This document shows, piece after piece, positions 1 through 64,000 of a stretch of DNA of 64,000 bases. The notes beneath the pieces are model-generated. The model saw only the letters and a program-made list of their open reading frames with translations. It ran no database searches and had not been told where the DNA came from. The stretch is from Cytophagales bacterium (lineage in GTDB: Bacteria > Bacteroidota > Bacteroidia > Cytophagales > Spirosomataceae): positions 1 to 64,000 of the forward strand of contig JAAFIU010000001.1 of assembly GCA_013298805.1 (NCBI GenBank), written 5' to 3'. The position numbers and the translations under genes were made by a program. Within the stretch, counting starts at the first letter, position 1. Each line of letters begins with the position of its first letter.

Positions 1-1
1 C

Positions 2-361
2 GCTTTAGAAGCAACTGCTTTTCAGACTTTAGAAGTTTTGGAAGCGATGGAAAAGGATTCAGATATTGAAATTTCATCTTTACGAGTTGATGGCGGAATG
101 GTGGTAAATGAGACATTAATGCAGTTCCAATCGGACATGGTGGAAGTGCCAGTTGTTTGTCCCGCCATGATTGAAACCACCGCTTTGGGTGCTGCTTACG
201 CCGCAGGTTTGGCAGTTGGTTATTGGAAAGATTTGGAAGATTTAAAACAAAATTGGGGCATCGCTCACACGTGGAAACCCAACATGGAAGCTGATAAACG
301 CCATAAATTATATCATTACTGGAAAAAAGCCGTCGCTCGTAGTTTTGACTGGGAAGAGTAG
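2..361 (+). CDS. glpK: Glycerol kinase, C-terminal fragment (5' end outside window)
   Basis: The reading frame is open from the first bases, so this is the last 119 residues of a longer gene whose start lies left of the window. The product would phosphorylate glycerol to glycerol-3-phosphate in the cytoplasm. The fragment carries the FGGY-kinase C-terminal signature: a '[11 protein letters not shown]' segment, where the family binds ATP, followed by '[18 protein letters not shown]', which is highly characteristic of GlpK. The start given in the ORF track at 38 is only the first internal ATG. No other glycerol gene is visible, so operon context cannot be judged. Confidence 0.93.
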
Positions 362-364
362 CGT

Positions 365-493
365 ATTGGTGATTGAGTGATTATTTATTAATTATGAGTT
401 GTGATTTAGTGATTGTTTAGCGTCCGGTAATCACTCAATCACAATTCACTAAACCACTAAATGGAAAAATCACAATTCACTCAATCACCAAAT
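365..493. repeat. Long word-repeat hairpin after glpK
   Basis: The left arm 'attggtgattgagtga' (365-380) is complementary to 'tcactcaatcaccaaa' (477 onward). The interior repeats related words (gtgatttagtgattg, aatcactcaatcacaattcac) that can also pair. It probably acts as a large 3' hairpin for glpK, or is an inert repeat. The remaining bases up to the next start at 554 show nothing recognisable. Confidence 0.7.
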
Positions 494-553
494 GAAGATC
501 GAACTATCGCCGTGTTTTTTGCGTTAAATCTAAACCAATCAAAATAAAGAAAT

Positions 554-1048
554 ATGTTAATTCCTTTCGATAAAATGCCCGATTACGCCCGTGTATGGGT
601 ATATCAAGCCAATAAAAATTTGAGTGAAGCTGAGGTAAATTATATTCAGCAAAACCTCGAAAATCAAGTAAATCAGTGGGCGGCTCATGGGGCGGCTTTG
701 GTGGGTTCGGTACAGGTTTTACACAACCGTTTTGTCACTGTAGCAGTTGACGAAATGCACAATCAGGCTTCGGGATGTTCAATTGATGCCTCCACTCGTT
801 GGCTCAAAGATTTGGGAGCAGAAATGAACATTGATTTCTTCGACCGTTCAATTGCTTTTGTTGATAATGATGAGATAAAAACAGTCGAAATGTTGAAAAT
901 TAAAGCCTTAGTTTCGGAAGGGATTTTAACGCCAGATGCGCTAATTTTCAATAATTTAGTCCCAAATATTGGCGAGTTCAAAAACGCTTGGCAAATTTCA
1001 GCCGCTAATTCTTGGATGAAACGATATTTTCAAACAGCAACAGTTTAG
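554..1048 (+). CDS. Conserved Bacteroidota protein of unknown function
   Basis: This 164-residue soluble protein has no signal peptide or membrane segment. I recognise it only as the type of about 150-residue protein common in Bacteroidota that is sometimes labelled ABC transporter ATPase. It contains no Walker A motif, so that label is not supported here. The sequence is mixed alpha/beta, with a conserved-looking 'PDYARVWVYQANKNLS' near the N-terminus. The start follows an AT-rich leader 60 nt after the hairpin that closes glpK. The next gene, a NUDIX hydrolase, lies 63 nt downstream on the same strand and may be co-transcribed. No function can be assigned. Confidence 0.75.
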   Translation: MLIPFDKMPDYARVWVYQANKNLSEAEVNYIQQNLENQVNQWAAHGAALVGSVQVLHNRFVTVAVDEMHNQASGCSIDASTRWLKDLGAEMNIDFFDRSIAFVDNDEIKTVEMLKIKALVSEGILTPDALIFNNLVPNIGEFKNAWQISAANSWMKRYFQTATV

Positions 1049-1111
1049 TGTTTCGATAGTCGATGTTTGATGTTCGGACAAAAAATCACTAAATCACCAC
1101 TCATAAGAATC

Positions 1112-1630
1112 ATGTCCAAAATGAAATTTTGTCCACAATGTGGAAAACCTTTGGAAACGAAATTTAGAGACGGCAAAGACCGTATTCAATGTTTAGACCA
1201 AAGTGCTGACTGTGGCTATGTTTTCTGGAATAATCCTACGCCCGTAGTGGCTGCCATCGTTGAACACGAAGGAGACATTATTTTGGCTCGCAATGCCGCT
1301 TGGCCTGAGACTTGGTACGCTCTTATTACAGGGTTTTTAGAAGCTGGCGAAACGCCCGAAGAAGGTATTTTGCGAGAAGTAAAGGAGGAATTAAATCTTG
1401 ATGCCGAAATCGTGGAATTGGTAGGTTTATACGAATTTCACCGCATGAATCAGCTCATTATTGCCTATCATGTGCGGGCAACGGGCGAGATACAATTGAG
1501 CGAAGAATTGGTTGATTATAAACGACAAAAAGACCACGAAATTCGCCCTTGGCCAGCAGGAACAGGCAAAGCCGTCCAAGAATGGCAAGCAAAAAGAGGA
1601 ATTTTTAATGAGGTAATTTCTTTTAAATAA
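1112..1630 (+). CDS. NUDIX hydrolase with N-terminal zinc ribbon (NudC-like)
   Basis: The protein should hydrolyse a nucleoside diphosphate linked to another moiety; NADH/NAD+ pyrophosphatase or decapping activity is the family precedent for this domain pair. A zinc ribbon starts at 'CPQCGKPLE', with later cysteines at 'QCLDQSADCGY'. The complete NUDIX box is 'GFLEAGETPEEGILREVKEE', matching Gx5Ex7REUxEE. I moved the start from 1067 to the ATG at 1112, because the earlier residues translate the repeat words 'cgatgttcgg/aatcactaaatcacc' and the zinc ribbon begins just after the new start. It is about 172 residues, shorter than classical NudC, so the substrate is uncertain. Confidence 0.85.
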   Translation: MSKMKFCPQCGKPLETKFRDGKDRIQCLDQSADCGYVFWNNPTPVVAAIVEHEGDIILARNAAWPETWYALITGFLEAGETPEEGILREVKEELNLDAEIVELVGLYEFHRMNQLIIAYHVRATGEIQLSEELVDYKRQKDHEIRPWPAGTGKAVQEWQAKRGIFNEVISFK

Positions 1631-1631
1631 T

Positions 1632-1731
1632 GATGACTGAGTGGATAGTGAGTAAGTGATTTGTGGCTGAGTGGATAGTCACTCATTAAAATCTCAATTA
1701 ATCACTCAGTCACCCTTCACTCAGTCACCAT
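1632..1731. repeat. Word-repeat hairpin between NUDIX gene and rnr
   Basis: Copies of 'gactgagtggatagtgagtaag' on the left are complementary to 'aatcactcagtcacccttcactcagtcac' on the right. It sits exactly between two convergent genes and ends 3 nt before the rnr stop, so it is placed to act as a bidirectional terminator. Confidence 0.7.
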
Positions 1732-1734
1732 TAA

Positions 1735-4203
1735 TTATCGTCTTTTTCTTCTATCTGAATCTCTTGAACTTGGGCGTTTTCCGCCTTTTGATGACCTCGA
1801 ATCACCTGATTTATATCTTGAATCTCTGCCTCTTGAGTCTTTCGATTTGCTTTTTCTCATTTTTTCTTCGCCACCTACCAAAATCAAATCCATACTTCTG
1901 CGAGCCAAATTACATTCTTTTACTTTTACCTGTAATTTATCGCCAAAAGTGAAAACTCGTCCGTTTCTTTGTCCGACAATTCTATAATTTTCACGGTCGT
2001 AATCGTAAAAATCGTCTTTCAAATCTACCATTCTGACTAATCCTTCCGAAGCAGTTTCCGTAATTTCTACAAAAATCCCGAACTCCGTAACGCCCGAAAT
2101 AATACCGTCCCAAACTTTTCCTTCGTCCATCAAACTCATGTATTCTACTTGTTTGTATTTGATAGAAGAACGTTCAGCTTCGGCAGCCATTTTTTCTTGC
2201 TCTGAACTGTGCTTGCAACGTTGTTCCCAAGAGGCACGTTCTAAAGGTTCGCCGCCGTCGAGATAATGCTGTAACATTCGGTGAGCCATCATGTCGGGAT
2301 AACGTCTGATTGGACTTGTAAAGTGCGAATAAAACGGAAATGCCAAACCAAAGTGACCAATTGGGTCGGTGCTATATTTTGCTTTTGACATGGTTCTAAC
2401 CGCCAAATTCTCCAAAATATTCTGTTCTGGTTTGCCTTCTACGTCGTGCATTAATTCATTGAAAGAAGCACTGATTTTACTGGTATCGGTATCAACGGTG
2501 TAGCCGAAACGCTTAGCAAAAGTTGAGAAATTTTTGAGTTTTTCTGGGTCTGGAGCGTCGTGAGTACGATAAACCATCGTATTTCTTGGCTCAGATTTCT
2601 TCAAATTAAAGACATATTCTGCTACTTTTTTATTGGCAAGTAACATAAACTCTTCAATCAATTTATGCGAATCAACACGTACTTTTTGATAAATTCCTAA
2701 AGGTTTTCCGTTTTCATCTAATTGGAATTTTACTTCAACAGTTTCAAAATTTACCGCACCTTTCGCAAAACGCTCATCTCGCAATTTATGAGCAAGGTGG
2801 TTTAAGATGTTGAGTTCTTTTTTGAAATTAAGGTCGTTGTTCGATATTTGATTTTCGATGTTCGGTTCAACCTCTTCAACCTTCTTCTTTCTACCTTTTT
2901 TCTTCGGCTCTTCCTCTATTGAATTATCCGCATTATTGGTCACTTTATCCTCAATACTATCAAGCAATGCCACATTATTAGTAAGAATATGGACATCATT
3001 ATTCTGCTCACTGTTTACTGCTAACTGTTCACTGTTCAATTGTTCCTGTGCTTCTTCGTAACTAAATCTTTTGTCCGAGTGAATAATAGTTCTTCCGAAC
3101 CATTCTTTCACGACTTGAGCATCGGGTGTAATTTCAAATACCGCCGAGAATGTCAATTTATCCTCATTTGGACGCAGCGAACATAATCCATTCGAGAGTT
3201 TTTCGGGTAACATCGGCACAACTCTATCCACCAAATAAACCGAAGTAGCACGTTGATAAGCCTCTTGTTCCAAATTAGATTCTGGCTTAACGTAATGCGT
3301 AACGTCAGCAATGTGAATGCCAACTTCATAATTACCATTTTCTAAGAATTCAAAACTCAAGGCATCATCAAAGTCTTTTGCATCAACGGGGTCAATGGTA
3401 AACGTGGTAATTTTTCTAAAATCACGACGCTTTTTGATTTCACTCGCAAGAATTTTTACGGGAATGGCATCTGCTTCTTTTTCAATGTTTTCTGGGAAAT
3501 GAATTGGCAATCCAAACTCTGCTAAAATGGCGTGCATTTCAGTATTATTCTCGCCTGATTTACCTAAAACTTCTTTGACAAAGCCTTCCATTTTACGCTC
3601 ACCTTCTGCCCATTTAGTAATTTTTACGATAACTTTATCACCGTGTTGAGCTTCTTTAAGGTCATTTTTAGAAACGAAAATATCGCCAAAAATCTTCTTT
3701 GAACTTGCCACAACGAAGGCATAATTGGGCATAATTTCGATTGTCCCAACCAATTCGGCTCGTCCTCTTTGTAGGATTTCTATTACTTCGCCTTCGGTAC
3801 GGTCTGAGCCTTTTTTCTTTTTTGCCCAAACTAATACTTTCACAATGTCGCCGTCGATAGCTCCGTTTAAATCACGAGCGTTGATGAGAATATCGCCTTC
3901 ACGACCTTCCACAATCACGAATCCGAAACGAACATTTACATGGTCAATGCGTCCTTCCACAAATTCTGTGGTGGTATCTGCTAAATAATGCCCGTCTGGT
4001 TGACGGATTAATTTTTTATCTTTTTGAAGCTCCGTTAATAAATCTCCAAAAATATCTTTTGTTTTGCGGTCACGAATGGCAAACGCTTTATGCACTTGGT
4101 TCAATGACCAAGCGGTATCTTCATTTAGCTGAAAGAATTCAAGAATTTCTGCCTTGATTCTACTTCTAAAATTTTGTTCTTTTGATGGTTTTAAATCTGT
4201 CAT
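1735..4203 (-). CDS. rnr: Ribonuclease R
   Basis: RNase R is a processive 3'-5' exoribonuclease that degrades structured RNA in the cytoplasm. The 822 residues run in the expected order: an N-terminal winged-helix region (about 15-80), two cold-shock/OB domains (to about 260), the RNB catalytic domain with the acidic site 'DPVDAKDFDDALSFE' near residue 275, an S1 domain near 700-775, and a very basic Arg/Lys/Ser tail. Oddly, residues about 382-460 are a low-complexity insertion inside the RNB domain, between 'SYEEAQE' and 'LNHLAHKLRDERFAKGA'. Those two segments are nearly adjacent in the usual family. The insert translates intergenic-type repeat words and an acidic/Lys-rich stretch. The acidic site remains intact, so the enzyme is probably still active. 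Confidence 0.96.
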   Translation of the reverse strand: MTDLKPSKEQNFRSRIKAEILEFFQLNEDTAWSLNQVHKAFAIRDRKTKDIFGDLLTELQKDKKLIRQPDGHYLADTTTEFVEGRIDHVNVRFGFVIVEGREGDILINARDLNGAIDGDIVKVLVWAKKKKGSDRTEGEVIEILQRGRAELVGTIEIMPNYAFVVASSKKIFGDIFVSKNDLKEAQHGDKVIVKITKWAEGERKMEGFVKEVLGKSGENNTEMHAILAEFGLPIHFPENIEKEADAIPVKILASEIKKRRDFRKITTFTIDPVDAKDFDDALSFEFLENGNYEVGIHIADVTHYVKPESNLEQEAYQRATSVYLVDRVVPMLPEKLSNGLCSLRPNEDKLTFSAVFEITPDAQVVKEWFGRTIIHSDKRFSYEEAQEQLNSEQLAVNSEQNNDVHILTNNVALLDSIEDKVTNNADNSIEEEPKKKGRKKKVEEVEPNIENQISNNDLNFKKELNILNHLAHKLRDERFAKGAVNFETVEVKFQLDENGKPLGIYQKVRVDSHKLIEEFMLLANKKVAEYVFNLKKSEPRNTMVYRTHDAPDPEKLKNFSTFAKRFGYTVDTDTSKISASFNELMHDVEGKPEQNILENLAVRTMSKAKYSTDPIGHFGLAFPFYSHFTSPIRRYPDMMAHRMLQHYLDGGEPLERASWEQRCKHSSEQEKMAAEAERSSIKYKQVEYMSLMDEGKVWDGIISGVTEFGIFVEITETASEGLVRMVDLKDDFYDYDRENYRIVGQRNGRVFTFGDKLQVKVKECNLARRSMDLILVGGEEKMRKSKSKDSRGRDSRYKSGDSRSSKGGKRPSSRDSDRRKRR

Positions 4204-4386
4204 TTTTTTGTTTTGGTTATTTAGGTGTTAGTGAAATCTTTTGTTGTTTTGTGCAACAGCATCAGTTGCTACTATCTCGCAAGGTCGCTATTTATTAGCC
4301 AAATTCCAAAATATCAAGGAATTGACGTTTTGAAAATGCCTATTTGTAAAACAAGAATGTTTCTGAAAATGAGTAAAGAATACTGT

Positions 4387-4417
4387 AATCCTGACAGCGA
4401 AATTCGCTGTCAGGATT
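4387..4417 (-). terminator. 14-bp perfect hairpin downstream of FMN reductase
   Basis: 'aatcctgacagcga' pairs perfectly with 'tcgctgtcaggatt' around a 3-nt loop. It lies about 70 nt past the stop of the minus-strand FMN reductase gene and upstream of rnr. The rest of 4204-4487 shows no convincing gene. Confidence 0.75.
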
Positions 4418-4487
4418 TTGTAGCTATATGAATTCAAAAAGAAATGTGTACTGGAGAAGAGAAACAAGTCAATTTCGAAAGGAGCTT

Positions 4488-5066
4488 TTACGCCTTCCAA
4501 CGTTTTGCTACTTCCAAAGAATAGTCAATAAACGCTTTTACGGTATTTTCATAAATAGCATTTCCAAGTGAATCTGCATTTTCATCAAGGTTTTTATGCG
4601 TTTCGTGCGACTCATATATGCGTGGCGAAACGACTGAATATTGATTGCTGAAATTAATGATTTTGTTAATCACCGTTGTTAATTCTAAACAAGGAACTTT
4701 ACCGCCTCTTCCGCTCGACACACCCGCTAAAGCAAAGGTTTTATTGTTGAAAAGGTGTGCAAAATCTTTTGAACCTAATTGGTGAAGAGCATTTAGTAAA
4801 TCACCATTTACGGTAAAATTATATTCTGGCGTTACGAAAAATACTAAATCGGCTTTTTCCCAAGCTGAAATCAATTCGCTCTGAAAATCGGTTAAATCAT
4901 CTTTTTTTACTGTACCACGCCCAACCGATGGAATGTCATAATGATGAAAGTCAACAACGCTAACATCTTCATATCCAGACGCTTGTAATATTTTTTGAAT
5001 GTATTTTGAAAAGCGTAAAGAGTTGCTGTTGTGTCTTGGGGATGTGGCAATTACGGCAATGTTCAT
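4488..5066 (-). CDS. NADPH-dependent FMN reductase family flavoprotein
   Basis: This 192-residue protein has the flavodoxin-like fold of the NADPH-dependent FMN reductase/azoreductase family and would reduce flavin or a quinone-like substrate in the cytoplasm. The phosphate-binding loop follows the first strand ('VIATSPRHNSNSLRFSKYI'), and the family motif 'VTPEYNFTVNGDLLNAL' is present. 'VSSGRGGK' fits the loop near the isoalloxazine ring. It is a single gene with its own downstream hairpin. The natural substrate cannot be read from the sequence. Confidence 0.88.
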   Translation of the reverse strand: MNIAVIATSPRHNSNSLRFSKYIQKILQASGYEDVSVVDFHHYDIPSVGRGTVKKDDLTDFQSELISAWEKADLVFFVTPEYNFTVNGDLLNALHQLGSKDFAHLFNNKTFALAGVSSGRGGKVPCLELTTVINKIINFSNQYSVVSPRIYESHETHKNLDENADSLGNAIYENTVKAFIDYSLEVAKRWKA

Positions 5067-5100
5067 GTTTAAATATTAGTTTTTATTTAAGAATACTTAC

Positions 5101-5272
5101 AACCTGTTTAAACTTTCTCTTTCGGTTGGGCGCCCCCGGCTAAAACTATGTCTTTTAGAAACCTTTAAATTAAAATTTTATCATCGTAGCTCTGCTATGC
5201 TTCTAAAATTTCAATTTAAAAACTTCAAAAATACACTACTTTATATCTCAAAACAGAAAGTTTAAACAGGTT
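5101..5272. mobile_element. MITE-like element, 172 bp, 18-bp terminal inverted repeats
   Basis: The ends are exact inverted repeats: 'aacctgtttaaactttct' (5101-5118) against 'agaaagtttaaacaggtt' (5255-5272). A further imperfect complementary pair lies inside ('tttaaattaaaatttta' against 'taaaatttcaatttaaa'). No coding capacity and no clean target duplication are visible ('ctta' occurs near both sides only loosely). It could be a non-autonomous transposon or a large hairpin repeat. Confidence 0.5.
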
Positions 5273-5320
5273 CTTAATGATAACCAAAGCCCGTACCAAA
5301 AAGTTACAGACCTTAAAACA

Positions 5321-5357
5321 AAAAGGAAGTCTTAGCACGGAGCAAAGACTTCCTTTT
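5321..5357 (-). terminator. Rho-independent terminator of the M16 protease gene
   Basis: 'aaaaggaagtctt' (5321-5333) is perfectly complementary to 'aagacttcctttt' (5345-5357). It begins 45 nt beyond the protease stop on the minus strand, with A/T tracts on both sides. Confidence 0.85.
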
Positions 5358-5401
5358 ATGGTAAAACAGACCTTTATTTATGGTCTAAATTTATTCTAAG
5401 A

Positions 5402-8350
5402 TTAATATCCAAAAACCTCTTCCAAGGTCAATTTTTTAACTTCTCCGTATTTTTTTAGGTCTTCCAAGTTTACTTTTTTCTCCGAAGCCACAATACACAT
5501 ATTGTATGGTTTTTTGGCAAACTCTGTGTCTTGGAATTTCTTCAAATCTTCAATCGTTAATTTGTCCAAAGCATGATAAATCGCTTGACGCTCATCGCCC
5601 GAAACACCTTTGTCTTGATTATTCAAATACGTATTGATAATGTTATCCTGCGTGATTCTTTCGGTTTGATAATTCTTCTTCATACTGGCTTTCGCAGTTT
5701 CTACGTTTTTAGGAGATTCAGGGAAAACGTTCAATAATTCGTTCATTCCTGCAATAGATTCATGAATTTTATCGGCTTGCGTTCCTACATACGCTACCAT
5801 TCTATATTTTTCATCTTTAGTACTTGGTGTGAAATAGTACGCATACGTTGAATACGCCAAAGCTTTTGACTCACGGATAGTTTGGAAAACAATTGATGAC
5901 ATTCCTCCGCCAAAATAATTATTGTATAATTCCACGACTGGCGTTTCGGTTACGTTGTATTTAATGGTTGGACGAACCCAGTTGATTTCCGCTTGAACCA
6001 TGTCATAATCCGTAAATAATACAACTGGTTTTTCGGGCGAAGTTGCTTCAAAATTCGCAACAAGTGGTAAATTAGTTTTGAAAGTAGCTGCCGTTTTATG
6101 AATGCCCCCCACCGTAGAAGCTAAACTTTCCATTGTTTGTGGACCGTAATACACAATTGAATGTTTGTACGAAAACAAGTTTTGAAGGAAAGAAATCAAC
6201 TCCTCAGCCGTTAATGCTTTTAGTTCTGCATCGGTGAATTGTAAGGTATTTCTTGGGTTTTTCGCTCCAAAAGTTGCGTAAGCCGTCAAACCTTGAAGAA
6301 TTGCTCCTTTGTTCAATTTTGCATCATTTCTTTGTTTCAAAAGTCGGCCTTTCAATAATTCTAAAGCGGCATCGTCTTTTTTACATTTTGTCATCAAGTC
6401 TTCAAAAAGGCTTACGGTTTTAGCAAAGTTTTCGTTCAAACCAGATATTCCCAAGGTAATATGGTGGTCGGTATAATTTTGCGTAAAGCTACTTGCCAAA
6501 CGATAAAACTCCGTGCTGATTTGCTCAGCGTTCATTTTGTCCGTTCCCACGAACTGCAAATATTGTAAGGCAATTGGCAAAATTTTGCTGTTCCAAGTAC
6601 CCATGTCAAAACGGTACGACATTCTGAATAAATCGTTATCAGTATTCTGCACGTAAAATGCGTCCAAATTTCCGATTTTACCCATTTTCATGTCTTTCGA
6701 GAAATCTAACCATTTAGGTTCAATATTTGCCATTGGCGTTTCATTGACATCCTTCAAAAATGCAGATTGTGCCTCACGATTTACTTCAACTGGCGTAATG
6801 GTTGGCTTATCAACTTTAGTAATATTTGGGTCTGTTCCCTTGCGTTTGTAAACAATTACGTAGCCATCACCACAGTATTTTTTGGCAAAATCTATTACAT
6901 CTTGTTTCGTTACGCTACTCAAAGCATCATTTATGGCTGCCTCGTCATTCCAATTGGTTGCTTTTGATGAAATGAAACTTCCTAACAATCCATACGCCCT
7001 TGAAGTATTGTTTTCTAAACCTTGAATAGCAGTCAATTTATAGTTGGCAGCAATTGCTTTGATGATAGATTCGTCAAAATTTCCTGTTTTCAATTTGTCT
7101 AATTCTCCTAATAATAAGGCTTTTACATCGTCCAAACTTTGGTCTTTTTTAGGCGTTGCCGTCATCGACCAAGTTGAATAATCTTTGTTCCACTCTGGAT
7201 TTGAACTTGCTTTTAAAACTTTTTGGGCTTTTACTAAATTAAGGTCAATTAAGCCCGCTTTTGAGTTTGACATCAATTCATCCACAATTGTCCCAACGAT
7301 TTTTTCACGTTTGTTAGGGCTTCCCATCCAACGCCAAGAAATCGTAAGATTGTCAGGTGTTGGGCCAAAAACTTCACGTATGACTGGAGCAGTTATTGGA
7401 AGTTCAGGAGCGGGTTTATATTCAGGAACGGGTTTAGTTACCATGTACTTAAACGAAGCCTCAATTTTCTTGATGAGTTCATCAGAGTTGAAATCTCCCG
7501 CCATGATAATTGCCATGTTGTTTGGTACGTAATATTTCTTAAAATAGTTACGAATTTCAACCAACGAAGGGTTTTTTAAATGTTCAATCGTTCCGATAGT
7601 TGTTTGTTGTCCGTAATTGTGAGTTGGATAAAGAGCAGCGTTACGAGCTTCTGAAACCTTCCAATTGTCATTATCAAGACTACGGTTTTTTTCTTCGTAA
7701 ACTGCTTCTAATTCAGTATGGAAAATTCTGAGAATTGGATTACGAAAACGTTCAGCTTGTAATTTCAAGAAACGGTCGAGAGCATTGGCAGGAATATCTT
7801 CGGTGTAAACCGTTTGTTCGTACCACGTGAAGGCATTTGTACCTTGTCCGCCCATTGATGCCATCATTTTATCGTATTCGTTGGCAATGGCAAATTTGGC
7901 TGCTTCACCAGATTTCTGGTCGATTTCCTTGTAAATGGCTTTACGCTGAGTAGAGTCCGTAGTTTTGTTATACCTTTCGTAAAGAGCATCAATTTGGTCG
8001 AGCAATGGTTTTTCTTTTGCCCAGTCCAACGAACCAAATTTATCCGTTCCTTTAAAAAGCATGTGTTCTAAATAGTGAGCCAAACCCGTATTGGTGCGTG
8101 GGTCAGTATTTGAACCCGCACGAGTTGGAATCAGAGCCGCAATACGTGGTTCTTTGTGATTTTCGCTCAGAATAACCGTTAAACCATTCGTAAGCGTATA
8201 AAAACGGGCTTTCATGGGGTCATTACTCACGTACTTGTAGGTATATCCGCCCGAAGTGGCAGTTTTCCATTCGTAAGTTTTTTGAGCAAATGTTGATGAA
8301 ACACATAGTAAAAGAGCCAATACTAAGAATTGTAAACGTGATTTAATCAT
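5402..8350 (-). CDS. Secreted M16 family zinc metalloprotease (two-module)
   Basis: This is an insulinase/pitrilysin-type protease of about 982 residues, exported to the periplasm or outer surface. I chose the start at 8350, giving 'MIKSRLQFLVLALLLCVSST' and cleavage after FAQ; the track start adds 12 residues ahead of this signal peptide. The inverted zinc motif HYLEH is at residues 92-96, and the downstream glutamate helix 'ELEAVYEEKNRSLDN' supplies the third ligand. Two M16 modules follow. The second lacks HxxEH, as usual for the structural half. Processing of small peptides or lantibiotic-like substrates is known for relatives, but the substrate here is unknown. The gene stands alone. Confidence 0.93.
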   Translation of the reverse strand: MIKSRLQFLVLALLLCVSSTFAQKTYEWKTATSGGYTYKYVSNDPMKARFYTLTNGLTVILSENHKEPRIAALIPTRAGSNTDPRTNTGLAHYLEHMLFKGTDKFGSLDWAKEKPLLDQIDALYERYNKTTDSTQRKAIYKEIDQKSGEAAKFAIANEYDKMMASMGGQGTNAFTWYEQTVYTEDIPANALDRFLKLQAERFRNPILRIFHTELEAVYEEKNRSLDNDNWKVSEARNAALYPTHNYGQQTTIGTIEHLKNPSLVEIRNYFKKYYVPNNMAIIMAGDFNSDELIKKIEASFKYMVTKPVPEYKPAPELPITAPVIREVFGPTPDNLTISWRWMGSPNKREKIVGTIVDELMSNSKAGLIDLNLVKAQKVLKASSNPEWNKDYSTWSMTATPKKDQSLDDVKALLLGELDKLKTGNFDESIIKAIAANYKLTAIQGLENNTSRAYGLLGSFISSKATNWNDEAAINDALSSVTKQDVIDFAKKYCGDGYVIVYKRKGTDPNITKVDKPTITPVEVNREAQSAFLKDVNETPMANIEPKWLDFSKDMKMGKIGNLDAFYVQNTDNDLFRMSYRFDMGTWNSKILPIALQYLQFVGTDKMNAEQISTEFYRLASSFTQNYTDHHITLGISGLNENFAKTVSLFEDLMTKCKKDDAALELLKGRLLKQRNDAKLNKGAILQGLTAYATFGAKNPRNTLQFTDAELKALTAEELISFLQNLFSYKHSIVYYGPQTMESLASTVGGIHKTAATFKTNLPLVANFEATSPEKPVVLFTDYDMVQAEINWVRPTIKYNVTETPVVELYNNYFGGGMSSIVFQTIRESKALAYSTYAYYFTPSTKDEKYRMVAYVGTQADKIHESIAGMNELLNVFPESPKNVETAKASMKKNYQTERITQDNIINTYLNNQDKGVSGDERQAIYHALDKLTIEDLKKFQDTEFAKKPYNMCIVASEKKVNLEDLKKYGEVKKLTLEEVFGY

Positions 8351-8473
8351 GGTGAAAGTAGATTTTAGATTAAGTTTTGAATGCAATAAAAAGATAAATC
8401 TGGAAAATAGATTATATATTTTGATAAACGGTATATTTCAACAAATGTTATTTAGGTAAAGTATAATAAATAT

Positions 8474-8500
8474 TTTACTCTATTGATTTGATAGAGTAAA
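8474..8500. promoter_or_regulatory. Perfect 10-bp palindromic operator upstream of TauE/SafE gene
   Basis: 'tttactctat' and 'atagagtaaa' form a perfect inverted repeat around 'tgatttg'. It overlaps the -33 element of the promoter just downstream, so a bound regulator would block transcription. Its core CTATTGATTTGATAG resembles CTATTGAATTAGTAG upstream of cysH. The size is compatible with Rrf2-type dimers such as CymR or IscR, but no regulator gene is in the window. Confidence 0.65.
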
Positions 8501-8517
8501 TAGAATTACTATATTTG
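8487..8517 (+). promoter_or_regulatory. Bacteroidota-type promoter TTTG-N19-TATATTTG
   Basis: TTTG at 8487-8490, exactly 19 nt, then TATATTTG at 8510-8517 match the known Bacteroidota primary sigma consensus (TTTG ... TAnnTTTG). It lies 71 nt before the exporter start. Confidence 0.8.
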
Positions 8518-8588
8518 TAAAAAAATTGAGTTGTACTCCAAAGTAGAGATTTAAACCTCAAAAAAAATCAATATAACAATTTTATACA

Positions 8589-9503
8589 ATGACCGTAGAA
8601 TCCCCTTCGCAATCAAGTGTTAATGACATTACAAAAAATAACATTTATTCTTCCAAATTACTCTGGATTGGTATTCCCGCTTTTTTATTGATTGGTCTTG
8701 CAAGTATTTTGATATACAATTATCACGCATTGTTTTCGGTCGATAAATTAGTTGCTGGTTTAAACCAAGACTTCTATATTTATTTGTTAATTGGTGTTTT
8801 CGCTCAGTTAGTTGACGGAACTTTAGGAATGGGTTATGGAGCAACTTCAACTTCGTTTTTATTGTCAGTTGGCGTTCCTCCTGCTATCAGTAGTACGGGT
8901 GTACACGTGGCCGAAATGTTCACAACGGGAGCTTCGGCACTTTCGCATTATAAATTCAAAAATATCAATAAGCGTTTAGTGACTTATTTATTAGTTCCAG
9001 GGGTAATTGGCTCGGTTGTGGGTGCTTATTTACTTTCGGATGTGATTGATGGGAAAGTAATCAAGCCATTCATTGCCGTTTATATGATTGTGTTGGCAGT
9101 TATGATTATTATTAAAGGTTTGAGAAACAATAATGTTAAAAAGAAAACCAAAAACTTAGGTGTTTTAGCCATTTTTGGTGGGTTCATGGATGCTGTTGGT
9201 GGTGGCGGTTGGGGACCAATCGTAACTTCTACGCTTATTGGGCGTGGTCGTGACCCACGCTATACTATTGGCTCGGTAAATGCGGCTGAGTTTGCCGTTT
9301 CATTTGCGAGTGGTATCACGTTTTTACTTTTTGAAGGAATTAATGGCTGGCAAGTAATTGCAGGTTTAATCGTCGGTGGGGTGGTTGCAGCACCATTCGG
9401 AGCATTTTTTGTCAATAAAATCAAAAGAAGACCAATGACGATTGTAGTTGGTTTATTGATTATTTATTTGAGTAGCAGAACCCTTTGGAAAACTTTCATG
9501 TAA
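8589..9503 (+). CDS. TauE/SafE family sulfite/sulfonate exporter
   Basis: A polytopic inner-membrane protein of 304 residues with about eight hydrophobic segments. The signature 'QLVDGTLGMGYGATSTSFLL' and its second-half counterpart 'GGFMDAVGGGGWGPIVTSTL' are the two internally repeated halves typical of this family. Characterised relatives export sulfite, sulfoacetate or thiosulfate, or act as related anion permeases. The perfect palindrome over its promoter, and the matching site upstream of cysH at 47.9 kb, suggest control by sulfur or cysteine status. That regulatory link is inference. A terminator follows at once, so it is monocistronic. Confidence 0.9.
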   Translation: MTVESPSQSSVNDITKNNIYSSKLLWIGIPAFLLIGLASILIYNYHALFSVDKLVAGLNQDFYIYLLIGVFAQLVDGTLGMGYGATSTSFLLSVGVPPAISSTGVHVAEMFTTGASALSHYKFKNINKRLVTYLLVPGVIGSVVGAYLLSDVIDGKVIKPFIAVYMIVLAVMIIIKGLRNNNVKKKTKNLGVLAIFGGFMDAVGGGGWGPIVTSTLIGRGRDPRYTIGSVNAAEFAVSFASGITFLLFEGINGWQVIAGLIVGGVVAAPFGAFFVNKIKRRPMTIVVGLLIIYLSSRTLWKTFM

Positions 9504-9520
9504 AATAACTTTTTAAACAA

Positions 9521-9559
9521 ATCAAAGAGGGTTAGCATATTGCTAACCCTCTTTGATTA
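9521..9559. terminator. Bidirectional terminator between TauE/SafE and crtI-like genes
   Basis: 'aatcaaagagggttagca' and 'tgctaaccctctttgatt' pair perfectly over 18 bp with a 3-nt loop, between two convergent genes. Confidence 0.92.
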
Positions 9560-9568
9560 TAAATAGCC

Positions 9569-11089
9569 TTAAATTTCCTCATAATTATCACTCATAATTT
9601 TTGCCGAAGAAAGAGCCAAAGGAATCCCGCCCCCAGGGTGAACGCTTCCCCCCACAAAATAAAGGTTTTTGATTTTTGAAGAGAAATTGGCGTGTCTCAA
9701 AAATGCCGCAAAACGGTTATTTGATGAGTTTCCGTATAAGGCCCCCTGTACTGAGGAGGTTTTTGATTCAATTGTTCTTGGGTCGAGAATCTCCTCACAT
9801 TCAATTAATTCTGCTATATTCTGACCTAAAATTCTACTGATTTTTTGTAGCACATTTTCTTTCGTCTGACGAATAATTTCATTCCAATCTTGCCCTTCAT
9901 TGGCAGGGGCATTTATCAACACAAACCAATTTTCGCAGCCTTCTGGAGCATCATCGGCTTTGTGTTTTGAGGTAATATTGATGTAAACCGTTGGGTCGTG
10001 ATAAATAGACTTCTTATCGAACATCGTCCTAAATTCTTCCTGATAATTATCGCTAAAAAAGATATTATGTAAACCCAATTCGGAAAATTGCTTTTTAATT
10101 CCCCAATAAAAAATAACCCCAGAACTTGATTTTGGCTGATTTAACAGGAAATTTGGATGCTTTTCGTTCGGTAAAAGTTTACGATACGTATGCGTTACGT
10201 CCATGTTGGAAACAACTGCATCGGTAGGTATGAGGTTATAGGTATGAGATATTTGGTCAAGAGTATTTTCTCCATTATTACTATCTCCATTTCTCCTTAA
10301 CTTTACCCCCTTCACTTTTCCATTTTCCACTACAATTTCCTCCACCTTCGTTTCATAATAAAATTTGACACCTAAACTTTCCGCCAATTTTACCAATGAA
10401 TCGGTGATAGAAACCATGCCTTTTTTGGGGAAAAATGCTCCGATATTGTACTCCAAATGTGGAATAATATTCAATGTGGCAGGCGTTTGGTAAGGGTCAG
10501 AGCCATTGTAAGTGGCATAACGATTGAAGAGTTGGACAATTTTCGGGTTTTTGAATAGCTTTTCATTAGCATCATTCATCGTTCCGAAAATGCCTAACTT
10601 AGGGAGATTCAAATACCCTTTCAAGGCTTTTCGAGATGTCCAAGTAGATAATTTATGCAGAGAATCTTGTAAAAATAGCCCGTCTAAAACCTCATATTTA
10701 AAGGCACTATCTTTCAAAAATTGCGTAATTTTTTTGGCAGGTTCGCCTGTAATTTGCTCAACTTCCTCAGCAAATTTTTGGGGTTCAGCCCATGCTGTTA
10801 GTCGAGTTTGGTCTTCCCAAAAATACCGACAAACTTCGGTAAGTTGTTCATATACAAAGAAATCAGCGGGATTTTTGCCTACTAACTCAAATAATTCATT
10901 GACTAAATTGGGAAGCGTAAAAAGTGAAGGGCCAGCATCAAAACGATAACCATTTAGGTCAAAGCTACTCAACTTTCCGCCTGCGTAGGAATTGGCTTCA
11001 TAAACCGAAACCTCAAAACCTTTATGAGCCAAACGAATAGCGGAGGCAATTCCCGCAATACCTGCCCCGATGATAGCGACTTTTTTCAT
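9569..11089 (-). CDS. CrtI-type phytoene desaturase family FAD oxidoreductase
   Basis: The 506 residues match the carotenoid desaturase family. An N-terminal FAD-binding Rossmann motif 'VAIIGAGIAGIASAIRLA' is followed by 'GGKLSSFDLNGYRFDAGPS', the substrate-domain lead-in typical of CrtI/CrtD. The C-terminal signature 'LYFVGGSVHPGGGIPLALSS' closes the FAD site. Members desaturate phytoene or hydroxycarotenoids at the membrane in yellow-orange pigment synthesis. No crtB or other carotenoid gene lies beside it, so phytoene desaturase cannot be separated from the CrtD-like 3,4-desaturase branch. Confidence 0.9.
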   Translation of the reverse strand: MKKVAIIGAGIAGIASAIRLAHKGFEVSVYEANSYAGGKLSSFDLNGYRFDAGPSLFTLPNLVNELFELVGKNPADFFVYEQLTEVCRYFWEDQTRLTAWAEPQKFAEEVEQITGEPAKKITQFLKDSAFKYEVLDGLFLQDSLHKLSTWTSRKALKGYLNLPKLGIFGTMNDANEKLFKNPKIVQLFNRYATYNGSDPYQTPATLNIIPHLEYNIGAFFPKKGMVSITDSLVKLAESLGVKFYYETKVEEIVVENGKVKGVKLRRNGDSNNGENTLDQISHTYNLIPTDAVVSNMDVTHTYRKLLPNEKHPNFLLNQPKSSSGVIFYWGIKKQFSELGLHNIFFSDNYQEEFRTMFDKKSIYHDPTVYINITSKHKADDAPEGCENWFVLINAPANEGQDWNEIIRQTKENVLQKISRILGQNIAELIECEEILDPRTIESKTSSVQGALYGNSSNNRFAAFLRHANFSSKIKNLYFVGGSVHPGGGIPLALSSAKIMSDNYEEI

Positions 11090-11162
11090 TTTTCATTTTG
11101 ACTTTATGTAGAGATAACACAAAATCATTTTTTTTGTTAAATTTTCAATTGTTATAAAATGC

Positions 11163-11242
11163 AGAATGCAGAACAAGGAATTAAGAATGTAGAAGTGGGT
11201 TTAACTAAACTTCTACATTCTCAATTCCTTGTTCTGCATTCT
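11163..11242. repeat. 34-bp near-perfect inverted repeat
   Basis: 'agaatgcagaacaaggaatt...' (11163-11196) pairs with '...aattccttgttctgcattct' (11209-11242), with one mismatch in 34. The arms consist of the repeated words gaatgcagaa/gaatgtagaa. It lies 20 nt downstream of the esterase gene and may serve as its terminator. Confidence 0.85.
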
Positions 11243-11262
11243 AAAATCTATTTTTACAATTA

Positions 11263-12339
11263 CTAAAAAAACAGCCACTCCATCGCTTTTGGAAACTCTT
11301 TGCCCCATTGGTCTTCACTGTGTCCTCCTTCTGGGTCCAGAGAAATATGAATTTCTGTCTTTTTAACTCCTTGGCGTTCAAATGTTTGCTTTAACTTCTC
11401 AACATTTGGAATCATCGCCGTACTTTCTTGCCCTCCCGCATATACATAAATACGAGTGGGTAAGTGTGAAAGAAAATCAATAGCATCAAAATAAATATTT
11501 GGCGAAATCCAAAGTGATGGCGAGAAAATCATTAGTCGCCCGAACGCCTCAGGAAACATCAATCCCGCATAAATACTAATTAAACCACCCAAAGAACTTC
11601 CTCCAATCCCTGTTGATTCACGGTCGGGAATGGTACGATAGTTTTTGTCTATGTACGGTTTTAAGGTCTTAGCCAAAAACTGAGCGTATTTTCGTCCTTG
11701 TCCTTTCCCTAATTTTGGATTACTATAAGGCGAATATTCCACAAAACGTTCGTCACCACCGTGAGCAATGGCAACTACAATAACATCGCCGTGTTCACGA
11801 GCAGCTAAAACAGCTAATTGTTTATCAATTCCCCAATTCCCAAATTCAGAGCCATTACCAAATAGATTTTGGGCATCTTGCAAATAAATAACAGGATAAC
11901 GCTTAGTTGATTTTTCGTAATTATGGGGCAAAAGGATATAAACAGCACGTTTTTTACCTAACTGTGGTATTTCAAACTCATCAGAAATCAAACGAACTTC
12001 GGGCATGAGGTTTTCCGAAAGATTTGCTCCGTTCATTCTCCAGTGAGGGACAAAATCATGGAAAACACCCGTTTTGTTTTTGGCTACACGGTTTCCCGTT
12101 GAATTACCAAATTCATCTAATTCTACTTGATTCCAACCACCTTTTGTATATTTATATTCAATTGTATCAGGCAACTTTATATGCTCAGGGAATTTTAAAG
12201 CATACTTCCCATCTTCAACCTTATCCAATTTAAGTTCTTCTTTATCAGGCAACCAAGCGTTGAAATTGCCAGAGATATACACAGGGCGTTCATCTTCAAC
12301 GGGTGTGGTTAATTCAAAGTACAATATATTTTTACTCAT
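11263..12339 (-). CDS. Alpha/beta-hydrolase esterase with N-terminal CBM48/Ig-like domain
   Basis: This 358-residue protein has two parts. An early-set Ig-like, glycogen-binding type module covers about residues 1-100 ('ERPVYISGNFNAWLPDKEEL', 'YKYTKGGWNQVE'). An esterase-D/enterochelin-esterase-type hydrolase follows. The nucleophile serine sits in 'GIGGSSLGGL' and the likely catalytic histidine in 'EGGHSEDQWGKEFPKAMEWL'. There is no signal peptide, so it is probably cytoplasmic. Relatives hydrolyse siderophore trilactones or acylated sugars; the substrate here is unknown. Confidence 0.85.
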   Translation of the reverse strand: MSKNILYFELTTPVEDERPVYISGNFNAWLPDKEELKLDKVEDGKYALKFPEHIKLPDTIEYKYTKGGWNQVELDEFGNSTGNRVAKNKTGVFHDFVPHWRMNGANLSENLMPEVRLISDEFEIPQLGKKRAVYILLPHNYEKSTKRYPVIYLQDAQNLFGNGSEFGNWGIDKQLAVLAAREHGDVIVVAIAHGGDERFVEYSPYSNPKLGKGQGRKYAQFLAKTLKPYIDKNYRTIPDRESTGIGGSSLGGLISIYAGLMFPEAFGRLMIFSPSLWISPNIYFDAIDFLSHLPTRIYVYAGGQESTAMIPNVEKLKQTFERQGVKKTEIHISLDPEGGHSEDQWGKEFPKAMEWLFF

Positions 12340-12366
12340 TTAAGCTATCGTGGTTTTGTCAATCCG

Positions 12367-12374
12367 CAAAAGTA
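12367..12374 (-). promoter_or_regulatory. Candidate -7 box (TACTTTTG) for the esterase gene
   Basis: TACTTTTG on the minus strand fits TAnnTTTG and is 28 nt upstream of the esterase ATG. I see no good -33 partner at the usual distance. The rest of 12340-12607 is AT-rich with no gene. Confidence 0.45.
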
Positions 12375-12607
12375 CGCAATAAAATCTTTACGTTATCCTG
12401 CTTTTTACTTAAAACTCATTTTTAGAAATAAGGTTTTAAGATTTTTTTTATTGATGGACTAAAAACGCTATTGTTTGGGCGTTTGGCGGTATGAATGTTT
12501 GGGTATTTATTTGGAAATTTGTAGGGTGAAATACTTATTTGATTAGGGCTAATTTTCATGTACCTATTGCTTCATTACTTGGTCATTAAATTTTAAATGA
12601 AATTATC

Positions 12608-13333
12608 ATGCAAAAACAAGATTTTGAAACGATTATTAGGGAGCAATTATCATTATTTATAAGCCTTAAAGAAGAGATTTATAATCAGAAAGATTATGAT
12701 TTGGCAGTGAATCTGAGAGGAATAGAAAAGGGATTGATTGATATTCAGCGAATTATAGAAGAAAGAAAAAATGGCAAATCCACTTCGAGTGTAAAATTTC
12801 AACCTTGGGTCGGAAATAATTACGAAAATGAGAATCTCAAAATATTGGTTTTAGGGGAATCGCATTACGGTAATGCAGAGGAAAACAAAGAGACTTTCAC
12901 GCAGGATGTTATAAAATCTTGGGCTTTGAGAGAAGAAGGAAGTATTAAGTTTTTTACGACCATTGCTAAAATTTTATCAGATAAAACGGAAGTTTATTTA
13001 AGCGATGATAATGCAAAAGAATTTTGGCATAAGGTAGCATTTTATAATTATGTACAAGATTTTGTAGGAGAGGAAGCAAGAATGCGACCTACGGAATTAA
13101 TGTGGGAAGAAGCAAAACTGCCATTTATTCAGGTTGTTAATAAGTTAAAGCCTAACATAGTTGTTGTTTTGGGAAGTCATTTAGGAGAGTATATAGAGGA
13201 ATATGCAGACCAGTTTGAAAACACTATATTTTGTTATTGGTATCATCCTTCAACACCTCGATACTTTAAATACCAAAAATCATTAGAAGATTTTAAAATT
13301 GCGGTAGAAAAAGCAAATAAGAATAAAGTTTAA
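12608..13333 (+). CDS. Putative uracil-DNA-glycosylase-fold protein with UVR-like N-terminus
   Basis: A 241-residue soluble protein. Residues about 15-45 ('EEIYNQKDYDLAVNLRGIEK') resemble the UVR helical hairpin of UvrB/UvrC (EDFExAAxLRDxI). The remainder has the layout of the UDG superfamily: an early 'ILVLGESHYG' loop, 'KPNIVVVLGSHLGEYI', and a late 'WYHPSTPRYFKYQKSLEDF' where UDGs have their HPS-type motif. Catalytic residues of a known UDG class cannot be assigned with certainty, so enzymatic activity is not claimed. It may act on modified nucleic acid. The toxin-antitoxin pair follows 15 nt downstream, so the three genes could form one defence-type unit. Confidence 0.6.
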   Translation: MQKQDFETIIREQLSLFISLKEEIYNQKDYDLAVNLRGIEKGLIDIQRIIEERKNGKSTSSVKFQPWVGNNYENENLKILVLGESHYGNAEENKETFTQDVIKSWALREEGSIKFFTTIAKILSDKTEVYLSDDNAKEFWHKVAFYNYVQDFVGEEARMRPTELMWEEAKLPFIQVVNKLKPNIVVVLGSHLGEYIEEYADQFENTIFCYWYHPSTPRYFKYQKSLEDFKIAVEKANKNKV

Positions 13334-13348
13334 AACCAACTCGAAGCC

Positions 13349-13561
13349 ATGACATTCCACACACAACAAATCCAAACAGAGCAAGGTATTTTGATTGGAT
13401 TACCAGTATCAGAATGGGAAAAACTGATGAAAGAGTATAAAAAATTAAAAGAAAAGGAGGCATTTCAAAAAAGATTGACTTCTTCTTTTAAAGAAATAAA
13501 GGAAATTGAAGCTGGACGAATGAAAGCAACAACCTTGAAAGACTTTTTAAATGAGCTTTGA
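13349..13561 (+). CDS. Antitoxin of a RelE-type toxin-antitoxin pair (putative)
   Basis: This 70-residue, highly charged protein is predicted helical. Its C-terminal segment ('EIKEIEAGRMKATTLKDFLNEL') is the usual shape of an antitoxin tail that wraps its toxin. Its stop overlaps the start of the RelE-like gene by 11 nt, the standard translational coupling of type II modules. No DNA-binding motif is obvious in the N-terminus ('ILIGLPVSEWEKLMKEYKKL'). The call rests mainly on gene order and size. Confidence 0.7.
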   Translation: MTFHTQQIQTEQGILIGLPVSEWEKLMKEYKKLKEKEAFQKRLTSSFKEIKEIEAGRMKATTLKDFLNEL

Positions 13562-13886
13562 AATTATTGCTACTCGTGATTTTATGAAGCGAGCCAAAAG
13601 ATTATTAAAAAAATATCCTTCTCTCAAAACAGAATTAAGTACTTTACAGATAACACTTGAAGAAAATCCTTTTTTAGGGACACCATTAGGAGGTAATACT
13701 TTCAAAATTAGGCTCGCAGTGGCGAGTAAAGGAAAAGGCAAAAGTGGAGGAATTAGGGTAATCACCTACGTAATTATTCAAAATGAGAAAGTTTATTTGG
13801 CTGATATTTACGATAAATCTGAACAAGCAAATGTTACAGACAAAGAACTTGAAGAGTTAATTAAAGAAATAAAAAAACAAGAATAA
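13551..13886 (+). CDS. RelE/ParE-superfamily toxin (putative)
   Basis: The 111 residues match the RelE-like fold: 'ATRDFMKRAKRLLKKYPSLK' helices, then a beta-sheet core, with 'FKIRLAVASKGKGKSGGIRV' where the family has its 'YRiRl' motif and 'VYLADIYDKSEQANVTDKEL' near the end. Toxins of this group cleave mRNA on the ribosome or inhibit gyrase; which applies is unclear. It follows its antitoxin with an 11-nt overlap and ends 33 nt before leuC, so transcription may run from the TA unit into the leucine operon. Confidence 0.8.
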   Translation: MSFEIIATRDFMKRAKRLLKKYPSLKTELSTLQITLEENPFLGTPLGGNTFKIRLAVASKGKGKSGGIRVITYVIIQNEKVYLADIYDKSEQANVTDKELEELIKEIKKQE

Positions 13887-13919
13887 TCAACCAAGAATAT
13901 AGAGAACAAATTTTTAAAT

Positions 13920-15320
13920 ATGAATAATCCAACAACCTTATTCGACAAAGTGTGGGACGCACACGTTGTTCGTAAAATCGAAGATGGTCCAGATGTATTT
14001 CTGATTGACCGCCACTTTATCCACGAAGTAACCAGCCCAGTTGCATTTTTAGGTCTGGAAAGTCGTGGCATTGGTGTCCTTTATTCAGAGCGTACTTTCG
14101 CTACTGCTGACCACAACACGCCAACCATTAACCAACATTTACCTGTTCAAGACCCTCTTTCTGCTAATCAATTGCAACAGTTGGAAACGAACTCGGCAAA
14201 ATACGGTATTTCTCACTGGGGATTGGGACATCAGAAAAACGGTATCGTTCACGTAGTTGGACCAGAAAATGGTATTACACTTCCAGGAATGACCATTGTT
14301 TGTGGTGACTCACATACTTCTACGCACGGTGCTTTTGGGGCAATTGCGTTTGGTATTGGTACTTCGGAGGTTGAGATGGTACTTTCTTCGCAGTGTATTA
14401 TGCAACCCAAACCAAAGAAAATGCGTGTAACTATCAATGGTAAATTGGGTAAAGGTGTTACGCCAAAAGATGTTACGTTGTATATTATCGCTCAACTTTC
14501 GGCGGCAGGTGCTACGGGATATTTCTGTGAGTATGCTGGTGAAGTATTCGAGAATATGTCAATGGAAGGACGTATGACAGTTTGTAATATGTCAATCGAA
14601 ATGGGTGCGAGAGGTGGAATGATTGCTCCAGACGAAACGACTTTCGCCTATTTGAATGGTCGTGAACAAGCTCCAAAAGGAGAAGCGTGGGATAGAGCAA
14701 TGGCTTACTGGAAAACCCTTAAAACGGATGAAGGTGCTACTTTTGACCTTGAATATACCTACAATGCGGAGGATATTGAACCACAAATTACTTACGGTAC
14801 AAACCCAGGTTTAGGAACAGGTATTTCTAAAAATATTCCTTTAGCAACTGACGTAATTGACGGTGAAGCAAGTTATAAAAAATCATTGGGTTACATGGGA
14901 TTTGCCGAAAACGAGTCAATCATCGGAAAACCAATTGATTATGTTTTCTTGGGTTCATGTACAAACGGGCGTATCGAAGATTTCCGTGCTTTCGCTTCAA
15001 TCGTGAAAGGTCGTAAAAAAGCGGATAACGTAACGGCTTGGTTAGTGCCAGGTTCGCACGTGGTTGAAGCTCAGATTAAAGAAGAAGGTATTTTGGATAT
15101 TTTGACAGAAGCAGGTTTCTTACTTCGTCAACCAGGATGCTCAGCTTGTTTAGCGATGAACGACGATAAAATTCCTGCTGGGAAATATGCCGTTTCAACG
15201 TCAAACAGAAACTTTGAAGGTCGTCAAGGCCCAGGTTCAAGAACGCTTTTAGCTTCTCCATTGGTTGCAGCAGCAGCAGCGGTTACGGGCGTGGTTACAG
15301 ACCCTCGACAATTCTTGTAG
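13920..15320 (+). CDS. leuC: 3-isopropylmalate dehydratase large subunit
   Basis: LeuC and LeuD together isomerise 2-isopropylmalate to 3-isopropylmalate in leucine synthesis. The 466-residue sequence is full length and aconitase-like. The three [4Fe-4S] cysteines are visible in '[13 protein letters not shown]' and '[12 protein letters not shown]', and substrate-loop motifs include '[14 protein letters not shown]'. It is the first gene of a leu operon on the plus strand, followed by a repeat-flanked GxxExxY gene and leuD. The RelE-type toxin gene ends 33 nt upstream, and no separate promoter is evident in that short gap. Confidence 0.98.
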
Positions 15321-15326
15321 GTTTTA

Positions 15327-15486
15327 ACCGCAAGGACGCAAAGACGCTAAAAAAATTAGAATCACCGCTAAGACGGGAGGGCGCTAAAAAAATAGAATCA
15401 CCGCTAAGACGGGAGGACGCTAAAAAAAATAAAATGAACTGCAAAGACAGGACATTAAAAATCTTGCGTCATAGCGTCCTTGCGGT
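15327..15486. repeat. Tandem 36-38-nt units with inverted terminus, between leuC and GxxExxY-1
   Basis: Three units of the form 'accgctaagacgggaggacg' + 'ctaaaaaaatagaatc' follow each other (37, 36 and 38 nt). The block ends with 'cttgcgtcatagcgtccttgcggt', the inverted copy of the first unit ('accgcaaggacgcaaagacg'). The 13-nt 'accgcaaggacgc' has an exact complement at the end. Related units appear again after the GxxExxY gene. Confidence 0.88.
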
Positions 15487-15498
15487 AAAAAACTAACC

Positions 15499-15885
15499 AT
15501 GTCAAAAGAAGAATATGAAAGAATAGCAAAAGAAGTATTTTTTGCTTCTTTGGAAGTTCATAAGATAATGGGGCCAGGCTTATTGGAATCTGTTTATGAA
15601 TTATGTTTAATGAAAGAATTACAACTCAGAAATATATTCTCTGAAAGTCAAGTATCAATTCCTTTAGATTACAAAGGTTTTTCATTATCGAAAGATTTTA
15701 GAATAGATATTTTGGTAGAAAAAGAGATTATTTTGGAGTTAAAAGCCGTGGATACATTACTTCCAATTCATGAAGCACAAATAATTTCATATTTAAAATT
15801 GGCTGATAAACGTTTAGGATTTCTAATAAATTTTAATGTCCTAATTATCAAAAGTGGTTTTAGAAGATTTGTAAATAATTACTAA
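15499..15885 (+). CDS. GxxExxY family protein (copy 1), PD-(D/E)XK-like
   Basis: This 128-residue protein carries the defining motif G27-LL-E30-SV-Y33 within 'KIMGPGLLESVYELCL'. It also has a nuclease-like pattern D70...E80-x-K82 in 'FRIDILVEKEIILELKAV', as in PD-(D/E)XK folds. The function of the family is not established. It sits between leuC and leuD, has no metabolic link to them, and has repeat blocks of the same type on both sides (15327-15486 and 15895-16022). That suggests gene and repeats travel or act together. The second copy is at 18269. Confidence 0.9.
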   Translation: MSKEEYERIAKEVFFASLEVHKIMGPGLLESVYELCLMKELQLRNIFSESQVSIPLDYKGFSLSKDFRIDILVEKEIILELKAVDTLLPIHEAQIISYLKLADKRLGFLINFNVLIIKSGFRRFVNNY

Positions 15886-15894
15886 TAAATTTCA

Positions 15895-16022
15895 ATCGCA
15901 GAGACGGAAAAACGCTAAGAAATTAAAATAACCGTAAAGACGGAAGTACGCTAATTTATTTAAATTCTTGCGTCATAACATCTTTGCGGTGAAAAAACCT
16001 TGCGGCATAGCGTCCTTGCGGT
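15895..16022. repeat. Second 'cgcaaagacgctaa' repeat block, between GxxExxY-1 and leuD
   Basis: Forward units 'cgcagagacggaaaaacgct' and 'accgtaaagacggaagtacg' are followed by inverted units 'cttgcgtcataacatctttg' and 'cttgcggcatagcgtccttg'. The block runs to 15 nt before leuD, and its translation explains the false N-terminal extension of leuD in the ORF track. Confidence 0.85.
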
Positions 16023-16036
16023 TAAAAAACAAAAAA

Positions 16037-16633
16037 ATGGCATACGATAAATTCACCATCCTTTCGTCCACTGCCGTTCCGATGCCTATCGAGAACGTGG
16101 ACACCGACCAAATAATCCCTGCTCGTTTCTTGAAAGCTACGAAGCGTGAAGGTTTTGGCGATAATTTATTCAGAGATTGGCGTTATAACAACGACGAATC
16201 TCCAAAGCAAGATTTCGTTTTGAACAACCCAACTTACTCAGGTTCAATCCTTGTAGGTGGTCGTAACTTCGGTTCGGGTTCAAGTCGTGAACACGCCGCT
16301 TGGGCCATTTATGACTACGGTTTCCGTTGCGTGATTTCAAGTTTCTTTGCGGATATTTTCAAAGGTAATTCATTGAATATCGGTATTTTACCAGTAACTG
16401 TTAGCCCAGAATTTTTAGATAAAATCTTCTTGGCAATTGAAGCTGACCCAAAAGCAGAAATCGAAGTAAATCTTCCAGAGCAAAAAGTGACCATTGTAGC
16501 ATCAGGCGAAAGTGAAGACTTTACCATCAATGGCTACAAAAAGAACAACATGCTCAACGGTTTTGATGATATTGACTATCTACAAAGCATGAAAGGAGAA
16601 ATTGCAGCATTTGCAGAGAAGAGTCTTTATTAA
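16037..16633 (+). CDS. leuD: 3-isopropylmalate dehydratase small subunit
   Basis: LeuD is the swivelling subunit that completes the isopropylmalate isomerase with LeuC. At 198 residues it has normal length. 'NVDTDQIIPARFLK' and 'VGGRNFGSGSSREHAAWAI' are signature motifs of this subunit. I placed the start at 16037 ('MAYDKFTIL'), not 15968, because the extra 23 residues are translated repeat sequence. It is the third gene in leuC-GxxExxY-leuD-leuA-like-GxxExxY-leuB. Confidence 0.97.
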   Translation: MAYDKFTILSSTAVPMPIENVDTDQIIPARFLKATKREGFGDNLFRDWRYNNDESPKQDFVLNNPTYSGSILVGGRNFGSGSSREHAAWAIYDYGFRCVISSFFADIFKGNSLNIGILPVTVSPEFLDKIFLAIEADPKAEIEVNLPEQKVTIVASGESEDFTINGYKKNNMLNGFDDIDYLQSMKGEIAAFAEKSLY

Positions 16634-16636
16634 GAA

Positions 16637-16700
16637 GTGATGAATGATGAGTGATAAGTGATGAGTTTTGCCATCATTCATCATTCATCATTCATCATTC
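16637..16700. repeat. Word-repeat hairpin between leuD and the leuA-like gene
   Basis: 'agtgatgaatgatgagtgat' on the left pairs with the 'catcattcatcattcatc' series on the right. It ends 10 nt before the next ATG, inside an operon, so it is more likely an RNA-processing or stability hairpin, or inert repeat, than a full terminator. Confidence 0.75.
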
Positions 16701-16710
16701 ATAACTAAAT

Positions 16711-18222
16711 ATGCGACACATAGAAATAATGGACACGACGCTTCGTGATGGTGAACAAACCAGCGGAGTGTCTTTCTCGGCTTCTGAAAAGCTAACGATT
16801 GCTCAGTTACTTTTGAAAGAAGTAATGGTGGATAGATTAGAAGTCGCTTCAGCAAGAGTATCGGCGGGCGAATTTGATGCAGTTAAGAAAATTACCGAGT
16901 GGGCGGCTGAAAATGGTTGTTTGGATAAAATTGAAGTTTTGACCTTCGTTGACGGTGAAACTTCGGTGAATTGGATGTTGGAAGCAGGTGCAAAAGTGAT
17001 GAATCTTCTCACAAAAGGCTCATTAAATCACCTAACGCACCAACTCAAAAAAACACCAGAACAACATTTTTCTGAAATTGCTCAGGTGATTGCTTTGGCT
17101 CGTTCTAAGGATATTTTGTGTAATGTTTATTTAGAAGATTGGAGTAATGGAATGCGTAATTCTCCCGAATATGTTTTTCAATATCTTGATTTTTTGACGA
17201 AAGAACCCATTGAAAGAGTGCTTTTGCCTGATACTTTGGGGGTTTTGACACCAAGAGAAACCTTTGATTTTTTGGATGCTATCGTAAAACGTTACCCAAA
17301 TACGCACTTCGATTTTCATGCTCATAACGATTATGATTTAAGCATTGCCAATGTCATGGAAGCTATTCGTGCGGGTGTTCAAGGCTTGCACTTAACCGTG
17401 AACGGCATGGGCGAACGTGCAGGAAATGCACCTTTGGCAAGTACCATTGCAGTAATCAATGATTTTATGCCCGAAGTGAAAACGACGGTAGTTGAAAAAT
17501 CTTTGTATTCGGTAAGTAAATTGGTAGAGACTTTTTCGGGTTTCAGAATTCCTGTAAACAAGCCAGTTGTGGGTGAAAATGTTTTCACGCAAACGGCTGG
17601 TATTCATGCGGATGGCGACAATAAAAAGAATCTTTATTTCAACAATTTAATGCCCGAACGTTTCGGACGATTGCGTCAATATGCTTTAGGAAAAACCTCA
17701 GGAAAGGCAAATATTGAGAAAAATTTGCAAGAATTAGGAATCACTTTAGCCGATGCCGATTTGAAAAAAGTAACGCAAAGAATCATTGAATTGGGCGACC
17801 GTAAAGAAGCCGTAACTCGTGAAGATTTGCCGTATATTATTTCGGATATTTTGGATAGCAGTGCCATTGAAGAAAAAGTTGTTGTCTTGAATTACGTTTT
17901 GACACATTCTAAAAATCTAAAACCTTCTGCCACTTTACAAGTACAAATTGGCGAAGAAATTTTTGAAGAATCTGCACAAGGAGATGGACAATACGATGCT
18001 TTTATGAATGCCTTGAAAAAGATATATTGTCAAAAAAATATCGAACTTCCACAACTGACGGACTATGCCGTAAGGATTCCACCAGGAGGAAAAACCGATG
18101 CCCTTTGCGAGACAATTATTACTTGGGCATATAATGGTAGAAGTTTAAAAACTCGTGGACTTGACTCCGACCAGACTGTTTCGGCTATCATTGCAACCCA
18201 AAAAATGCTGAATATTATTTAG
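16711..18222 (+). CDS. 2-isopropylmalate synthase / citramalate synthase family
   Basis: A 503-residue Claisen-condensing acyltransferase of the DRE-TIM metallolyase family. 'MDTTLRDGEQTSGVSF' opens the barrel, 'DFHAHNDYDLS' supplies metal ligands, and 'GMGERAGNAPLAS' is the usual closing motif. A C-terminal allosteric LeuA-dimer domain follows ('LKPSATLQVQIGEEIF'). It would condense acetyl-CoA with 2-oxoisovalerate (leucine) or pyruvate (isoleucine). Its place between leuD and leuB favours the leucine role, but the sequence differs from classic LeuA and citramalate synthase cannot be excluded, so I give no symbol. Confidence 0.92.
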   Translation: MRHIEIMDTTLRDGEQTSGVSFSASEKLTIAQLLLKEVMVDRLEVASARVSAGEFDAVKKITEWAAENGCLDKIEVLTFVDGETSVNWMLEAGAKVMNLLTKGSLNHLTHQLKKTPEQHFSEIAQVIALARSKDILCNVYLEDWSNGMRNSPEYVFQYLDFLTKEPIERVLLPDTLGVLTPRETFDFLDAIVKRYPNTHFDFHAHNDYDLSIANVMEAIRAGVQGLHLTVNGMGERAGNAPLASTIAVINDFMPEVKTTVVEKSLYSVSKLVETFSGFRIPVNKPVVGENVFTQTAGIHADGDNKKNLYFNNLMPERFGRLRQYALGKTSGKANIEKNLQELGITLADADLKKVTQRIIELGDRKEAVTREDLPYIISDILDSSAIEEKVVVLNYVLTHSKNLKPSATLQVQIGEEIFEESAQGDGQYDAFMNALKKIYCQKNIELPQLTDYAVRIPPGGKTDALCETIITWAYNGRSLKTRGLDSDQTVSAIIATQKMLNII

Positions 18223-18268
18223 TATTTAAATCAATAGTGAAATAAAAATCTACATTAAAATCAAGATT

Positions 18269-18664
18269 ATGAAAGAGTTTACACAAACCACAGAACAAGA
18301 AGAATTAATAGGAAAAGCCATCGTAAATGCGGCATTCAAAGTTCATAAGGCTCTTGGACCTGGACTTTTGGAGAAAGTTTATGAAGTATGTATGGCTCAC
18401 GAATTGAAAAAATCAGGTTGGCAAGTAAAAAGGCAAATAGATATTCCGATTGCTTATGACGGTCTTGTGTTCGACGAAGGATTAAGACTTGATATTTTAG
18501 TAGAAGACTTAGTAATTGTTGAGTTAAAAGCTGTTGATTTAGTAAATCCTGTTTGGCAAGCGCAAGTGATGAGTCATTTAAAACTGACAAATAGAAAATT
18601 AGGATATTTGATAAATTTTAATGTGCCTTTAATTAAAGAAGGAATTAAAAGAATTGTAATGTGA
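18269..18664 (+). CDS. GxxExxY family protein (copy 2), PD-(D/E)XK-like
   Basis: This 131-residue paralogue of the protein at 15499 has G32-LL-E35-KV-Y38 within 'KALGPGLLEKVYEVCM' and D75...E85-x-K87 in 'LRLDILVEDLVIVELKAVD'. The two copies are clearly homologous but far from identical, so this is not a recent duplication. It lies between the leuA-like gene and leuB. A block of 'ttcgtggc/gccacaaagg' repeats follows it downstream only. The function is unknown; the nuclease-like core is an inference from the pattern. Confidence 0.9.
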   Translation: MKEFTQTTEQEELIGKAIVNAAFKVHKALGPGLLEKVYEVCMAHELKKSGWQVKRQIDIPIAYDGLVFDEGLRLDILVEDLVIVELKAVDLVNPVWQAQVMSHLKLTNRKLGYLINFNVPLIKEGIKRIVM

Positions 18665-18680
18665 TAACCCAAAGTTTTTT

Positions 18681-18803
18681 GCCACAAAGGCACAAAGACG
18701 CAAAGAAAATATAATATTATACCTTCGTGGCACACGAATAAATAAACTTAGAATCTTTGTGTCTTCGTGGCAAATAAACTTAGAGTCTTCGTGCCTTCGT
18801 GGC
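18681..18803. repeat. Third repeat block, between GxxExxY-2 and leuB
   Basis: 'gccacaaaggcacaaagacg' is followed by three inverted relatives: 'accttcgtggcac', 'ctttgtgtcttcgtggc' and 'gtcttcgtgccttcgtggc'. The 'cacaaagacgcaaag' core is the same word family as the blocks around copy 1. Its translation accounts for the false N-terminus of leuB in the ORF track. Confidence 0.85.
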
Positions 18804-18827
18804 AGAAAAATAATTAAAATAAAAAAA

Positions 18828-19898
18828 ATGAAAAAACATATCTTAGTAGTCCCAGGTGACGGAATTGGGCAAGAAGTAACAACCGTTGGTAAACAAGTTT
18901 TAGAGAAAATCGCAGCGAAATTCGGACATGAATTTACGTATGACGAAGCTCTTATCGGTCACGTAGCTATCGAGGCAACTGGCGACCCACTTCCAGAAGA
19001 AACATTAGTAAAAATGCGTGCTTCTGATGCCATCCTTTTCGGAGCGGTTGGACACATCAAATACGATAACGACCCACACGCAAAAGTTCGTCCAGAGCAA
19101 GGATTGTTGAAAATGCGTAAAGAATTAGGCTTGTACGCAAACCTTCGTCCAATCAAATTATTTGATGAATTGTTAGAAGCATCTTCTATCAAACCAGAAA
19201 TTTTGAAAGGAGCCGATATTCTTTTCTTCCGTGAATTAACGGGTGACGTTTACTTCGGAAAAAGAGAAAGAATCGACGAAGGAAATACCGCTTACGATAC
19301 CATGATTTATAGCAAATATGAAGTTGAGCGTATTGCACGTAAAGCTTTTGATGCAGCGATGACTCGTGGCAAAAAATTAATGTCAGTTGACAAAGCAAAC
19401 GTATTAGAATCAAGTCGTTTGTGGAGAGAAACTGTACAAGCAATTGCTCCAGAATATCCAGAAGTAGAGGTTACTCACCAATTTGTGGATTCTTGTGCGA
19501 TGATGTTAATTAAAGATCCAAAACAATTTGACGTAGTAGTTACAGGTAATTTATTCGGAGATATTTTGACGGATGAAGCCTCACAAATTGCAGGTTCAAT
19601 GGGAATGTTGGCTTCGGCTTCAATCGGTGATAGCACTGGTGTTTATGAGCCAATTCACGGTTCTGGACACGATATTGCGGGTAAAGGCGTAGCTAATCCA
19701 ATGGCTTCTGTTCTTTCAGCAGCATTATTATTAGATATTTCTTTTGGTTTGAAAGAAGAAGCAAATGCCGTAATTGCAGCAGTAGATGCAGTATTGAAAG
19801 CAGGTTTCCGTACAGGAGACATCGCTACAAAAGATACGCCAAAAGATATGATTTTGGGTACTGATGCGATTGGTGCAGAGATTTTGAGCAGAATATAA
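18828..19898 (+). CDS. leuB: 3-isopropylmalate dehydrogenase
   Basis: LeuB oxidatively decarboxylates 3-isopropylmalate with NAD+, the last step of this operon's leucine branch. The 356-residue protein starts at 18828 ('MKKHILVVPGDGIGQEV'); the 23 extra residues from 18759 are repeat translation. Family motifs include 'GAVGHIKYD', the catalytic stretch 'YDTMIYSKYEVERIARKAF', 'NLFGDILTDEASQIAGSMG' and the NAD-binding 'EPIHGSGHDIAGKGVANP'. A strong terminator follows, so leuB ends the operon. Confidence 0.97.
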   Translation: MKKHILVVPGDGIGQEVTTVGKQVLEKIAAKFGHEFTYDEALIGHVAIEATGDPLPEETLVKMRASDAILFGAVGHIKYDNDPHAKVRPEQGLLKMRKELGLYANLRPIKLFDELLEASSIKPEILKGADILFFRELTGDVYFGKRERIDEGNTAYDTMIYSKYEVERIARKAFDAAMTRGKKLMSVDKANVLESSRLWRETVQAIAPEYPEVEVTHQFVDSCAMMLIKDPKQFDVVVTGNLFGDILTDEASQIAGSMGMLASASIGDSTGVYEPIHGSGHDIAGKGVANPMASVLSAALLLDISFGLKEEANAVIAAVDAVLKAGFRTGDIATKDTPKDMILGTDAIGAEILSRI

Positions 19899-19913
19899 TT
19901 TTGTTTGAAATAT

Positions 19914-19949
19914 AAAAACGCTGATGAGAGTATATTCATCAGCGTTTTT
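19914..19949 (+). terminator. Terminator of the leu operon
   Basis: 'aaaaacgctgatga' and 'tcatcagcgttttt' pair over 14 bp and end in a T-run. The hairpin lies between leuB and a convergent lipoprotein gene, so it can work for both. Confidence 0.92.
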
Positions 19950-19951
19950 AT

Positions 19952-20818
19952 TTAGTATTGGTAAGTTGTTTTCGAAATACCAACTATTGTATTTGGACTG
20001 TATGATTTACCTGAAGTTATTAAAGTAAGTGGGTAACCTGTTTGAGCATCATACGTATATACATTATTGGTTTCTGTTGTTAAGATTCCCTGTTGATAAT
20101 TTTTAGAAATTAAAATATTATTTTTACTTTCAGAACCTACTGCACCTCCCAAGCCCGATAATCGGAACACCCATTTTAAATCTTTATATGGATTTGGTTT
20201 ATCATCATAAGTATATTCGTGAGTCAATACTTCAGGAGAAGCTCCTACATCTTTTAGAAAAACTTTAATTACATTACCCTTAGAATCATATTCATAACGA
20301 TTATAGGCATTTTGAGGTGTCTCTTTCTTAACTCCATTCTTGTCAGTATTCACAATGTTGACGACTGTATACTTAATTAATTGATTGTTTGCATTCAATT
20401 CAAGTTGAGAATAAACAGTTTGGGTACTGCTATACCTTGTTTCGATTTCATAACCATTGTTTGCCTTTTTCGCAATATTTTCAACTTTACTAAGTGTATA
20501 TCCATTTGGCCCCCCAATAGCAAAATCACTAACTAATTTATAACCTTCTAAAGCTTCTTCGGTAAGTATGTTATTGCTTATGGGGCCAGTTCTTGGTGGT
20601 AAACCATCCTCTTTAATAGTATCAATTTTTTGTAAATTACTGAGCTTTTCATTGTTGTAAACAAGCGAATATATACTCTTTACAGTCCTATTTGGAGTAA
20701 TCCCCTCGGTTGTAAACCCTTTTAAAACAGTAATAATTGGGGCAGGGTTAGGGTCTTTCTTTTTTTCACAAGACAGAAAAACTAAAATAGATAGGGAGCA
20801 CAAAATGAGTTTTTTCAT
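19952..20818 (-). CDS. Putative lipoprotein of unknown function
   Basis: The 288-residue protein begins with a lipoprotein signal ('MKKLILCSLSILVFLSCEKK'), cysteine 17 being the lipid-attachment site. It should be anchored in an envelope membrane. The body is rich in beta-strand-like stretches with 'NRYEYDSKGNVIKVF' and 'HEYTYDDKPNPYKDLKW', similar to the repeats seen in many Bacteroidota lipoproteins and loosely like RHS/YD motifs. It is a single gene with no informative neighbour. Confidence 0.8.
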   Translation of the reverse strand: MKKLILCSLSILVFLSCEKKKDPNPAPIITVLKGFTTEGITPNRTVKSIYSLVYNNEKLSNLQKIDTIKEDGLPPRTGPISNNILTEEALEGYKLVSDFAIGGPNGYTLSKVENIAKKANNGYEIETRYSSTQTVYSQLELNANNQLIKYTVVNIVNTDKNGVKKETPQNAYNRYEYDSKGNVIKVFLKDVGASPEVLTHEYTYDDKPNPYKDLKWVFRLSGLGGAVGSESKNNILISKNYQQGILTTETNNVYTYDAQTGYPLTLITSGKSYSPNTIVGISKTTYQY

Positions 20819-20932
20819 AAAAGTGTATTTTGAATAGATAGATTATGAGAAAATGTAAAAGAGTGTATTTTACATAGATAAATTGACTGTAAAATATTGG
20901 AACGTAATTATAAATATAATAGCTATTATGGT

Positions 20933-20979
20933 ATGACTACCTGTAAATGACTAATTTTTAGTTATTTACAGGTAGTCAT
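20933..20979 (-). terminator. 20-bp hairpin downstream of the BNR-repeat protein gene
   Basis: 'atgactacctgtaaatgact' (20933-20952) pairs with 'agttatttacaggtagtcat' (20960-20979), with one mismatch. It is 34 nt past the stop of the large gene at 21013 and upstream of the lipoprotein gene. Confidence 0.8.
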
Positions 20980-21012
20980 GTTGTCGGTTTTGACATTAAG
21001 TCTCCAATGAAT

Positions 21013-24000
21013 CTATTTCTTCCCCTCAAACCCACTCTCTTCCATCCATTCTTCAAACTCCCCAGGCGAATTCATTGCCGAAGGAATCATTACTCTTCTT
21101 GAACGTCTTTCAGGAGCTTTTATCTCGAAGTCTTTCTCTGATTTTACACCGTTTGCCGTTTCAAAAGTGATTTTGTACTTGCCAGCTTTGATGTAAAATG
21201 CTTTGTCTTCACCTTCTTCAACCTTGATAGCCTTATCGTCTTTTTTCTTGGTATCGTTTAAGTGTTTTTCGTAATCTTTCGCCACCGCAGGATTGATGGT
21301 ATAGTCCCAAATAACGGTATTTATTCCTGTTTCGCTATCATCACTTAATTCTTTCAAAACCAAGCCTTTGTCTGTCGCAATTGTTACTTTCGTTTTTCCT
21401 GCATTTTTGGTGAAAAAGGAAATTGGAAACTCTCTTTTTTCGGGTTCATCGTATTTTCTTGAAGCATCAATTCTGCCCCAACGTGGGTTCAAATTGATGG
21501 TTTTAATCGTGAATAAGTGCAAATCTTTATTCATTAACGAATCCGTTAATTGTTGAACCAAACTTACATCGGCAATATAAATTGAACGACCGTGTGTTCC
21601 TACAACTAATTCATTATCACGTGGATGAACGATTAAATCATGAACCGCTACCGCTGGCATATCGCCCGACATACGCATAAATGATTTTCCTTGATTCACG
21701 GAAATATACAAACTGTGGTCTGTGCCAACGTACAATAAATTAGCGTTTTTAGGGTCTTCTTTTACCACATTTACAGGTTCGGCAGGGAGGTCTTCGCCTA
21801 ATTTTTGCCAAGTTGTTCCATAGTCAGTTGAGCGATAAACATAACTGTTAAAATGGTCGTCACGGTAGCCGTTTAGTGATACATAAACTGTTCCTTCTGC
21901 ATGATTTGAAGTGTTTACTCTGCTCACCCATAAATTTTGTGGTAAACCATCCGAAATTTTCGTCCAAGTATAGCCACCGTCTTTTGAAATGTGGATTAAA
22001 CCGTCGTCCGTTCCTACGTATAAAAGCCCAAATTTTAGCGGAGATTCGTCAATTGTCGTAAGTGTTCCGAAAGGTACATCGCCTTCTTTTCCACCTTTTG
22101 TCAAGTCGCCCGAAAGTGCTTTCCAAGTCTCGCCTTTGTCCAAACTTCTGAAAAAGCGATTTCCGCCAAAATAAATAATGTCTTGATTATGTTTTGATAA
22201 TAGAATCGGACTTTGCCAGTTGAAACGGTTTTTTCCTTCGCCAATTTCTTGTGGCATTTGTAAATATTTCTGCGAACCAGTTAAGGTATTGACTTTAAAA
22301 TAATTCCCAAACTGAAAACCTGTGTAAACCGTCTGATTATCACGAGTATCTACGGCAATTTGCATACCGTCGCCACCCATAATCCGTTTGAAAGGGTACT
22401 GACCGCTGTCGTACCAATCATAATCTGGTTTGTTGGTTGAAGGGCCAAACCAAACGCCATTGTCTTGCAATCCACCGTAAACATTATAAGGTTTTGCCAT
22501 ATCTACTTGTACGGCATATAATTGCCCAACTGCTGGCGTATTGGCTTTAAACCACGTTTTTCCCTCGTCGTAAGTGATATTGATACCACCGTCATTCCCC
22601 AAAATTTGGTGCTTTGAGTTCGTTGGATTTATCCAAACAATATGGTGGTCGGCGTGTACATTGTCGGCATTCATCGACTTGAAAGTCTTTCCACCATCGT
22701 CAGATTTAATAATTTGAAAACCTGGAATCACAATTTTATCGGCATTGTCAGGAGCAACGAAAACTGTCCCGAAATAATAGCCATACGTATTAAAAACCCA
22801 GTCGAGATAATCTTTGTGGGTGCGTTTCCAAGATTTTCCACCATCTTCCGAACGATAAACTTCAGCACCAGTAATTGGTGTATCGAATAAATCATCATTG
22901 GCATTTTCAGTGAATTTCACAACGTCCATTACTTGGATTTTTCCAGCTTTGATGTCTGCTTTCAAACTTTTAGCCGTGTATTTTTCTGGAAAACGCTTCT
23001 CGTCTAAATATTCTGAAATTTGATTGTCTGATAAAACCAAAAATTGCTCTGCGTTCATGCTACGCAATTTTTTAGCGGTCAAAAGATTGTCTTCTTCTTT
23101 CTTTTTCCCATCGTCAGGACGATTCTTTTGATTGTCTAAAACGGCATAAACAATATTTGGATTTTGTGGAGAAATACCCACGCCCACACGACCGTTGCCA
23201 TCGCCTTGCGGGAAGCCCGAACCTTCACCTGTGATTAACGTCCAAGTATCGCCACCGTTGGTCGATTTATAAACGCCCGTTGTTTTTCCTGATTCTACGA
23301 AATTCCAAGCAGAACGTTTTTTATGCCACATCCCTGCATATAAAGTATTCGGGTTAATGGGGTCGATTGTGAGGTCGATTCCGCCTGTATTTTCATCAAT
23401 GAAAAGCGTTTGTTTCCAAGTTTTTCCGCCGTCAGTTGTTTTGAAAAGTCCACGTTCTTTGTTGGAAGAATAAAGACTTCCTACGGCTGCAACCCAAACG
23501 GTATTGGGGTCGGTTGGGTGCAAAATTACTTTCCCGATATGGTGCGTTTCATTCAAGCCTTTATGTTGCCACGTTTTACCACTGTCTTCGCTTTTGTACA
23601 TACCTATACCAGAATAGGACGAACGAGAAGAGTTTGATTCGCCAGTACCAACCCAAATCGTTTTGCCGTTGGTTTTCCAGTCCACCGCAATATCACCAAT
23701 GGTCATAACTGCCTCATTATCAAACAAAGGAGAAAAACTGATTCCATTATTTTCAGTTTTCCAAAGTCCACCCGAAGCATACGCCACATAGAATTGCGTT
23801 GGGTTTTGGTTATTTACGTCCACATCAACAACTCGTCCCGACATCACTGTTGGACCAACAGAGCGAAATTTAACGTTATTTACTAATGATTTGGCTTCTA
23901 ATGCTTTACGGATTTCGAGAGCTTTTAAACGTTCAGAAGCAGGCGTTCCTGTGAGTGATTGAGTAACAAGAGGAGCGGAGATTTCTTTTTTCTTTTTTTG

Positions 24001-24057
24001 AGCATTTGCCGAAAAAATCAGTGCCAAAGTTAAAAATAGTAAGTATGGTTTTTTCAT
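21013..24057 (-). CDS. Secreted sortilin/VPS10-like BNR (Asp-box) repeat protein
   Basis: A 1,014-residue exported protein. The start at 24057 gives 'MKKPYLLFLTLALIFSANAQ', a clean signal peptide; the track start adds 29 residues. Many Asp-box repeats of the SxDxGxTW type are visible: SEDSGKTW, TTDGGKTW, STNGGDTW, SEDGGKSW, SLDKGETW and SKDGGYTW. These indicate one or two beta-propellers, as in sortilin-like or xyloglucanase-like proteins, although glycosidase residues are not evident. A C-terminal stretch (residues about 880-960) resembles an immunoglobulin-type module and ends in a charged tail. It is probably periplasmic or surface exposed. The ligand is unknown. Confidence 0.87.
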   Translation of the reverse strand: MKKPYLLFLTLALIFSANAQKKKKEISAPLVTQSLTGTPASERLKALEIRKALEAKSLVNNVKFRSVGPTVMSGRVVDVDVNNQNPTQFYVAYASGGLWKTENNGISFSPLFDNEAVMTIGDIAVDWKTNGKTIWVGTGESNSSRSSYSGIGMYKSEDSGKTWQHKGLNETHHIGKVILHPTDPNTVWVAAVGSLYSSNKERGLFKTTDGGKTWKQTLFIDENTGGIDLTIDPINPNTLYAGMWHKKRSAWNFVESGKTTGVYKSTNGGDTWTLITGEGSGFPQGDGNGRVGVGISPQNPNIVYAVLDNQKNRPDDGKKKEEDNLLTAKKLRSMNAEQFLVLSDNQISEYLDEKRFPEKYTAKSLKADIKAGKIQVMDVVKFTENANDDLFDTPITGAEVYRSEDGGKSWKRTHKDYLDWVFNTYGYYFGTVFVAPDNADKIVIPGFQIIKSDDGGKTFKSMNADNVHADHHIVWINPTNSKHQILGNDGGINITYDEGKTWFKANTPAVGQLYAVQVDMAKPYNVYGGLQDNGVWFGPSTNKPDYDWYDSGQYPFKRIMGGDGMQIAVDTRDNQTVYTGFQFGNYFKVNTLTGSQKYLQMPQEIGEGKNRFNWQSPILLSKHNQDIIYFGGNRFFRSLDKGETWKALSGDLTKGGKEGDVPFGTLTTIDESPLKFGLLYVGTDDGLIHISKDGGYTWTKISDGLPQNLWVSRVNTSNHAEGTVYVSLNGYRDDHFNSYVYRSTDYGTTWQKLGEDLPAEPVNVVKEDPKNANLLYVGTDHSLYISVNQGKSFMRMSGDMPAVAVHDLIVHPRDNELVVGTHGRSIYIADVSLVQQLTDSLMNKDLHLFTIKTINLNPRWGRIDASRKYDEPEKREFPISFFTKNAGKTKVTIATDKGLVLKELSDDSETGINTVIWDYTINPAVAKDYEKHLNDTKKKDDKAIKVEEGEDKAFYIKAGKYKITFETANGVKSEKDFEIKAPERRSRRVMIPSAMNSPGEFEEWMEESGFEGKK

Positions 24058-24275
24058 TTTTATGATTTTAGATTGATGACATAGTAAAGATAATTGGAAA
24101 GGTAATTTCTTGTTCATCTTATCAAATAATACTTTCATCTTCAATTATTTTGGTATTATTATAGCTATAAAAACAATAGTGAAAGCTAAAATTAGCTCTA
24201 TAATAATATTTGAAAAATACATAAATAATTTTATCTTTACTTAGATTATTTTTATACGTTTAACCAAATAGCATC

Positions 24276-24737
24276 ATGAAACTCTTATATAAAATTGGTA
24301 TTTTCTTATCAACTATAATGTTGAGTATGAGTTGTAGCAAACAAAACGTTACTTCAAATTCAAATAATAATAATTCAACAATGTATGGAGAAGTACAAAA
24401 CTCCAGAAATAATACAGGCTCAACCGTAGTAATAGAAGAAAACAATACAATGCAAAATGCTACGATGGATTATTACCTTCAACAGGTTGCTGGTGTAAAT
24501 ATTACAGGAACTGGAGCAAGTGCAACGGTTACTATTAGAGGAGTTAACTCGTTTGTTTCAAATATTGAACCGCTTTTCTTAATTAATGGCCAAGCAATGA
24601 ATAACTTTTCTACTGTTTACTATTTATGCAATGCTAATAACATAAAATCAGTAGCAGTTCTGAAAGATGCGGCCAGTTGTAGTCTGTATGGTTCTCGTGG
24701 TGCAAATGGTGTTATTTCAATTACTCTCAAAAAATAA
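24276..24737 (+). CDS. Stand-alone SusC-type plug-domain lipoprotein
   Basis: The 153 residues begin with a lipoprotein signal ending 'LSTIMLSMSCSKQN' and an Asn/Ser-rich spacer. The rest is one TonB-receptor plug domain: 'ATVTIRGVNSFVSNIEPLFL', 'INGQAMNN', 'IKSVAVLKDAASCSLYGSRG' and 'ANGVISITLKK'. In SusC-type receptors this plug sits inside a beta-barrel of several hundred more residues. Here a stop comes directly after the plug, and no barrel sequence is visible downstream. It may be a genuine small protein, as a lipid anchor would be unusual for a truncated receptor. Confidence 0.85.
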   Translation: MKLLYKIGIFLSTIMLSMSCSKQNVTSNSNNNNSTMYGEVQNSRNNTGSTVVIEENNTMQNATMDYYLQQVAGVNITGTGASATVTIRGVNSFVSNIEPLFLINGQAMNNFSTVYYLCNANNIKSVAVLKDAASCSLYGSRGANGVISITLKK

Positions 24738-24803
24738 ACACATTATAAGCATTACAGATTATAAAATTGGCTTTGTAAACAGCAATCCTCTATTTCATTT
24801 ACT

Positions 24804-24811
24804 TACCTTTG
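24804..24811 (+). promoter_or_regulatory. -7 box TACCTTTG upstream of the small lipoprotein gene
   Basis: TACCTTTG matches TAnnTTTG and lies 29 nt before the ATG at 24841. It supports that ATG over the upstream start in the ORF track. No clear -33 element is seen. Confidence 0.55.
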
Positions 24812-24840
24812 CAAATAGAATAAAATGCAAAATCAAGCAA

Positions 24841-25221
24841 ATGAAAATCAAATATATATTACCAATAATAGTCTTGGCAACAGCCTGCACTAAACAACCT
24901 AAATTGGAGGGTTTAGACCTTGAAAAATGGAAAGCTGACAAAGGCGGTTGTTCAGGAGAACGCACTAAAAATATTGATAAGTTAAAATCTTTGAAAGAAG
25001 AAATAAAAGGTGTTAGTTCAAATGATATTGATGATTATTTGGGCAGACCTGACGTTCAACAATTAGCCGACCGTAACCAAGAATATTATATTTATTTTTT
25101 GGAAAAAGGAAAACATTGTGAAACGTTACAAGAAAAATCAGACGCTCAGTCAATGGTTTTACGTTTCTCAGCAATGGGAATGGCTACCGAAGTTACTTTT
25201 CAAAGAGGCGTTCCGAAATAA
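24841..25221 (+). CDS. Small lipoprotein of unknown function
   Basis: A 126-residue product with signal 'MKIKYILPIIVLATACTKQP', lipidation at the cysteine. The mature part is charged and probably helical, with two further cysteines ('KGGCSGERTKN', 'GKHCETLQEKS') that could pair. The 58 upstream residues in the ORF track run through the previous gene and past the -7 box, so I reject them. Small lipoproteins of this plan (KxDxxGCxG...R) recur in Bacteroidota, but I know no function. Confidence 0.78.
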   Translation: MKIKYILPIIVLATACTKQPKLEGLDLEKWKADKGGCSGERTKNIDKLKSLKEEIKGVSSNDIDDYLGRPDVQQLADRNQEYYIYFLEKGKHCETLQEKSDAQSMVLRFSAMGMATEVTFQRGVPK

Positions 25222-25238
25222 CCTTGTTTCAAATAAAA

Positions 25239-25266
25239 AGTCCTCATGTATCTTAACATGAGGACT
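25239..25266. terminator. Bidirectional terminator
   Basis: 'agtcctcatgt' and 'acatgaggact' pair perfectly around a 6-nt loop, between convergent genes. Confidence 0.88.
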
Positions 25267-25301
25267 GCAAATATTTGTTCAAAGTAAGGATTTTCAGTTT
25301 T

Positions 25302-25802
25302 TTAGAATTTAATTGGTAGCACATAATAAGAGGCTACTTCAATTCCTTGGATTTTTGCAGGATTCCAAGACCCCATTTTCTTCACTACTTTTATGGCTTC
25401 AGCACTTAATTGTGGGTCAGAGTTACCAACTAAAATATGAACTTTGCTGATTTCACCATAACGCTCAACCAGAAATCTCACTAAAATAGTTTCACCTTTC
25501 GAGCCTTTGGGATGAATAATATTTTGACTAATAAATTTTTTCAACCCATCTTGCCCATCAGGAAAAGAGGCTGGAAACTCTACATCATAATAAGTCGAAT
25601 CTCTGTCAACAACAATATTTTTGAAACGACTTTCTCTGGTTTTTTCTTTACTTACCAGCATATTCATTTCGCTATCATTATCTAACACACTTGCCACTAA
25701 AGCTTTTCCTTTTTCGGAAAAAGTCGTTGGCTCTAATATACTTTTTTGTGATTTACCATAAAATGCTACCAAAAGTAACATTGTCAGTATAACAATTCTC
25801 AT
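25302..25802 (-). CDS. TonB C-terminal domain protein (energy-transducer-like)
   Basis: The 166-residue protein has a signal peptide or N-terminal anchor ('MRIVILTMLLLVAFYGKSQ') and a TonB_C-type domain at residues about 75-166. 'ILVRFLVERYGEISKVHILVG' and 'LSAEAIKVVKKMGSWNPAKI' are typical of the Bacteroidota version. Unlike classical TonB it has no long proline-rich spacer, and the hydrophobic segment looks cleavable. It may be a periplasmic domain protein rather than a true energy transducer. Confidence 0.82.
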   Translation of the reverse strand: MRIVILTMLLLVAFYGKSQKSILEPTTFSEKGKALVASVLDNDSEMNMLVSKEKTRESRFKNIVVDRDSTYYDVEFPASFPDGQDGLKKFISQNIIHPKGSKGETILVRFLVERYGEISKVHILVGNSDPQLSAEAIKVVKKMGSWNPAKIQGIEVASYYVLPIKF

Positions 25803-26223
25803 GACTCTTATAAGTTTAAAAGTTTCAACAATTAAGCATTGAGAAACGTAACTACTTGGAAACAGGAAACAAGATTAAATTAAAACAAACCTTGATTCTC
25901 GACTTTCATGGCGGTTACGGTCAAGCAATCTTAAAGTGAAATTTTTTCTTACATCAAATCATCGCATATTAAAATAATTTACAACGTATACTTTTTTAAA
26001 AAGTATGCCCAATTTTTGTTTGGTTTACAAAGATATAAAATTAGAATTCATAAATGCAAACATTTAACAAAAAAAATATTTAAACACTTATCACCCTAAA
26101 AAACAGACAGTTAAGTATTTTTATCTAAATTCATTATTGAATTAAAAAACAAAATTGAATTAAAAACAAAACAAATAAGGTTGTTTAAAATACAAAATAT
26201 TCATATCCTGAGTTTATACAAAG
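25803..26223. other. Long AT-rich intergenic stretch without a gene
   Basis: No credible reading frame is present. A small palindrome 'atacttttttaaaaagtat' lies near 25988. The stretch is otherwise A/T-rich, and any promoter for the TonB-C gene is not clearly recognisable. Confidence 0.6.
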
Positions 26224-26270
26224 AAAAAGCGTATTTAAAACAGCTAAAACCTGTCGTAAACACGCTTTTT
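26224..26270 (-). terminator. Terminator after the holin-family gene (end of his cluster)
   Basis: 'aaaaagcgt' and 'acgcttttt' enclose an inner pair 'aacag/ctgt'. T- and A-runs flank the stem. It is 42 nt beyond the stop of the gene at 26312. Confidence 0.72.
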
Positions 26271-26311
26271 TGATAAAAAATCAATGTTTTCACTTAGATT
26301 TTTCTAAGAAA

Positions 26312-26656
26312 TTAATCTCCATCCAAAAACCATCCTAACATTGTTGAAAGAACAGAAAGTCCGAAACTGAAAATTAATGGAGGAACAAACCCCTCAACAG
26401 TAAATCCTTGTATAAAGTGAGCCACAACGTAAACCACAATGACATTGATTACTAATAAGAATAGCCCAAGTGTAAGAATTGTAATGGGGAAACTGATAAG
26501 TTTTAGAATTGGCTTCACAAAAGTATTGGCAAAACCCATTGCTAAAGCCACAAAAATTGAAGTCTCGAAACTATCAATTTTTATCCCAACAATATACTTT
26601 GTTCCAAACATTATTACTACGGCGATAATTAAGTATTTGATGATAAAATTTACCAT
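26312..26656 (-). CDS. Phage holin family (DUF/superfamily IV-type) membrane protein
   Basis: The 114 residues are almost entirely four membrane segments. 'ALAMGFANTFVKPILKLISF' and 'FPITILTLGLFLLVINVIVV' are typical of the small membrane proteins annotated as phage holin family. These are widespread in ordinary chromosomes and not evidence for a prophage. The start lies 14 nt after the hisIE stop, so it is probably the last gene of the his transcript. Its role is unknown. Confidence 0.85.
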   Translation of the reverse strand: MVNFIIKYLIIAVVIMFGTKYIVGIKIDSFETSIFVALAMGFANTFVKPILKLISFPITILTLGLFLLVINVIVVYVVAHFIQGFTVEGFVPPLIFSFGLSVLSTMLGWFLDGD

Positions 26657-26670
26657 AATTTTTGAAGGGT

Positions 26671-27267
26671 TTATTTATGTCTTTCACGAAGTACGTCAAT
26701 AATTTCGTCAAAATCAATACCTCTTTGTTCGAGCAAAACTAAGTAGTGAAACAACAAATCGGCGGCTTCTCCTTTGAATAAATCATCGTTTGAATCCATT
26801 GCTTCAATCACTAATTCAACGGCTTCTTCTCCTACTTTTTGAGCAATTTTATTCGTTCCTTTCTCGAAAAGACTGGCAGTATATGATTTTTCAGAAGGCT
26901 TATTCTTTCTATCACGAATAACGGCTTTCAAGTGATTCAACCAACCTGCTTGTCCAGGTTCGTTGGCTTCATTCCAACAAGTATCCGCACCTGTATGGCA
27001 CGTTGGTCCATCAGGATTAACTTTAATTAAAAGCGTATCTTCGTCGCAATCGTTAGCAATACTTACCACACGAAGAAAATTATTTGACGTTTCGCCTTTC
27101 GTCCAGAGACGTTGTTTTGAACGACTAAAAAACGTAACGATTCCGTCTTTCTGAGTTTTTTCAAAAGCCTCTTGGTTCATGTACCCAAGCATCAGCACTT
27201 TGTCTGTTTTGGCATCTTGAATGATGGCAGGAATTAGTCCCGCTTGTTTATTGAAATCTATATTCAT
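26671..27267 (-). CDS. hisIE: Bifunctional phosphoribosyl-AMP cyclohydrolase / phosphoribosyl-ATP pyrophosphatase
   Basis: HisIE performs the second and third steps of histidine synthesis. The N-terminal HisI half (about 1-105) shows 'MLGYMNQEAFEKTQKDG', 'SRSKQRLWTKGETS' and the metal-binding 'DCDEDTLLIKVNPDGPTCHT'. The C-terminal HisE half has 'KVGEEAVELVIEAM' and 'GEAADLLFHYLVLLEQRG'. At 198 residues this is the usual fusion. It lies 42 nt after hisF in the order hisA-hisF-hisIE. Confidence 0.97.
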   Translation of the reverse strand: MNIDFNKQAGLIPAIIQDAKTDKVLMLGYMNQEAFEKTQKDGIVTFFSRSKQRLWTKGETSNNFLRVVSIANDCDEDTLLIKVNPDGPTCHTGADTCWNEANEPGQAGWLNHLKAVIRDRKNKPSEKSYTASLFEKGTNKIAQKVGEEAVELVIEAMDSNDDLFKGEAADLLFHYLVLLEQRGIDFDEIIDVLRERHK

Positions 27268-27309
27268 ATTAATTAAAACCCTTAAAGGTTTTGTTATTAC
27301 TTCCTTTAA

Positions 27310-28065
27310 TCATAATCTTATCGCAACACCTTTCTCTTTCAAATAAGTCTTCAAATCAATAATATCTATTTCTTTGAAGTGAAAAATACTGGCAGCAAGT
27401 CCTGCGTCGGCTTTTCCTTCTGTAAAAACATCGTAAAAGTGTTCCATTGTTCCTGCCCCACCCGAAGCAATAATTGGAATGGATGAATTAGCTGAAATAA
27501 TAGACGTTAGCTCATTGGCAAAACCGGCTTTTGTACCATCGGTATCCATTGATGTCAAAAGGATTTCTCCTGCTCCTCTATCTTCTACTTCTTTTGCCCA
27601 CGCAATGGTACGTAATGCTGTTGGCTTACGTCCGCCGTGTGTGTGTACGACGTGTTCATTTTCAACAAAACGTGTATCAATGGCTACAATGATACACTGC
27701 GAGCCAAAATTTAGTGCCAATTCATCAATTAATTCTGGTCTTCTAACTGCCGATGAGTTGATAGAAACTTTATCTGCCCCTGCATTTAATAAAGCCGAAA
27801 CGTCGTCAACTGATGAAATACCACCGCCAACGGTAAAGGGTATATTTACGTGTCTGGCTACATTTCTGACTAAATCAATTAACGTTTTACGATTATCAAC
27901 GGTAGCGGTTATATCCAAAAACACCAATTCATCAGCTCCTTGTTCCGCATAAATTGCCCCCAATTCTACGGGGTCACCTGCATCACGAAGATTGACGAAA
28001 TTAGTACCTTTTACGGTTCTGCCATCTTTGATGTCGAGGCAGGGGATTATTCTTTTTGTAAGCAT
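27310..28065 (-). CDS. hisF: Imidazole glycerol phosphate synthase cyclase subunit
   Basis: HisF uses ammonia from its partner HisH to make imidazole glycerol phosphate and AICAR. The 251-residue TIM barrel begins '[20 protein letters not shown]', with catalytic aspartates in 'CLDIKDG' and '[13 protein letters not shown]' and phosphate loops 'VGGGISS' and 'IASGGAG'. I use the start at 28065, because the 11 residues ahead of it translate the repeat 'aataggcaataggcggtagg'. hisH is not in the window. Confidence 0.97.
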
Positions 28066-28150
28066 TATAATAGGCAATAGGCGGTAGGCAATGGGCAATA
28101 AGCAAAAATTTTATTTTTAGCGTATCGAATAAAGCATACTGCACACTGCA

Positions 28151-28873
28151 TTACTTGTTAAACTCTGCCAATTGTTTCAAGGTAATTCTTCCTTCATAAA
28201 TGGCTTTCCCGACGATTACTCCGAAGATATTCATGTCGTTCAACTTCACAATATCGTCAAAAACGGCAACGCCACCACTGGCAATAATTTGTAAATCAGG
28301 GAACTGGTCTTGTAAATTTTGGTATAAATCAAAACTTGGGCCTTGCAATAAACCATCTTTGGCAACATCCGTTGAGATGGCATACTTTGCTCCTTTTTCT
28401 ATATATTCACCCACGAAATCGTAAATTGATGTCGTAGTAGCTTCTTCCCAACCCGAAATAGCAATTTTTTCATTACGAGCATCTGCTCCTAAAATAATTT
28501 TTTCTCCTCCGTAACTTTTCAACCAACCTTCAAATAATGCTGGATTTTTTACGGCTACACTTCCGCCTGTCACTTGTTTTGCACCAGAATTAAACGCAAT
28601 TTCAATCATTTCGTCTGATTGTACGCCACCTCCAAAATCTATGTGGAGATTGGTATAAGTTGCAATTCTTTCAAGCACTTTATGATTTACAATTTTCTTT
28701 TGCTTTGCTCCGTCCAAATCCACTAAATGTAGGCGAGAAATTCCTGCATCTTCAAAAGATTTTGCAACCTCCAAAGGGTCTTCGTTATAAATTGTTTTTT
28801 GGGAATAATCGCCTTGAGTTAGACGGACACATTTGCCGTCTATAAGGTCAATGGCTGGGATAATTTGTATCAT
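28151..28873 (-). CDS. hisA: ProFAR isomerase (phosphoribosylformimino-AICAR-P isomerase)
   Basis: HisA carries out the Amadori isomerisation ahead of HisF. The 240-residue half-barrel repeat protein starts 'MIQIIPAIDLIDGKCVRLTQ', has 'GGGVQSDEMIEIAFNSGAKQ' and ends 'GVIVGKAIYEGRITLKQL'. The catalytic aspartate pair is in 'PAIDLIDG' and 'STDVAKDG'. It is the first visible gene of the hisA-hisF-hisIE run. Upstream DNA is repeat-rich, so the operon promoter is not clear. Confidence 0.97.
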   Translation of the reverse strand: MIQIIPAIDLIDGKCVRLTQGDYSQKTIYNEDPLEVAKSFEDAGISRLHLVDLDGAKQKKIVNHKVLERIATYTNLHIDFGGGVQSDEMIEIAFNSGAKQVTGGSVAVKNPALFEGWLKSYGGEKIILGADARNEKIAISGWEEATTTSIYDFVGEYIEKGAKYAISTDVAKDGLLQGPSFDLYQNLQDQFPDLQIIASGGVAVFDDIVKLNDMNIFGVIVGKAIYEGRITLKQLAEFNK

Positions 28874-28949
28874 TTTTGGATTTCGATGTTCGAGGTTTGA
28901 TGTTCGGGTTGAAACCGAAAATTAGTAGCAATTAGCATAATTTTGCAAA

Positions 28950-29130
28950 GTTCCAGAGGGACGAAATATTGGTAAAAATGGATTATTTCACCGCAATAAA
29001 GCCCCCATCGGAGCGAAATATTAGCAAAGTTATTATAACAAGTTTCACATTTCGCCCCGATGGGGCTTTTATAACAAAACTCATTCACACTCCTGCTACC
29101 AACATATTGCCCCGCTGGGGCTTAAATCGT
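28950..29130. repeat. Cluster of 'gcccc...ggggcgaaatatt' palindromic repeats
   Basis: At least three copies are visible: 'gcccccatcggagcgaaatatt' (29001 on), its inverted partner 'atttcgccccgatggggc' (29049-29066), and 'attgccccgctggggcttaaat' (near 29105). A weaker copy 'agagggacgaaatattgg' is near 28957. The first two pair as an 18-bp stem. The block fills the space between hisA and a small ORF and contributes that ORF's last codons. Confidence 0.8.
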
Positions 29131-29317
29131 ACTCATTTTTTTTTGGTATGATAATTCCTCTCGCTTCATTTTTCTTACGAAGTCTGGTTTTAATTTCTTG
29201 AAATTCAAGCGTTTTAGCAAAGGCTATACTCTCAACTTCATTTGCTTTCTTACGTTCTTGCCATTGTTTTAAGAAATCATTTGACTTCGTAACAGTCTGA
29301 TTTGCTTTATATTCCAT
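29096..29317 (-). CDS. Small hypothetical protein downstream of fur
   Basis: This 73-residue, Lys/Glu-rich, probably helical protein ('NDFLKQWQERKKANEVESIA') starts 31 nt after the fur-like gene on the same strand. The last residues ('YDLSPSGAICW') are encoded by the repeat block, so the native C-terminus may have been replaced by repeat sequence. I do not recognise it. It could be a chance frame, but its first 60 residues have normal composition. Confidence 0.45.
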   Translation of the reverse strand: MEYKANQTVTKSNDFLKQWQERKKANEVESIAFAKTLEFQEIKTRLRKKNEARGIIIPKKNEYDLSPSGAICW

Positions 29318-29348
29318 ATCCCTTGTATCTGTTTTTGAAAATTATTTC

Positions 29349-29768
29349 CTAATTGCAATTCTTACAAATACCCTGCACTAATAAATTTGTCTCAATTCGT
29401 TGATAGCCTTCGGGAAGAATAATACTTGGAATGGTCACGTGGTCTAAACAGGTCGTTAGCCCACAAGCTGTACATTTAAAATGTACGTGGTCGTGATGAT
29501 GCTGATGGTCTTCTGAATGACAATTGTCTTTACAAATGGCATATTTTACGCCGCCTTCATCATCTAAAACTTTATGAATAATCCCTTTGTCTAAGAATGT
29601 TTTTAACGTTCGGTAAACGGTTACTCGGTCAAACTGTTCGGTTAATTGTCCTTCCACATCTGCATGAGCGAGTGCATGAGGCTTGCTCATGAATACCTGC
29701 AAGATTTCCTCCCGACAATCTGTTTGACGGAGTTTATAGTCTTTGAGTATGGTTTTTACTTCGCTCAT
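29349..29768 (-). CDS. Fur family transcriptional regulator
   Basis: A 139-residue metal-dependent repressor. The N-terminal winged helix is followed by the dimerisation domain. The metal-binding features are a His-rich 'HSEDHQHHHDHVHFKCTACG' and two cysteine pairs, C-x2-C in 'KCTACGL' and in the C-terminal 'GICKNCN', forming a structural zinc site. Whether it senses iron, zinc or peroxide cannot be told; the His-rich stretch would fit a Zur-like sensor. No regulated metal gene is adjacent. Confidence 0.9.
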   Translation of the reverse strand: MSEVKTILKDYKLRQTDCREEILQVFMSKPHALAHADVEGQLTEQFDRVTVYRTLKTFLDKGIIHKVLDDEGGVKYAICKDNCHSEDHQHHHDHVHFKCTACGLTTCLDHVTIPSIILPEGYQRIETNLLVQGICKNCN

Positions 29769-29844
29769 TTTGGGTTAGATTATATTTTTTGAGTCTGGAT
29801 ACTCTGTGTGATTCAAGTCTGAAAGCTGGAACCAGTAGCAAAAT

Positions 29845-30330
29845 TTACTCCCACATACAACTCACAATTATCTCATTATCGACGGCATATTTCAATGAAA
29901 CTTCAAGTTCTTGTAATTTAATTTTTTCAACATTATAAGTGTCTATATCATATTCAGAGTAAGAATTTTTAATTCTATCAATAGAATTATTGAGAGCTGA
30001 AATAACTTCTAATATCTGTTTAGGTGCGAACATAACAATATAAGTTTTACCATCTATTTCGAAAAACCCCTCTTCATCGAATAAACTGGTTGCAGAATCG
30101 TAAAAAGATAGTCCCTTCGGGTCTATTCCCCACTCGTACAAACTCATATTATCATTTCTTATAATATTTAAACAAACAATCCCCCCTCTAAAACCAATAA
30201 ACTTCAGATCTCTAATTGAATCTTGTTCAATACCTTGATTATCAACTTCAAATAATCCTAATGGTATAACTTGACCTGTAACAAATTTTGAATTCTGACT
30301 GTAAAACGAAAAACCGAATGAAGCACTCAT
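29845..30330 (-). CDS. Hypothetical protein; start codon lies in a MITE target duplication
   Basis: This product of about 161 residues has no recognised domain. It is acidic, with possible beta segments ('SFYDSATSLFDEEGFFEIDG', 'TYIVMFAPKQILEVISALNN'), and has no signal peptide. I start it at 30330 ('MSASFGFSFYSQ'); the upstream residues MRLPCI in the ORF track are coded by the terminal repeat of the MITE. The insertion falls within the start-codon region, so the original leader is now 173 bp away and expression may be altered. It resembles small single-gene proteins that might serve as immunity or contact-dependent factors, but I cannot support that. Confidence 0.6.
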   Translation of the reverse strand: MSASFGFSFYSQNSKFVTGQVIPLGLFEVDNQGIEQDSIRDLKFIGFRGGIVCLNIIRNDNMSLYEWGIDPKGLSFYDSATSLFDEEGFFEIDGKTYIVMFAPKQILEVISALNNSIDRIKNSYSEYDIDTYNVEKIKLQELEVSLKYAVDNEIIVSCMWE

Positions 30331-30334
30331 TATA

Positions 30335-30507
30335 CAGGGCAAACGCATGAGATTACTTTTATTTGGTTCAAGAAAAAATAGCTTGATTGGAAACCTTTAT
30401 AAAATGGAAATTTGACTACTTTGTATCGTCATTAAAAACTTTCCTCCAAATAATATTTGGAAATCTTTACCAAAAAGAGATAAATTATCTCTCATGCGTT
30501 TGCCCTG
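30335..30507. mobile_element. MITE, 173 bp, 18-bp terminal inverted repeats and 9-bp target duplication
   Basis: 'cagggcaaacgcatgaga' (30335-30352) is exactly repeated in inverse as 'tctcatgcgtttgccctg' (30490-30507). Both ends are flanked by the direct repeat 'ctcattata' (30326-30334 and 30508-30516), a 9-bp target-site duplication. No transposase is encoded. A 9-bp duplication is compatible with several IS families, including IS4-type elements. The parent element is not in the window. Confidence 0.88.
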
Positions 30508-30556
30508 CTCATTATATCAATAGTTTAATTTTGATTATTATCTGATTAAGAAGTTT

Positions 30557-30587
30557 ATAAGAGTAACTCGTTATGAATTACTCTTAT
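30557..30587 (-). terminator. Terminator of the four-helix membrane protein gene
   Basis: 'ataagagtaa' pairs with 'ttactcttat' around an 11-nt loop, just 15 nt past the stop at 30602. Confidence 0.8.
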
Positions 30588-30601
30588 TCCCCTCTAAAAT
30601 A

Positions 30602-31042
30602 CTAAAATAATTTATCCCAAGGAATACGACTCAATAAAAGTACAAGTCCTAAACCGAAGAAGATTAAGGCATTTTTGTGTCTTACCGCTGAATCAATGGC
30701 TCTTTTATTTTTAGAGTAACCAACTGTGATTAAAGCAATTGCAATGATATTCGTTAAAATATGTTCAACTGCAATTTTACGATATTCCGCAATTTTCATT
30801 ACTTCTGAACCAAATTCTGTAAAAGCTTTTAATCCGAAAGGACTTAAAAATAAATATAAAACCAAGCCAATTAATAATTGTGTGTGGTTCGAAATCAAGA
30901 AGAAAAGACCCAATTTTCGGTCAGTTTCTGTGAATGCTGATTTTGAACTAAGACCCATTGCGGCTCTTACCAAAACAGCCAAACCTAATATCATCACAAC
31001 GAAGAAAAGTGCCTTGTGAATAAGTTGAAAAATTTCGTACAT
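30602..31042 (-). CDS. Conserved four-helix integral membrane protein
   Basis: The 146 residues form four membrane segments with conserved-looking histidines: 'FQLIHKALFFVVMILGLAVL', 'FFLISNHTQLLIGLVLYLFL' and 'IAVEHILTNIIAIALITVGY'. The histidine spacing in the helices recalls cytochrome b-type proteins, and such proteins are sometimes labelled that way, but haem binding is not shown. The gene has its own -7 element and terminator, so it is monocistronic. Confidence 0.78.
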   Translation of the reverse strand: MYEIFQLIHKALFFVVMILGLAVLVRAAMGLSSKSAFTETDRKLGLFFLISNHTQLLIGLVLYLFLSPFGLKAFTEFGSEVMKIAEYRKIAVEHILTNIIAIALITVGYSKNKRAIDSAVRHKNALIFFGLGLVLLLSRIPWDKLF

Positions 31043-31074
31043 AATATTGGGGATTTTGATTTATTATTTTTTTT

Positions 31075-31082
31075 CAAAGATA
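31075..31082 (-). promoter_or_regulatory. -7 box TATCTTTG for the four-helix membrane protein gene
   Basis: TATCTTTG on the minus strand fits TAnnTTTG and lies 33 nt upstream of the ATG. No exact TTTG is seen at the -33 distance. Confidence 0.6.
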
Positions 31083-31141
31083 CTAAACAATGCCTTCGAT
31101 TATGATGTAATATTACAAAAACATCAAAACTCAACAAACAC

Positions 31142-32800
31142 ATGAAAAAACGTTTACTTCTTCCTGCCCTTTGTCTGGTTAGTATGGCAATGGGTGCATT
31201 CATCACAAAAAGCATTGAAAACCAAACCCTTACCGTAGAAATTGTTAAAAATGCCGAAAAAATTATGGGCTTAGAATTCACGCCCGCCGAGGCAGATTCA
31301 ATGCTTATAGAATTAACGGATACTCGCAAAAATTTTGAGGACATTCGCAAAGTAGAACTCAAAAATGAAGTTTCGCCCGCTCTGCTTTTCAATCCACTTC
31401 CTGTGGGTTTTGAATTTGAAAAAGGTAATTCGACTTTTAAGGCTTCTGTTTTAACGAGCGTTTCGCTCCCAAAAGACAATAATGACTTGGCTTTTTATAG
31501 TGTCAGACAATTAGCGGAGTTGCTTCGTACTAAAAAAATCTCTTCCGTAGAATTGACCAAGTTCTTTTTGGAAAGACTCAAAAAATATGATACTCAACTC
31601 CAATGCGTTGTAACGCTTACTGAAGATTTGGCTCTTGCCCAAGCCGCCAAAGCGGACGCAGAAATTGCCGCAGGGAAATATCGTGGATTATTACACGGAA
31701 TTCCTTACGGAGCAAAGGATTTATTAGCAAAAAAAGGTTATAAAACAACTTGGGGTTCAGTGCCTTACAAAGACCAAGTGCTTGATTACGATGCCGTTGT
31801 GGTAGAAAGATTAGAAAAAGCAGGAGCCGTTTTATGTGCAAAACTTACGTTGGGAGAATTAGCTTGGGGCGATGTTTGGTTTGGCGGTATGACCAAAAAC
31901 CCTTGGAATTTAAAACGTGGTTCTTCGGGTTCTTCGGCGGGTTCAGCATCGGCAGTTTCGGCGGGGCTTTTACCTTTTGCCATTGGTTCTGAAACTTTAG
32001 GTTCTATCGTTTCTCCTTCGTCAGAATGTGGCGATACAGGCTTGCGTCCAACTTTCGGGCGTGTTCCTCGCACTGGGGCAATGGCATTGAGTTGGTCGAT
32101 GGACAAATTAGGGCCCATTTGTAGAACCGTTGAAGATTGTGCCATCGTTTTCAACAATATTTACGGAAAAGACGGAAAAGATTTAACCGTAATGGACGCT
32201 CCTTTTCAATTTGACGGCAATAAAAAAGACTTGAAAGGCATCAAAATTGGTTATTTGAAGAATGATTTTGAAGGAAAATATCCAAACAAAAAACAAGACT
32301 CATTAACACTGGTGACAATGAAAAAATTGGGAGCAGAATTAATCCCGATGGAATTACCAAGTTTGCCTTCTAATGACATTAGTTTTCTTTTAACGGTAGA
32401 AGGAGCAGCCGCTTTTGATGATTTAACTCGCTCAGGAAAAGATGATTTAATGATTCGTCAAATTAAAAATGCTTGGCCAAATGCGTTCAGAGCTGCTCGC
32501 TTTGTGCCTGCGGTCGAGTACATACAAGCCAATCGTCACCGTTCGTTATTGATTCAAGATTTCCATAAAAAATTAGGTAAAATTGATGTGTATTTATCGC
32601 CAGCCTTTGCGAGTAAAAACTTAACAATGACGAATTTAACGGGACACCCTTGCGTGGTTTTACCAAACGGATTCCGTCCAGAAGGTCGCCCGACGAGTAT
32701 TACATTTATGGGTAAATTATTCGGAGAAGGGAAATTACTACAAGTAGCCAAAATCTATCAAGATGCTACCGATTTTCATTTGAAACATCCAAAATTATAG
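31142..32800 (+). CDS. Exported amidase-signature family hydrolase
   Basis: This 552-residue enzyme would cleave amide bonds using the Ser-cisSer-Lys triad. The lysine is in 'IPYGAKDLLAKKG' and the serine-rich loop is 'RGSSGSSAGSASAVSAG', followed by 'SETLGSIVSPSSECGDTGLR'. An N-terminal hydrophobic segment ('MKKRLLLPALCLVSMAMGAF') suggests export or anchoring, and about 100 residues precede the catalytic domain. It resembles Glu-tRNA amidotransferase subunit A in fold. A lone exported copy without gatB/gatC is more likely a peptide or aryl amidase. Confidence 0.9.
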   Translation: MKKRLLLPALCLVSMAMGAFITKSIENQTLTVEIVKNAEKIMGLEFTPAEADSMLIELTDTRKNFEDIRKVELKNEVSPALLFNPLPVGFEFEKGNSTFKASVLTSVSLPKDNNDLAFYSVRQLAELLRTKKISSVELTKFFLERLKKYDTQLQCVVTLTEDLALAQAAKADAEIAAGKYRGLLHGIPYGAKDLLAKKGYKTTWGSVPYKDQVLDYDAVVVERLEKAGAVLCAKLTLGELAWGDVWFGGMTKNPWNLKRGSSGSSAGSASAVSAGLLPFAIGSETLGSIVSPSSECGDTGLRPTFGRVPRTGAMALSWSMDKLGPICRTVEDCAIVFNNIYGKDGKDLTVMDAPFQFDGNKKDLKGIKIGYLKNDFEGKYPNKKQDSLTLVTMKKLGAELIPMELPSLPSNDISFLLTVEGAAAFDDLTRSGKDDLMIRQIKNAWPNAFRAARFVPAVEYIQANRHRSLLIQDFHKKLGKIDVYLSPAFASKNLTMTNLTGHPCVVLPNGFRPEGRPTSITFMGKLFGEGKLLQVAKIYQDATDFHLKHPKL

Positions 32801-32809
32801 TATCGCAGG

Positions 32810-32853
32810 GAACATTCCTGTGCTGAATAAAGCTACAAGGCACAGGAATGTTT
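32810..32853 (+). terminator. Terminator of the amidase gene
   Basis: 'gaacattcctgtgc' (32810-32823) pairs with 'gcacaggaatgtttc' (32840 onward) around a 16-nt loop, 10 nt past the amidase stop. Confidence 0.82.
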
Positions 32854-32940
32854 CTATAATACTTCGAATATTCATTAACAATTTTTCGTTGATTCTAAAA
32901 TGATTGTAAAACAAATTTTAAAATAACTAATTCCGTTCCG

Positions 32941-32948
32941 TAACTTTG
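32941..32948 (+). promoter_or_regulatory. -7 box TAACTTTG upstream of the DUF4833-like gene
   Basis: TAACTTTG matches TAnnTTTG. It overlaps the ATG used in the ORF track (32946), so translation must start later, at 32988. A purine stretch 'aaggag' lies between the two. Confidence 0.65.
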
Positions 32949-32987
32949 TCAAATACAAAACCCACAAGGAGAATAGACTCTATTACA

Positions 32988-33548
32988 ATGCGATTTTTAA
33001 AAACCACTATAATTTTAACTATTTTATTGACTTTCAATACTTTAGCTCAAAAAAATAAAAATACTGCTCTCAATTCAGCCGACCAATTTCCGAATCCAGC
33101 CAAAACACCAAATCAACTATTTTATATTCAACGTAGCTCGAATATAAACGTCGTAGTTTATGATGCAAATTTAGGAGCTGATAAAAAATTAGACCCCAAA
33201 AACCCTGTTCATACTTACTGGCTTCTCTATACAAACGGGGGTAAAAAACAAGAACTTACGGGTATTCAACGTTCTTTGGCGTATGGTTTACACACAAAGC
33301 CAATTGTTGGAGAACCTAATAGTTATGACGGATATTTTTTCGCCTATCGTAAACGTAGATTTTTGGTAAAACAGAATACAAAAGGCGAACCTATCGCTTT
33401 ATTCCCAATTAACGGAAAAATGCAAATATTAGAAAAAGTATTTGTAAAAGTAGATGAAAGTGGCATGATGCCTTCGGTAGTTTATATCGAACTTTGGGGA
33501 CGTGATGTCAACACGGACAAAGAAGTTTATGAAAAGTTTAAGCCTTAA
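32988..33548 (+). CDS. Secreted DUF4833-type protein
   Basis: A 186-residue exported protein with signal 'MRFLKTTIILTILLTFNTLA'. The mature domain looks like the family labelled DUF4833 in Bacteroidota: 'FYIQRSSNINVVVYDANL', 'PVHTYWLLYTNGGKKQELT' and 'DGYFFAYRKRRFLVKQN' are regular beta-strand segments. It ends in a 'VYIELWGRDV' strand. Its function is not known. The start was chosen from the -7 box and the signal peptide. Confidence 0.78.
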   Translation: MRFLKTTIILTILLTFNTLAQKNKNTALNSADQFPNPAKTPNQLFYIQRSSNINVVVYDANLGADKKLDPKNPVHTYWLLYTNGGKKQELTGIQRSLAYGLHTKPIVGEPNSYDGYFFAYRKRRFLVKQNTKGEPIALFPINGKMQILEKVFVKVDESGMMPSVVYIELWGRDVNTDKEVYEKFKP

Positions 33549-33699
33549 AAACCTCCTATCCATTCAATATCCCTTTGAACACATAAAAACAATTTTCAAA
33601 ACTGAATAATTTATTTTTGAGTTATAAATACGAGTAAAGAGTAAGTAAAATACAACTACTATTGCTCTTTAATTTGTACAACCAAAACTTAAAAATAAT

Positions 33700-35475
33700 A
33701 TGTTACAGTTTCTGAAATATGTCTTTGCAACCATCGTAGGATTATTCCTATTTACTATTATCGGCTTTATTATTCTTGCGGGCATTGGTGCAGCCATAGG
33801 CTCTTCGAGCGACGCAACTTCTCTGAAAGATAAATCTGTTTTAAAATTAGACCTCAATCGTCCAATCGTAGAAAATGCTTCTGACGATGAAAATCCCTTC
33901 AAAAACTTAGGTGGTCCTTTTGCTGATGGTGCAGAAGATATGGGCTTAGTTCAACTCAGAGATGGTTTGAAACGTGCCGCAGCCGATAGTCACATCAAAG
34001 GAATTTACTTACAAGCAAATTATCCACAGGCGGGATATTCTACTTTGGAAGAAATTCGTAACGCTCTTATCGAATTCAAAAAATCAGGCAAATTCATTTA
34101 TAGTTACGGAGAAATGTTCTCAGAAAAAGGATATTACGTAACCTCTGTTGCGGATAAAATCTATTTGAATCCATCGGGTGGAATGGATTTTAATGGTATT
34201 AGTGCTGAGGTGAGTTTCTTTAAAGGAGCGTTGGATAAATTAGAAATCAAACCCGTTATTTTCCGTGTGGGCGAGTACAAATCAGCCGTTGAGCCGTATT
34301 TACGTGAAAATATGAGTGATGCTAACAAAGCACAATACAATTCTCTTTTAAATTCATTAAACGACCATATTTTTGCCCAAATCGCCAAGTCAAGAAATAT
34401 TCAAGTGGCTGATTTAAAGAAAGTTGCTGACGAGTTAACCGCTTATAAACCACAAGGTGCTTTAACTTCTAAATTGGTAAGTAACGTTGGTTATTACGAC
34501 GAATTTGAAACTGCGTTGAAGAAAGAAGTAAAAGTTGACGAAGATGATAAAATTGAATTTATGAGTTTAAGCAAATTCCTGAAAGCTGAATCGGCAATTT
34601 CTTACAATGATTCTGATAACAAAATTGCAGTAATTGTGGGCGAAGGTGCAATTGTTGGAGCAAAAGCCGATAAAGGAAATATTGGTTCTGACGACTGGGT
34701 TGCCGAACTTCGTAAAGCTCGTGACGACAAAAAAGTAAAAGCAATCGTTTTAAGAATTGATAGTCCAGGAGGTTCAGCTTTGGCTTCTGATGTGATGTGG
34801 AGAGAAGTTGAATTAGCCAAAAAAGTGAAACCTGTGATTGCTTCAATGGGCGACTATGCGGCTTCTGGTGGATATTATATGGCAATGGCTGCTGATGAAA
34901 TTGTGGCTCAACCAACTACGATTACGGGTTCAATCGGGATTTTTGCTCAGTTTTTTAATTTTGAAAATTTCTTGAAAAATAAATTAGGTATCACCAATGA
35001 CCGTGTGAATACCAATGCTCACTCAGACTTCCCAACGGTTACACGTGAAATGGATGAATTTGAAAAAGCGTGGTTTCAGAAAAGCATAGAAAACGGTTAT
35101 GAAACCTTTACTTCAAAAGCGGCAAAAGGTCGTAAAATGAGTATTGACAAGTTAAAATCGCTTGCGGGCGGACGTGTTTGGTCTGGTATTGAAGCAAAAC
35201 AAAACGGCTTGGTTGATGAATTGGGAGGATTGGAAGATGCCGTGAAAATTGCAGCTAAGAAAGCTAAATTGAAAGATGGAGACTTCAAAACAAGGTTTTA
35301 CCCACAACCTAAAAACTTCTTTGAAGAGCTTTTCGACAAAAAAGGCGATGAAGCAGAAGCAAAAATCTTACAAGCACAATTCGGAGATTTAGCTCCTTAC
35401 GTAAAACAATTGAAAGACTTAAAAGCACGTGAAGGCGTAATGATGTTAATGCCAGAAGTGATTGAGTTTAAGTAG
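33700..35475 (+). CDS. sppA: Signal peptide peptidase SppA, 67K type
   Basis: SppA degrades leftover signal peptides in the inner membrane. The 591-residue protein has an N-terminal anchor (residues 5-32, 'FATIVGLFLFTIIGFIILAG') and two SppA modules, which defines the 67K type. The lysine general base is in 'FRVGEYKSAVEPYLRENM' of the first module, and the serine nucleophile is in 'RIDSPGGSALASDVMW' of the second. 'YAASGGYYMAMAADEIVAQP' and 'ITGSIGIF' are further signatures. Its neighbours are unrelated. Confidence 0.95.
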   Translation: MLQFLKYVFATIVGLFLFTIIGFIILAGIGAAIGSSSDATSLKDKSVLKLDLNRPIVENASDDENPFKNLGGPFADGAEDMGLVQLRDGLKRAAADSHIKGIYLQANYPQAGYSTLEEIRNALIEFKKSGKFIYSYGEMFSEKGYYVTSVADKIYLNPSGGMDFNGISAEVSFFKGALDKLEIKPVIFRVGEYKSAVEPYLRENMSDANKAQYNSLLNSLNDHIFAQIAKSRNIQVADLKKVADELTAYKPQGALTSKLVSNVGYYDEFETALKKEVKVDEDDKIEFMSLSKFLKAESAISYNDSDNKIAVIVGEGAIVGAKADKGNIGSDDWVAELRKARDDKKVKAIVLRIDSPGGSALASDVMWREVELAKKVKPVIASMGDYAASGGYYMAMAADEIVAQPTTITGSIGIFAQFFNFENFLKNKLGITNDRVNTNAHSDFPTVTREMDEFEKAWFQKSIENGYETFTSKAAKGRKMSIDKLKSLAGGRVWSGIEAKQNGLVDELGGLEDAVKIAAKKAKLKDGDFKTRFYPQPKNFFEELFDKKGDEAEAKILQAQFGDLAPYVKQLKDLKAREGVMMLMPEVIEFK

Positions 35476-35490
35476 GATTCCTTAAAATAG

Positions 35491-35681
35491 AATAGACCAC
35501 GGATGGATGATACAGATTTACACAGATTTTTTTAATTTTATCCGTGTAAATCTGTAAAATATCTCTAATCTGTGGTCTATTTTCGTTTGCCACAAATTCT
35601 CCATAGTTCCAAAACTAAATTATACCGATTTTAAACCTCATCCGTGTGAATCCGTAAAATTCGTAAAATCTGTGGCCTATT
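35491..35681. repeat. Duplicated inverted-repeat arms ('aatagaccac ... gtggtctatt')
   Basis: The left arm 'aatagaccacggatggatga' + 'tacagatttacacagat' pairs with 'atccgtgtaaatctgtaaaa...tctgtggtctatt' (to 35581). A second diverged right arm, 'tccgtgtgaatccgtaaaat...ctgtggcctatt', follows at 35640-35681. The block fills the space between convergent genes. Confidence 0.82.
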
Positions 35682-35687
35682 TTTTCA

Positions 35688-36464
35688 TTAAAACTTCACC
35701 CCAAAATCTAAATAAAACGCTCCGTTTTTTGTAATTAAATCGCCAAAAGTTTTATTTCTATTGATTTCAACGAAACCTCTTTGATATTGAAGTCCAAAGA
35801 AAAAAGCGTCCCCTCCCCTACTGATTGATTTTTCTCCGCCAATTCCTAACAATAATCCAACGTCGCCAAAACCAAAAATACTTTGTGAACTTGCCAAACG
35901 CTCCTGATATTGAAAAAGGGCATTTCGAGATTTGTCTAAGGCTTTTTCTGCAATTTTTATATCTACCGTTCCTCCAAATTGGAGAAAAACAGGTGTATTG
36001 TCTAAAATATTATCACTGAAAATTTTCATGGTAAGTGGCAACTGCAAATACTGCAAATTAAAATTGGCTTCTGTTCCCTTCTGTTCATCAGCGGTCAAAG
36101 GCGTTGTTTTAAAAAGCTCATTGTCATAAAAATTACTGTGCATTGAATAATTTACGCTCTTGACAGTGTACCAAAGTCCTGTACTAAAAGCGTATTTATC
36201 GGTAATATAAAAATCGGCAATTGGGCCTAAACTTAAACGAATATTCCCTCCATTCGAGTCAAACCCTCTGAAGGTTTTAGAAGCATCCACATAATTGACA
36301 ACAATCCCTGGCGAAAACCTAAAGCCCATTTTTAGTTTATAGAATTTACTAAAAAAATTGCTCCCATAATTACCTCTATAATTACCTCCATAATTATACC
36401 CTTGTGAAAAACCATCAAATCCTATCAACAGAATAAAAAGGCTTAGAAATACGTTATTCTTCAT
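35688..36464 (-). CDS. PorT-like outer-membrane beta-barrel protein
   Basis: A 258-residue exported protein with signal 'MKNNVFLSLFILLIGFDGFS', followed by a short Gly/Tyr/Asn-rich stretch. Alternating strands then fit an 8-10-stranded barrel ('LKMGFRFSPGIVVNY', 'DKYAFSTGLWYTVKSVNYSM', 'LQYLQLPLTMKIF') and it ends in an aromatic 'NGAFYLDFGVKF', the usual insertion signal. It resembles the porin family/PorT group. A role in type IX secretion is known for PorT itself but is not implied for this paralogue. Confidence 0.85.
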   Translation of the reverse strand: MKNNVFLSLFILLIGFDGFSQGYNYGGNYRGNYGSNFFSKFYKLKMGFRFSPGIVVNYVDASKTFRGFDSNGGNIRLSLGPIADFYITDKYAFSTGLWYTVKSVNYSMHSNFYDNELFKTTPLTADEQKGTEANFNLQYLQLPLTMKIFSDNILDNTPVFLQFGGTVDIKIAEKALDKSRNALFQYQERLASSQSIFGFGDVGLLLGIGGEKSISRGGDAFFFGLQYQRGFVEINRNKTFGDLITKNGAFYLDFGVKF

Positions 36465-36593
36465 ATTTTTGTGTTAGTAAGATTAGCGTTGAGCTTTACA
36501 CCCAAAGCTAATGGTTAAAAATCTATTCAAATAAAAATACAGTAACTCTTTAAACTACCGCCTTTTGCGTACTGTATAAGGCACAAAGCAACA

Positions 36594-37613
36594 ATGAAAT
36601 ATTCGTTTTTTTTACTTTTGACGTGCCTTGTATGTGCCTGTACACAAGACAACCAAACCAGTTCCGACCCCGATGTTAATAACGTAAAAGTTACGGTAAA
36701 TATTCAGAGGCTTGATAAAGAATTATTTGCCTGTAAAAGCAAAGACGAAATATTAGCTTTATTCAAAAAGCAACCAGCCTTTTTTAGTAATTATTTCCAA
36801 ATTCCTCTTGAGGGTTTTGAAAAATTAGCCGACCAACTTTTACCATTAATTCAGAATCAAGGCTTGCGTGAATTCTATAATCAATCGCAAGAAGGGGGCT
36901 TCTTTGGTAATCAAAATCTGGAAAATGACTTTCGTTCCGCCTTCCAACATCTCAAATATTACTATCCTGATTTTAAAGAACCCAAAATCTATACCATTTT
37001 TTCAGGGTTCTTCGGACAAGGCACATTACCCAACCGAGAATTGATGGTTTCGGATACCGCTATTTATATTGGCTTAGATTATTTCCTGGGAAAAAAAGGA
37101 AGATTTTTACCTGATATTTATGATTATCAATTACGAAAAGCCACTCCCGATGCCATTGCACCGCTCAGTATTTTGTTGCTATCTCAAAAATATAATCTTA
37201 CCAATCCAAAAGATAAAACCTTATTGTCTGACATGGTTTGGTACGGAAAAAGTTACGTCTTTGCTCATACCATGCTACCCGAAAAAGCAGATACTTTATT
37301 CATCGGTTATTCTGGCGAACAGTTGGCGGGAAGCTACGAGTTTCAGAAAAACATTTGGGCTCATTTTATTGACAATCAACTACTTTACAACACCCAAGAC
37401 CCCATAAAAGCTAAATACGTTGGCGAACGCCCCCTAACTCCTGAGATTGGGAAAGACTGTCCTGGAAGTATTGGAAGGTGGTTAGGTTGGCGAATTGTAG
37501 GTAAATATTTTGATGAAAATGAAAATCTTAAAATTCAAGATTTGATGAAGCAAACCGATGCTCAAAAAATCTTTGAGGCTTCCAAATACAAAGGTTTACC
37601 TGATGATGAGTAA
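36594..37613 (+). CDS. gldB: GldB-type gliding motility lipoprotein
   Basis: A 339-residue lipoprotein with signal 'MKYSFFLLLTCLVCACTQDN'. The body matches GldB: 'VNIQRLDKELFACKSKDEIL' at the N-terminus, 'FQHLKYYYPDFKEPKIYTIF' and 'MLPEKADTLFIGYSGEQLAG' in the middle. GldB is required for gliding in Flavobacterium, but homologues occur in many Bacteroidota, including non-gliders. A functional motility system cannot be inferred from this gene alone. No other gld gene is in the window. Confidence 0.88.
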   Translation: MKYSFFLLLTCLVCACTQDNQTSSDPDVNNVKVTVNIQRLDKELFACKSKDEILALFKKQPAFFSNYFQIPLEGFEKLADQLLPLIQNQGLREFYNQSQEGGFFGNQNLENDFRSAFQHLKYYYPDFKEPKIYTIFSGFFGQGTLPNRELMVSDTAIYIGLDYFLGKKGRFLPDIYDYQLRKATPDAIAPLSILLLSQKYNLTNPKDKTLLSDMVWYGKSYVFAHTMLPEKADTLFIGYSGEQLAGSYEFQKNIWAHFIDNQLLYNTQDPIKAKYVGERPLTPEIGKDCPGSIGRWLGWRIVGKYFDENENLKIQDLMKQTDAQKIFEASKYKGLPDDE

Positions 37614-37701
37614 ATACTTGGTAAAAGTAGATAGCTTCTGATTGCATTTTATACGTTTTTTTTCATATTTGTAGCACAAGAATAAACTTCAAAAAACCAC
37701 T

Positions 37702-38700
37702 ATGCAAAACGCACCCTTTAAGGCTCTTCAAATTTCAGAAAATACTGAAAAACAATACCTTAGAAATATTATTGAACGCCAAGTTTCAGATTTACCAGTA
37801 GGAGAAGTTTTGGTAAAAGTTCATTATTCAACGCTCAATTACAAAGACGCACTATCGTCGATTGGAAATAAAGGCGTTACTCGAAATTATCCGCATACCC
37901 CAGGCATTGATGCCGCTGGCGTTGTTGAAGAGAGTGATTCGCCAGATTTTAAGGTTGGTGATGAAGTAATTGTCACCAGTTATGATTTGGGCATGAATAC
38001 CTCAGGCGGATTAGCCGAGTACATTCGTGTGCCTGCTCGTTGGGTTGTTCCCATGCCCACAGGTCTAACAATGCGTGAAGCCATGATTTACGGAACGGCA
38101 GGTTTCACCGCAGGATTGTGTATTAATGCCTTGATAAATAACGGTTTATCTCCCGAAAAAGGCAAAATATTAGTCACTGGTTCAACGGGAGGTGTAGGCA
38201 CTTTATCGGTAGCTATCTTAAAAAAAATGGGTTTTGAAGTGACTGCCGTAACAGGAAAACCCGAAGCCGCTGAGTTTTTAACGAAAGTTGGAGCGAGTGA
38301 AATTGTTACGAGAGAGGCTCTTGACGACCAGTCGGGTCGCCCGATGTTGAAGTCGGTTTATGCAGGTGTGGTTGATACCGTTGGCGGAAATATTTTAGCC
38401 ACAGCCTTAAAATCTTTAGTTTATGGCGGAGCGGCAGCGGCTTGCGGTTTAGTAGCTTCACCCGATTTACACACCTCTGTTTTTCCCTTCATTCTTCGTG
38501 GAAATGCCCTTTTGGGTATTGATTCCGCCGAATGTCCGATGACATTACGTAAAGAAATTTGGCAAAAATTAGCTTCCGATTGGAAACCAGCGGATTTAGA
38601 ATCGTTAGCCACAGAAATTAGCTTAGAAGAAGTTCCTGCAAAATTAGACTTAATCTTGAAAGGTGGAGCTTGGGGAAAATCATTAGTAAAGTTGCGTTAA
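37702..38700 (+). CDS. YhdH/YhfP-type quinone oxidoreductase (acryloyl-CoA reductase family)
   Basis: A 332-residue zinc-independent medium-chain dehydrogenase/reductase using NADPH. The N-terminal catalytic domain has 'VHYSTLNYKDALSSIGNKG' and 'YPHTPGIDAAGVVEESDSPD', both diagnostic of the YhdH/AcuI branch. The Rossmann motif is 'ILVTGSTGGVGTLSVAIL'. 'AACGLVASPDLHTSVFPFIL' also fits. E. coli YhdH and Ruegeria AcuI reduce acryloyl-CoA, so a detoxifying role is plausible. It is monocistronic with a clear terminator. Confidence 0.93.
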   Translation: MQNAPFKALQISENTEKQYLRNIIERQVSDLPVGEVLVKVHYSTLNYKDALSSIGNKGVTRNYPHTPGIDAAGVVEESDSPDFKVGDEVIVTSYDLGMNTSGGLAEYIRVPARWVVPMPTGLTMREAMIYGTAGFTAGLCINALINNGLSPEKGKILVTGSTGGVGTLSVAILKKMGFEVTAVTGKPEAAEFLTKVGASEIVTREALDDQSGRPMLKSVYAGVVDTVGGNILATALKSLVYGGAAAACGLVASPDLHTSVFPFILRGNALLGIDSAECPMTLRKEIWQKLASDWKPADLESLATEISLEEVPAKLDLILKGGAWGKSLVKLR

Positions 38701-38705
38701 AGGTT

Positions 38706-38740
38706 TTAAGTAGGACAGGTTAGAAGCCCGTCCTACTTAA
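38706..38740 (+). terminator. Terminator of the YhdH-type gene
   Basis: 'ttaagtaggac' pairs perfectly with 'gtcctacttaa' around a 13-nt loop, 6 nt after the stop. Confidence 0.85.
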
Positions 38741-38829
38741 ATCACACCACTAAATAGTACCGAGGGAATTTATTCAACAACTTTTTAGTTATGGTATCAT
38801 ATTGACTATAAAGTTCTTACAAGAAGTAT

Positions 38830-38837
38830 TAACTTTG
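38830..38837 (+). promoter_or_regulatory. -7 box TAACTTTG upstream of a 66-residue ORF
   Basis: TAACTTTG fits TAnnTTTG, 49 nt before the ATG at 38887. A TTG 25 nt upstream (38802) is a weak -33 candidate. Confidence 0.55.
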
Positions 38838-38886
38838 TACGATTATTGCTAATCTTTGTTTTATTTAACTCACCAAAATACCACCG

Positions 38887-39087
38887 ATGAAAAACACTCC
38901 AATTATCTTAACGCCAGAATCTGTCGAAGCGTTAGTAACCAGTATAGCTGAAGAATTATTAAAAGGTCATAACACGTATAAATCTGAAACAGCAGCATTG
39001 AGAAAGAAAATCAAAATAGGGATGTTAAGAACACTTTCTTATCAAGAACTTTCAAAAAAACAGCACAAATTAACGACAATTGCCTAA
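38887..39087 (+). CDS. Small hypothetical protein
   Basis: A 66-residue protein without signal or membrane segment: 'LTPESVEALVTSIAEELLKG' followed by a basic stretch 'RKKIKIGMLRTLSYQELSKK'. It looks helical and could bind nucleic acid, but I recognise no family. Its own promoter-like box and normal composition favour a real gene. The 232 nt after it contain no gene. Confidence 0.55.
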   Translation: MKNTPIILTPESVEALVTSIAEELLKGHNTYKSETAALRKKIKIGMLRTLSYQELSKKQHKLTTIA

Positions 39088-39319
39088 GTAGATGAAGTCC
39101 GAGCTTTACCGCCATAAAGTTCTTAATAAAATTACCTCACTACAACATCAAGTTTGTCTTGCAGTATTTGATATTTTATTGTGGACTCCTTCCCCCATTA
39201 TTCATATAATCTAACTTTACATCAATAAAATTATAGATTTTTTTAGGTAAAATAAGGTATCTTTATTTTCTGTTTCATTCAAAAGAGTGAATTTGTTAAA
39301 TATCCCCTAAAACAATCTC

Positions 39320-40618
39320 ATGCAGCAGCCAACCACTATTCTGGACTCCCAGAAGTTATCAAACTTACAATTATCCACTATTTTAATCTGTTTTTTAATG
39401 AATATGCTCGACGGCATGGACGTGATGGTTATCTCATACGTTGCCCCACACATTTCGTCAGCTTGGTCAATTAGCCCACAGTCCTTAGGCATTGTTTTTA
39501 GTGCTGGATTATTAGGAATGTCAATTGGAGCCATGTTTTTAGCCCCTTTTGCTGATAAAATTGGACGCAAAACCATGATTTTGATTTGTGGTTTATTGAT
39601 GGGAATTAGCGTTTTTTCGACGATTCTTGCCAATTCGGTAGAAGCATTAATATTTTTTAGAGTTATCAGTGGTTTGGGTATTGGCGGAATGTTGGCAAGT
39701 ACCGCTACACTCACCGCTGAGTATGCACCAAAGCAAAAGAAGGATTTTTGGGTAAGTTTTGTGATGGCAGGCTACCCAATTGGGGCAGTATTATCGGGTA
39801 TGGTAGCGGCAAAAGTAATTCCAGTGTATGGCTGGCAAACGATGTTTCAAATAGCAGGAATTTCTACCTTGTGTACCCTGCCAATCACGTACTTTTTCTT
39901 GGCGGAATCACTTGATTTTTTACTCAAAACTCAACCTCAAAATGCTTTAAACAAAGCCAATTCAATTTTGAAGAAAATGTCATTACCAATATTAGTAAGT
40001 TTGCCGAATATTAGCAGTGAGTCAAAAATTAAAGTTTCGGTAACTTCTCTACTAATACCTGAAACTAAAACAGCAACCATTCGCCTTTGGATTGCCATTT
40101 TTATGGCTTTTGCCAGTTTATATTTTCTCACAACGTGGATTCCGAAGTTGGCATCAGCCACAGGTTTATCGGTCGAATTAGCCATTTATGCAGGAACAAT
40201 TTTTAATTTAGGAGCATTTTTAGGCATTGTTTCTCAGGGGTATTTATCCAGTAAATTTGGCTTAAAGAGGACTATATTTGGCTTTTTGGTGGTAACCGCA
40301 TTTTTGATGTTAATTTTTGGATTCTTTTCGGGTTCGGTAATGACTTTAATCCTTTTTGGACTGATTGGCTTCGGTATTCAAGGCGGTTTTGTGGGATTAT
40401 ATTCGGTAGCGGCTCGTATTTATCCAACCGAAATCCGTAACACAGGCGTAGGTTGGGCAGTTGGAGCAGGCAGAATTGGGGCAATTGTAGGGCCACTTTT
40501 AGGAGGTGTCTTAATTGGCTTGGGGCTATCAATGTCAATTAATTTCATCGTTTTTGCCGTTCCTACACTCATCGGTGGTATTATTACGTTATATATTTCG
40601 TGGGATGAACTTCGTTAA
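39320..40618 (+). CDS. MFS transporter, aromatic acid:H+ symporter-like (AAHS)
   Basis: A 432-residue inner-membrane transporter with 12 predicted helices. 'MNMLDGMDVMVISYVAPHIS' in helix 1 carries the DGxD motif of the AAHS group (PcaK/BenK relatives). 'FADKIGRKTMILICG' is the MFS signature between helices 2 and 3, and 'YPTEIRNTGVGWAVGAGRIG' is its counterpart in the second half. Aromatic or other organic acids taken up with protons are likely substrates. No catabolic genes are adjacent, so the substrate is open. Confidence 0.9.
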   Translation: MQQPTTILDSQKLSNLQLSTILICFLMNMLDGMDVMVISYVAPHISSAWSISPQSLGIVFSAGLLGMSIGAMFLAPFADKIGRKTMILICGLLMGISVFSTILANSVEALIFFRVISGLGIGGMLASTATLTAEYAPKQKKDFWVSFVMAGYPIGAVLSGMVAAKVIPVYGWQTMFQIAGISTLCTLPITYFFLAESLDFLLKTQPQNALNKANSILKKMSLPILVSLPNISSESKIKVSVTSLLIPETKTATIRLWIAIFMAFASLYFLTTWIPKLASATGLSVELAIYAGTIFNLGAFLGIVSQGYLSSKFGLKRTIFGFLVVTAFLMLIFGFFSGSVMTLILFGLIGFGIQGGFVGLYSVAARIYPTEIRNTGVGWAVGAGRIGAIVGPLLGGVLIGLGLSMSINFIVFAVPTLIGGIITLYISWDELR

Positions 40619-40659
40619 TTTATCAAAGTAAAAACTGTATTTCCAATTCCAATAAAACC

Positions 40660-42030
40660 ATGCAAAGAAGACTTTACCAAGGAATTACCATACTTGTGGG
40701 AGCATTGCTCACTATTTCGGCTTGTACCAAAAAATCCATTGATGATACAACGCCTGTGGCTGTGTCAAGTTTTGGTTTGATGCAAGATAGAATTCTTACG
40801 CCAACCTGTGCCACTTCAGGCTGCCATGCGTCCATGTCTGATGCTACTTTCAAACAACACGGTTTGGTTTTGGAAAAATCGGTAGCTTATGAAAACTTGG
40901 TGGGCGTTGTACCTTTTAATGCCCTTTCAAAAGCGGATGGACATTTACGGGTGAAAGCCTATAAATCATTAGAAAGCCTTTTGTATCATAAACTCAATTG
41001 GGACGCATCGCATCACGGGGGCAAACAATACGGTTCACCAATGCCCTTGGGAAGTACGGCTTTGACCGTTGGGCAAATTGAGTTTGTCCGTCGTTGGATT
41101 GAGGCAGGAGCTCCTAAAACTGGCGAAGTGGTTGATGCAACACTTTTGGATGATAAAACGCCAAGTGTTTCGACTAATGATGATTTCAAGGCAATCGGAA
41201 CACCACAGTCAGAAGGAGTTGACGGTTATCAGTTGAAAGTTGACAAATTTACAGTTCAGCCCAATTTTGAACGTGAACTATTCGTAAGAAGAAATATTGG
41301 CAATACGGCAGATATTTATGTCAATCGAATCAAATTACAATCTCGCCCCAATAGTCACCACATGGTTTTGTATGATTTTAGAGACAGAACGACCTTACCA
41401 ACAATCGACCAAGTAAGAGATTTACGAAATACAGATAACAGCCTAAATATTTTTACAGCTCTACAAATGTCAAACCATATTTTCTTGGGTGGCGGTACAC
41501 AAGCAAATCAAGAATATACATTTCCAGAAGGAACAGCACTCTTATTACCTGCTAATTATTCGGTTGATTTAAACCCACATTATTTCAACAAAACCAGTAA
41601 TAGTCTTTACGGTGAAAATTACGTCAATTTATACACAATCGACAAAACGAAGGTGAAAAATGTGGTAAAAACCATTGATTTCAACAATACGAATTTTAGT
41701 TTACCCGCCAATACAAAAACAACCATTACCAAAGATTTCACTTTTAGCAAGAATGTAAAAATCGTGATGCTAACCTCGCACACGCACAAATATGGAGAAA
41801 AGTATGTGATTAAAATTTTCGGAGGTGCAAGAAATGGAGAAGTAATTTATGAAAACGCTGACTGGGAACATCCCGCAACGATAAACTTCATTACACCAAT
41901 ATCTTTAAACAAAGGCGAAGGACTAACTTCGGTGGTAACTTACAATAATACTTCAAGCCAAAAAATATCATTCGGATTAACTTCTGATGATGAAATGGAC
42001 ATTATTTTTGGGTATTATTATGAGCAGTAA
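40660..42030 (+). CDS. Lipoprotein with cytochrome c-like and copper type II monooxygenase-like domains
   Basis: A 456-residue lipoprotein ('GALLTISACTKKS'). Residues about 40-150 look like a c-type haem domain: C50ATSGCH56 (a C-x4-CH variant) with a likely distal methionine in 'YGSPMPLGSTAL'. The C-terminal 250 residues have the copper ligands of peptidylglycine-type monooxygenases: an HH pair in 'SRPNSHHMVLYDF', a single His in 'SVDLNPHYFNK', an HxH in 'LTSHTHKYGEKY' and a Met in 'SDDEMDIIFGYYY'. Electron flow from haem to copper is an attractive inference. The gene follows the MFS transporter by 41 nt and may be co-expressed. Its substrate is unknown. Confidence 0.82.
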   Translation: MQRRLYQGITILVGALLTISACTKKSIDDTTPVAVSSFGLMQDRILTPTCATSGCHASMSDATFKQHGLVLEKSVAYENLVGVVPFNALSKADGHLRVKAYKSLESLLYHKLNWDASHHGGKQYGSPMPLGSTALTVGQIEFVRRWIEAGAPKTGEVVDATLLDDKTPSVSTNDDFKAIGTPQSEGVDGYQLKVDKFTVQPNFERELFVRRNIGNTADIYVNRIKLQSRPNSHHMVLYDFRDRTTLPTIDQVRDLRNTDNSLNIFTALQMSNHIFLGGGTQANQEYTFPEGTALLLPANYSVDLNPHYFNKTSNSLYGENYVNLYTIDKTKVKNVVKTIDFNNTNFSLPANTKTTITKDFTFSKNVKIVMLTSHTHKYGEKYVIKIFGGARNGEVIYENADWEHPATINFITPISLNKGEGLTSVVTYNNTSSQKISFGLTSDDEMDIIFGYYYEQ

Positions 42031-42036
42031 TTTTTT

Positions 42037-42137
42037 TAGAGAATAGAGTTTAGATTTTAGAAGTTACAACTCGTTAATCTAACATCTATTCTCTAATCAC
42101 TGTCATCTAATATCTATTCTCTAACCTCTATTCTCTA
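42037..42137. repeat. Word-repeat hairpin ('agagaatagag' against triple 'tctattctctaa')
   Basis: One left arm 'ttagagaatagagtttagat' can pair with any of three right-hand copies of 'atctattctctaa' near 42089, 42109 and 42126. It separates convergent genes and reaches to 3 nt from the next stop. Confidence 0.75.
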
Positions 42138-42140
42138 AAA

Positions 42141-42854
42141 TTACTGTTTATGAATATCAGAACCACCCGTAGAGCTTGATTTCACGACCCTTGCACCGCC
42201 TTTGTGATAAACATCACTACCACCAGTGGCAGAAATACTGATTTCTTTTTCAGCCCAAACGTAAGCATCTGAGCCACCCGTTGACGAAACAGTACAAAAA
42301 TTGGTACGTAAGTTACTCGCTTTCAAGTCGCTACCACCCGTTGATAATGCTTTGAAAACCGTAGCAGTTCCTGATAAAATTACGTCAGAACCACCCGTTG
42401 TAGAACAAGTCAATTCATCGGCATCTAATGTCAATCTTATATCTGAGCCTCCAGTTGCTTTCAATTCCAAGTTAATTAAATCTAATTTCCCTTCGGTATA
42501 AACATCCGAGCCACCCGTAGCGGAAAGAACATTGAGGTCTTTTATGGTTACATACACTCGCATCGCTTTTGACTTTTTCCATTCAAAATCAAACCAATTT
42601 TTTGAAGACTCTACGTAGATTTTCAAAATCCCCCCTTCATTGTCGGTAATAATTTTATCCATTCTATCTTTATCTGCTACCACTTTCACCGATTCAGTTG
42701 AGCCTTGTTTTAAATACAAATCTATTCCGCCAGAAATATGAATACCCTTAAAGTTTGAAATCTTACGAATTTCCTCAGAATTCTGAGCGTAAATATTTGA
42801 AAAACAAATACTTAATAAAAATAAAACACCGATTGACTTGAATAATGCTTTCAT
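42141..42854 (-). CDS. Secreted DUF2807 (head GIN domain) protein with STGGSD repeats
   Basis: A 237-residue exported protein with signal 'MKALFKSIGVLFLLSICFSN'. The N-terminal part has 'FKGIHISGGIDLYLKQGSTE', the 'head GIN' start of DUF2807. The rest is at least six short repeats around '(S/A)TGGSD', spaced about 18-25 residues apart, which predicts a beta-helix. Such proteins occur in the Bacteroidota envelope and are thought to bind surfaces or sugars; no activity is proven. Confidence 0.88.
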   Translation of the reverse strand: MKALFKSIGVLFLLSICFSNIYAQNSEEIRKISNFKGIHISGGIDLYLKQGSTESVKVVADKDRMDKIITDNEGGILKIYVESSKNWFDFEWKKSKAMRVYVTIKDLNVLSATGGSDVYTEGKLDLINLELKATGGSDIRLTLDADELTCSTTGGSDVILSGTATVFKALSTGGSDLKASNLRTNFCTVSSTGGSDAYVWAEKEISISATGGSDVYHKGGARVVKSSSTGGSDIHKQ

Positions 42855-43069
42855 AATTTTATGTGCTTTGCACGGTTTTTGTTTGGAAGTTTAGGGCTTA
42901 GGAAGCTCCTCTTGAAATTAGGTTAAGTTTTTTCTGGAAGTTTGCAATTAACCATTATTTCCAAAGACCTAATTTTAATAACAAGATGCCGTCTATCAAA
43001 GAAAGGTTGCACAAACATCTCCGAAACAATGTTAAAATTTTCAGAATTAAAATAGACCTCCTTGCTTAG

Positions 43070-43264
43070 AGACTCCGCAATAGAGAGACATCGTTGTTTG
43101 GGAGTCTTCAGGTCATTTTCCCTAACGAAAAGATAATCAGCGTTTATTTACCGAATCAAGAAAAAGCAGCATACAAGTTATTGAAACACTTTGAGGAAGG
43201 AGAGTAAGTCAAAGTGAATGTTTTGGAAGATTTAGTGATAGATTTAGATGATATTTTTGATTAG
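43070..43264 (+). pseudogene. Degenerate small gene next to VapBC
   Basis: An ATG-less frame reads '...SLFGSLQVIFPNEKIISVYL' and 'PNQEKAAYKLLKHFEEGE', then a TAA, then continues in the same frame 'VKVNVLEDLVIDLDDIFD' to a TAG. The composition is protein-like on both sides of the internal stop. I read it as a decayed gene, possibly an old antitoxin. The rest of 42855-43265 shows nothing else. Confidence 0.5.
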
Positions 43265-43265
43265 T

Positions 43266-43646
43266 TTACAAATCATAGGGATTGACAAACGCCAAACCCT
43301 CAATTCCTTCAAAATCTTTCGTGTTTCTGGAAATCAGGGTCAAACTATTGACTAATGCCGTAGCAGCTATAAGTGCATCAGGAAGTTTAATTTTATAATT
43401 TTGACGAATATTTATCGTCTTATCAATTAGACTTTTATTAGCATCGTGTACAATTGAAAATGCCACAAATCTTTCTAATAACTCGTATTCTTGAGAAGAA
43501 ATATTTTTAGTGGCGAACAACTCAATATTGGTAACGATTGATATTTCAGGATTAATTACTAACAATAGATTTCTCCCATTTTCAGGCATTTTTCCATTAC
43601 AGAAATCAATCACAGCATTGGTGTCAATTAAATATCTCTTTCCCAT
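43266..43646 (-). CDS. VapC-type PIN-domain toxin
   Basis: A 126-residue PIN nuclease. The acidic metal-binding residues lie in 'YLIDTNAVIDFCNG' (Asp8), 'SIVTNIELFATKN' (Glu), 'KIKLPDALIAATALV' (Asp) and 'LISRNTKDFEGI' (Asp). VapC toxins cut tRNA or rRNA. The gene overlaps its antitoxin by 19 nt and lies downstream of it, the normal order. Confidence 0.9.
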   Translation of the reverse strand: MGKRYLIDTNAVIDFCNGKMPENGRNLLLVINPEISIVTNIELFATKNISSQEYELLERFVAFSIVHDANKSLIDKTINIRQNYKIKLPDALIAATALVNSLTLISRNTKDFEGIEGLAFVNPYDL

Positions 43647-43858
43647 TCTTCTCTCATTATTTGTGTAGTCTCATGAAGCTTTTTCGCAGATTCATCCGAA
43701 AGCTTACCCCAAAAATCAGCCATAGTAACTTTCTTAGGTAATTCTTCCACTATTTCATCAACAGCATAAAGAAGAACCTCTATTTTCTTCCCAATGTATT
43801 TCTGAGGAATTGACAATAAAATGTCAGTTTGGAGAGGAGTTATACTTGTACGTGTCAT
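43628..43858 (-). CDS. Antitoxin partner of the VapC-type toxin
   Basis: A 76-residue acidic protein. The N-terminal half has the strand pattern 'TDILLSIPQKYIGKKIEVLL', as in AbrB- or DUF2281-type antitoxins. The C-terminal half is a helical toxin-binding tail ('MADFWGKLSDESAKKLHE'). Its 3' end overlaps the PIN gene by 19 nt, so translation is coupled. Confidence 0.8.
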   Translation of the reverse strand: MTRTSITPLQTDILLSIPQKYIGKKIEVLLYAVDEIVEELPKKVTMADFWGKLSDESAKKLHETTQIMREEWERDI

Positions 43859-43882
43859 CTTTTACAAAGTTTTAGTTAAAAC

Positions 43883-43918
43883 AAAATCACTCTCCCAAAT
43901 CCATGAAAGAGTGATTTT
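43883..43918 (-). terminator. Terminator of the cys operon
   Basis: 'aaaatcactct' pairs perfectly with 'agagtgatttt' around a 14-nt loop, 32 nt beyond the cysN stop. Confidence 0.85.
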
Positions 43919-43949
43919 ATAACAAATATAATAATTTTAGAATTCCCTC

Positions 43950-45194
43950 CTACAAAACAAATCCAACACCAACCGTTGAATTAGTTTGGTCATCTATTAA
44001 AATAAATGCTCCGTTGGCAGGGTTATCTGCGTATTTATCGGCAAAAATTGGCTTAGCTGTTTTGATAATAATATCGCCAATTTCGTTCAGTTTCAATTCT
44101 GTAACTCCTGCTTCAATCGTTTCTTGATTTACTACGTCAATTTTTGAACTCAATGAAACAACTTTGGCTTTTGAGTCATTGATGCCGTGTTGTAGCATAT
44201 ATGTTTTGCCAGAAACTAATGGTTGTGAATCCATCCAGCAAATTCTTGCCGTAATTTCTTTCAACTGGCTTGGCTGATTGTGTGCTTTTACCAACATATT
44301 TCCACGAGATACATCCACGTCAGTTTCTAAGGTAATCACTACCGATTCCTTAGCTCCTGCGGTTTGTAATTGCGTACCGAATTTCTCGATGGTGGCAATT
44401 TTTGAAGTTTGTCCCGTTGGTAAAACCGTTACTTCTTCGCCAACTGAGAATGAACCCGAGGCAATTTTTCCTGCGTAACCTCTATAATCGTGGAATTCTT
44501 CCGTTTTGGGTCTTACCACAAACTGCACAGGGAAACGAGCTGGCTTTTTGATTTCGTCAAAAGAAGTCGATTCTAATTCTGCTAATAAAGGCTGACCAGC
44601 GTACCAAGGCATTTCAGTTGCTTGAATCGAAATATTTTGTCCGTACAAAGACGACATTGGAATAAACGTAACTTCCTGTCCATCAAAAGAAACTTTATCA
44701 GCAATGGCTTGAATATCAGCTTTGATTGCGTTGAATTTTTCTTCCGAATATCCCACTAAATCCATCTTGTTTACACACACGATCACTTTCGGAATGCGTA
44801 ACATAGATGCGATGAAAAAGTGACGATAAGTTTGTTCCAAAACCCCATTACGAGCGTCAATCAAAATCATGGAAACCTTTGTGTTTGATGCTCCCGTAAC
44901 CATGTTACGAGTGTATTCAAAGTGACCTGGGGTATCCGCAATGATGTATTTGCGTTGTGGCGTTGAAAAATAAATATTGGCTACGTCAATCGTGATGCCT
45001 TGCTCACGTTCGGCGATAAGTCCGTCAGTTAATAAAGAAAGGTCAAGAAAATCTAAGCCTTTACGTTTTGAAGCCATTTCTAATGCTTCAATTTTATCTT
45101 TAGTGATTGACTTTGTTTCGTATAAAAGTCGTCCGATTAATGTGCTTTTGCCATCATCTACCGAACCAGCGGTTGCAATTCTTAGTATATCCAT
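43950..45194 (-). CDS. cysN: Sulfate adenylyltransferase subunit 1 (GTPase)
   Basis: CysN is the GTPase that drives ATP sulfurylase (CysD) to make adenosine 5'-phosphosulfate. The 414 residues contain G1 'GSVDDGKST' (10-18), the G2 region 'EREQGITID', G3 'DTPGHFEYT' and G4 'NKMD'. EF-Tu-like barrel domains follow. No fused APS kinase (CysC) is present. I start at 45194 ('MDILRIATAG'); the 26 residues upstream in the track translate the hairpin between cysD and cysN. Confidence 0.97.
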   Translation of the reverse strand: MDILRIATAGSVDDGKSTLIGRLLYETKSITKDKIEALEMASKRKGLDFLDLSLLTDGLIAEREQGITIDVANIYFSTPQRKYIIADTPGHFEYTRNMVTGASNTKVSMILIDARNGVLEQTYRHFFIASMLRIPKVIVCVNKMDLVGYSEEKFNAIKADIQAIADKVSFDGQEVTFIPMSSLYGQNISIQATEMPWYAGQPLLAELESTSFDEIKKPARFPVQFVVRPKTEEFHDYRGYAGKIASGSFSVGEEVTVLPTGQTSKIATIEKFGTQLQTAGAKESVVITLETDVDVSRGNMLVKAHNQPSQLKEITARICWMDSQPLVSGKTYMLQHGINDSKAKVVSLSSKIDVVNQETIEAGVTELKLNEIGDIIIKTAKPIFADKYADNPANGAFILIDDQTNSTVGVGFVL

Positions 45195-45206
45195 TTTATT
45201 GATTGT

Positions 45207-45270
45207 GGATTTTCGATTTTCGATTTCGGATTTCAGTAAATCGAAAATCCGAAATCGAAAATCCGAAATC
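45207..45270 (-). repeat. Hairpin in the cysD-cysN gap
   Basis: 'ggattttcgattttcgattt' and 'gaaatcgaaaatccgaaatc' are complementary over most of their length. The block overlaps the cysD stop and ends 12 nt before cysN, so both genes are in one transcript with a strong stem between them. Confidence 0.8.
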
Positions 45271-46225
45271 AAAAGTATCCTTGTTGTTTACGTTTTTCCA
45301 TGGCAGCTTCCGAGCGTTTGTCGTCGATTCTGGCACCACGTTCTGAGATTTCGGCAGAAAGGATTTCGCCAATAATGTCATCTAATTCAACCGCTTCTGA
45401 AGCTACGGCAGCGGTACAAGTCATATCGCCAACGGTACGAAAACGAACGGTTGCTTCGAAAGGAATTTCGTCAGCGTCTTTGTTAAGATGTTCAGAATCA
45501 GCCCATAACATACCATCACGCTCAATTACTTGACGTTGGTGAGAATAATAAATTGACGGAATCGCCATTTTTTCCTCTTTGATATAATTCCAAACGTCTA
45601 ATTCTGTCCAGTTTGAAATCGGGAAAACTCTTACATTTTCACCAATCGCAATACGTCCGTTCAACATATCAAATAATTCTGGACGTTGACGTTTTGAATC
45701 CCACTGACCGAAGTCATCACGAACCGAGAAAATACGTTCTTTGGCACGAGCTTTTTCTTCATCACGTCTTGCACCACCGATACACGCATCAAATTTGAAT
45801 TCTTCGATAGCATCCAAAAGTGTGACCGTTTGTAGGGCATTTCTTGACGCATATTTACCTGTTTCTTCTTTTGCCTTTCCTTGATTGATAGAATCTTGCA
45901 CATATCTCACAATCAGTTCAGCACCTGTTTCTTTGGCAAGCCAATCACGGAATGCTACGGTTTCTGGAAAGTTATGTCCTGTATCCACGTGAACCAATGG
46001 AAAAGGAATTTTACCTGGATAAAATGCCTTTTGAGCCAAACGAACAAGGGTAATTGAGTCTTTTCCACCCGAAAAAAGTAGAGCGGGTTTTTCAAACTGT
46101 GCCGCCACCTCACGCATGATGTAAATGGCTTCATCTTCAAGTTCACGAGGAAAAAATCCGTGCTTTGGAAGTTGTGAAATCTCTGTATTAACTTCTTGGT
46201 TTATTTCTAATGTATTCATATTCAT
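45269..46225 (-). CDS. cysD: Sulfate adenylyltransferase subunit 2
   Basis: CysD adenylates sulfate with ATP, in complex with CysN. The 318 residues show the PP-loop 'LLFSGGKDSITLVRLAQKA' (residues 49-67), 'HVDTGHNFPETVAFRDWL', 'CIGGARRDEEKARAKERIF' and the C-terminal 'RTVGDMTCTAAV' and 'KRKQQGYF', all standard. It lies between the RAYT gene and cysN on the minus strand. Confidence 0.97.
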   Translation of the reverse strand: MNMNTLEINQEVNTEISQLPKHGFFPRELEDEAIYIMREVAAQFEKPALLFSGGKDSITLVRLAQKAFYPGKIPFPLVHVDTGHNFPETVAFRDWLAKETGAELIVRYVQDSINQGKAKEETGKYASRNALQTVTLLDAIEEFKFDACIGGARRDEEKARAKERIFSVRDDFGQWDSKRQRPELFDMLNGRIAIGENVRVFPISNWTELDVWNYIKEEKMAIPSIYYSHQRQVIERDGMLWADSEHLNKDADEIPFEATVRFRTVGDMTCTAAVASEAVELDDIIGEILSAEISERGARIDDKRSEAAMEKRKQQGYF

Positions 46226-46265
46226 TAAACTAAAAATTCTTAAAATTTCAAAGATGTTGTTAGGT

Positions 46266-46307
46266 GTGTCACGGTTTGCGATGGGTAGTGCGAGAGACCC
46301 GTGGCAC
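46266..46307. repeat. REP-like palindrome 1 (3' of the RAYT gene)
   Basis: 'gtgtcacgg' pairs with 'ccgtggcac' (8 of 9), with loop 'tttgcgatgggtagtgcgag'. The stem core is the same as in the element at 47058-47109, on the other side of the transposase gene. Confidence 0.75.
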
Positions 46308-46402
46308 GCTTTGCCAATAAATAATTTTACGCCTTTTATATTGAGGGGTTATGCTCTTTGCTAATTTTTCAATTAAACCGTCATACCTCAAAAAATATCT
46401 AA

Positions 46403-46993
46403 TTACCAAATCTCATTTAACTTATCTGGAGAAATAATTCTGTAAGATTCTTCATAAAAAACGTCCCAATTCAAATCTAAAAGCTTTTGAGCTAAATCTT
46501 TATTACAAAGTGTCCCATTTCTCTGACCTATATAATCTTTAAAAGAGGACATTTCCCAATCTTCCATTTTTTCTACCAATTTTGCAGAATAAGGATTTTG
46601 GTGAATGTAATTAAAGCAAATAAAGGGGTAATCTTTTCCTGAAGATTTTATCAATTCTTTTGCTTTTGTATTTTGAGTAAAAAGCGACCCAGTTCTCCTA
46701 TATCTTCGATTAATAGCTTGACTATATGTACTTAATAAATTCTTGATTCCATCGGCAAATATTGATATTTTCAATCCTCCTTGTTCTTTTATTTCGGCAG
46801 TTCTCTCATCTGCATAAATCATTAAATGGAAATGATTTGGCATCAAACAGTAAGCTAAAATTTCACAATTAGGGGCTAAGTATTTTCGTATTCTTATCAA
46901 AAAGTCAAGGGCATTTTCTTTTTCAAAGAATATCTTCTGCTTATTGTTACCTCTGTTATAAATATGATATAATTGATAGGGGACTATTTTCAT
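46403..46993 (-). CDS. REP-associated tyrosine transposase (RAYT; Y1_Tnp family)
   Basis: A 196-residue IS200-like single-strand DNA transposase. It has 'YHIYNRGNNKQKIFFEKEN' at the N-terminus, the HUH metal motif 'LMPNHFHLMIYADE', and 'FNYIHQNPYSAKLVEKMEDW' with the tyrosine region and the conserved NP. 'RYRRTGSLFTQNTKAKEL' is also typical of RAYTs. It is intact and has REP-like palindromes on both sides. It splits cysH from cysD, yet all genes point the same way, so the operon may still be read through. Confidence 0.92.
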   Translation of the reverse strand: MKIVPYQLYHIYNRGNNKQKIFFEKENALDFLIRIRKYLAPNCEILAYCLMPNHFHLMIYADERTAEIKEQGGLKISIFADGIKNLLSTYSQAINRRYRRTGSLFTQNTKAKELIKSSGKDYPFICFNYIHQNPYSAKLVEKMEDWEMSSFKDYIGQRNGTLCNKDLAQKLLDLNWDVFYEESYRIISPDKLNEIW

Positions 46994-47057
46994 GATTTGA
47001 AAATTTGTAGTATTAACGTATCAAGTTTATATTAAAATGTAGATAACTATTCCCTTC

Positions 47058-47109
47058 TTTGTCGTGCCACGGTCTTAGCTTTTGCCCACTCAAACCGTGG
47101 CACGACAAA
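47058..47109. repeat. REP-like palindrome 2 (5' of the RAYT gene)
   Basis: 'tttgtcgtgccacgg' pairs perfectly with 'ccgtggcacgacaaa' over 15 bp. Read on the other strand, it aligns with palindrome 1 (gtg(c/t)cacggtttg ... ccgtggcacg), so the two are inverted copies flanking the transposase. It ends 10 nt before the cysH stop. Confidence 0.85.
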
Positions 47110-47118
47110 AACGAAAAA

Positions 47119-47799
47119 CTAACTATGTAACCCACATTCTTTTTGTGAAGCTTCCCACGACCAACGTCCTGCTCTTGGATTTTCACCTTCTTGGATGGCA
47201 CGTGTGCAAGGTAAACAGCCAATTGAAATAAATCCTTTGCGGTGAAGTGGGTTATCTGGTACTCGATTAACTTTCAAATAATCAAGCACTTGCTCGTAAG
47301 TCCAGTGAATTAATGGATTGTATTTTATTACTTTATTGCCTTCGTCCCACTCAACAATCTTCATGTCGGCACGGTTGTCAGACTGTTCCGAACGCAAACC
47401 TGTAATCCAGATTTCAGCACCTGTCAAGGCTCTTTTCAGAGGTTCAATTTTACGAATAAAGCAACATTCTTTGCGATTTTCAACAGAAAAATAAAAACTG
47501 TTGAAACCTTTTTCCTTTACCAACGCTTCTACTCTTGCAGTATTGGGGAAATATGTTTCAAACTCTTTTTTATATTTCGTTTTGGTAGAATCCATCAACT
47601 CGTAAGTTTCTTGAAAAAGACGACCAGTATCTAAAGTAAAAACTCTGATATTCAAATCATTGCGAAAAATGGCATCTGCAATAACTTGGTCTTCTTGTCC
47701 AAAAGACGTTGAGAAAACAACATTTTTGTAATTTTCAGTGATGTATTTTAGACCATCTTCTAATGAAAGATTATCCAATTTTTCGATTAACGCTTGCAT
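47119..47799 (-). CDS. cysH: Adenylyl-sulfate (APS) reductase, thioredoxin-dependent
   Basis: The enzyme reduces activated sulfate to sulfite. The 226 residues contain 'VFSTSFGQEDQVIADAIF' and 'GLRSEQSDNRADM'. The four iron-sulfur cysteines are CC at 112-113 ('RKECCFIRKIEPL') and C195-x2-C198 ('IGCLPCTRAI'). The redox cysteine is in the last residues ('ECGLHS'). The CC...CxxC set is diagnostic of the [4Fe-4S] APS-reducing type and fits a cluster without cysC. It is the first gene of cysH-RAYT-cysD-cysN. Confidence 0.95.
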   Translation of the reverse strand: MQALIEKLDNLSLEDGLKYITENYKNVVFSTSFGQEDQVIADAIFRNDLNIRVFTLDTGRLFQETYELMDSTKTKYKKEFETYFPNTARVEALVKEKGFNSFYFSVENRKECCFIRKIEPLKRALTGAEIWITGLRSEQSDNRADMKIVEWDEGNKVIKYNPLIHWTYEQVLDYLKVNRVPDNPLHRKGFISIGCLPCTRAIQEGENPRAGRWSWEASQKECGLHS

Positions 47800-47882
47800 A
47801 TTTATTGAAAATGAATGCTATACAAAGTTTATTTTTTGCTTTTTGAAACAGAACTTTTCACGTTCTAAGCTAATTTTTTCTG

Positions 47883-47913
47883 CAAAGATAGATAAAGTCT
47901 ATTGAATTAGTAG
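47883..47913 (-). promoter_or_regulatory. cysH promoter -7 box with adjacent sulfur-regulator-like site
   Basis: TATCTTTG on the minus strand (47890-47883) fits TAnnTTTG, 84 nt upstream of cysH. Just upstream, CTATTGAATTAGTAG (47899-47913, plus-strand reading) is an imperfect palindrome that matches CTATTGATTTGATAG upstream of the TauE/SafE gene at 12 of 15 positions. A shared regulator is inferred. Confidence 0.6.
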
Positions 47914-48022
47914 TTTTAAAGAAAAATTATTTGCTGACAATATAGGTTTCAGTAAATAATTATTTATTATCTTTAAATAAATCCTTACATTATTTATCAG
48001 CATACCTAAATCATAAAATATT

Positions 48023-48718
48023 ATGAATCAAGGACTTGCAGCCTACTTCGAGAAAACAGAAAGCCATAGCCGTGTTTCGGACATGAATTTAAAGGATTTA
48101 AAAAATCTGGTACGTCAGGGGGAAGGCTCGACGCTCGAATTTAAACTAAAAGTGAATCATCCCGAAAAAATCATCCGTGAAATTGTTGCATTTGCCAATA
48201 CGAAAGGTGGAAAGCTTTTAGTGGGTGTTGGTGATGACAAAACAATTCCAGGTTTAAAGTTTGTGGATGAGGAAGAATACATCCTTGTTCGTGCCATTGA
48301 ACGAAATTGTTTCCCTGCTTTGCATTATGAAATAGAAAGAGTAGCCATTACTGATGAACGTGACGTATTAGTATTTAATATTCCCAAAAGTACCGATAAA
48401 CCACATTTTGTTCAGCTCGAAAACGAAGAAAAAGGCAAAGCTTATGTACGAGTAAAAGACCGTTCAGTGCAAGCAAGTCGTGAGGTTAGACAAATTCTCC
48501 GTCGTGAAAATGAGGAAGGAATCAAGTTTACCTACGGAGATAAAGAAAAGGTTTTGATGGAATATTTAGCTGAAAATCAAAAAATTACGATTGATAAATT
48601 TTCAGAAATTGCCAAAATTCCGCTTTGGTTAGCTTCAAGAACATTGGTTTTATTGGTTCTGAGCAACGTAATAAAAATACAACCTGATGAAGTGATGGAT
48701 TGGTATTATTTAATTTGA
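48023..48718 (+). CDS. AlbA_2/Schlafen-type putative ATP-binding protein
   Basis: A 231-residue protein. Residues about 20-150 are an AlbA_2 (Schlafen-like) domain: 'GEGSTLEFKLKVNHPEKIIR' then 'EIVAFANTKGGKLLVGVGDD'. A C-terminal winged-helix segment follows ('EYLAENQKITIDKFSEIAKI'). The family includes proteins proposed as transcription factors or RNA-binding proteins. A later ATG ('MNLKDLKNLV') is an alternative start. It runs divergently from cysH, but no functional link is evident. Confidence 0.85.
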   Translation: MNQGLAAYFEKTESHSRVSDMNLKDLKNLVRQGEGSTLEFKLKVNHPEKIIREIVAFANTKGGKLLVGVGDDKTIPGLKFVDEEEYILVRAIERNCFPALHYEIERVAITDERDVLVFNIPKSTDKPHFVQLENEEKGKAYVRVKDRSVQASREVRQILRRENEEGIKFTYGDKEKVLMEYLAENQKITIDKFSEIAKIPLWLASRTLVLLVLSNVIKIQPDEVMDWYYLI

Positions 48719-48729
48719 AATTACTTACT

Positions 48730-48751
48730 CATCGGACAAGGCTGTCCGATG
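48730..48751. terminator. 9-bp hairpin between convergent genes
   Basis: 'catcggaca' and 'tgtccgatg' pair perfectly around a 4-nt loop. Confidence 0.78.
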
Positions 48752-48758
48752 CTACAAG

Positions 48759-49412
48759 CTACTTTTTCTCATAATAAGGAGTCATTTCTGGGACTTCGAT
48801 AACGGGTGGTTTCCAGAGGATTTTTTTACCAAATTTGAACGTTATCCCTGCATTTAAACTCACTAAATTATTATAGCCTTCTGAGTACGCAATTCCTGTG
48901 TATTTTACTTTTACGAAAATCCCCAAACGGTCAACATATTCTTGAAAATGAATGCCCAAACTTGGCGAAAAACCCCAATTCAATCTTGTTCCAGTTTCTA
49001 AAGGTGGTACATAACTCCGATAAACTTCATTGATTTGAGAATCGTATTTTGTATAAAAAGCTCCTGTTTCAAGTCCTAAAAAGGGTTTTATCAAAGTCTT
49101 GCTTAAAAGGTAATACTCCCCTCCTACCGTCAATGGTACAACGGTTTTGTAAGAATACCCAAAAACTTTTGAGGAATAATCGTAATTAGAAACTGCCACC
49201 AAAGCCAAACGCATATCGTAAGCTCCCATGGTTGCCGTCGTTCTGAATTTATCGGAAAGGTGTTTTCTTAAACTCAGTTCAAAGCCCGAACCCGCAAAAT
49301 TAGCTTCATGTCCAAAGTCTTTTTCAACGGCATAACTAAAACTGGTACTGACCTGAATTTGGGCAGTTGTGACAAAGGGAAAGAGTAAACAGATGAGTAT
49401 CAGTTTTTTCAT
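48759..49412 (-). CDS. Outer-membrane beta-barrel protein
   Basis: A 217-residue exported protein with signal 'MKKLILICLLFPFVTTAQ'. Alternating hydrophobic strands ('LSDKFRTTATMGAYDMRLAL', 'VVPLTVGGEYYLLSKTLIKP', 'FSPSLGIHFQEYVDRLGIFV') suggest an eight-stranded barrel of the OmpW/porin type. The C-terminus ('GITFKFGKKILWKPPVIEVP') carries a short tail after the last strand. No substrate or partner can be inferred. Confidence 0.78.
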   Translation of the reverse strand: MKKLILICLLFPFVTTAQIQVSTSFSYAVEKDFGHEANFAGSGFELSLRKHLSDKFRTTATMGAYDMRLALVAVSNYDYSSKVFGYSYKTVVPLTVGGEYYLLSKTLIKPFLGLETGAFYTKYDSQINEVYRSYVPPLETGTRLNWGFSPSLGIHFQEYVDRLGIFVKVKYTGIAYSEGYNNLVSLNAGITFKFGKKILWKPPVIEVPEMTPYYEKK

Positions 49413-49503
49413 ATCTTCTATGGGCTTAGCACATATACAAAACGAATATAAGAAAAAAATGTTTACGGTACTGGTTTGATTGTCAATTAATTAAGACATT
49501 AAA

Positions 49504-49588
49504 AAATACTGTAGCTCGAAGTGGTACTTCGAGAATGGAGTCCGATTGGACATAGATTCTCGAAGTACCACTTCGAGCTACAGTATTT
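49504..49588 (-). terminator. Large 33-bp perfect hairpin overlapping the epimerase stop codon
   Basis: 'aaatactgtagctcgaagtg' + 'gtacttcgagaat' (49504-49536) is exactly complementary to 49556-49588. The right arm includes the last bases of the TAA. The stem itself contains the smaller palindrome 'ctcgaagtggtacttcgag'. Confidence 0.85.
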
Positions 49589-50648
49589 ACTTTAAAACAT
49601 AAGCCAAAGATTCTTCATTTTCCGTAATCCAATCGGTGATTTCTTGCACGATTTGTTTCATTGAAATTTCTGGTTTCCAGCCTGTCAAAGCCGTAACTTT
49701 TGAATTATCGGTCACGTACAAAGGAATATCCGCCGCACGGTTTTCAGTAACTGGCGTAATTGGAATAGTCTTTCCTGTTACTTCCTGACAAATTTTTGTC
49801 AATTCTTGCAATGAAGCACTTACTTCTACGCCACCGCCTACATTCAAGATTTCACCGTTCACAACATCAATATTATGTAACTGAAAATCAACGAGTTTGT
49901 ACAAATCTTTCACGTGTAGCATATCACGAGTTTGTCTGCCCGAACCACCGTACCCGATATACGCTAATTTCTGCTCCCAGTAATGTTTTGCCACCCACAG
50001 CACCATAACGCCTTGGTCGATTTTACCCATTTGCCAAGGTCCAGTCAATACGCCACAACGATTGATAACGGTTTTCATACCATAGAATTCGTTGTATTCG
50101 TGAATCATTAACTCCGAAGCCAATTTAGTTGCTCCGTACAAAGACCTCGCACCGTCCAATGGAAAATCCTCGGCAATTCCTTTGGCAGAAACACCTCTAA
50201 CGGGTTGATTATCCGTCAAAGCAAAACGAGTTTCTTGCTCTTCGTAATTCAGTTTTTCAATGGCTTTGATGGGATAAATACGGCTCGTTGAAAGGAAAAT
50301 AAAACTCGCACCGCACTTTTTGGTATAATTCAAGCAATTGATTGTTCCGACCAAATTAGTATTTATCAAATAATCAGGCGTTCCGTCTAATCCTGCTAAA
50401 ACCGAAGGTTCAGCCGATGCCTCAATGACAAAATCTACTTTTGGAAGAGCGTCAAAATCTTCTTTATTACGAATATCTCCGTGAACAAAAACTGCCCCAG
50501 CTTTCGCCAAACGAGGCAAATTGAGTTCAGAACCTTTACGTTTGAGGTTATCCAAACAGATAACTTCGTAAGTTGGATAATTACTTTTAATGTTGATGGC
50601 AAGTGCCGAACCGACAAAACCCGCCCCGCCTGTTATTAGTATTTTCAT
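49587..50648 (-). CDS. NAD-dependent epimerase, CDP-paratose 2-epimerase-like
   Basis: A 353-residue short-chain dehydrogenase of the extended type. The NAD loop 'ILITGGAGFVGSALAINI', 'CLDNLKRKGSELNLPRL' (close to CDP-paratose/tyvelose epimerase), the catalytic serine in 'FLSTSRIYP', and the Tyr/Lys pair in 'ARSLYGATKLASELM' are visible. It would interconvert nucleotide-activated sugars for surface glycans. No other polysaccharide gene is adjacent. A tRNA-like structure lies 51 nt upstream on the same strand. Confidence 0.88.
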   Translation of the reverse strand: MKILITGGAGFVGSALAINIKSNYPTYEVICLDNLKRKGSELNLPRLAKAGAVFVHGDIRNKEDFDALPKVDFVIEASAEPSVLAGLDGTPDYLINTNLVGTINCLNYTKKCGASFIFLSTSRIYPIKAIEKLNYEEQETRFALTDNQPVRGVSAKGIAEDFPLDGARSLYGATKLASELMIHEYNEFYGMKTVINRCGVLTGPWQMGKIDQGVMVLWVAKHYWEQKLAYIGYGGSGRQTRDMLHVKDLYKLVDFQLHNIDVVNGEILNVGGGVEVSASLQELTKICQEVTGKTIPITPVTENRAADIPLYVTDNSKVTALTGWKPEISMKQIVQEITDWITENEESLAYVLK

Positions 50649-50698
50649 TTATTATTTGTTACAAAAGTTCTTATTTTTAATTTCTTTTTTATCAAGAC

Positions 50699-50814
50699 GT
50701 GAAGCGGGGGACTCGAACCCCCATAACCCTCAATCCTAAAAAGTTAAATATTTTTTCTAACAGTTCTCTATTCTAAAGCAAAGGCAGCCTTTCTTCACAC
50801 GAGGGTTGCTTCAC
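50699..50814 (-). ncRNA. tRNA-like structure (acceptor stem plus T-arm, no normal D or anticodon arm)
   Basis: On the minus strand, 'gtgaagc' (50814-50808) pairs with 'gcttcac' (50705-50699) as a perfect 7-bp acceptor-like stem. The next seven bases 'aaccctc' pair with 'gagggtt'. Between that helix and the acceptor strand sits a typical T-arm, 'gggggttcgagtccccc'. About 69 nt replace the D and anticodon arms, and no cloverleaf fits. No CCA is encoded. It may be a tRNA-derived RNA, a decayed tRNA or an old integration site. It also lies in the 5' leader of the epimerase gene. Confidence 0.5.
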
Positions 50815-50896
50815 GAATAGCCATTTTTAATCTTCCCATAATCTCTGATTTTAAAAGTTCAATTACAATTACTACTACTGCAAAGAATACAATCAT
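50795..50896 (-). CDS. Possible 33-residue membrane peptide
   Basis: This frame is too short for the ORF track. It starts ATG ATT GTA and encodes a hydrophobic segment 'MIVFFAVVVIVIELLKSEIM' followed by a basic tail. Its last codons overlap the 5' arm of the tRNA-like structure. It may be a real small protein or the end of a decayed gene. Confidence 0.3.
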   Translation of the reverse strand: MIVFFAVVVIVIELLKSEIMGRLKMAIREATLV

Positions 50897-51119
50897 AGCT
50901 AAGTCAGACAAACCATCAGTTAAAATATTAGCTTTATTACATAGGCTCTTTTATATTGTTGATAGTGTATTTATTATTCACAACTAATTCATTTCTCAAA
51001 GTTCTTTGAAGTTCAAGCACATATCCTTTGAGATAATTTTCCTGCAAGGTCTGTCTGAAAATCGTATTTATTCAATTCTTCTTTAGTACAATGTTTACTT
51101 ACAATCAGTTTTTGGTATT
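50897..51119 (-). other. Non-coding or decayed stretch between two membrane ORFs
   Basis: A start-less frame on the minus strand reads 'NTIFRQTLQENYLKGYVLEL' and 'QRTLRNELVVNNKYTINNIK', ending at a TAA at 50937. The composition is protein-like, suggesting gene remains. No other feature is visible. Confidence 0.35.
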
Positions 51120-51410
51120 TCACATATTTAATTTTCCTTCAATCATTTCTGTTTTTTGTTTAGCTTTATTTTTATCTACAATCTTAAAAACTGTGATAGA
51201 GGTCAAAACAGCTAAACAAATTCCAATGATAGTCTCAGTATTCATTTTAAAAAACAATGAAATAATTATTTGTAGAAATGTTGCAATACTATAAAATAAA
51301 ATCATAAAAATATCACCTCCTGACTTATTATGAGCAAATATCAGTAATAACATAAATACAAGCGTGTTAATGGCAAAATGCTTTAGTATATGTAAAATTG
51401 ATTTTTGCAT
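51120..51410 (-). CDS. Small membrane protein of unknown function
   Basis: A 96-residue product from the ATG at 51410 ('MQKSILHILKHF'), with three hydrophobic segments: 'FAINTLVFMLLLIFAH', 'DIFMILFYSIATFLQIIISL' and 'TIIGICLAVLTSITVFKIV'. A lysine-rich tail follows. The track adds 14 residues upstream, which look less likely. It is in a gene-poor stretch between the epimerase and thioredoxin genes, next to apparent gene debris. I do not recognise it. Confidence 0.55.
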   Translation of the reverse strand: MQKSILHILKHFAINTLVFMLLLIFAHNKSGGDIFMILFYSIATFLQIIISLFFKMNTETIIGICLAVLTSITVFKIVDKNKAKQKTEMIEGKLNM

Positions 51411-51484
51411 GATTATAGTATGAAAAGTATTTGAATTTGAGAAATTCATCATATATTCTCAATACCTTTTTGAAAAAATATTTA

Positions 51485-52807
51485 TCATAACTTCCCATCC
51501 TTCATCTTCGCCAATGCTTCTTCGTATTTAAAAGTCAAACCTTTCAAGGTTTTGGCTAAATTTAAGGCTTTTTCTTCGGCGGCAATCGCTTCTGACCTGA
51601 TGCCCATTTTGTACAATAAATGTGCGTAGGTATTCCAATAATCGGGTGTTTCGTCGATCTCGTTGGCTCTTTTTGACCACATGATCGCTTTTTGCAGAAC
51701 GGCTTTTTCGCTTACATTTTTATAAAATTCATCTGCCAAACCATCTAAATCCGACGCAAAGTTAATACTTGCGTAGCGACTATGCAGTTTTTTCATGGCA
51801 TCAAATCTTACTTTCCCAATTTTCAATGAATCTTGTTTCCCTGTACGATACGGCAACATAAACTCTTGAAAATGAGCTAAATTCTGTTTATTCAATTCTT
51901 CTTTTGAAACATTCATCAAATATTTATCGGCTAAATTCTGAGCTGTTTCTATATATTTGGGCGTATTATTCGTGGATTTATAAAACTCCATGCGGTAACG
52001 CTCATTTTGTCGACCTGCTTCAATTGAATTAAGTTTTAGGTTTAAACCTGCCAACTTTTCCAATAAATCTATATTCTTAGTTCTTAAAGCATTACGAAAA
52101 TATTCCATCATGGTAGTAGCAACAGATTCGAGCGTTGAGATGCCATATTTTTTAAAAACCGCCTGATTTTGGAGCAATTCAATCGCCTTGCCGTTCAGTG
52201 TAAATGTATTTTCAGAAAGGAGTTTCAAGGTCTTTTCGGAGGTTTGCTCAGCCGTCGGAATTGCCAATAAATACTGCTCCACCAATTCCCGATTATCCAT
52301 GACCATTGCATGACGTTTATTGATAAAATCCGCCAAGAAATTAGCATCTCTTTTTCCTGCTCGATATTGAGTTTCGTAGTCTTCCAAACGTCCTTCTCGG
52401 TACTGATTCAAAGCATTATCCACCGATTTTAAAAATTCAGACACGGGCATATAACCTGCATCTGTCAATAAAACATTTTGATTTTTATCTGCCCAAACCA
52501 AAAACGGATAAGCACTCACTTCAAATTTACGAGCCAAGTTTGGCCCTTCGCCTTTTTCTGCGTCAATTTTGAAATTGATAAAATTGGCATTCATTTTTTG
52601 AATGACTTCGGGTTTGGAATAAACCTTTTGTTCCAATTGCTTACAAGGGCCGCACCAAGTTGTGAAAAAATCAATAAAAATGGGTTTATTTTGGGCTTTT
52701 GCTTTGGCAACGGTTTCTTGCCAAGAACCTTTTTCAAAATTGATTTCTTGGGCTTGAGTCGAGAGAATCGTGAAGGATAAAAATATGGTTGTGAGGATTT
52801 TTTTCAT
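51485..52807 (-). CDS. Exported thioredoxin-fold protein with helical-repeat C-terminus
   Basis: A 440-residue periplasmic protein with signal 'MKKILTTIFLSFTILSTQAQ'. A thioredoxin domain follows at about 25-135, with active site 'FFTTWCGPCKQLEQKV' and the cis-proline 'VSAYPFLVW'. The remaining 300 residues are helical, and the end ('YWNTYAHLLYKMGIRSEAIA') looks TPR-like. The active cysteines are intact, so disulfide reduction or exchange in the envelope is likely. The partner proteins are unknown. Confidence 0.9.
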   Translation of the reverse strand: MKKILTTIFLSFTILSTQAQEINFEKGSWQETVAKAKAQNKPIFIDFFTTWCGPCKQLEQKVYSKPEVIQKMNANFINFKIDAEKGEGPNLARKFEVSAYPFLVWADKNQNVLLTDAGYMPVSEFLKSVDNALNQYREGRLEDYETQYRAGKRDANFLADFINKRHAMVMDNRELVEQYLLAIPTAEQTSEKTLKLLSENTFTLNGKAIELLQNQAVFKKYGISTLESVATTMMEYFRNALRTKNIDLLEKLAGLNLKLNSIEAGRQNERYRMEFYKSTNNTPKYIETAQNLADKYLMNVSKEELNKQNLAHFQEFMLPYRTGKQDSLKIGKVRFDAMKKLHSRYASINFASDLDGLADEFYKNVSEKAVLQKAIMWSKRANEIDETPDYWNTYAHLLYKMGIRSEAIAAEEKALNLAKTLKGLTFKYEEALAKMKDGKL

Positions 52808-52829
52808 TGGGATTTTTACTTGAAGGTTA

Positions 52830-52939
52830 GAACACGGATTTAACAGATGCTTCGCAACACGGATTTAAAAGGTTTTTTAGAAACTATTATTATAAAAAAT
52901 CATAATCTGTGTTGCGAAGCATCCGTTTAATCCGTGTTC
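52830..52939. repeat. 31-bp imperfect inverted repeat
   Basis: 'gaacacggatttaacagatg' + 'cttcgcaacac' pairs with 'gtgttgcgaagcatccgttt' + 'aatccgtgttc', with two mismatches in 31. It lies between cvpA and the thioredoxin gene and ends 7 nt before the cvpA stop, so it is placed to end cvpA transcription. Confidence 0.85.
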
Positions 52940-52945
52940 CAAAAC

Positions 52946-53455
52946 CTACGCTCGCCATTTATCAATTTGCTGTGGCACCACGTCAATTGCTTTTTCAATA
53001 ACTTTTGGAGCGAGTGGTTTTACGATTGGGTAAAGATAAGTATTTTCTGTTTCTTTCGGAGGGAGTTTTATGCCAATGGAAGACGTAAGCCAAAGAAAAA
53101 TACTAATCCCGAACGCCCACGTAAATGCCCCTACAATTGACCCTGCGAGCGAGTCAAAACTGCCAAAAACAGTATAGCGAATGGATTTTCTGAGCATCCA
53201 ACCTAATTTATTAATCAGAAAAACAATAGGGAAAAATACCGCTCCGAAGCCAATATACGGCATGAGTCTTTCGGTCAGGCGATTGCTAATAAAAGGAGAA
53301 ATCCAGTCGGTAGCATAACCTAAAACTCGAAAACCAATAATGACTGATACCACGAAAGCAGCAATAGAAATTACCTCGATGATGATGCCTCGTTGGTAGC
53401 CAATATACGCTCCCCAGAGTGTTGGGAGAAGGATTAGAATGTCGATTAATTTCAT
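52946..53455 (-). CDS. CvpA family membrane protein
   Basis: A 169-residue protein with four predicted membrane segments. It begins 'MKLIDILILLPTLWGAYIGY', then 'QRGIIIEVISIAAFVVSVII' and 'GFGAVFFPIVFLINKLGWML', followed by 'GSFDSLAGSIVGAFTWAFGI' with the family's DSLAGxxxG motif. The start at 53455 removes 16 residues that translate repeat words. CvpA proteins are linked to envelope integrity and colicin V production; the mechanism is unknown. Confidence 0.9.
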   Translation of the reverse strand: MKLIDILILLPTLWGAYIGYQRGIIIEVISIAAFVVSVIIGFRVLGYATDWISPFISNRLTERLMPYIGFGAVFFPIVFLINKLGWMLRKSIRYTVFGSFDSLAGSIVGAFTWAFGISIFLWLTSSIGIKLPPKETENTYLYPIVKPLAPKVIEKAIDVVPQQIDKWRA

Positions 53456-53460
53456 GTGGT

Positions 53461-53537
53461 GATGAATTATGAATGATGAGTGATGAGTAAAAAGTGGACT
53501 CAATAACTCATCACTTATAACTCATCTCTCATCATTA
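53461..53537. repeat. Word-repeat hairpin between yqeY and cvpA
   Basis: 'aatgatgagtgatgagt' on the left is complementary to 'actcatcacttataactcat' + 'ctctcatcatt' on the right. It is the same type as the block upstream of the leuA-like gene. Confidence 0.72.
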
Positions 53538-53540
53538 AAA

Positions 53541-53996
53541 CTACGCCAAAAGTGCTTTAACCATCGCAGAAACGACTTTTCCGTCGGCTAAACCAGCTAA
53601 TTCTTTGGTAGCAACTCCCATCATTTTGCCCATATCCGACGGAGCAGAAGCACCCACACGAGCTTTGATTTCTTCTAATTTTGCTTTCAATTCATCTTCC
53701 GTTAATTGCTTTGGTAATAATTCTTCGATGATTGTCAATTCGATTTGCTCTTTTTCAGCTAAATCAGTACGTCCTTGAGCAACAAAAATTTCTAAAGAAT
53801 CTCTACGTTGTTTGGCAGCTTTTGTTAAAAGTTTCAATTCAACATCTGCTGACAATTCCCCTCCTGATATATTTGTTGCGGAAGTTTCTTCCAATAAAAT
53901 CAATGATTTGATAGCACGAAGTGTACGAAGACGGTCTTGGTCTTTGGCACGCATAGCATCTTTAATGCTATTGTCGATATTAGTTTTTAAAGACAT
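53541..53996 (-). CDS. GatB/YqeY domain protein
   Basis: A 151-residue helical protein resembling the C-terminal tRNA-binding domain of GatB. 'DNSIKDAMRAKDQDRLRTLR' opens it, 'LTKAAKQRRDSLEIFVAQGR' and 'LLPKQLTEDELKAKLEEI' follow, and 'DMGKMMGVATKELAGLADGK' closes it. The start at 53996 is chosen because the 25 upstream residues are low-quality and lie downstream of the likely promoter. A tRNA-linked role is assumed from the fold only. Confidence 0.93.
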   Translation of the reverse strand: MSLKTNIDNSIKDAMRAKDQDRLRTLRAIKSLILLEETSATNISGGELSADVELKLLTKAAKQRRDSLEIFVAQGRTDLAEKEQIELTIIEELLPKQLTEDELKAKLEEIKARVGASAPSDMGKMMGVATKELAGLADGKVVSAMVKALLA

Positions 53997-54089
53997 TTTA
54001 TAAAAAGTTCTAAGTTTTACGTTCTGTGTTTTGTATTTGCCCTTAACTTTGGGACATTCAGAGAACATCAAATTGTTATTCTGTGTTCA

Positions 54090-54097
54090 CAAAGATA
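54090..54097 (-). promoter_or_regulatory. -7 box TATCTTTG for the YqeY-type gene
   Basis: TATCTTTG on the minus strand fits TAnnTTTG, 94 nt upstream of the chosen ATG. No clear -33 element is seen. Confidence 0.5.
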
Positions 54098-54180
54098 ATA
54101 AAACCGTTATTGGTTATTGGACATTGGTTATTAGTATTTTCACTAACTCCTAAACCCTAACCACTAACACCTTAAATATT

Positions 54181-54903
54181 ATGACTAAATTAAGCGTAAA
54201 TATCAACAAAATAGCGACCCTTCGTAACTCACGAGGTGGCGACAATCCAAATGTTGTAAAAGTAGCCTTGGACTGCGAGCGTTTCGGTGCGGAAGGAATT
54301 ACCGTACACCCACGCCCTGACGAACGCCATATTCGTTACCAAGACGTGTATGATTTGAAAGAAGTCATTACAACTGAATTTAACATCGAAGGAAACCCTA
54401 CCGAAGCTAAATTTGTGGAATTAGTGCTTGCCAATCGTCCAACCCAAGTAACGCTTGTACCCGATGCTTTAGGTGCGGTTACTTCCAATGCAGGTTGGGA
54501 TACCATAAAATATAAAAGCCTTTTACAAGACCTGATTGCCCAATTTCAAGAAGCAGGAATCAGAACGTCAATCTTCGTGGATGCCGACCCACGTATGGTA
54601 GAAGGAGCGAAAGAAACGGGAACGGACAGAATAGAATTATACACCGAACCGTATGCCGAAAACTATTTCAAAAATCGTGAATTGGCCATAAAGGATTTTA
54701 TAGTAGCCGCTCAAAAAGCCAATGAATTAGGCTTAGGCATCAATGCAGGACACGATTTGAGTTTGGATAATTTGCGTTATTTCCAACAAAATATTCCCAA
54801 TCTCTTAGAAGTTTCCATTGGTCACGCCTTGATTTGTGATGCGTTGTATTTAGGTTTGGAGAATACGGTTCAGTTGTATTTGCGGGAGACGAAGACGGAG
54901 TAG
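54181..54903 (+). CDS. pdxJ: Pyridoxine 5'-phosphate synthase
   Basis: PdxJ joins 1-deoxyxylulose-5-phosphate and 3-hydroxy-1-aminoacetone-phosphate to give pyridoxine phosphate (vitamin B6). The 240-residue TIM barrel starts '[20 protein letters not shown]', where PdxJ has its substrate loop, and contains '[20 protein letters not shown]', '[18 protein letters not shown]' and '[13 protein letters not shown]', all signatures. It is followed after 19 nt by pbpC, so the two are probably co-transcribed. No other B6 gene is present. Confidence 0.97.
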
Positions 54904-54922
54904 TTTTTAAAATATCAACCAA

Positions 54923-57271
54923 ATGATTTTCAAATACTTCCAACAGAATTACCCCCCATTCCTAAAAAGAATTTTTCAATATAAAGCCGTAAGAGTTATT
55001 TCTTACGGCTTGTTGCTTTTCATTGCCTTAGATTTCATTTTTCCCTTCAAAGTTCAACCCAATTATTCTACCCTAATTACTGATTCGGAAGGGAAAGTGC
55101 TTCATGCTTTTTTGAATAATCAAGATAAATGGCGAATGAAAACGGAGCTTTCGGAGATTACGCCAACGCTCGAAAAAGCCATTGTTTATAAGGAAGACCG
55201 TTGGTTTCGTTGGCATTTTGGGATAAATCCATTTGCTGTTATGCGGGCGGGCATACGTAATGTATTCACGGGCAGGCGAACTTCTGGGGCCAGTACAATC
55301 ACGATGCAAGTGGTGCGATTATTGAATCCCCAAAGTAGAACGTATTTCAATAAAATCATCGAAATTCTGCGTGCTTTTCAATTGGAAGTGCATTATTCCA
55401 AAGATGAAATCCTACAATTTTACCTAAATCTTGTGCCTTTCGGGTCGAATATCGAAGGCATAAAATCAGCTTCTATTTTGTACTTTCAGAAATCGCCCGA
55501 TGTATTGAGTTTGGCGGAGGTGATGGCTTTGGCAATTATTCCAAATCGTCCTTCAAGTTTGCGTTTGGGAATTAATAATGACTTTATTTTGAAGGAAAGA
55601 AATCGTTGGCTGAATGAATTTAAAGAATCAGAAGTATTTCATAATCAGGACATTGACGATGCTTTGAGCGAACCTTTAAACGTTCAAAGACACGAAGCGC
55701 CCAAACTTGCCCCGCATCTTTCTCTACGACTAAAAAACGAGTATCCGACCGAGGCAAATATCCATTCTTCGTTGATTCGGAATAAGCAATTGACCATTGA
55801 GAAAATTGTACAAAACTACGTGAGTCGGCTTTATGCCATGAATATTCATAATGCTGCGGTGATGGTGATAAATAACCAAACCCACCAAGTGGAGGCTTAT
55901 GTGGGTTCAGCAGATTTTAATAATCCCGTGGACGGCGGACAAGTGGATGGTGTGCGAGCGATTCGTTCACCAGGAAGTACGCTTAAACCACTTTTATACG
56001 CCACCGCTTTCGACAAAGGAATTATCACGCCCAAAACCACGATTAATGACGTTCCAACTAATTTTGGTGGTTTTGAACCTGAAAATTTCGATAAATTATT
56101 CCACGGAAAAATTACGATTGAATACGCTTTGGCAAATTCGCTAAATATTCCTGCCGTGAAATTATTGAAGGAAATTTCAACGCCCGTTTTGGTGGACAAA
56201 CTCAAAAAAGCGGATTTTCAAGCGGTAAAAAAGAATTCTTCAAAATTAGGATTATCCTTAGTTTTGGGTGGTTGTGGCGTAACTTTAGAAGAATTGACAA
56301 ATCTATTTTCAAGTTTTGCGAATGAGGGACAATTTCAGAAGGCGAAATATTTAATTGACGGCAATCATTCACAACTCACAACTCACAATTCAGAACTAAT
56401 AAGTCCTGAATCCACCTACCTAATCAACCAAATCTTAACCCAAATTACTCGTCCAGATCTACCCAACAACTACGCCTACACGTACCGAATGCCTAAAATT
56501 GCCTGGAAAACGGGAACATCTTTCGGTAAAAAAGACGCTTGGAGTATTGGCTATAATGCCAAATATACGGTTGGGATTTGGGTGGGAAATTTCTCGGGTG
56601 AAGGCGTTCCAGAACTTTCGGGAGCCAATATCGCCACGCCACTTTTATTCGACATTTTCAATACGATTGACTATAACTCCTCCTCAAAATGGTTTAAATC
56701 ACCCGAAAATATGGCGATGAGAAAGGTTTGTGCTGAAAGTGGAGACGTTCCTAATGAGTTCTGTATCAATCAAATAACGGATTATTATATTCCTAGTGTT
56801 TCTAAAATGACCTTATGTACGCACGCTAAATATGTGTATGTAAGTGCGGATGAGCGAATGAGTTATTGCTCGCATTGTATGCCTGATAGCGGGGCGGTCA
56901 GAAAGATTTATCCAAACCATGCTCCCGAGTTGGTAAGTTGGTTTGAAACCAAGCATATTCTTTACACTAATATTCCCCCGCATAACCCAAAATGTGAAAG
57001 AGTTTTTGCCGAAAATGCTCCGCAAATTGTTTATCCAGTGGATGGTTCAGAATATATTTTGGATAAAAACGATACGCAAAAATTGATGCTAAATGCCCAA
57101 GTTAGAAATGACGTGAAGGAAATTTATTGGTATATTAACGATAAATTACTACAAAAAGCAACGCCTAATACGCCCATATTTTTTATTCCAGAAACAGGAA
57201 AAATCAAGATTTCGTGTAGTGACGATAAGGGTAGAAATACCGATATTTTTGTGAAGGTGAAGTGGGAGTGA
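54923..57271 (+). CDS. pbpC: Penicillin-binding protein 1C
   Basis: A 782-residue bifunctional peptidoglycan synthase anchored in the inner membrane (segment near residues 22-40). The glycosyltransferase domain has 'YKEDRWFRWHFGINPFAVMR' and 'GASTITMQVVRLL'. The transpeptidase domain has the SxxK site 'RSPGSTLKPLLYAT' (serine near 352), 'ANSLNIPAVKLL' and 'WKTGTSFGKKDAWSIG' near 530. The C-terminal domain is the PBP1C-specific module. Residues about 485-493 ('HSQLTTHNSEL') translate a short intergenic-type repeat that seems inserted in a loop. It shares a transcript with pdxJ. Confidence 0.95.
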   Translation: MIFKYFQQNYPPFLKRIFQYKAVRVISYGLLLFIALDFIFPFKVQPNYSTLITDSEGKVLHAFLNNQDKWRMKTELSEITPTLEKAIVYKEDRWFRWHFGINPFAVMRAGIRNVFTGRRTSGASTITMQVVRLLNPQSRTYFNKIIEILRAFQLEVHYSKDEILQFYLNLVPFGSNIEGIKSASILYFQKSPDVLSLAEVMALAIIPNRPSSLRLGINNDFILKERNRWLNEFKESEVFHNQDIDDALSEPLNVQRHEAPKLAPHLSLRLKNEYPTEANIHSSLIRNKQLTIEKIVQNYVSRLYAMNIHNAAVMVINNQTHQVEAYVGSADFNNPVDGGQVDGVRAIRSPGSTLKPLLYATAFDKGIITPKTTINDVPTNFGGFEPENFDKLFHGKITIEYALANSLNIPAVKLLKEISTPVLVDKLKKADFQAVKKNSSKLGLSLVLGGCGVTLEELTNLFSSFANEGQFQKAKYLIDGNHSQLTTHNSELISPESTYLINQILTQITRPDLPNNYAYTYRMPKIAWKTGTSFGKKDAWSIGYNAKYTVGIWVGNFSGEGVPELSGANIATPLLFDIFNTIDYNSSSKWFKSPENMAMRKVCAESGDVPNEFCINQITDYYIPSVSKMTLCTHAKYVYVSADERMSYCSHCMPDSGAVRKIYPNHAPELVSWFETKHILYTNIPPHNPKCERVFAENAPQIVYPVDGSEYILDKNDTQKLMLNAQVRNDVKEIYWYINDKLLQKATPNTPIFFIPETGKIKISCSDDKGRNTDIFVKVKWE

Positions 57272-57326
57272 TACAATGAGTGATTCGGTGAATTGAGTGA
57301 TTGAGTGCGGACTCTTAACGCTCACG

Positions 57327-57364
57327 AAAAAAATAAGCCCCTGAAAATCAGGAGCTTATTTTTT
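57327..57364. terminator. Bidirectional terminator between pbpC and the pseudouridine synthase gene
   Basis: 'aaaaaataagcccctga' pairs with 'tcaggagcttatttttt' with one mismatch, with A- and T-runs on both sides. Confidence 0.85.
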
Positions 57365-57369
57365 ATAAT

Positions 57370-59685
57370 CTATTTAAAAAACTTCAATTTCACCACTTCT
57401 TTCTCCGTCAAGAATCTCCAAGAACCACGTGGGAGGTCTTTTTTGTTCAATCCTGCAAAAGTGGTACGGTCAAGTTTTAGCACTTCGTAACCTAAAGATT
57501 CAAATAAACGTCTAACGATACGGTTTCTTCCTGAGTGAATTTTGATACCAACTACCATTCCATCGGGCGTAACCATACCTAATTCATCCGCTTTAAATTC
57601 ACCATCTTCGAGTTTAACCCCTTTCAAAATCTCTTCGTAATGTTCAGTTGTCAAAGGCTTATCAATTTCAACTTGATATAATTTTTCAATTTCGTTTGAA
57701 GGATGCGTCAACTTATCCGCCAATTCTCCATCATTCGTCAAAAGTAACAAACCTGTTGTATTTCTGTCCAAACGACCTACTGGATAAATACGTTCTTCAC
57801 AAGCATTTTTCACCAAATCCATTACCGTTTTGCGGTCATCTGGGTCTTCAGTTGTGGTGATAAAATCTTTGGGTTTGTTAATTAAAACGTACACCATTTT
57901 CTCACGACTCAACTTTTTGTTTCCCATTTTTACCACATCACCAGGCTGAACTTGATAGCCCATTTCAGTAATGATTTCTCCGTTTACTTTTATCTCGCCC
58001 GATTTGATTATATCATCAGCTTCACGACGTGAGCAAACACCAGCATTGGCAATAAAGCGATTCAAACGAATTTCAGCACTATTTTTCTTTTCAGATTCTG
58101 AAATTTTCTTCTGAACTTTCTTCGGAGCAGTATCTTTATAATGTCCAATTTTATAAGTTGGAGTCCATTTGTCAGATTCTTCTACTGGTCGGTGAGCTTT
58201 GAAAAGGTTTTTTCCTCCAAAATTTGCTTTTGCCGAACCAAAAGTCTTTTCCGGCTTATCGTTGCCCTCTATTTTTTTTTTTTCGTCAAAAGAAGGTCTT
58301 TCTCCAGTGGCATTCGGACGAGGTTTATTAAAATCTCCTTTGTCGAAACGTTTTGCCACAGGCTTTCTTTTATCAGCTCCCGAGTCTCTTCTTCCCTCAA
58401 AAGGTCTTTTTTCATCACTATTAAACTCCCTTCTTTCTGGACGTTCGCTATTAAATTCTCTTCTCTCTGGACGTTCGCCATAAGGTTTACGTTCGCCTGA
58501 GTTGAATTCTCTCTTTTCCCCGTAAGGCTTTCTTTCGCCTGAATTAAAGTCTCTCTTCTCCCCGTAAGGTTTACGCTCACCTGAGTTGAAATCTCTCTTT
58601 TCCCCATAAGGTTTACGCTCACCTGAGTTAAAATCTCTTTTCTCTCCGTAAGGTTTACGCTCGCCTGAGTTAAAGTCTCTTTTTTCCCCGTAAGGCTTAC
58701 GCTCGCCTGAGTTAAAATCTTTTCTCTCACCTCTATTCTCTGAACGTTCGCCATAAGGTTTACGCTCGTCAGAATTAAATGGTTTTCTTTCTGGGCGTTC
58801 GCTATTAAATTCTCTTCTCTCTGGACGTTCCCCGTAAGGCTTTCTTTCGCCTGAGTTAAAATCTTTTCTCTCGCCTCTATTCTCTGAACGTTCGCTGTAA
58901 GGTTTACGCTCGTCAGAATTAAATGGCTTTCTTTCTGGACGTTCGCTATTAAATTCTCTTCTCTCTGAACGTTCCCCGTAAGGCTTTCTTTCGCCTGAGT
59001 TAAAATCTCTTCTCTCGCCTCTATTCTCTGAACGTTCGCCGTAAGGTTTACGCTCGTCAGAATTAAATGGCTTTCTTTCTGGACGTTCGCTATTAAATTC
59101 TCTTCTCTCTGAACGTTCCCCGTAAGGCTTTCTTTCGCCTGAGTTAAAATCTCTCTTTTCGCCGTAAGGTTTACGCTCGCCTGAGTTGAAATCTCTCTTC
59201 TCACCGTAAGGCTTTCTTTCGCCTGAGTTAAAATCTCTCTTTTCTCCGTAAGGTTTTCTTTCACCCGAGTTAAAATCTCTTTTCTCACCGTAAGGTTTAC
59301 GCTCACCTGAGTTGAAATCTCTTTTCTCGCCGTAAGGTTTTCTTTCACCTGATTCTGAACGATCGCCATAAGGTTTACGCTCACCTGAATTGAAATCTCT
59401 CTTCTCACCGTAAGGCTTTCTTTCGCCTGAGTTGAAATCTCTCTTTTCGCCGTAAGGTTTTCTTTCGCCCGAGTCTGGACGTTCGCCATAAGCTTTACGC
59501 TCACCTGAGTTAAAATCTCTTCTCTCTCCTCTGTTCTCTGAACCTCCTCTATTCTCCCCTTCTCCGCCGTAAGTCTTTCTTGTAGGCACTTCACGTCCTA
59601 ATTCACGGTTTAATTCATCTTTTCTTTGACGAGTTTGTTCTCTTCTCTCAAAGTTCAAATCTTCTTTTTCGATTCGCTTTCTCAT
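57370..59685 (-). CDS. RsuA/RluB-type rRNA pseudouridine synthase with giant repeat-built N-terminal extension
   Basis: The last 240 residues of this 771-residue protein are an ordinary RsuA/RluB-family enzyme. It has an S4 RNA-binding domain near 537 ('LNRFIANAGVCSRREADDII') and the catalytic aspartate in 'VGRLDRNTTGLLLLTNDGEL' near 637, ending 'SGRNRIVRRLFESLGYEVLK'. It would convert a uridine of ribosomal RNA to pseudouridine. The first 500 residues are extremely charged and disordered, made largely of 14-residue units 'GERKPYGEKRDFNS' and 48-residue super-units. Bacteroidota homologues often have Arg/Gly-rich N-termini, but this one is very long. Confidence 0.92.
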   Translation of the reverse strand: MRKRIEKEDLNFERREQTRQRKDELNRELGREVPTRKTYGGEGENRGGSENRGERRDFNSGERKAYGERPDSGERKPYGEKRDFNSGERKPYGEKRDFNSGERKPYGDRSESGERKPYGEKRDFNSGERKPYGEKRDFNSGERKPYGEKRDFNSGERKPYGEKRDFNSGERKPYGEKRDFNSGERKPYGERSERREFNSERPERKPFNSDERKPYGERSENRGERRDFNSGERKPYGERSERREFNSERPERKPFNSDERKPYSERSENRGERKDFNSGERKPYGERPERREFNSERPERKPFNSDERKPYGERSENRGERKDFNSGERKPYGEKRDFNSGERKPYGEKRDFNSGERKPYGEKRDFNSGERKPYGEKRDFNSGERKPYGEKREFNSGERKPYGERPERREFNSERPERREFNSDEKRPFEGRRDSGADKRKPVAKRFDKGDFNKPRPNATGERPSFDEKKKIEGNDKPEKTFGSAKANFGGKNLFKAHRPVEESDKWTPTYKIGHYKDTAPKKVQKKISESEKKNSAEIRLNRFIANAGVCSRREADDIIKSGEIKVNGEIITEMGYQVQPGDVVKMGNKKLSREKMVYVLINKPKDFITTTEDPDDRKTVMDLVKNACEERIYPVGRLDRNTTGLLLLTNDGELADKLTHPSNEIEKLYQVEIDKPLTTEHYEEILKGVKLEDGEFKADELGMVTPDGMVVGIKIHSGRNRIVRRLFESLGYEVLKLDRTTFAGLNKKDLPRGSWRFLTEKEVVKLKFFK
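58420..59529 (-). repeat. 42-nt coding tandem repeats, with 144-nt higher-order units
   Basis: Twelve copies of the 14-residue unit GERKPYGEKR(D/E)FNS are arranged as 2, then (after one variant) 5, then three copies of a 48-residue super-unit containing 'SERREFNSERPERKPFNSDE', then 5 more. Third-codon positions vary between copies (gtttacgctc/gctttctttcg), so the array is not freshly amplified. It is in frame inside the pseudouridine synthase gene. Confidence 0.95.
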
Positions 59686-59819
59686 TTTTTTGTTTGTTAA
59701 AATATTGCAACATCACTGCTGTAAATAATCACGATTGTAAATCAAAAAAACAGGTTGTATTTATTAGTTAAAAACCTAAATTTCAATGATTTAACAATTC
59801 CATTTCTTTAAATGGCTTG

Positions 59820-59853
59820 CAAAGGTACAATAATTTTACAAATAACATACAAA
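59820..59853 (-). promoter_or_regulatory. Promoter of the pseudouridine synthase gene: TTTG-N22-TACCTTTG
   Basis: On the minus strand, TTTG (59853-59850), 22 nt, then TACCTTTG (59827-59820) fit the Bacteroidota pattern, giving a leader of about 130 nt. The divergent gap 59686-60037 holds nothing else apart from a weak TATATTTA box near 59965 for the plus-strand gene. Confidence 0.65.
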
Positions 59854-60037
59854 TTTTAAAAGTACAATTTCAAATGCAGAAATTATTCCGTCAGAGATAA
59901 AAGAGGTTTCTTACAAAACACTAAAGAATTTACATCAAAACCTGATAATAAATGACGATTTTGTATATTTACTACATCATTAATTCATTAACACAAAAAG
60001 GAGTATTTTTCTTTTGAGAAATAATACGCAACATGGT

Positions 60038-60568
60038 ATGAAGTCACTTTTATCTCTATTCATATTTTTTACTTTCTTTGTCAAAATGGGTGGATATTAC
60101 GCCTTTTTGATGGTGGAGAGAGAAAATATCAGAGAGGAAATTGAACATAAAATTGTCCAATCTATTCCAAAATCTGCCCTTAAATGTATTATTGCCAATC
60201 CAGAAAATACTGCTAAAATTGAATGGCGACGCTCCCAAAAAGAGTTTAAATTTGAAGGTGAGTTATACGATATTGTTTTGGTAGAAATGCACAATGGAAT
60301 AGCCTATTATTTTTGCATTAATGACAAAGCTGAAACACTTTTAGAAACAAAAATTGATAATTTACTTGAACACCAAGCAGACCATTTACCGTTTAGCGAC
60401 CATTCTAAGCACTTCTTGACTTTGCTTTTAGAACCTATTACAATTCATCAAATTCCGTATTATTTTTTCAATAATTTCGCCGCCGAATACAAATCAAACT
60501 TTCCTCAAATTTTAATCGCTCTTAGCTCAAGCATTTTGTTTGAAAGAGAACAACCTCCGCAGTTTTGA
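60038..60568 (+). CDS. Membrane-anchored hypothetical protein upstream of a TonB receptor
   Basis: A 176-residue protein with an N-terminal membrane segment ('MKSLLSLFIFFTFFVKMGGY') and a mixed alpha/beta soluble part ('KIEWRRSQKEFKFEGELYDI', 'VLVEMHNGIAYYFCINDKAE'). I use the ATG at 60038; the ORF track begins at a TTG codon. No known domain is recognised. Its position on the same strand before the TonB-dependent receptor suggests a possible link to the same uptake system, but 337 nt and a hairpin separate them. Confidence 0.65.
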   Translation: MKSLLSLFIFFTFFVKMGGYYAFLMVERENIREEIEHKIVQSIPKSALKCIIANPENTAKIEWRRSQKEFKFEGELYDIVLVEMHNGIAYYFCINDKAETLLETKIDNLLEHQADHLPFSDHSKHFLTLLLEPITIHQIPYYFFNNFAAEYKSNFPQILIALSSSILFEREQPPQF

Positions 60569-60737
60569 ATGGGGTATTGGTTATTGGAATTTAGTTATTA
60601 GTTGAATTAAATAGGTTCATTAGAAGTGAGTTTCTTTAACAAATTGACTAATAACTACACACAATCGCTTAACTCTTATCCTTCCTAAAAGCATCCTAAT
60701 TATTTTAGGTTGCTGATTTTCTTATCGTCAAAATTAT

Positions 60738-60834
60738 GGTTCGTCTATGATTCATAGTCGTTGGACTAATGTGCGTTTCTCATAAAAACACGAACCTTAA
60801 TAACCTGAAAAGTTTGTAGCGATGTATCGCTACA
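60738..60834 (+). promoter_or_regulatory. Candidate structured leader of the TonB-dependent receptor gene
   Basis: 'ggttcgt' (60738-60744) pairs with 'acgaacc' (60790-60796). It encloses the small hairpin 'ctatga/ttcatag' and a 32-nt tail that could hold a third arm. A second hairpin 'tgtagcgatgtatcgctaca' (60815-60834) follows. It matches no riboswitch class I know. The rest of 60569-60905 contains word repeats ('ttggttattgg') and no gene. Confidence 0.4.
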
Positions 60835-60905
60835 ATTACGCAAGAGCATAATAACTGTTGGGTTATTCGCTCTTCGCAAATCGCTTTTCGCTCAAAAAAA
60901 ATTCC

Positions 60906-63077
60906 ATGAAAAAAATATTTATACTCTCATATTTAATCCTGAGTGCTGGATTTGCTTTTGCCCAAGATTCAACTATTAAAGCCCTTGATGAAGTTATCGT
61001 CAGAGAAAAACGCAGAACAGCCAAAGAAAGAGGCGAATTTAAGCGTCACGCTCAAACCGTTGAAGCTCTTACCGAAGAAGAACTCAATAGAAATAACCCT
61101 GCTTTTATTGAACAAAGTTTAGGAACAATGGCAGGTGTACAGGTAGATAAACGTACACAATTGGGCGGACAACGTTTAGTCATTAGAGGCTACGGAAACG
61201 ACCAAAAATTCAATAACTGGGGGGTTAAAGCTTATTACAACGGTGTGCCTATCACAACGGCAGAAGGCGTAACTGTTTTAGACGATATTGACTTTTCGTT
61301 AGTCAATAATATAGAAGTAGTAAAAGGCCCTGCGGCAACCATGTACGGTGGTGGCGTTGGTGGAGTTGCTCGTTTTTACATGAAATCATCGGAAGATAAA
61401 GGCGTTTCATTAACCGAAAAATCCTCATTTGGTTCATTTGGATTATTTCAGTCAAATACTCGTTTAGATGTGGTTGATGACAATTCAGCTATAGCTTTAA
61501 GTTTTGGACATTTGCAGTCGGACGGGTATCGTCCACGTGGGGGTAGCCTTAAAAACTTCTTGACCTTTTTCGGCGAGTTCAAACTAAATAAAAAACAATC
61601 AGTAACCGCTTATATGAGTCATAATTTCTCGCTTGAAGGCGTTACAGGGCAAGTTTCTTACGCTGATTATTACGCAGGAATTGACAACGGAAATGCGGCT
61701 TACGCCAAGAAAAATGCAAGAAATGAGTTTTTAACGACTCGTTTTAGTCTCACGCATGATTATAAATTCAGCAATACATTTAGCAACCGTACTGCAGTAT
61801 TTTATTTTACGCAAGACCTCAAAAACGTATCGGCAGGAGCAGATGGAAACAGTCAAAGTCCAAGTTTGGGCTTACGCTCAACTTTCTCTTGGAAGACAAA
61901 TTTATCGGACAAAGTAAGCAACGACTTTAGTTTCGGAACAGAAATTCAACAATCACGCTCATTGGCTTCAAGTTACCGTTTCTTAGGAACAGACGATGCC
62001 AATCCACTGAAAGTTCAAGACATTTCTAAAGGTTCGTACTTTAAGACTTTGACAAACCAATACGCTTATTTCTTTCATAACAGAATGACCTTCAATGAAT
62101 TAGACTTGTCTTTAATTATTGGTTTAAGTGCTAATCAGATTAATTATACTCGCTTAGATTTATTGGCTAATCAAGGCTTAATTACGGGCTATAACAAAGA
62201 TTTATCATTTGAAAAAAGCTTTGAAACTTCATACAATCCACACATTGCTTTACAGAAGAATTTCAAAGACCAAATCATTAATGTAAGTTATAGCGAAGGA
62301 TATAATGCCCCGACGGCATCAACTTCGTTTATCGGAACAATCAACAAAGTCAATGATAATTTGCTACCTGAAAAAGCAAAAATGTTTGATTTGGGAATTC
62401 AAGGTTTATTATTCAGAAATCGTTTAGATTACCAAGTTTCTTTGTTCAACATTGACATTACTAATAAATTAACGCAATTGTCGGGCGTAAACCCTGCTGG
62501 TGGAACATATACGTATTTCGCTAATACAGGCAATCAAAGCAACTCAGGTTTGGAATTAAGTTTAGGTTATTTAATTGTTCCAAAAACTAAATCATTCTTC
62601 AAGAAGATTGAGCCGTTTTTCAATTACTCAAACTACAACTTCAAATACAGCGATTTTAAAACAAAATTTGGTAGTGACATTGTTGATTACTCTAACAAAC
62701 AAGTGGTGGGTGTTCCTAAAACAAAATATACACTTGGCTTAGACATTGTGACCAAAGCAGGTTTGTACCTAAATAATACCTATAATTTTATGGGAGATGT
62801 TTATACTGATTTTGCGAATACCAACAACGTAAAAGGATATGCTTTGTTGAACAGTAAGATTGGCTATAAATACACAGGAAAGAAAGTAGATTTTGACGTT
62901 TATTTTGCAGGAAATAATTTAACCAATCAAATTAATTATACCTTCTTATTCTTAGGAAATAACATCAACGACTCAGACCCTGGAAATAATTATCCAGCAG
63001 GCGTAGCAACCGACGTAAACCCAGGTCCAAGCAAGGCTTATTATTTTGGCGGGGTTAATGTGAAGTTTAAGTTTTAG
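60906..63077 (+). CDS. TonB-dependent outer-membrane receptor
   Basis: A 723-residue active importer. The signal peptide is 'MKKIFILSYLILSAGFAFAQ' (start at 60906, not 60858). The plug domain follows at about 30-150, with 'RLVIRGYGNDQKFNNWGVKA', 'NNIEVVKGPAATMYGGGVGG' and 'ARFYMKS'. A 22-stranded barrel ends in 'YYFGGVNVKFKF'. It lacks the SusC N-terminal extension and belongs with siderophore/metal-type receptors such as FecA. The ligand is unknown; the structured leader and the preceding membrane protein gene are the only contextual hints. Confidence 0.93.
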   Translation: MKKIFILSYLILSAGFAFAQDSTIKALDEVIVREKRRTAKERGEFKRHAQTVEALTEEELNRNNPAFIEQSLGTMAGVQVDKRTQLGGQRLVIRGYGNDQKFNNWGVKAYYNGVPITTAEGVTVLDDIDFSLVNNIEVVKGPAATMYGGGVGGVARFYMKSSEDKGVSLTEKSSFGSFGLFQSNTRLDVVDDNSAIALSFGHLQSDGYRPRGGSLKNFLTFFGEFKLNKKQSVTAYMSHNFSLEGVTGQVSYADYYAGIDNGNAAYAKKNARNEFLTTRFSLTHDYKFSNTFSNRTAVFYFTQDLKNVSAGADGNSQSPSLGLRSTFSWKTNLSDKVSNDFSFGTEIQQSRSLASSYRFLGTDDANPLKVQDISKGSYFKTLTNQYAYFFHNRMTFNELDLSLIIGLSANQINYTRLDLLANQGLITGYNKDLSFEKSFETSYNPHIALQKNFKDQIINVSYSEGYNAPTASTSFIGTINKVNDNLLPEKAKMFDLGIQGLLFRNRLDYQVSLFNIDITNKLTQLSGVNPAGGTYTYFANTGNQSNSGLELSLGYLIVPKTKSFFKKIEPFFNYSNYNFKYSDFKTKFGSDIVDYSNKQVVGVPKTKYTLGLDIVTKAGLYLNNTYNFMGDVYTDFANTNNVKGYALLNSKIGYKYTGKKVDFDVYFAGNNLTNQINYTFLFLGNNINDSDPGNNYPAGVATDVNPGPSKAYYFGGVNVKFKF

Positions 63078-63087
63078 GTGACAAAAC

Positions 63088-63122
63088 AAAAAAGCCTTAA
63101 ATCGTGTGATTTAAGGCTTTTT
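63088..63122 (+). terminator. Terminator of the TonB receptor gene
   Basis: 'aaaaaagccttaaatc' pairs with 'gatttaaggcttttt' around 'gtgt', 10 nt past the stop, with a T-run. Confidence 0.92.
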
Positions 63123-63221
63123 GCTCCCTCTCCTGGGGAAAACACCTCTCTGATAATCAATCAGTTATGAGATAGTGGTAAAACAAATGGTAAAACAAGT
63201 GAGATTGAAAAAATTGCTTAT

Positions 63222-64000
63222 CTACGACTCTTCAAAACCTCTTTTGATTTGATGAAGCAATCTCACATTATCCTCAACCGTATTCTTAAAATATTCGACC
63301 ATGACAATTGCCATATTACTGTTGGGTGCATCATTGGTATTGCGTTCCAAAATACTGATTACTCTATCTTGTAATTTGGGATTACGTTTGGCAATTTTCT
63401 TAATTTCCCTTCCCATTACTCTGGCTGCCAATTCTTTTAGTTCAAACTCTTCCTCTCCAAATAAATCCAAATGATTGTTATATATTTCTTCATCGTACAT
63501 ATCAAAGAAATGATTTAGAATATCGCTAATGTCTTTAATATCATCTCTTCGATATTCTGGTCTATCATCAAAAGCTATCATTTTCAGCAATACGATTCCT
63601 GGCAATGTACAGAATTTGAATTGATGTTCACCTTCCAAATTCAATTCGGGTAAACCTTCTTCGTAGATTTCTGTAAAACCTTGCAATGAAATATTCGTCA
63701 AGCCTATTCCGTTAGTTGAAACTCTACCACTTTCATCTTCAATCGCTCCAAAAGGCAGTAAATCTACCTGAGTTCGTCCTTTCCAAATCAGCACAAAGTT
63801 GTTTCCTTTGTACGGAAAAAAGCCTTCTTCGTTGATTAAATGCTCTCTCAGTTCTTCATAAGTGGCAATATTATTGATGAATACAGCAAAGTCAATGTCT
63901 CCTGTGGTTCTGCGAGGTTCAATTTTGTTGATACCACTCATCCAAACATCACGAGCCACCGCACCTACTAAATAGAAATCAACTTTATTTTTTGTTAATC
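63222..64000 (-). CDS. Nucleotidyltransferase, AbiEii/MNT-like, 5' end outside window
   Basis: The minus-strand frame stays open to the right edge, so the N-terminus is missing; the GTG at 63959 in the track is internal. In-frame residues just before it read 'VDFYLVGAVARDVW'. The nucleotidyltransferase motif is completed by 'RRTTGDIDFAVFI' (DxD) and a third acidic residue near 'GRTQVDLLPFGAIEDE'. This is the pattern of the AbiEii/AbiGii toxin-type transferases. A helical C-terminal region follows. Partner genes, if any, lie beyond the window. Confidence 0.78.
   Translation of the reverse strand, partial: LTKNKVDFYLVGAVARDVWMSGINKIEPRRTTGDIDFAVFINNIATYEELREHLINEEGFFPYKGNNFVLIWKGRTQVDLLPFGAIEDESGRVSTNGIGLTNISLQGFTEIYEEGLPELNLEGEHQFKFCTLPGIVLLKMIAFDDRPEYRRDDIKDISDILNHFFDMYDEEIYNNHLDLFGEEEFELKELAARVMGREIKKIAKRNPKLQDRVISILERNTNDAPNSNMAIVMVEYFKNTVEDNVRLLHQIKRGFEES

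Follow-up and report, generated by a model that had tools for sequence, protein, structure and literature searches.

A probable mobile RNA unit in a Cytophagales bacterium that joins a small reading frame to an overlapping tRNA-like 3′ domain

Some plant RNA viruses, and tmRNA, are textbook cases of RNAs with a tRNA-like 3′ end. In the plant-virus type (TYMV), the messenger is continuous with a 3′ tRNA mimic by means of a pseudoknot-type acceptor. Type I toxin mRNAs are not known to carry a tRNA-like 3′ end, and an HDV-like ribozyme needs a joining segment for its catalytic C. We are aware of no mobile unit on a bacterial chromosome that consists of a small gene terminating in a tRNA mimic. 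The yjdF riboswitch is a cis RNA reported to have an overall tRNA shape (PMC9142559). The unit described here differs from it in having no Rfam match and no link to a particular downstream gene.

We analysed a window of 64,000 nucleotides, by which we mean the whole stretch of DNA at its full length. At 50699-50814, its minus strand reads GTGAAGC, AACCCTC, 69 nt, GAGGGTT, AT, T-arm, GCTTCAC and G. An earlier note on this DNA had described a perfect 7-bp acceptor-like stem between GTGAAGC (50814-50808) and GCTTCAC (strand b′, 50705-50699), a canonical T-arm (GGGGG-TTCGAGT-CCCCC, 50722-50706) and an extra 7-bp helix formed by AACCCTC (strand a, 50801-50807) and GAGGGTT (strand a′, 50731-50725), the last separated from the T-arm by AT; every one of these pairings is exact. 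The minimum free energy RNA fold of the window copy (-39.8 kcal/mol, z of -3.1 to -3.7) is the fold described there, with its 14 pairs and the T-arm, and the element's spaced pattern had no match in 100 shuffles. The note had also held that about 69 nt replace the cloverleaf body, and that a tRNAscan/Infernal-type run would yield no full cloverleaf. This is borne out by ARAGORN, which finds no tRNA or tmRNA across the window and no cloverleaf in the homologs tested, and by Rfam, which has no match to the element at gathering level and, at loose thresholds, only a 17-nt local match to the tmRNA T-arm (14 bits). No second copy was found in the same genome.

The arrangement recurs elsewhere. Scanning 84,980 species genomes for the pattern GTGAAGC-N66..96-GGTTCRANYCC-N3-GCTTCAC returned six loci, all in Bacteroidota or Balneolaceae (Cellulophaga, L105; Arenibacter, L106; Balneolaceae, L107; Flavobacteriaceae, L108; Bacteroidales, L109; Flavobacterium, L110), and these align along the whole element, far past what the pattern demands. 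Searching with a covariance model revealed a distant clade, represented first by L112 and then by L117 and L118, and also the clade 1 copy L116; a third search added L129 and L130; L115, L127 and L128 denote the genomes of L107, L108 and L105. The genome searches covered about 1,660 genomes, and carriers make up ~0.3-1.3% of those sampled when true members only are counted. There are about a dozen other copies in all, in Flavobacteriaceae, Balneolaceae, Bacteroidales and further lineages, and this recurrence of the whole arrangement is far stronger than any chance estimate. ARAGORN finds no tRNA in L105-L110, nor in L112 or L115-L118; it identifies three other candidates (L113, L114, L119) as ordinary tRNAs, and a fourth (L132) is a tRNA-like sequence outside the family. 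Viral contigs (IMG/VR patterns), phage records and plasmids gave no match to the unit. Two copies are damaged. L116 (G806:C12:787752-787888), which accompanies an Abi_C gene, is cut inside the T-arm stem with the next gene following directly, a possible recombination point, and L130 (G1430) is decayed in both parts, with a frameshift in its frame, a mutated T-loop (TACGAGT) and a mutated acceptor. Cultivable carriers include Cellulophaga sp. F20128, Arenibacter hampyeongensis JCM 17788 and Flavobacterium salilacus.

Comparison of two diverged clades shows covariation in three helices: a (50801-50807:50725-50731), b (50792-50798:50699-50705) and c (50808-50818:50770-50779). The covariation in relatives that the note had proposed as a check is present: the paired bases are conserved with compensatory changes and the same arrangement recurs, in agreement with its view that chance decay would not yield the 14 complementary bases. 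In a structure-guided alignment, 94.7% of cells are paired across helices a and b and the T-arm, and five pairs, in twelve cells, are changed on both sides, compared with 0-1 such pairs in slid versions of the same helices; only two deep clades are available, so the covariation represents few independent events. Strand a is paired in 100% of cells (three pairs changed on both sides), and the T-arm stem in 96%, its loop being invariant except in the decaying L130. Strand b (GTGAAGA, 50792..50798, minus) is a second copy of the acceptor strand, holds a TGA stop codon, and pairs with b′ with two double compensatory pairs. Hairpin c joins ATTCGTGAAGC (50808..50818, minus), which includes the acceptor 5′ strand of the note, to strand c′ (GCTTTAGAAT, 50770..50779, minus); its inner six pairs are 100% paired, two with double changes, and it takes the form of ATTCGTGAAGC with GCTTTRGAAT in clade 1 and of TAGTTGGGGT with ACTCCAAGCTA in clade 2. 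Helices c and a accept G-U pairs. When a separately built MAFFT alignment was scanned without bias, the two longest covarying helices were b (8 pairs) and c (7 pairs), neither of which the search models contained; helix a belonged to the search model, and its result therefore leans towards that model.

The strands follow one another in the order c-a-b-c′-a′-T-b′, so that a and b cross in a pseudoknot-type arrangement. The alignments indicate that the conserved acceptor partner is the second strand copy b, and that the c:b′ pairing of the note is an alternative fold of one clade. In clade 1 this pairing is perfect over 7 bp and is the predicted minimum-energy fold; in clade 2 it shrinks to GGGG:CCCC, while the second copy forms GGGGAGA:TCTCCCC (7 bp), and the nested fold is not predicted. 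Alternative folds compete in energy. The alternative c:b′ fold in clade 1 suggests a switch, and strand exchange is plausible because strand c is similar to strand b in either clade. The second acceptor copy GTGAAGA, the ATTCGTGAAGC:GCTTTAGAAT pairing and a conserved upstream reading frame had all escaped the first inspection. Beyond the acceptor, the 3′ tail of the window copy (GTCT, 50695..50698, minus) aligns with ACCA, GCCA, ACCT or ACCC of relatives, and only a single close group ends in an exact CCA (ACCA or GCCA). The GT before b is able to pair with A73-C74; such pairing and the narrow distribution of CCA would weaken a role in aminoacylation and make charging uncertain.

The conserved unit is longer than the structure and takes in a reading frame. 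It spans ~255 nt (50695..50950, minus), with homology to relatives from about AAGAGCC to the ACCA-like end, and is bounded by a 5′ motif (AAGAGCCTA, 50942..50950, minus), kept as AAGAGCCT or GTGAGCCT, and by the ACCA-like tail. Within it lies a hydrophobic frame of 51 codons plus TGA (KSLCNKANILTDGLSDLAMIVFFAVVVIVIELLKSEIMGRLKMAIREATLV*, 50795..50950, minus). Across copies, the frame has 51-70 codons (51 in clade 1, 60-70 in clade 2); it runs through strands c and a and stops at the TGA in strand b in clade 1 and just after c′ in L117 and L118. A coding signal is present in this frame only (z of 3.7 for seven sequences and of 5.0 for three diverged sequences, reached in 0/1000 shuffles), the scored frame contains no in-frame stops, and each copy encodes a hydrophobic product, with 19-residue Kyte-Doolittle maxima of 1.8-2.6. 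The copies do not share a start codon: GTG in L117 and L118, a possible TTG in several copies, and no recognisable one in the window copy, where a TAA stop directly precedes the frame. Translation across copies is probable; the frame of the window copy may go untranslated because it lacks a recognisable start codon and has TAA directly before it.

We conclude, with a probability of roughly 0.85, that this is a copy of a mobile, conserved structured RNA whose 3′ domain resembles a tRNA and overlaps a small frame. Searches of an open-access library gave no account of the unit; the subscription literature may differ. As to what it does, we tentatively favour, at somewhat short of even odds, a mobile regulatory or toxin-type defence module in which translation and the tRNA-mimic 3′ end exclude each other, the defence step being the less likely part. 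The RNA's 3′ end would be a tRNA mimic that draws its acceptor strand from within the RNA, which would leave the upstream messenger attached, as in plant-virus tRNA-like ends. The last codons of the frame coincide with strands c, a and, in clade 1, part of b, and a translating ribosome and the folded mimic would therefore be mutually exclusive. Strands c and b would compete for b′, and c would also pair with c′, giving a switch. The weakest step concerns its use, most likely that of a self-contained module linked to phage defence: factors that process or bind tRNAs might act on the mimic and so control synthesis of the small membrane peptide. The strand order a-b-a′-T-b′ with its covariation would fit the plant-virus type if the three-dimensional fold and the continuity of the transcript are as presumed; the unit differs in residing on a bacterial chromosome with no viral genes, in having no sequence or Rfam match, and in conserving CCA only partly. 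With type I toxin mRNAs (hok, txpA) it shares a putative small hydrophobic peptide overlapping a strongly structured mRNA and a mobile context; it differs in that no antisense RNA was identified and toxicity is a candidate property only. If expressed, the unit would represent a new structured-RNA family, a new coupling of translation with tRNA-type processing, and a candidate integron-carried defence component; it can be found with the covariance models from this work.

The neighbourhoods of the copies bear on the defence step. An Abi_C (abortive infection) gene (PF14355) ends directly upstream of seven copies (L105, L106, L107, L108, L116, L129 and L130), and L109, which retains sequence that aligns to the final codons of the Abi_C gene, looks like a remnant. 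As an obligate partner Abi_C was rejected: on the two plasmids examined, its homologs are followed immediately by other genes. In L105, L107, L108, L129 and L130, the pair of Abi_C and unit has GTTGTGC- or GTTGGGC-ATAATTT upstream and TATGCACAAC-type repeats downstream. The L129 locus (L135) has a 19-nt attC-like inverted repeat and a cassette directly after a 376-aa integron-type tyrosine recombinase (L135 4558-5690; NF040815, integron integrase type), whose orientation matches that of the cassette behind it, an arrangement shared with inverted-integrase integrons. Several Abi-linked copies thus qualify as integron gene cassettes, by their boundaries and, in L135, by the attC-like repeat and the integrase; no cassette boundaries are seen at the window copy. 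Elsewhere the type I restriction genes hsdR or hsdM lie directly upstream (hsdR; L117 and L118) or downstream (hsdM; L109), L112 sits behind a truncated integrase, and the window copy and L110 lie between ordinary genes with no recognised defence neighbours. From these contexts, and from its absence in seven congeners and 223 family genomes, we take the unit to be mobile; a link to defence is frequent but not invariable. A more specific version, in which it is a new anti-phage or addiction module, a membrane-peptide messenger with a chromosomally encoded tRNA-mimic 3′ end sensing tRNA-processing or tRNA-damaging activity and spread by integrons with Abi_C and restriction genes, appears unlikely.

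In the main rival, what counts is the tRNA-like domain itself: an RNA of ~100-117 nt would be cut out and matured by RNase P, exonucleases and the CCA enzyme, and the frame would be incidental or a leader. The excised RNA would act as a decoy, sensor or antitoxin for tRNA-targeting nucleases, for example the neighbouring Abi_C protein. The canonical T-arm and acceptor (12 stacked pairs), the ACCA encoded in the Abi-linked group and the seven directly upstream Abi_C genes speak for this account, which we nevertheless consider improbable. The coding signal of the frame counts against it, as does the lack of a CCA common to the clades; a:a′ pairing would hinder RNase P, and units without Abi_C exist.

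Two further accounts are distinctly less probable, and we weight them equally. The structure might act as DNA, as a recombination or attachment site (an attC hairpin, or a tRNA 3′ end of the kind that integrases use) marking the 3′ end of a cassette. Homology does stop near the tRNA-like end, the unit closes several cassettes, an integrase lies near L112 and L135, and L116 is cut inside its T-arm; yet the true integron-like boundaries do not fall within the unit (one is ~20-40 nt past ACCA, the other ~1.1 kb upstream), helices c and a allow G-U pairs as RNA does, and the overlapping frame is coding-like. Or the structure might be a plain 3′ untranslated region, a terminator or stabilising element of the small gene or of an upstream operon, as the strong GC-rich hairpins after the frame and a TTTTT just after the acceptor in L112 would fit; most copies, however, have no U-run, and a terminator needs neither an invariant T-loop nor covarying crossing helices. 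A decayed tRNA gene or chance inverted repeat, to which the likeness of the 3′ half to the genome's own tRNA-Leu(UAG) over 21 nt might point, is scarcely credible against the same anatomy with compensatory changes in about a dozen copies and the lack of a cloverleaf in homologs.

Several specific identities were also rejected. The tmRNA (ssrA, RF00023) has the same acceptor and T-arm, a helix joined 5′ of the T-arm, no D-stem and a frame in the same RNA; the unit differs in having no D-loop and no recognisable conserved tag frame and in being far shorter, and in clade 2 strand a precedes acceptor strand b, a reversed order. The covariance-model scores of 14.1 and 16.4 bits compare with an Rfam threshold of 47, and the host has a full tmRNA of its own along with about 30 tRNAs. 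Possible tag-like frames between the acceptor halves (RKAAFALE* in the window, KNGAFALE in relatives) are not conserved as peptides across clades. The note had likened the feature to the tRNA-like half of tmRNA while denying that it is one; the denial stands, and the likeness in strand order is limited to the alternative fold of clade 1 because the conserved acceptor partner is strand b. The bacterial Y RNA YrlA also has a tRNA-mimicking module with a T-arm; it was set aside because its Ro/Rsr protein (TROVE, PF05731) was not found in the genome (an assembly 87% complete), there is no Rfam match and the context differs. The strand topology is also that of an HDV-like ribozyme; here, however, the T-arm runs straight into b′, which leaves no joining segment. 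A tRNA gene, intact or decayed, would fit the canonical T-arm and 7-bp acceptor, but the full cloverleaf is absent in the window and in homologs; an att remnant of a tRNA is contradicted by the genome having no tRNA of its own with the same acceptor and by the exact 3′ part occurring in no viral contig. A separate tRNA-like run at G000:C429:6638-6716 (L035 1440-1620), with good T-arms and shortened or missing anticodon arms, is not called by ARAGORN and looks like a degenerate tRNA array.

The location of the window copy had been read as the leader of the epimerase gene, and synteny with congeners overturns this, a riboswitch role included. Seven same-genus genomes have the downstream epimerase/dehydratase-like gene at 91-99% identity; they keep both neighbour genes or the epimerase and have no element; the region upstream of the epimerase differs in each of them, none with the T-arm structure, and the other copies of the unit lie beside unrelated genes. 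Because these congeners keep the epimerase without the element, it is not a leader of that gene, and because they keep the neighbour genes, it did not decay in place. The 826-base intergenic query found nothing else in 223 family genomes. Upstream of the unit, at 50980-51460 (minus), lie small broken-looking frames, including a 110-aa hydrophobic ORF, with no Pfam match and no viral-contig relatives. Compared with the congeners (L066-L073), 50650-51485 is an insertion hot spot upstream of the epimerase whose content is different in each: a TGTCATTGCGAG... palindromic repeat in L067 and L069, and small extra genes in L068 and L070.
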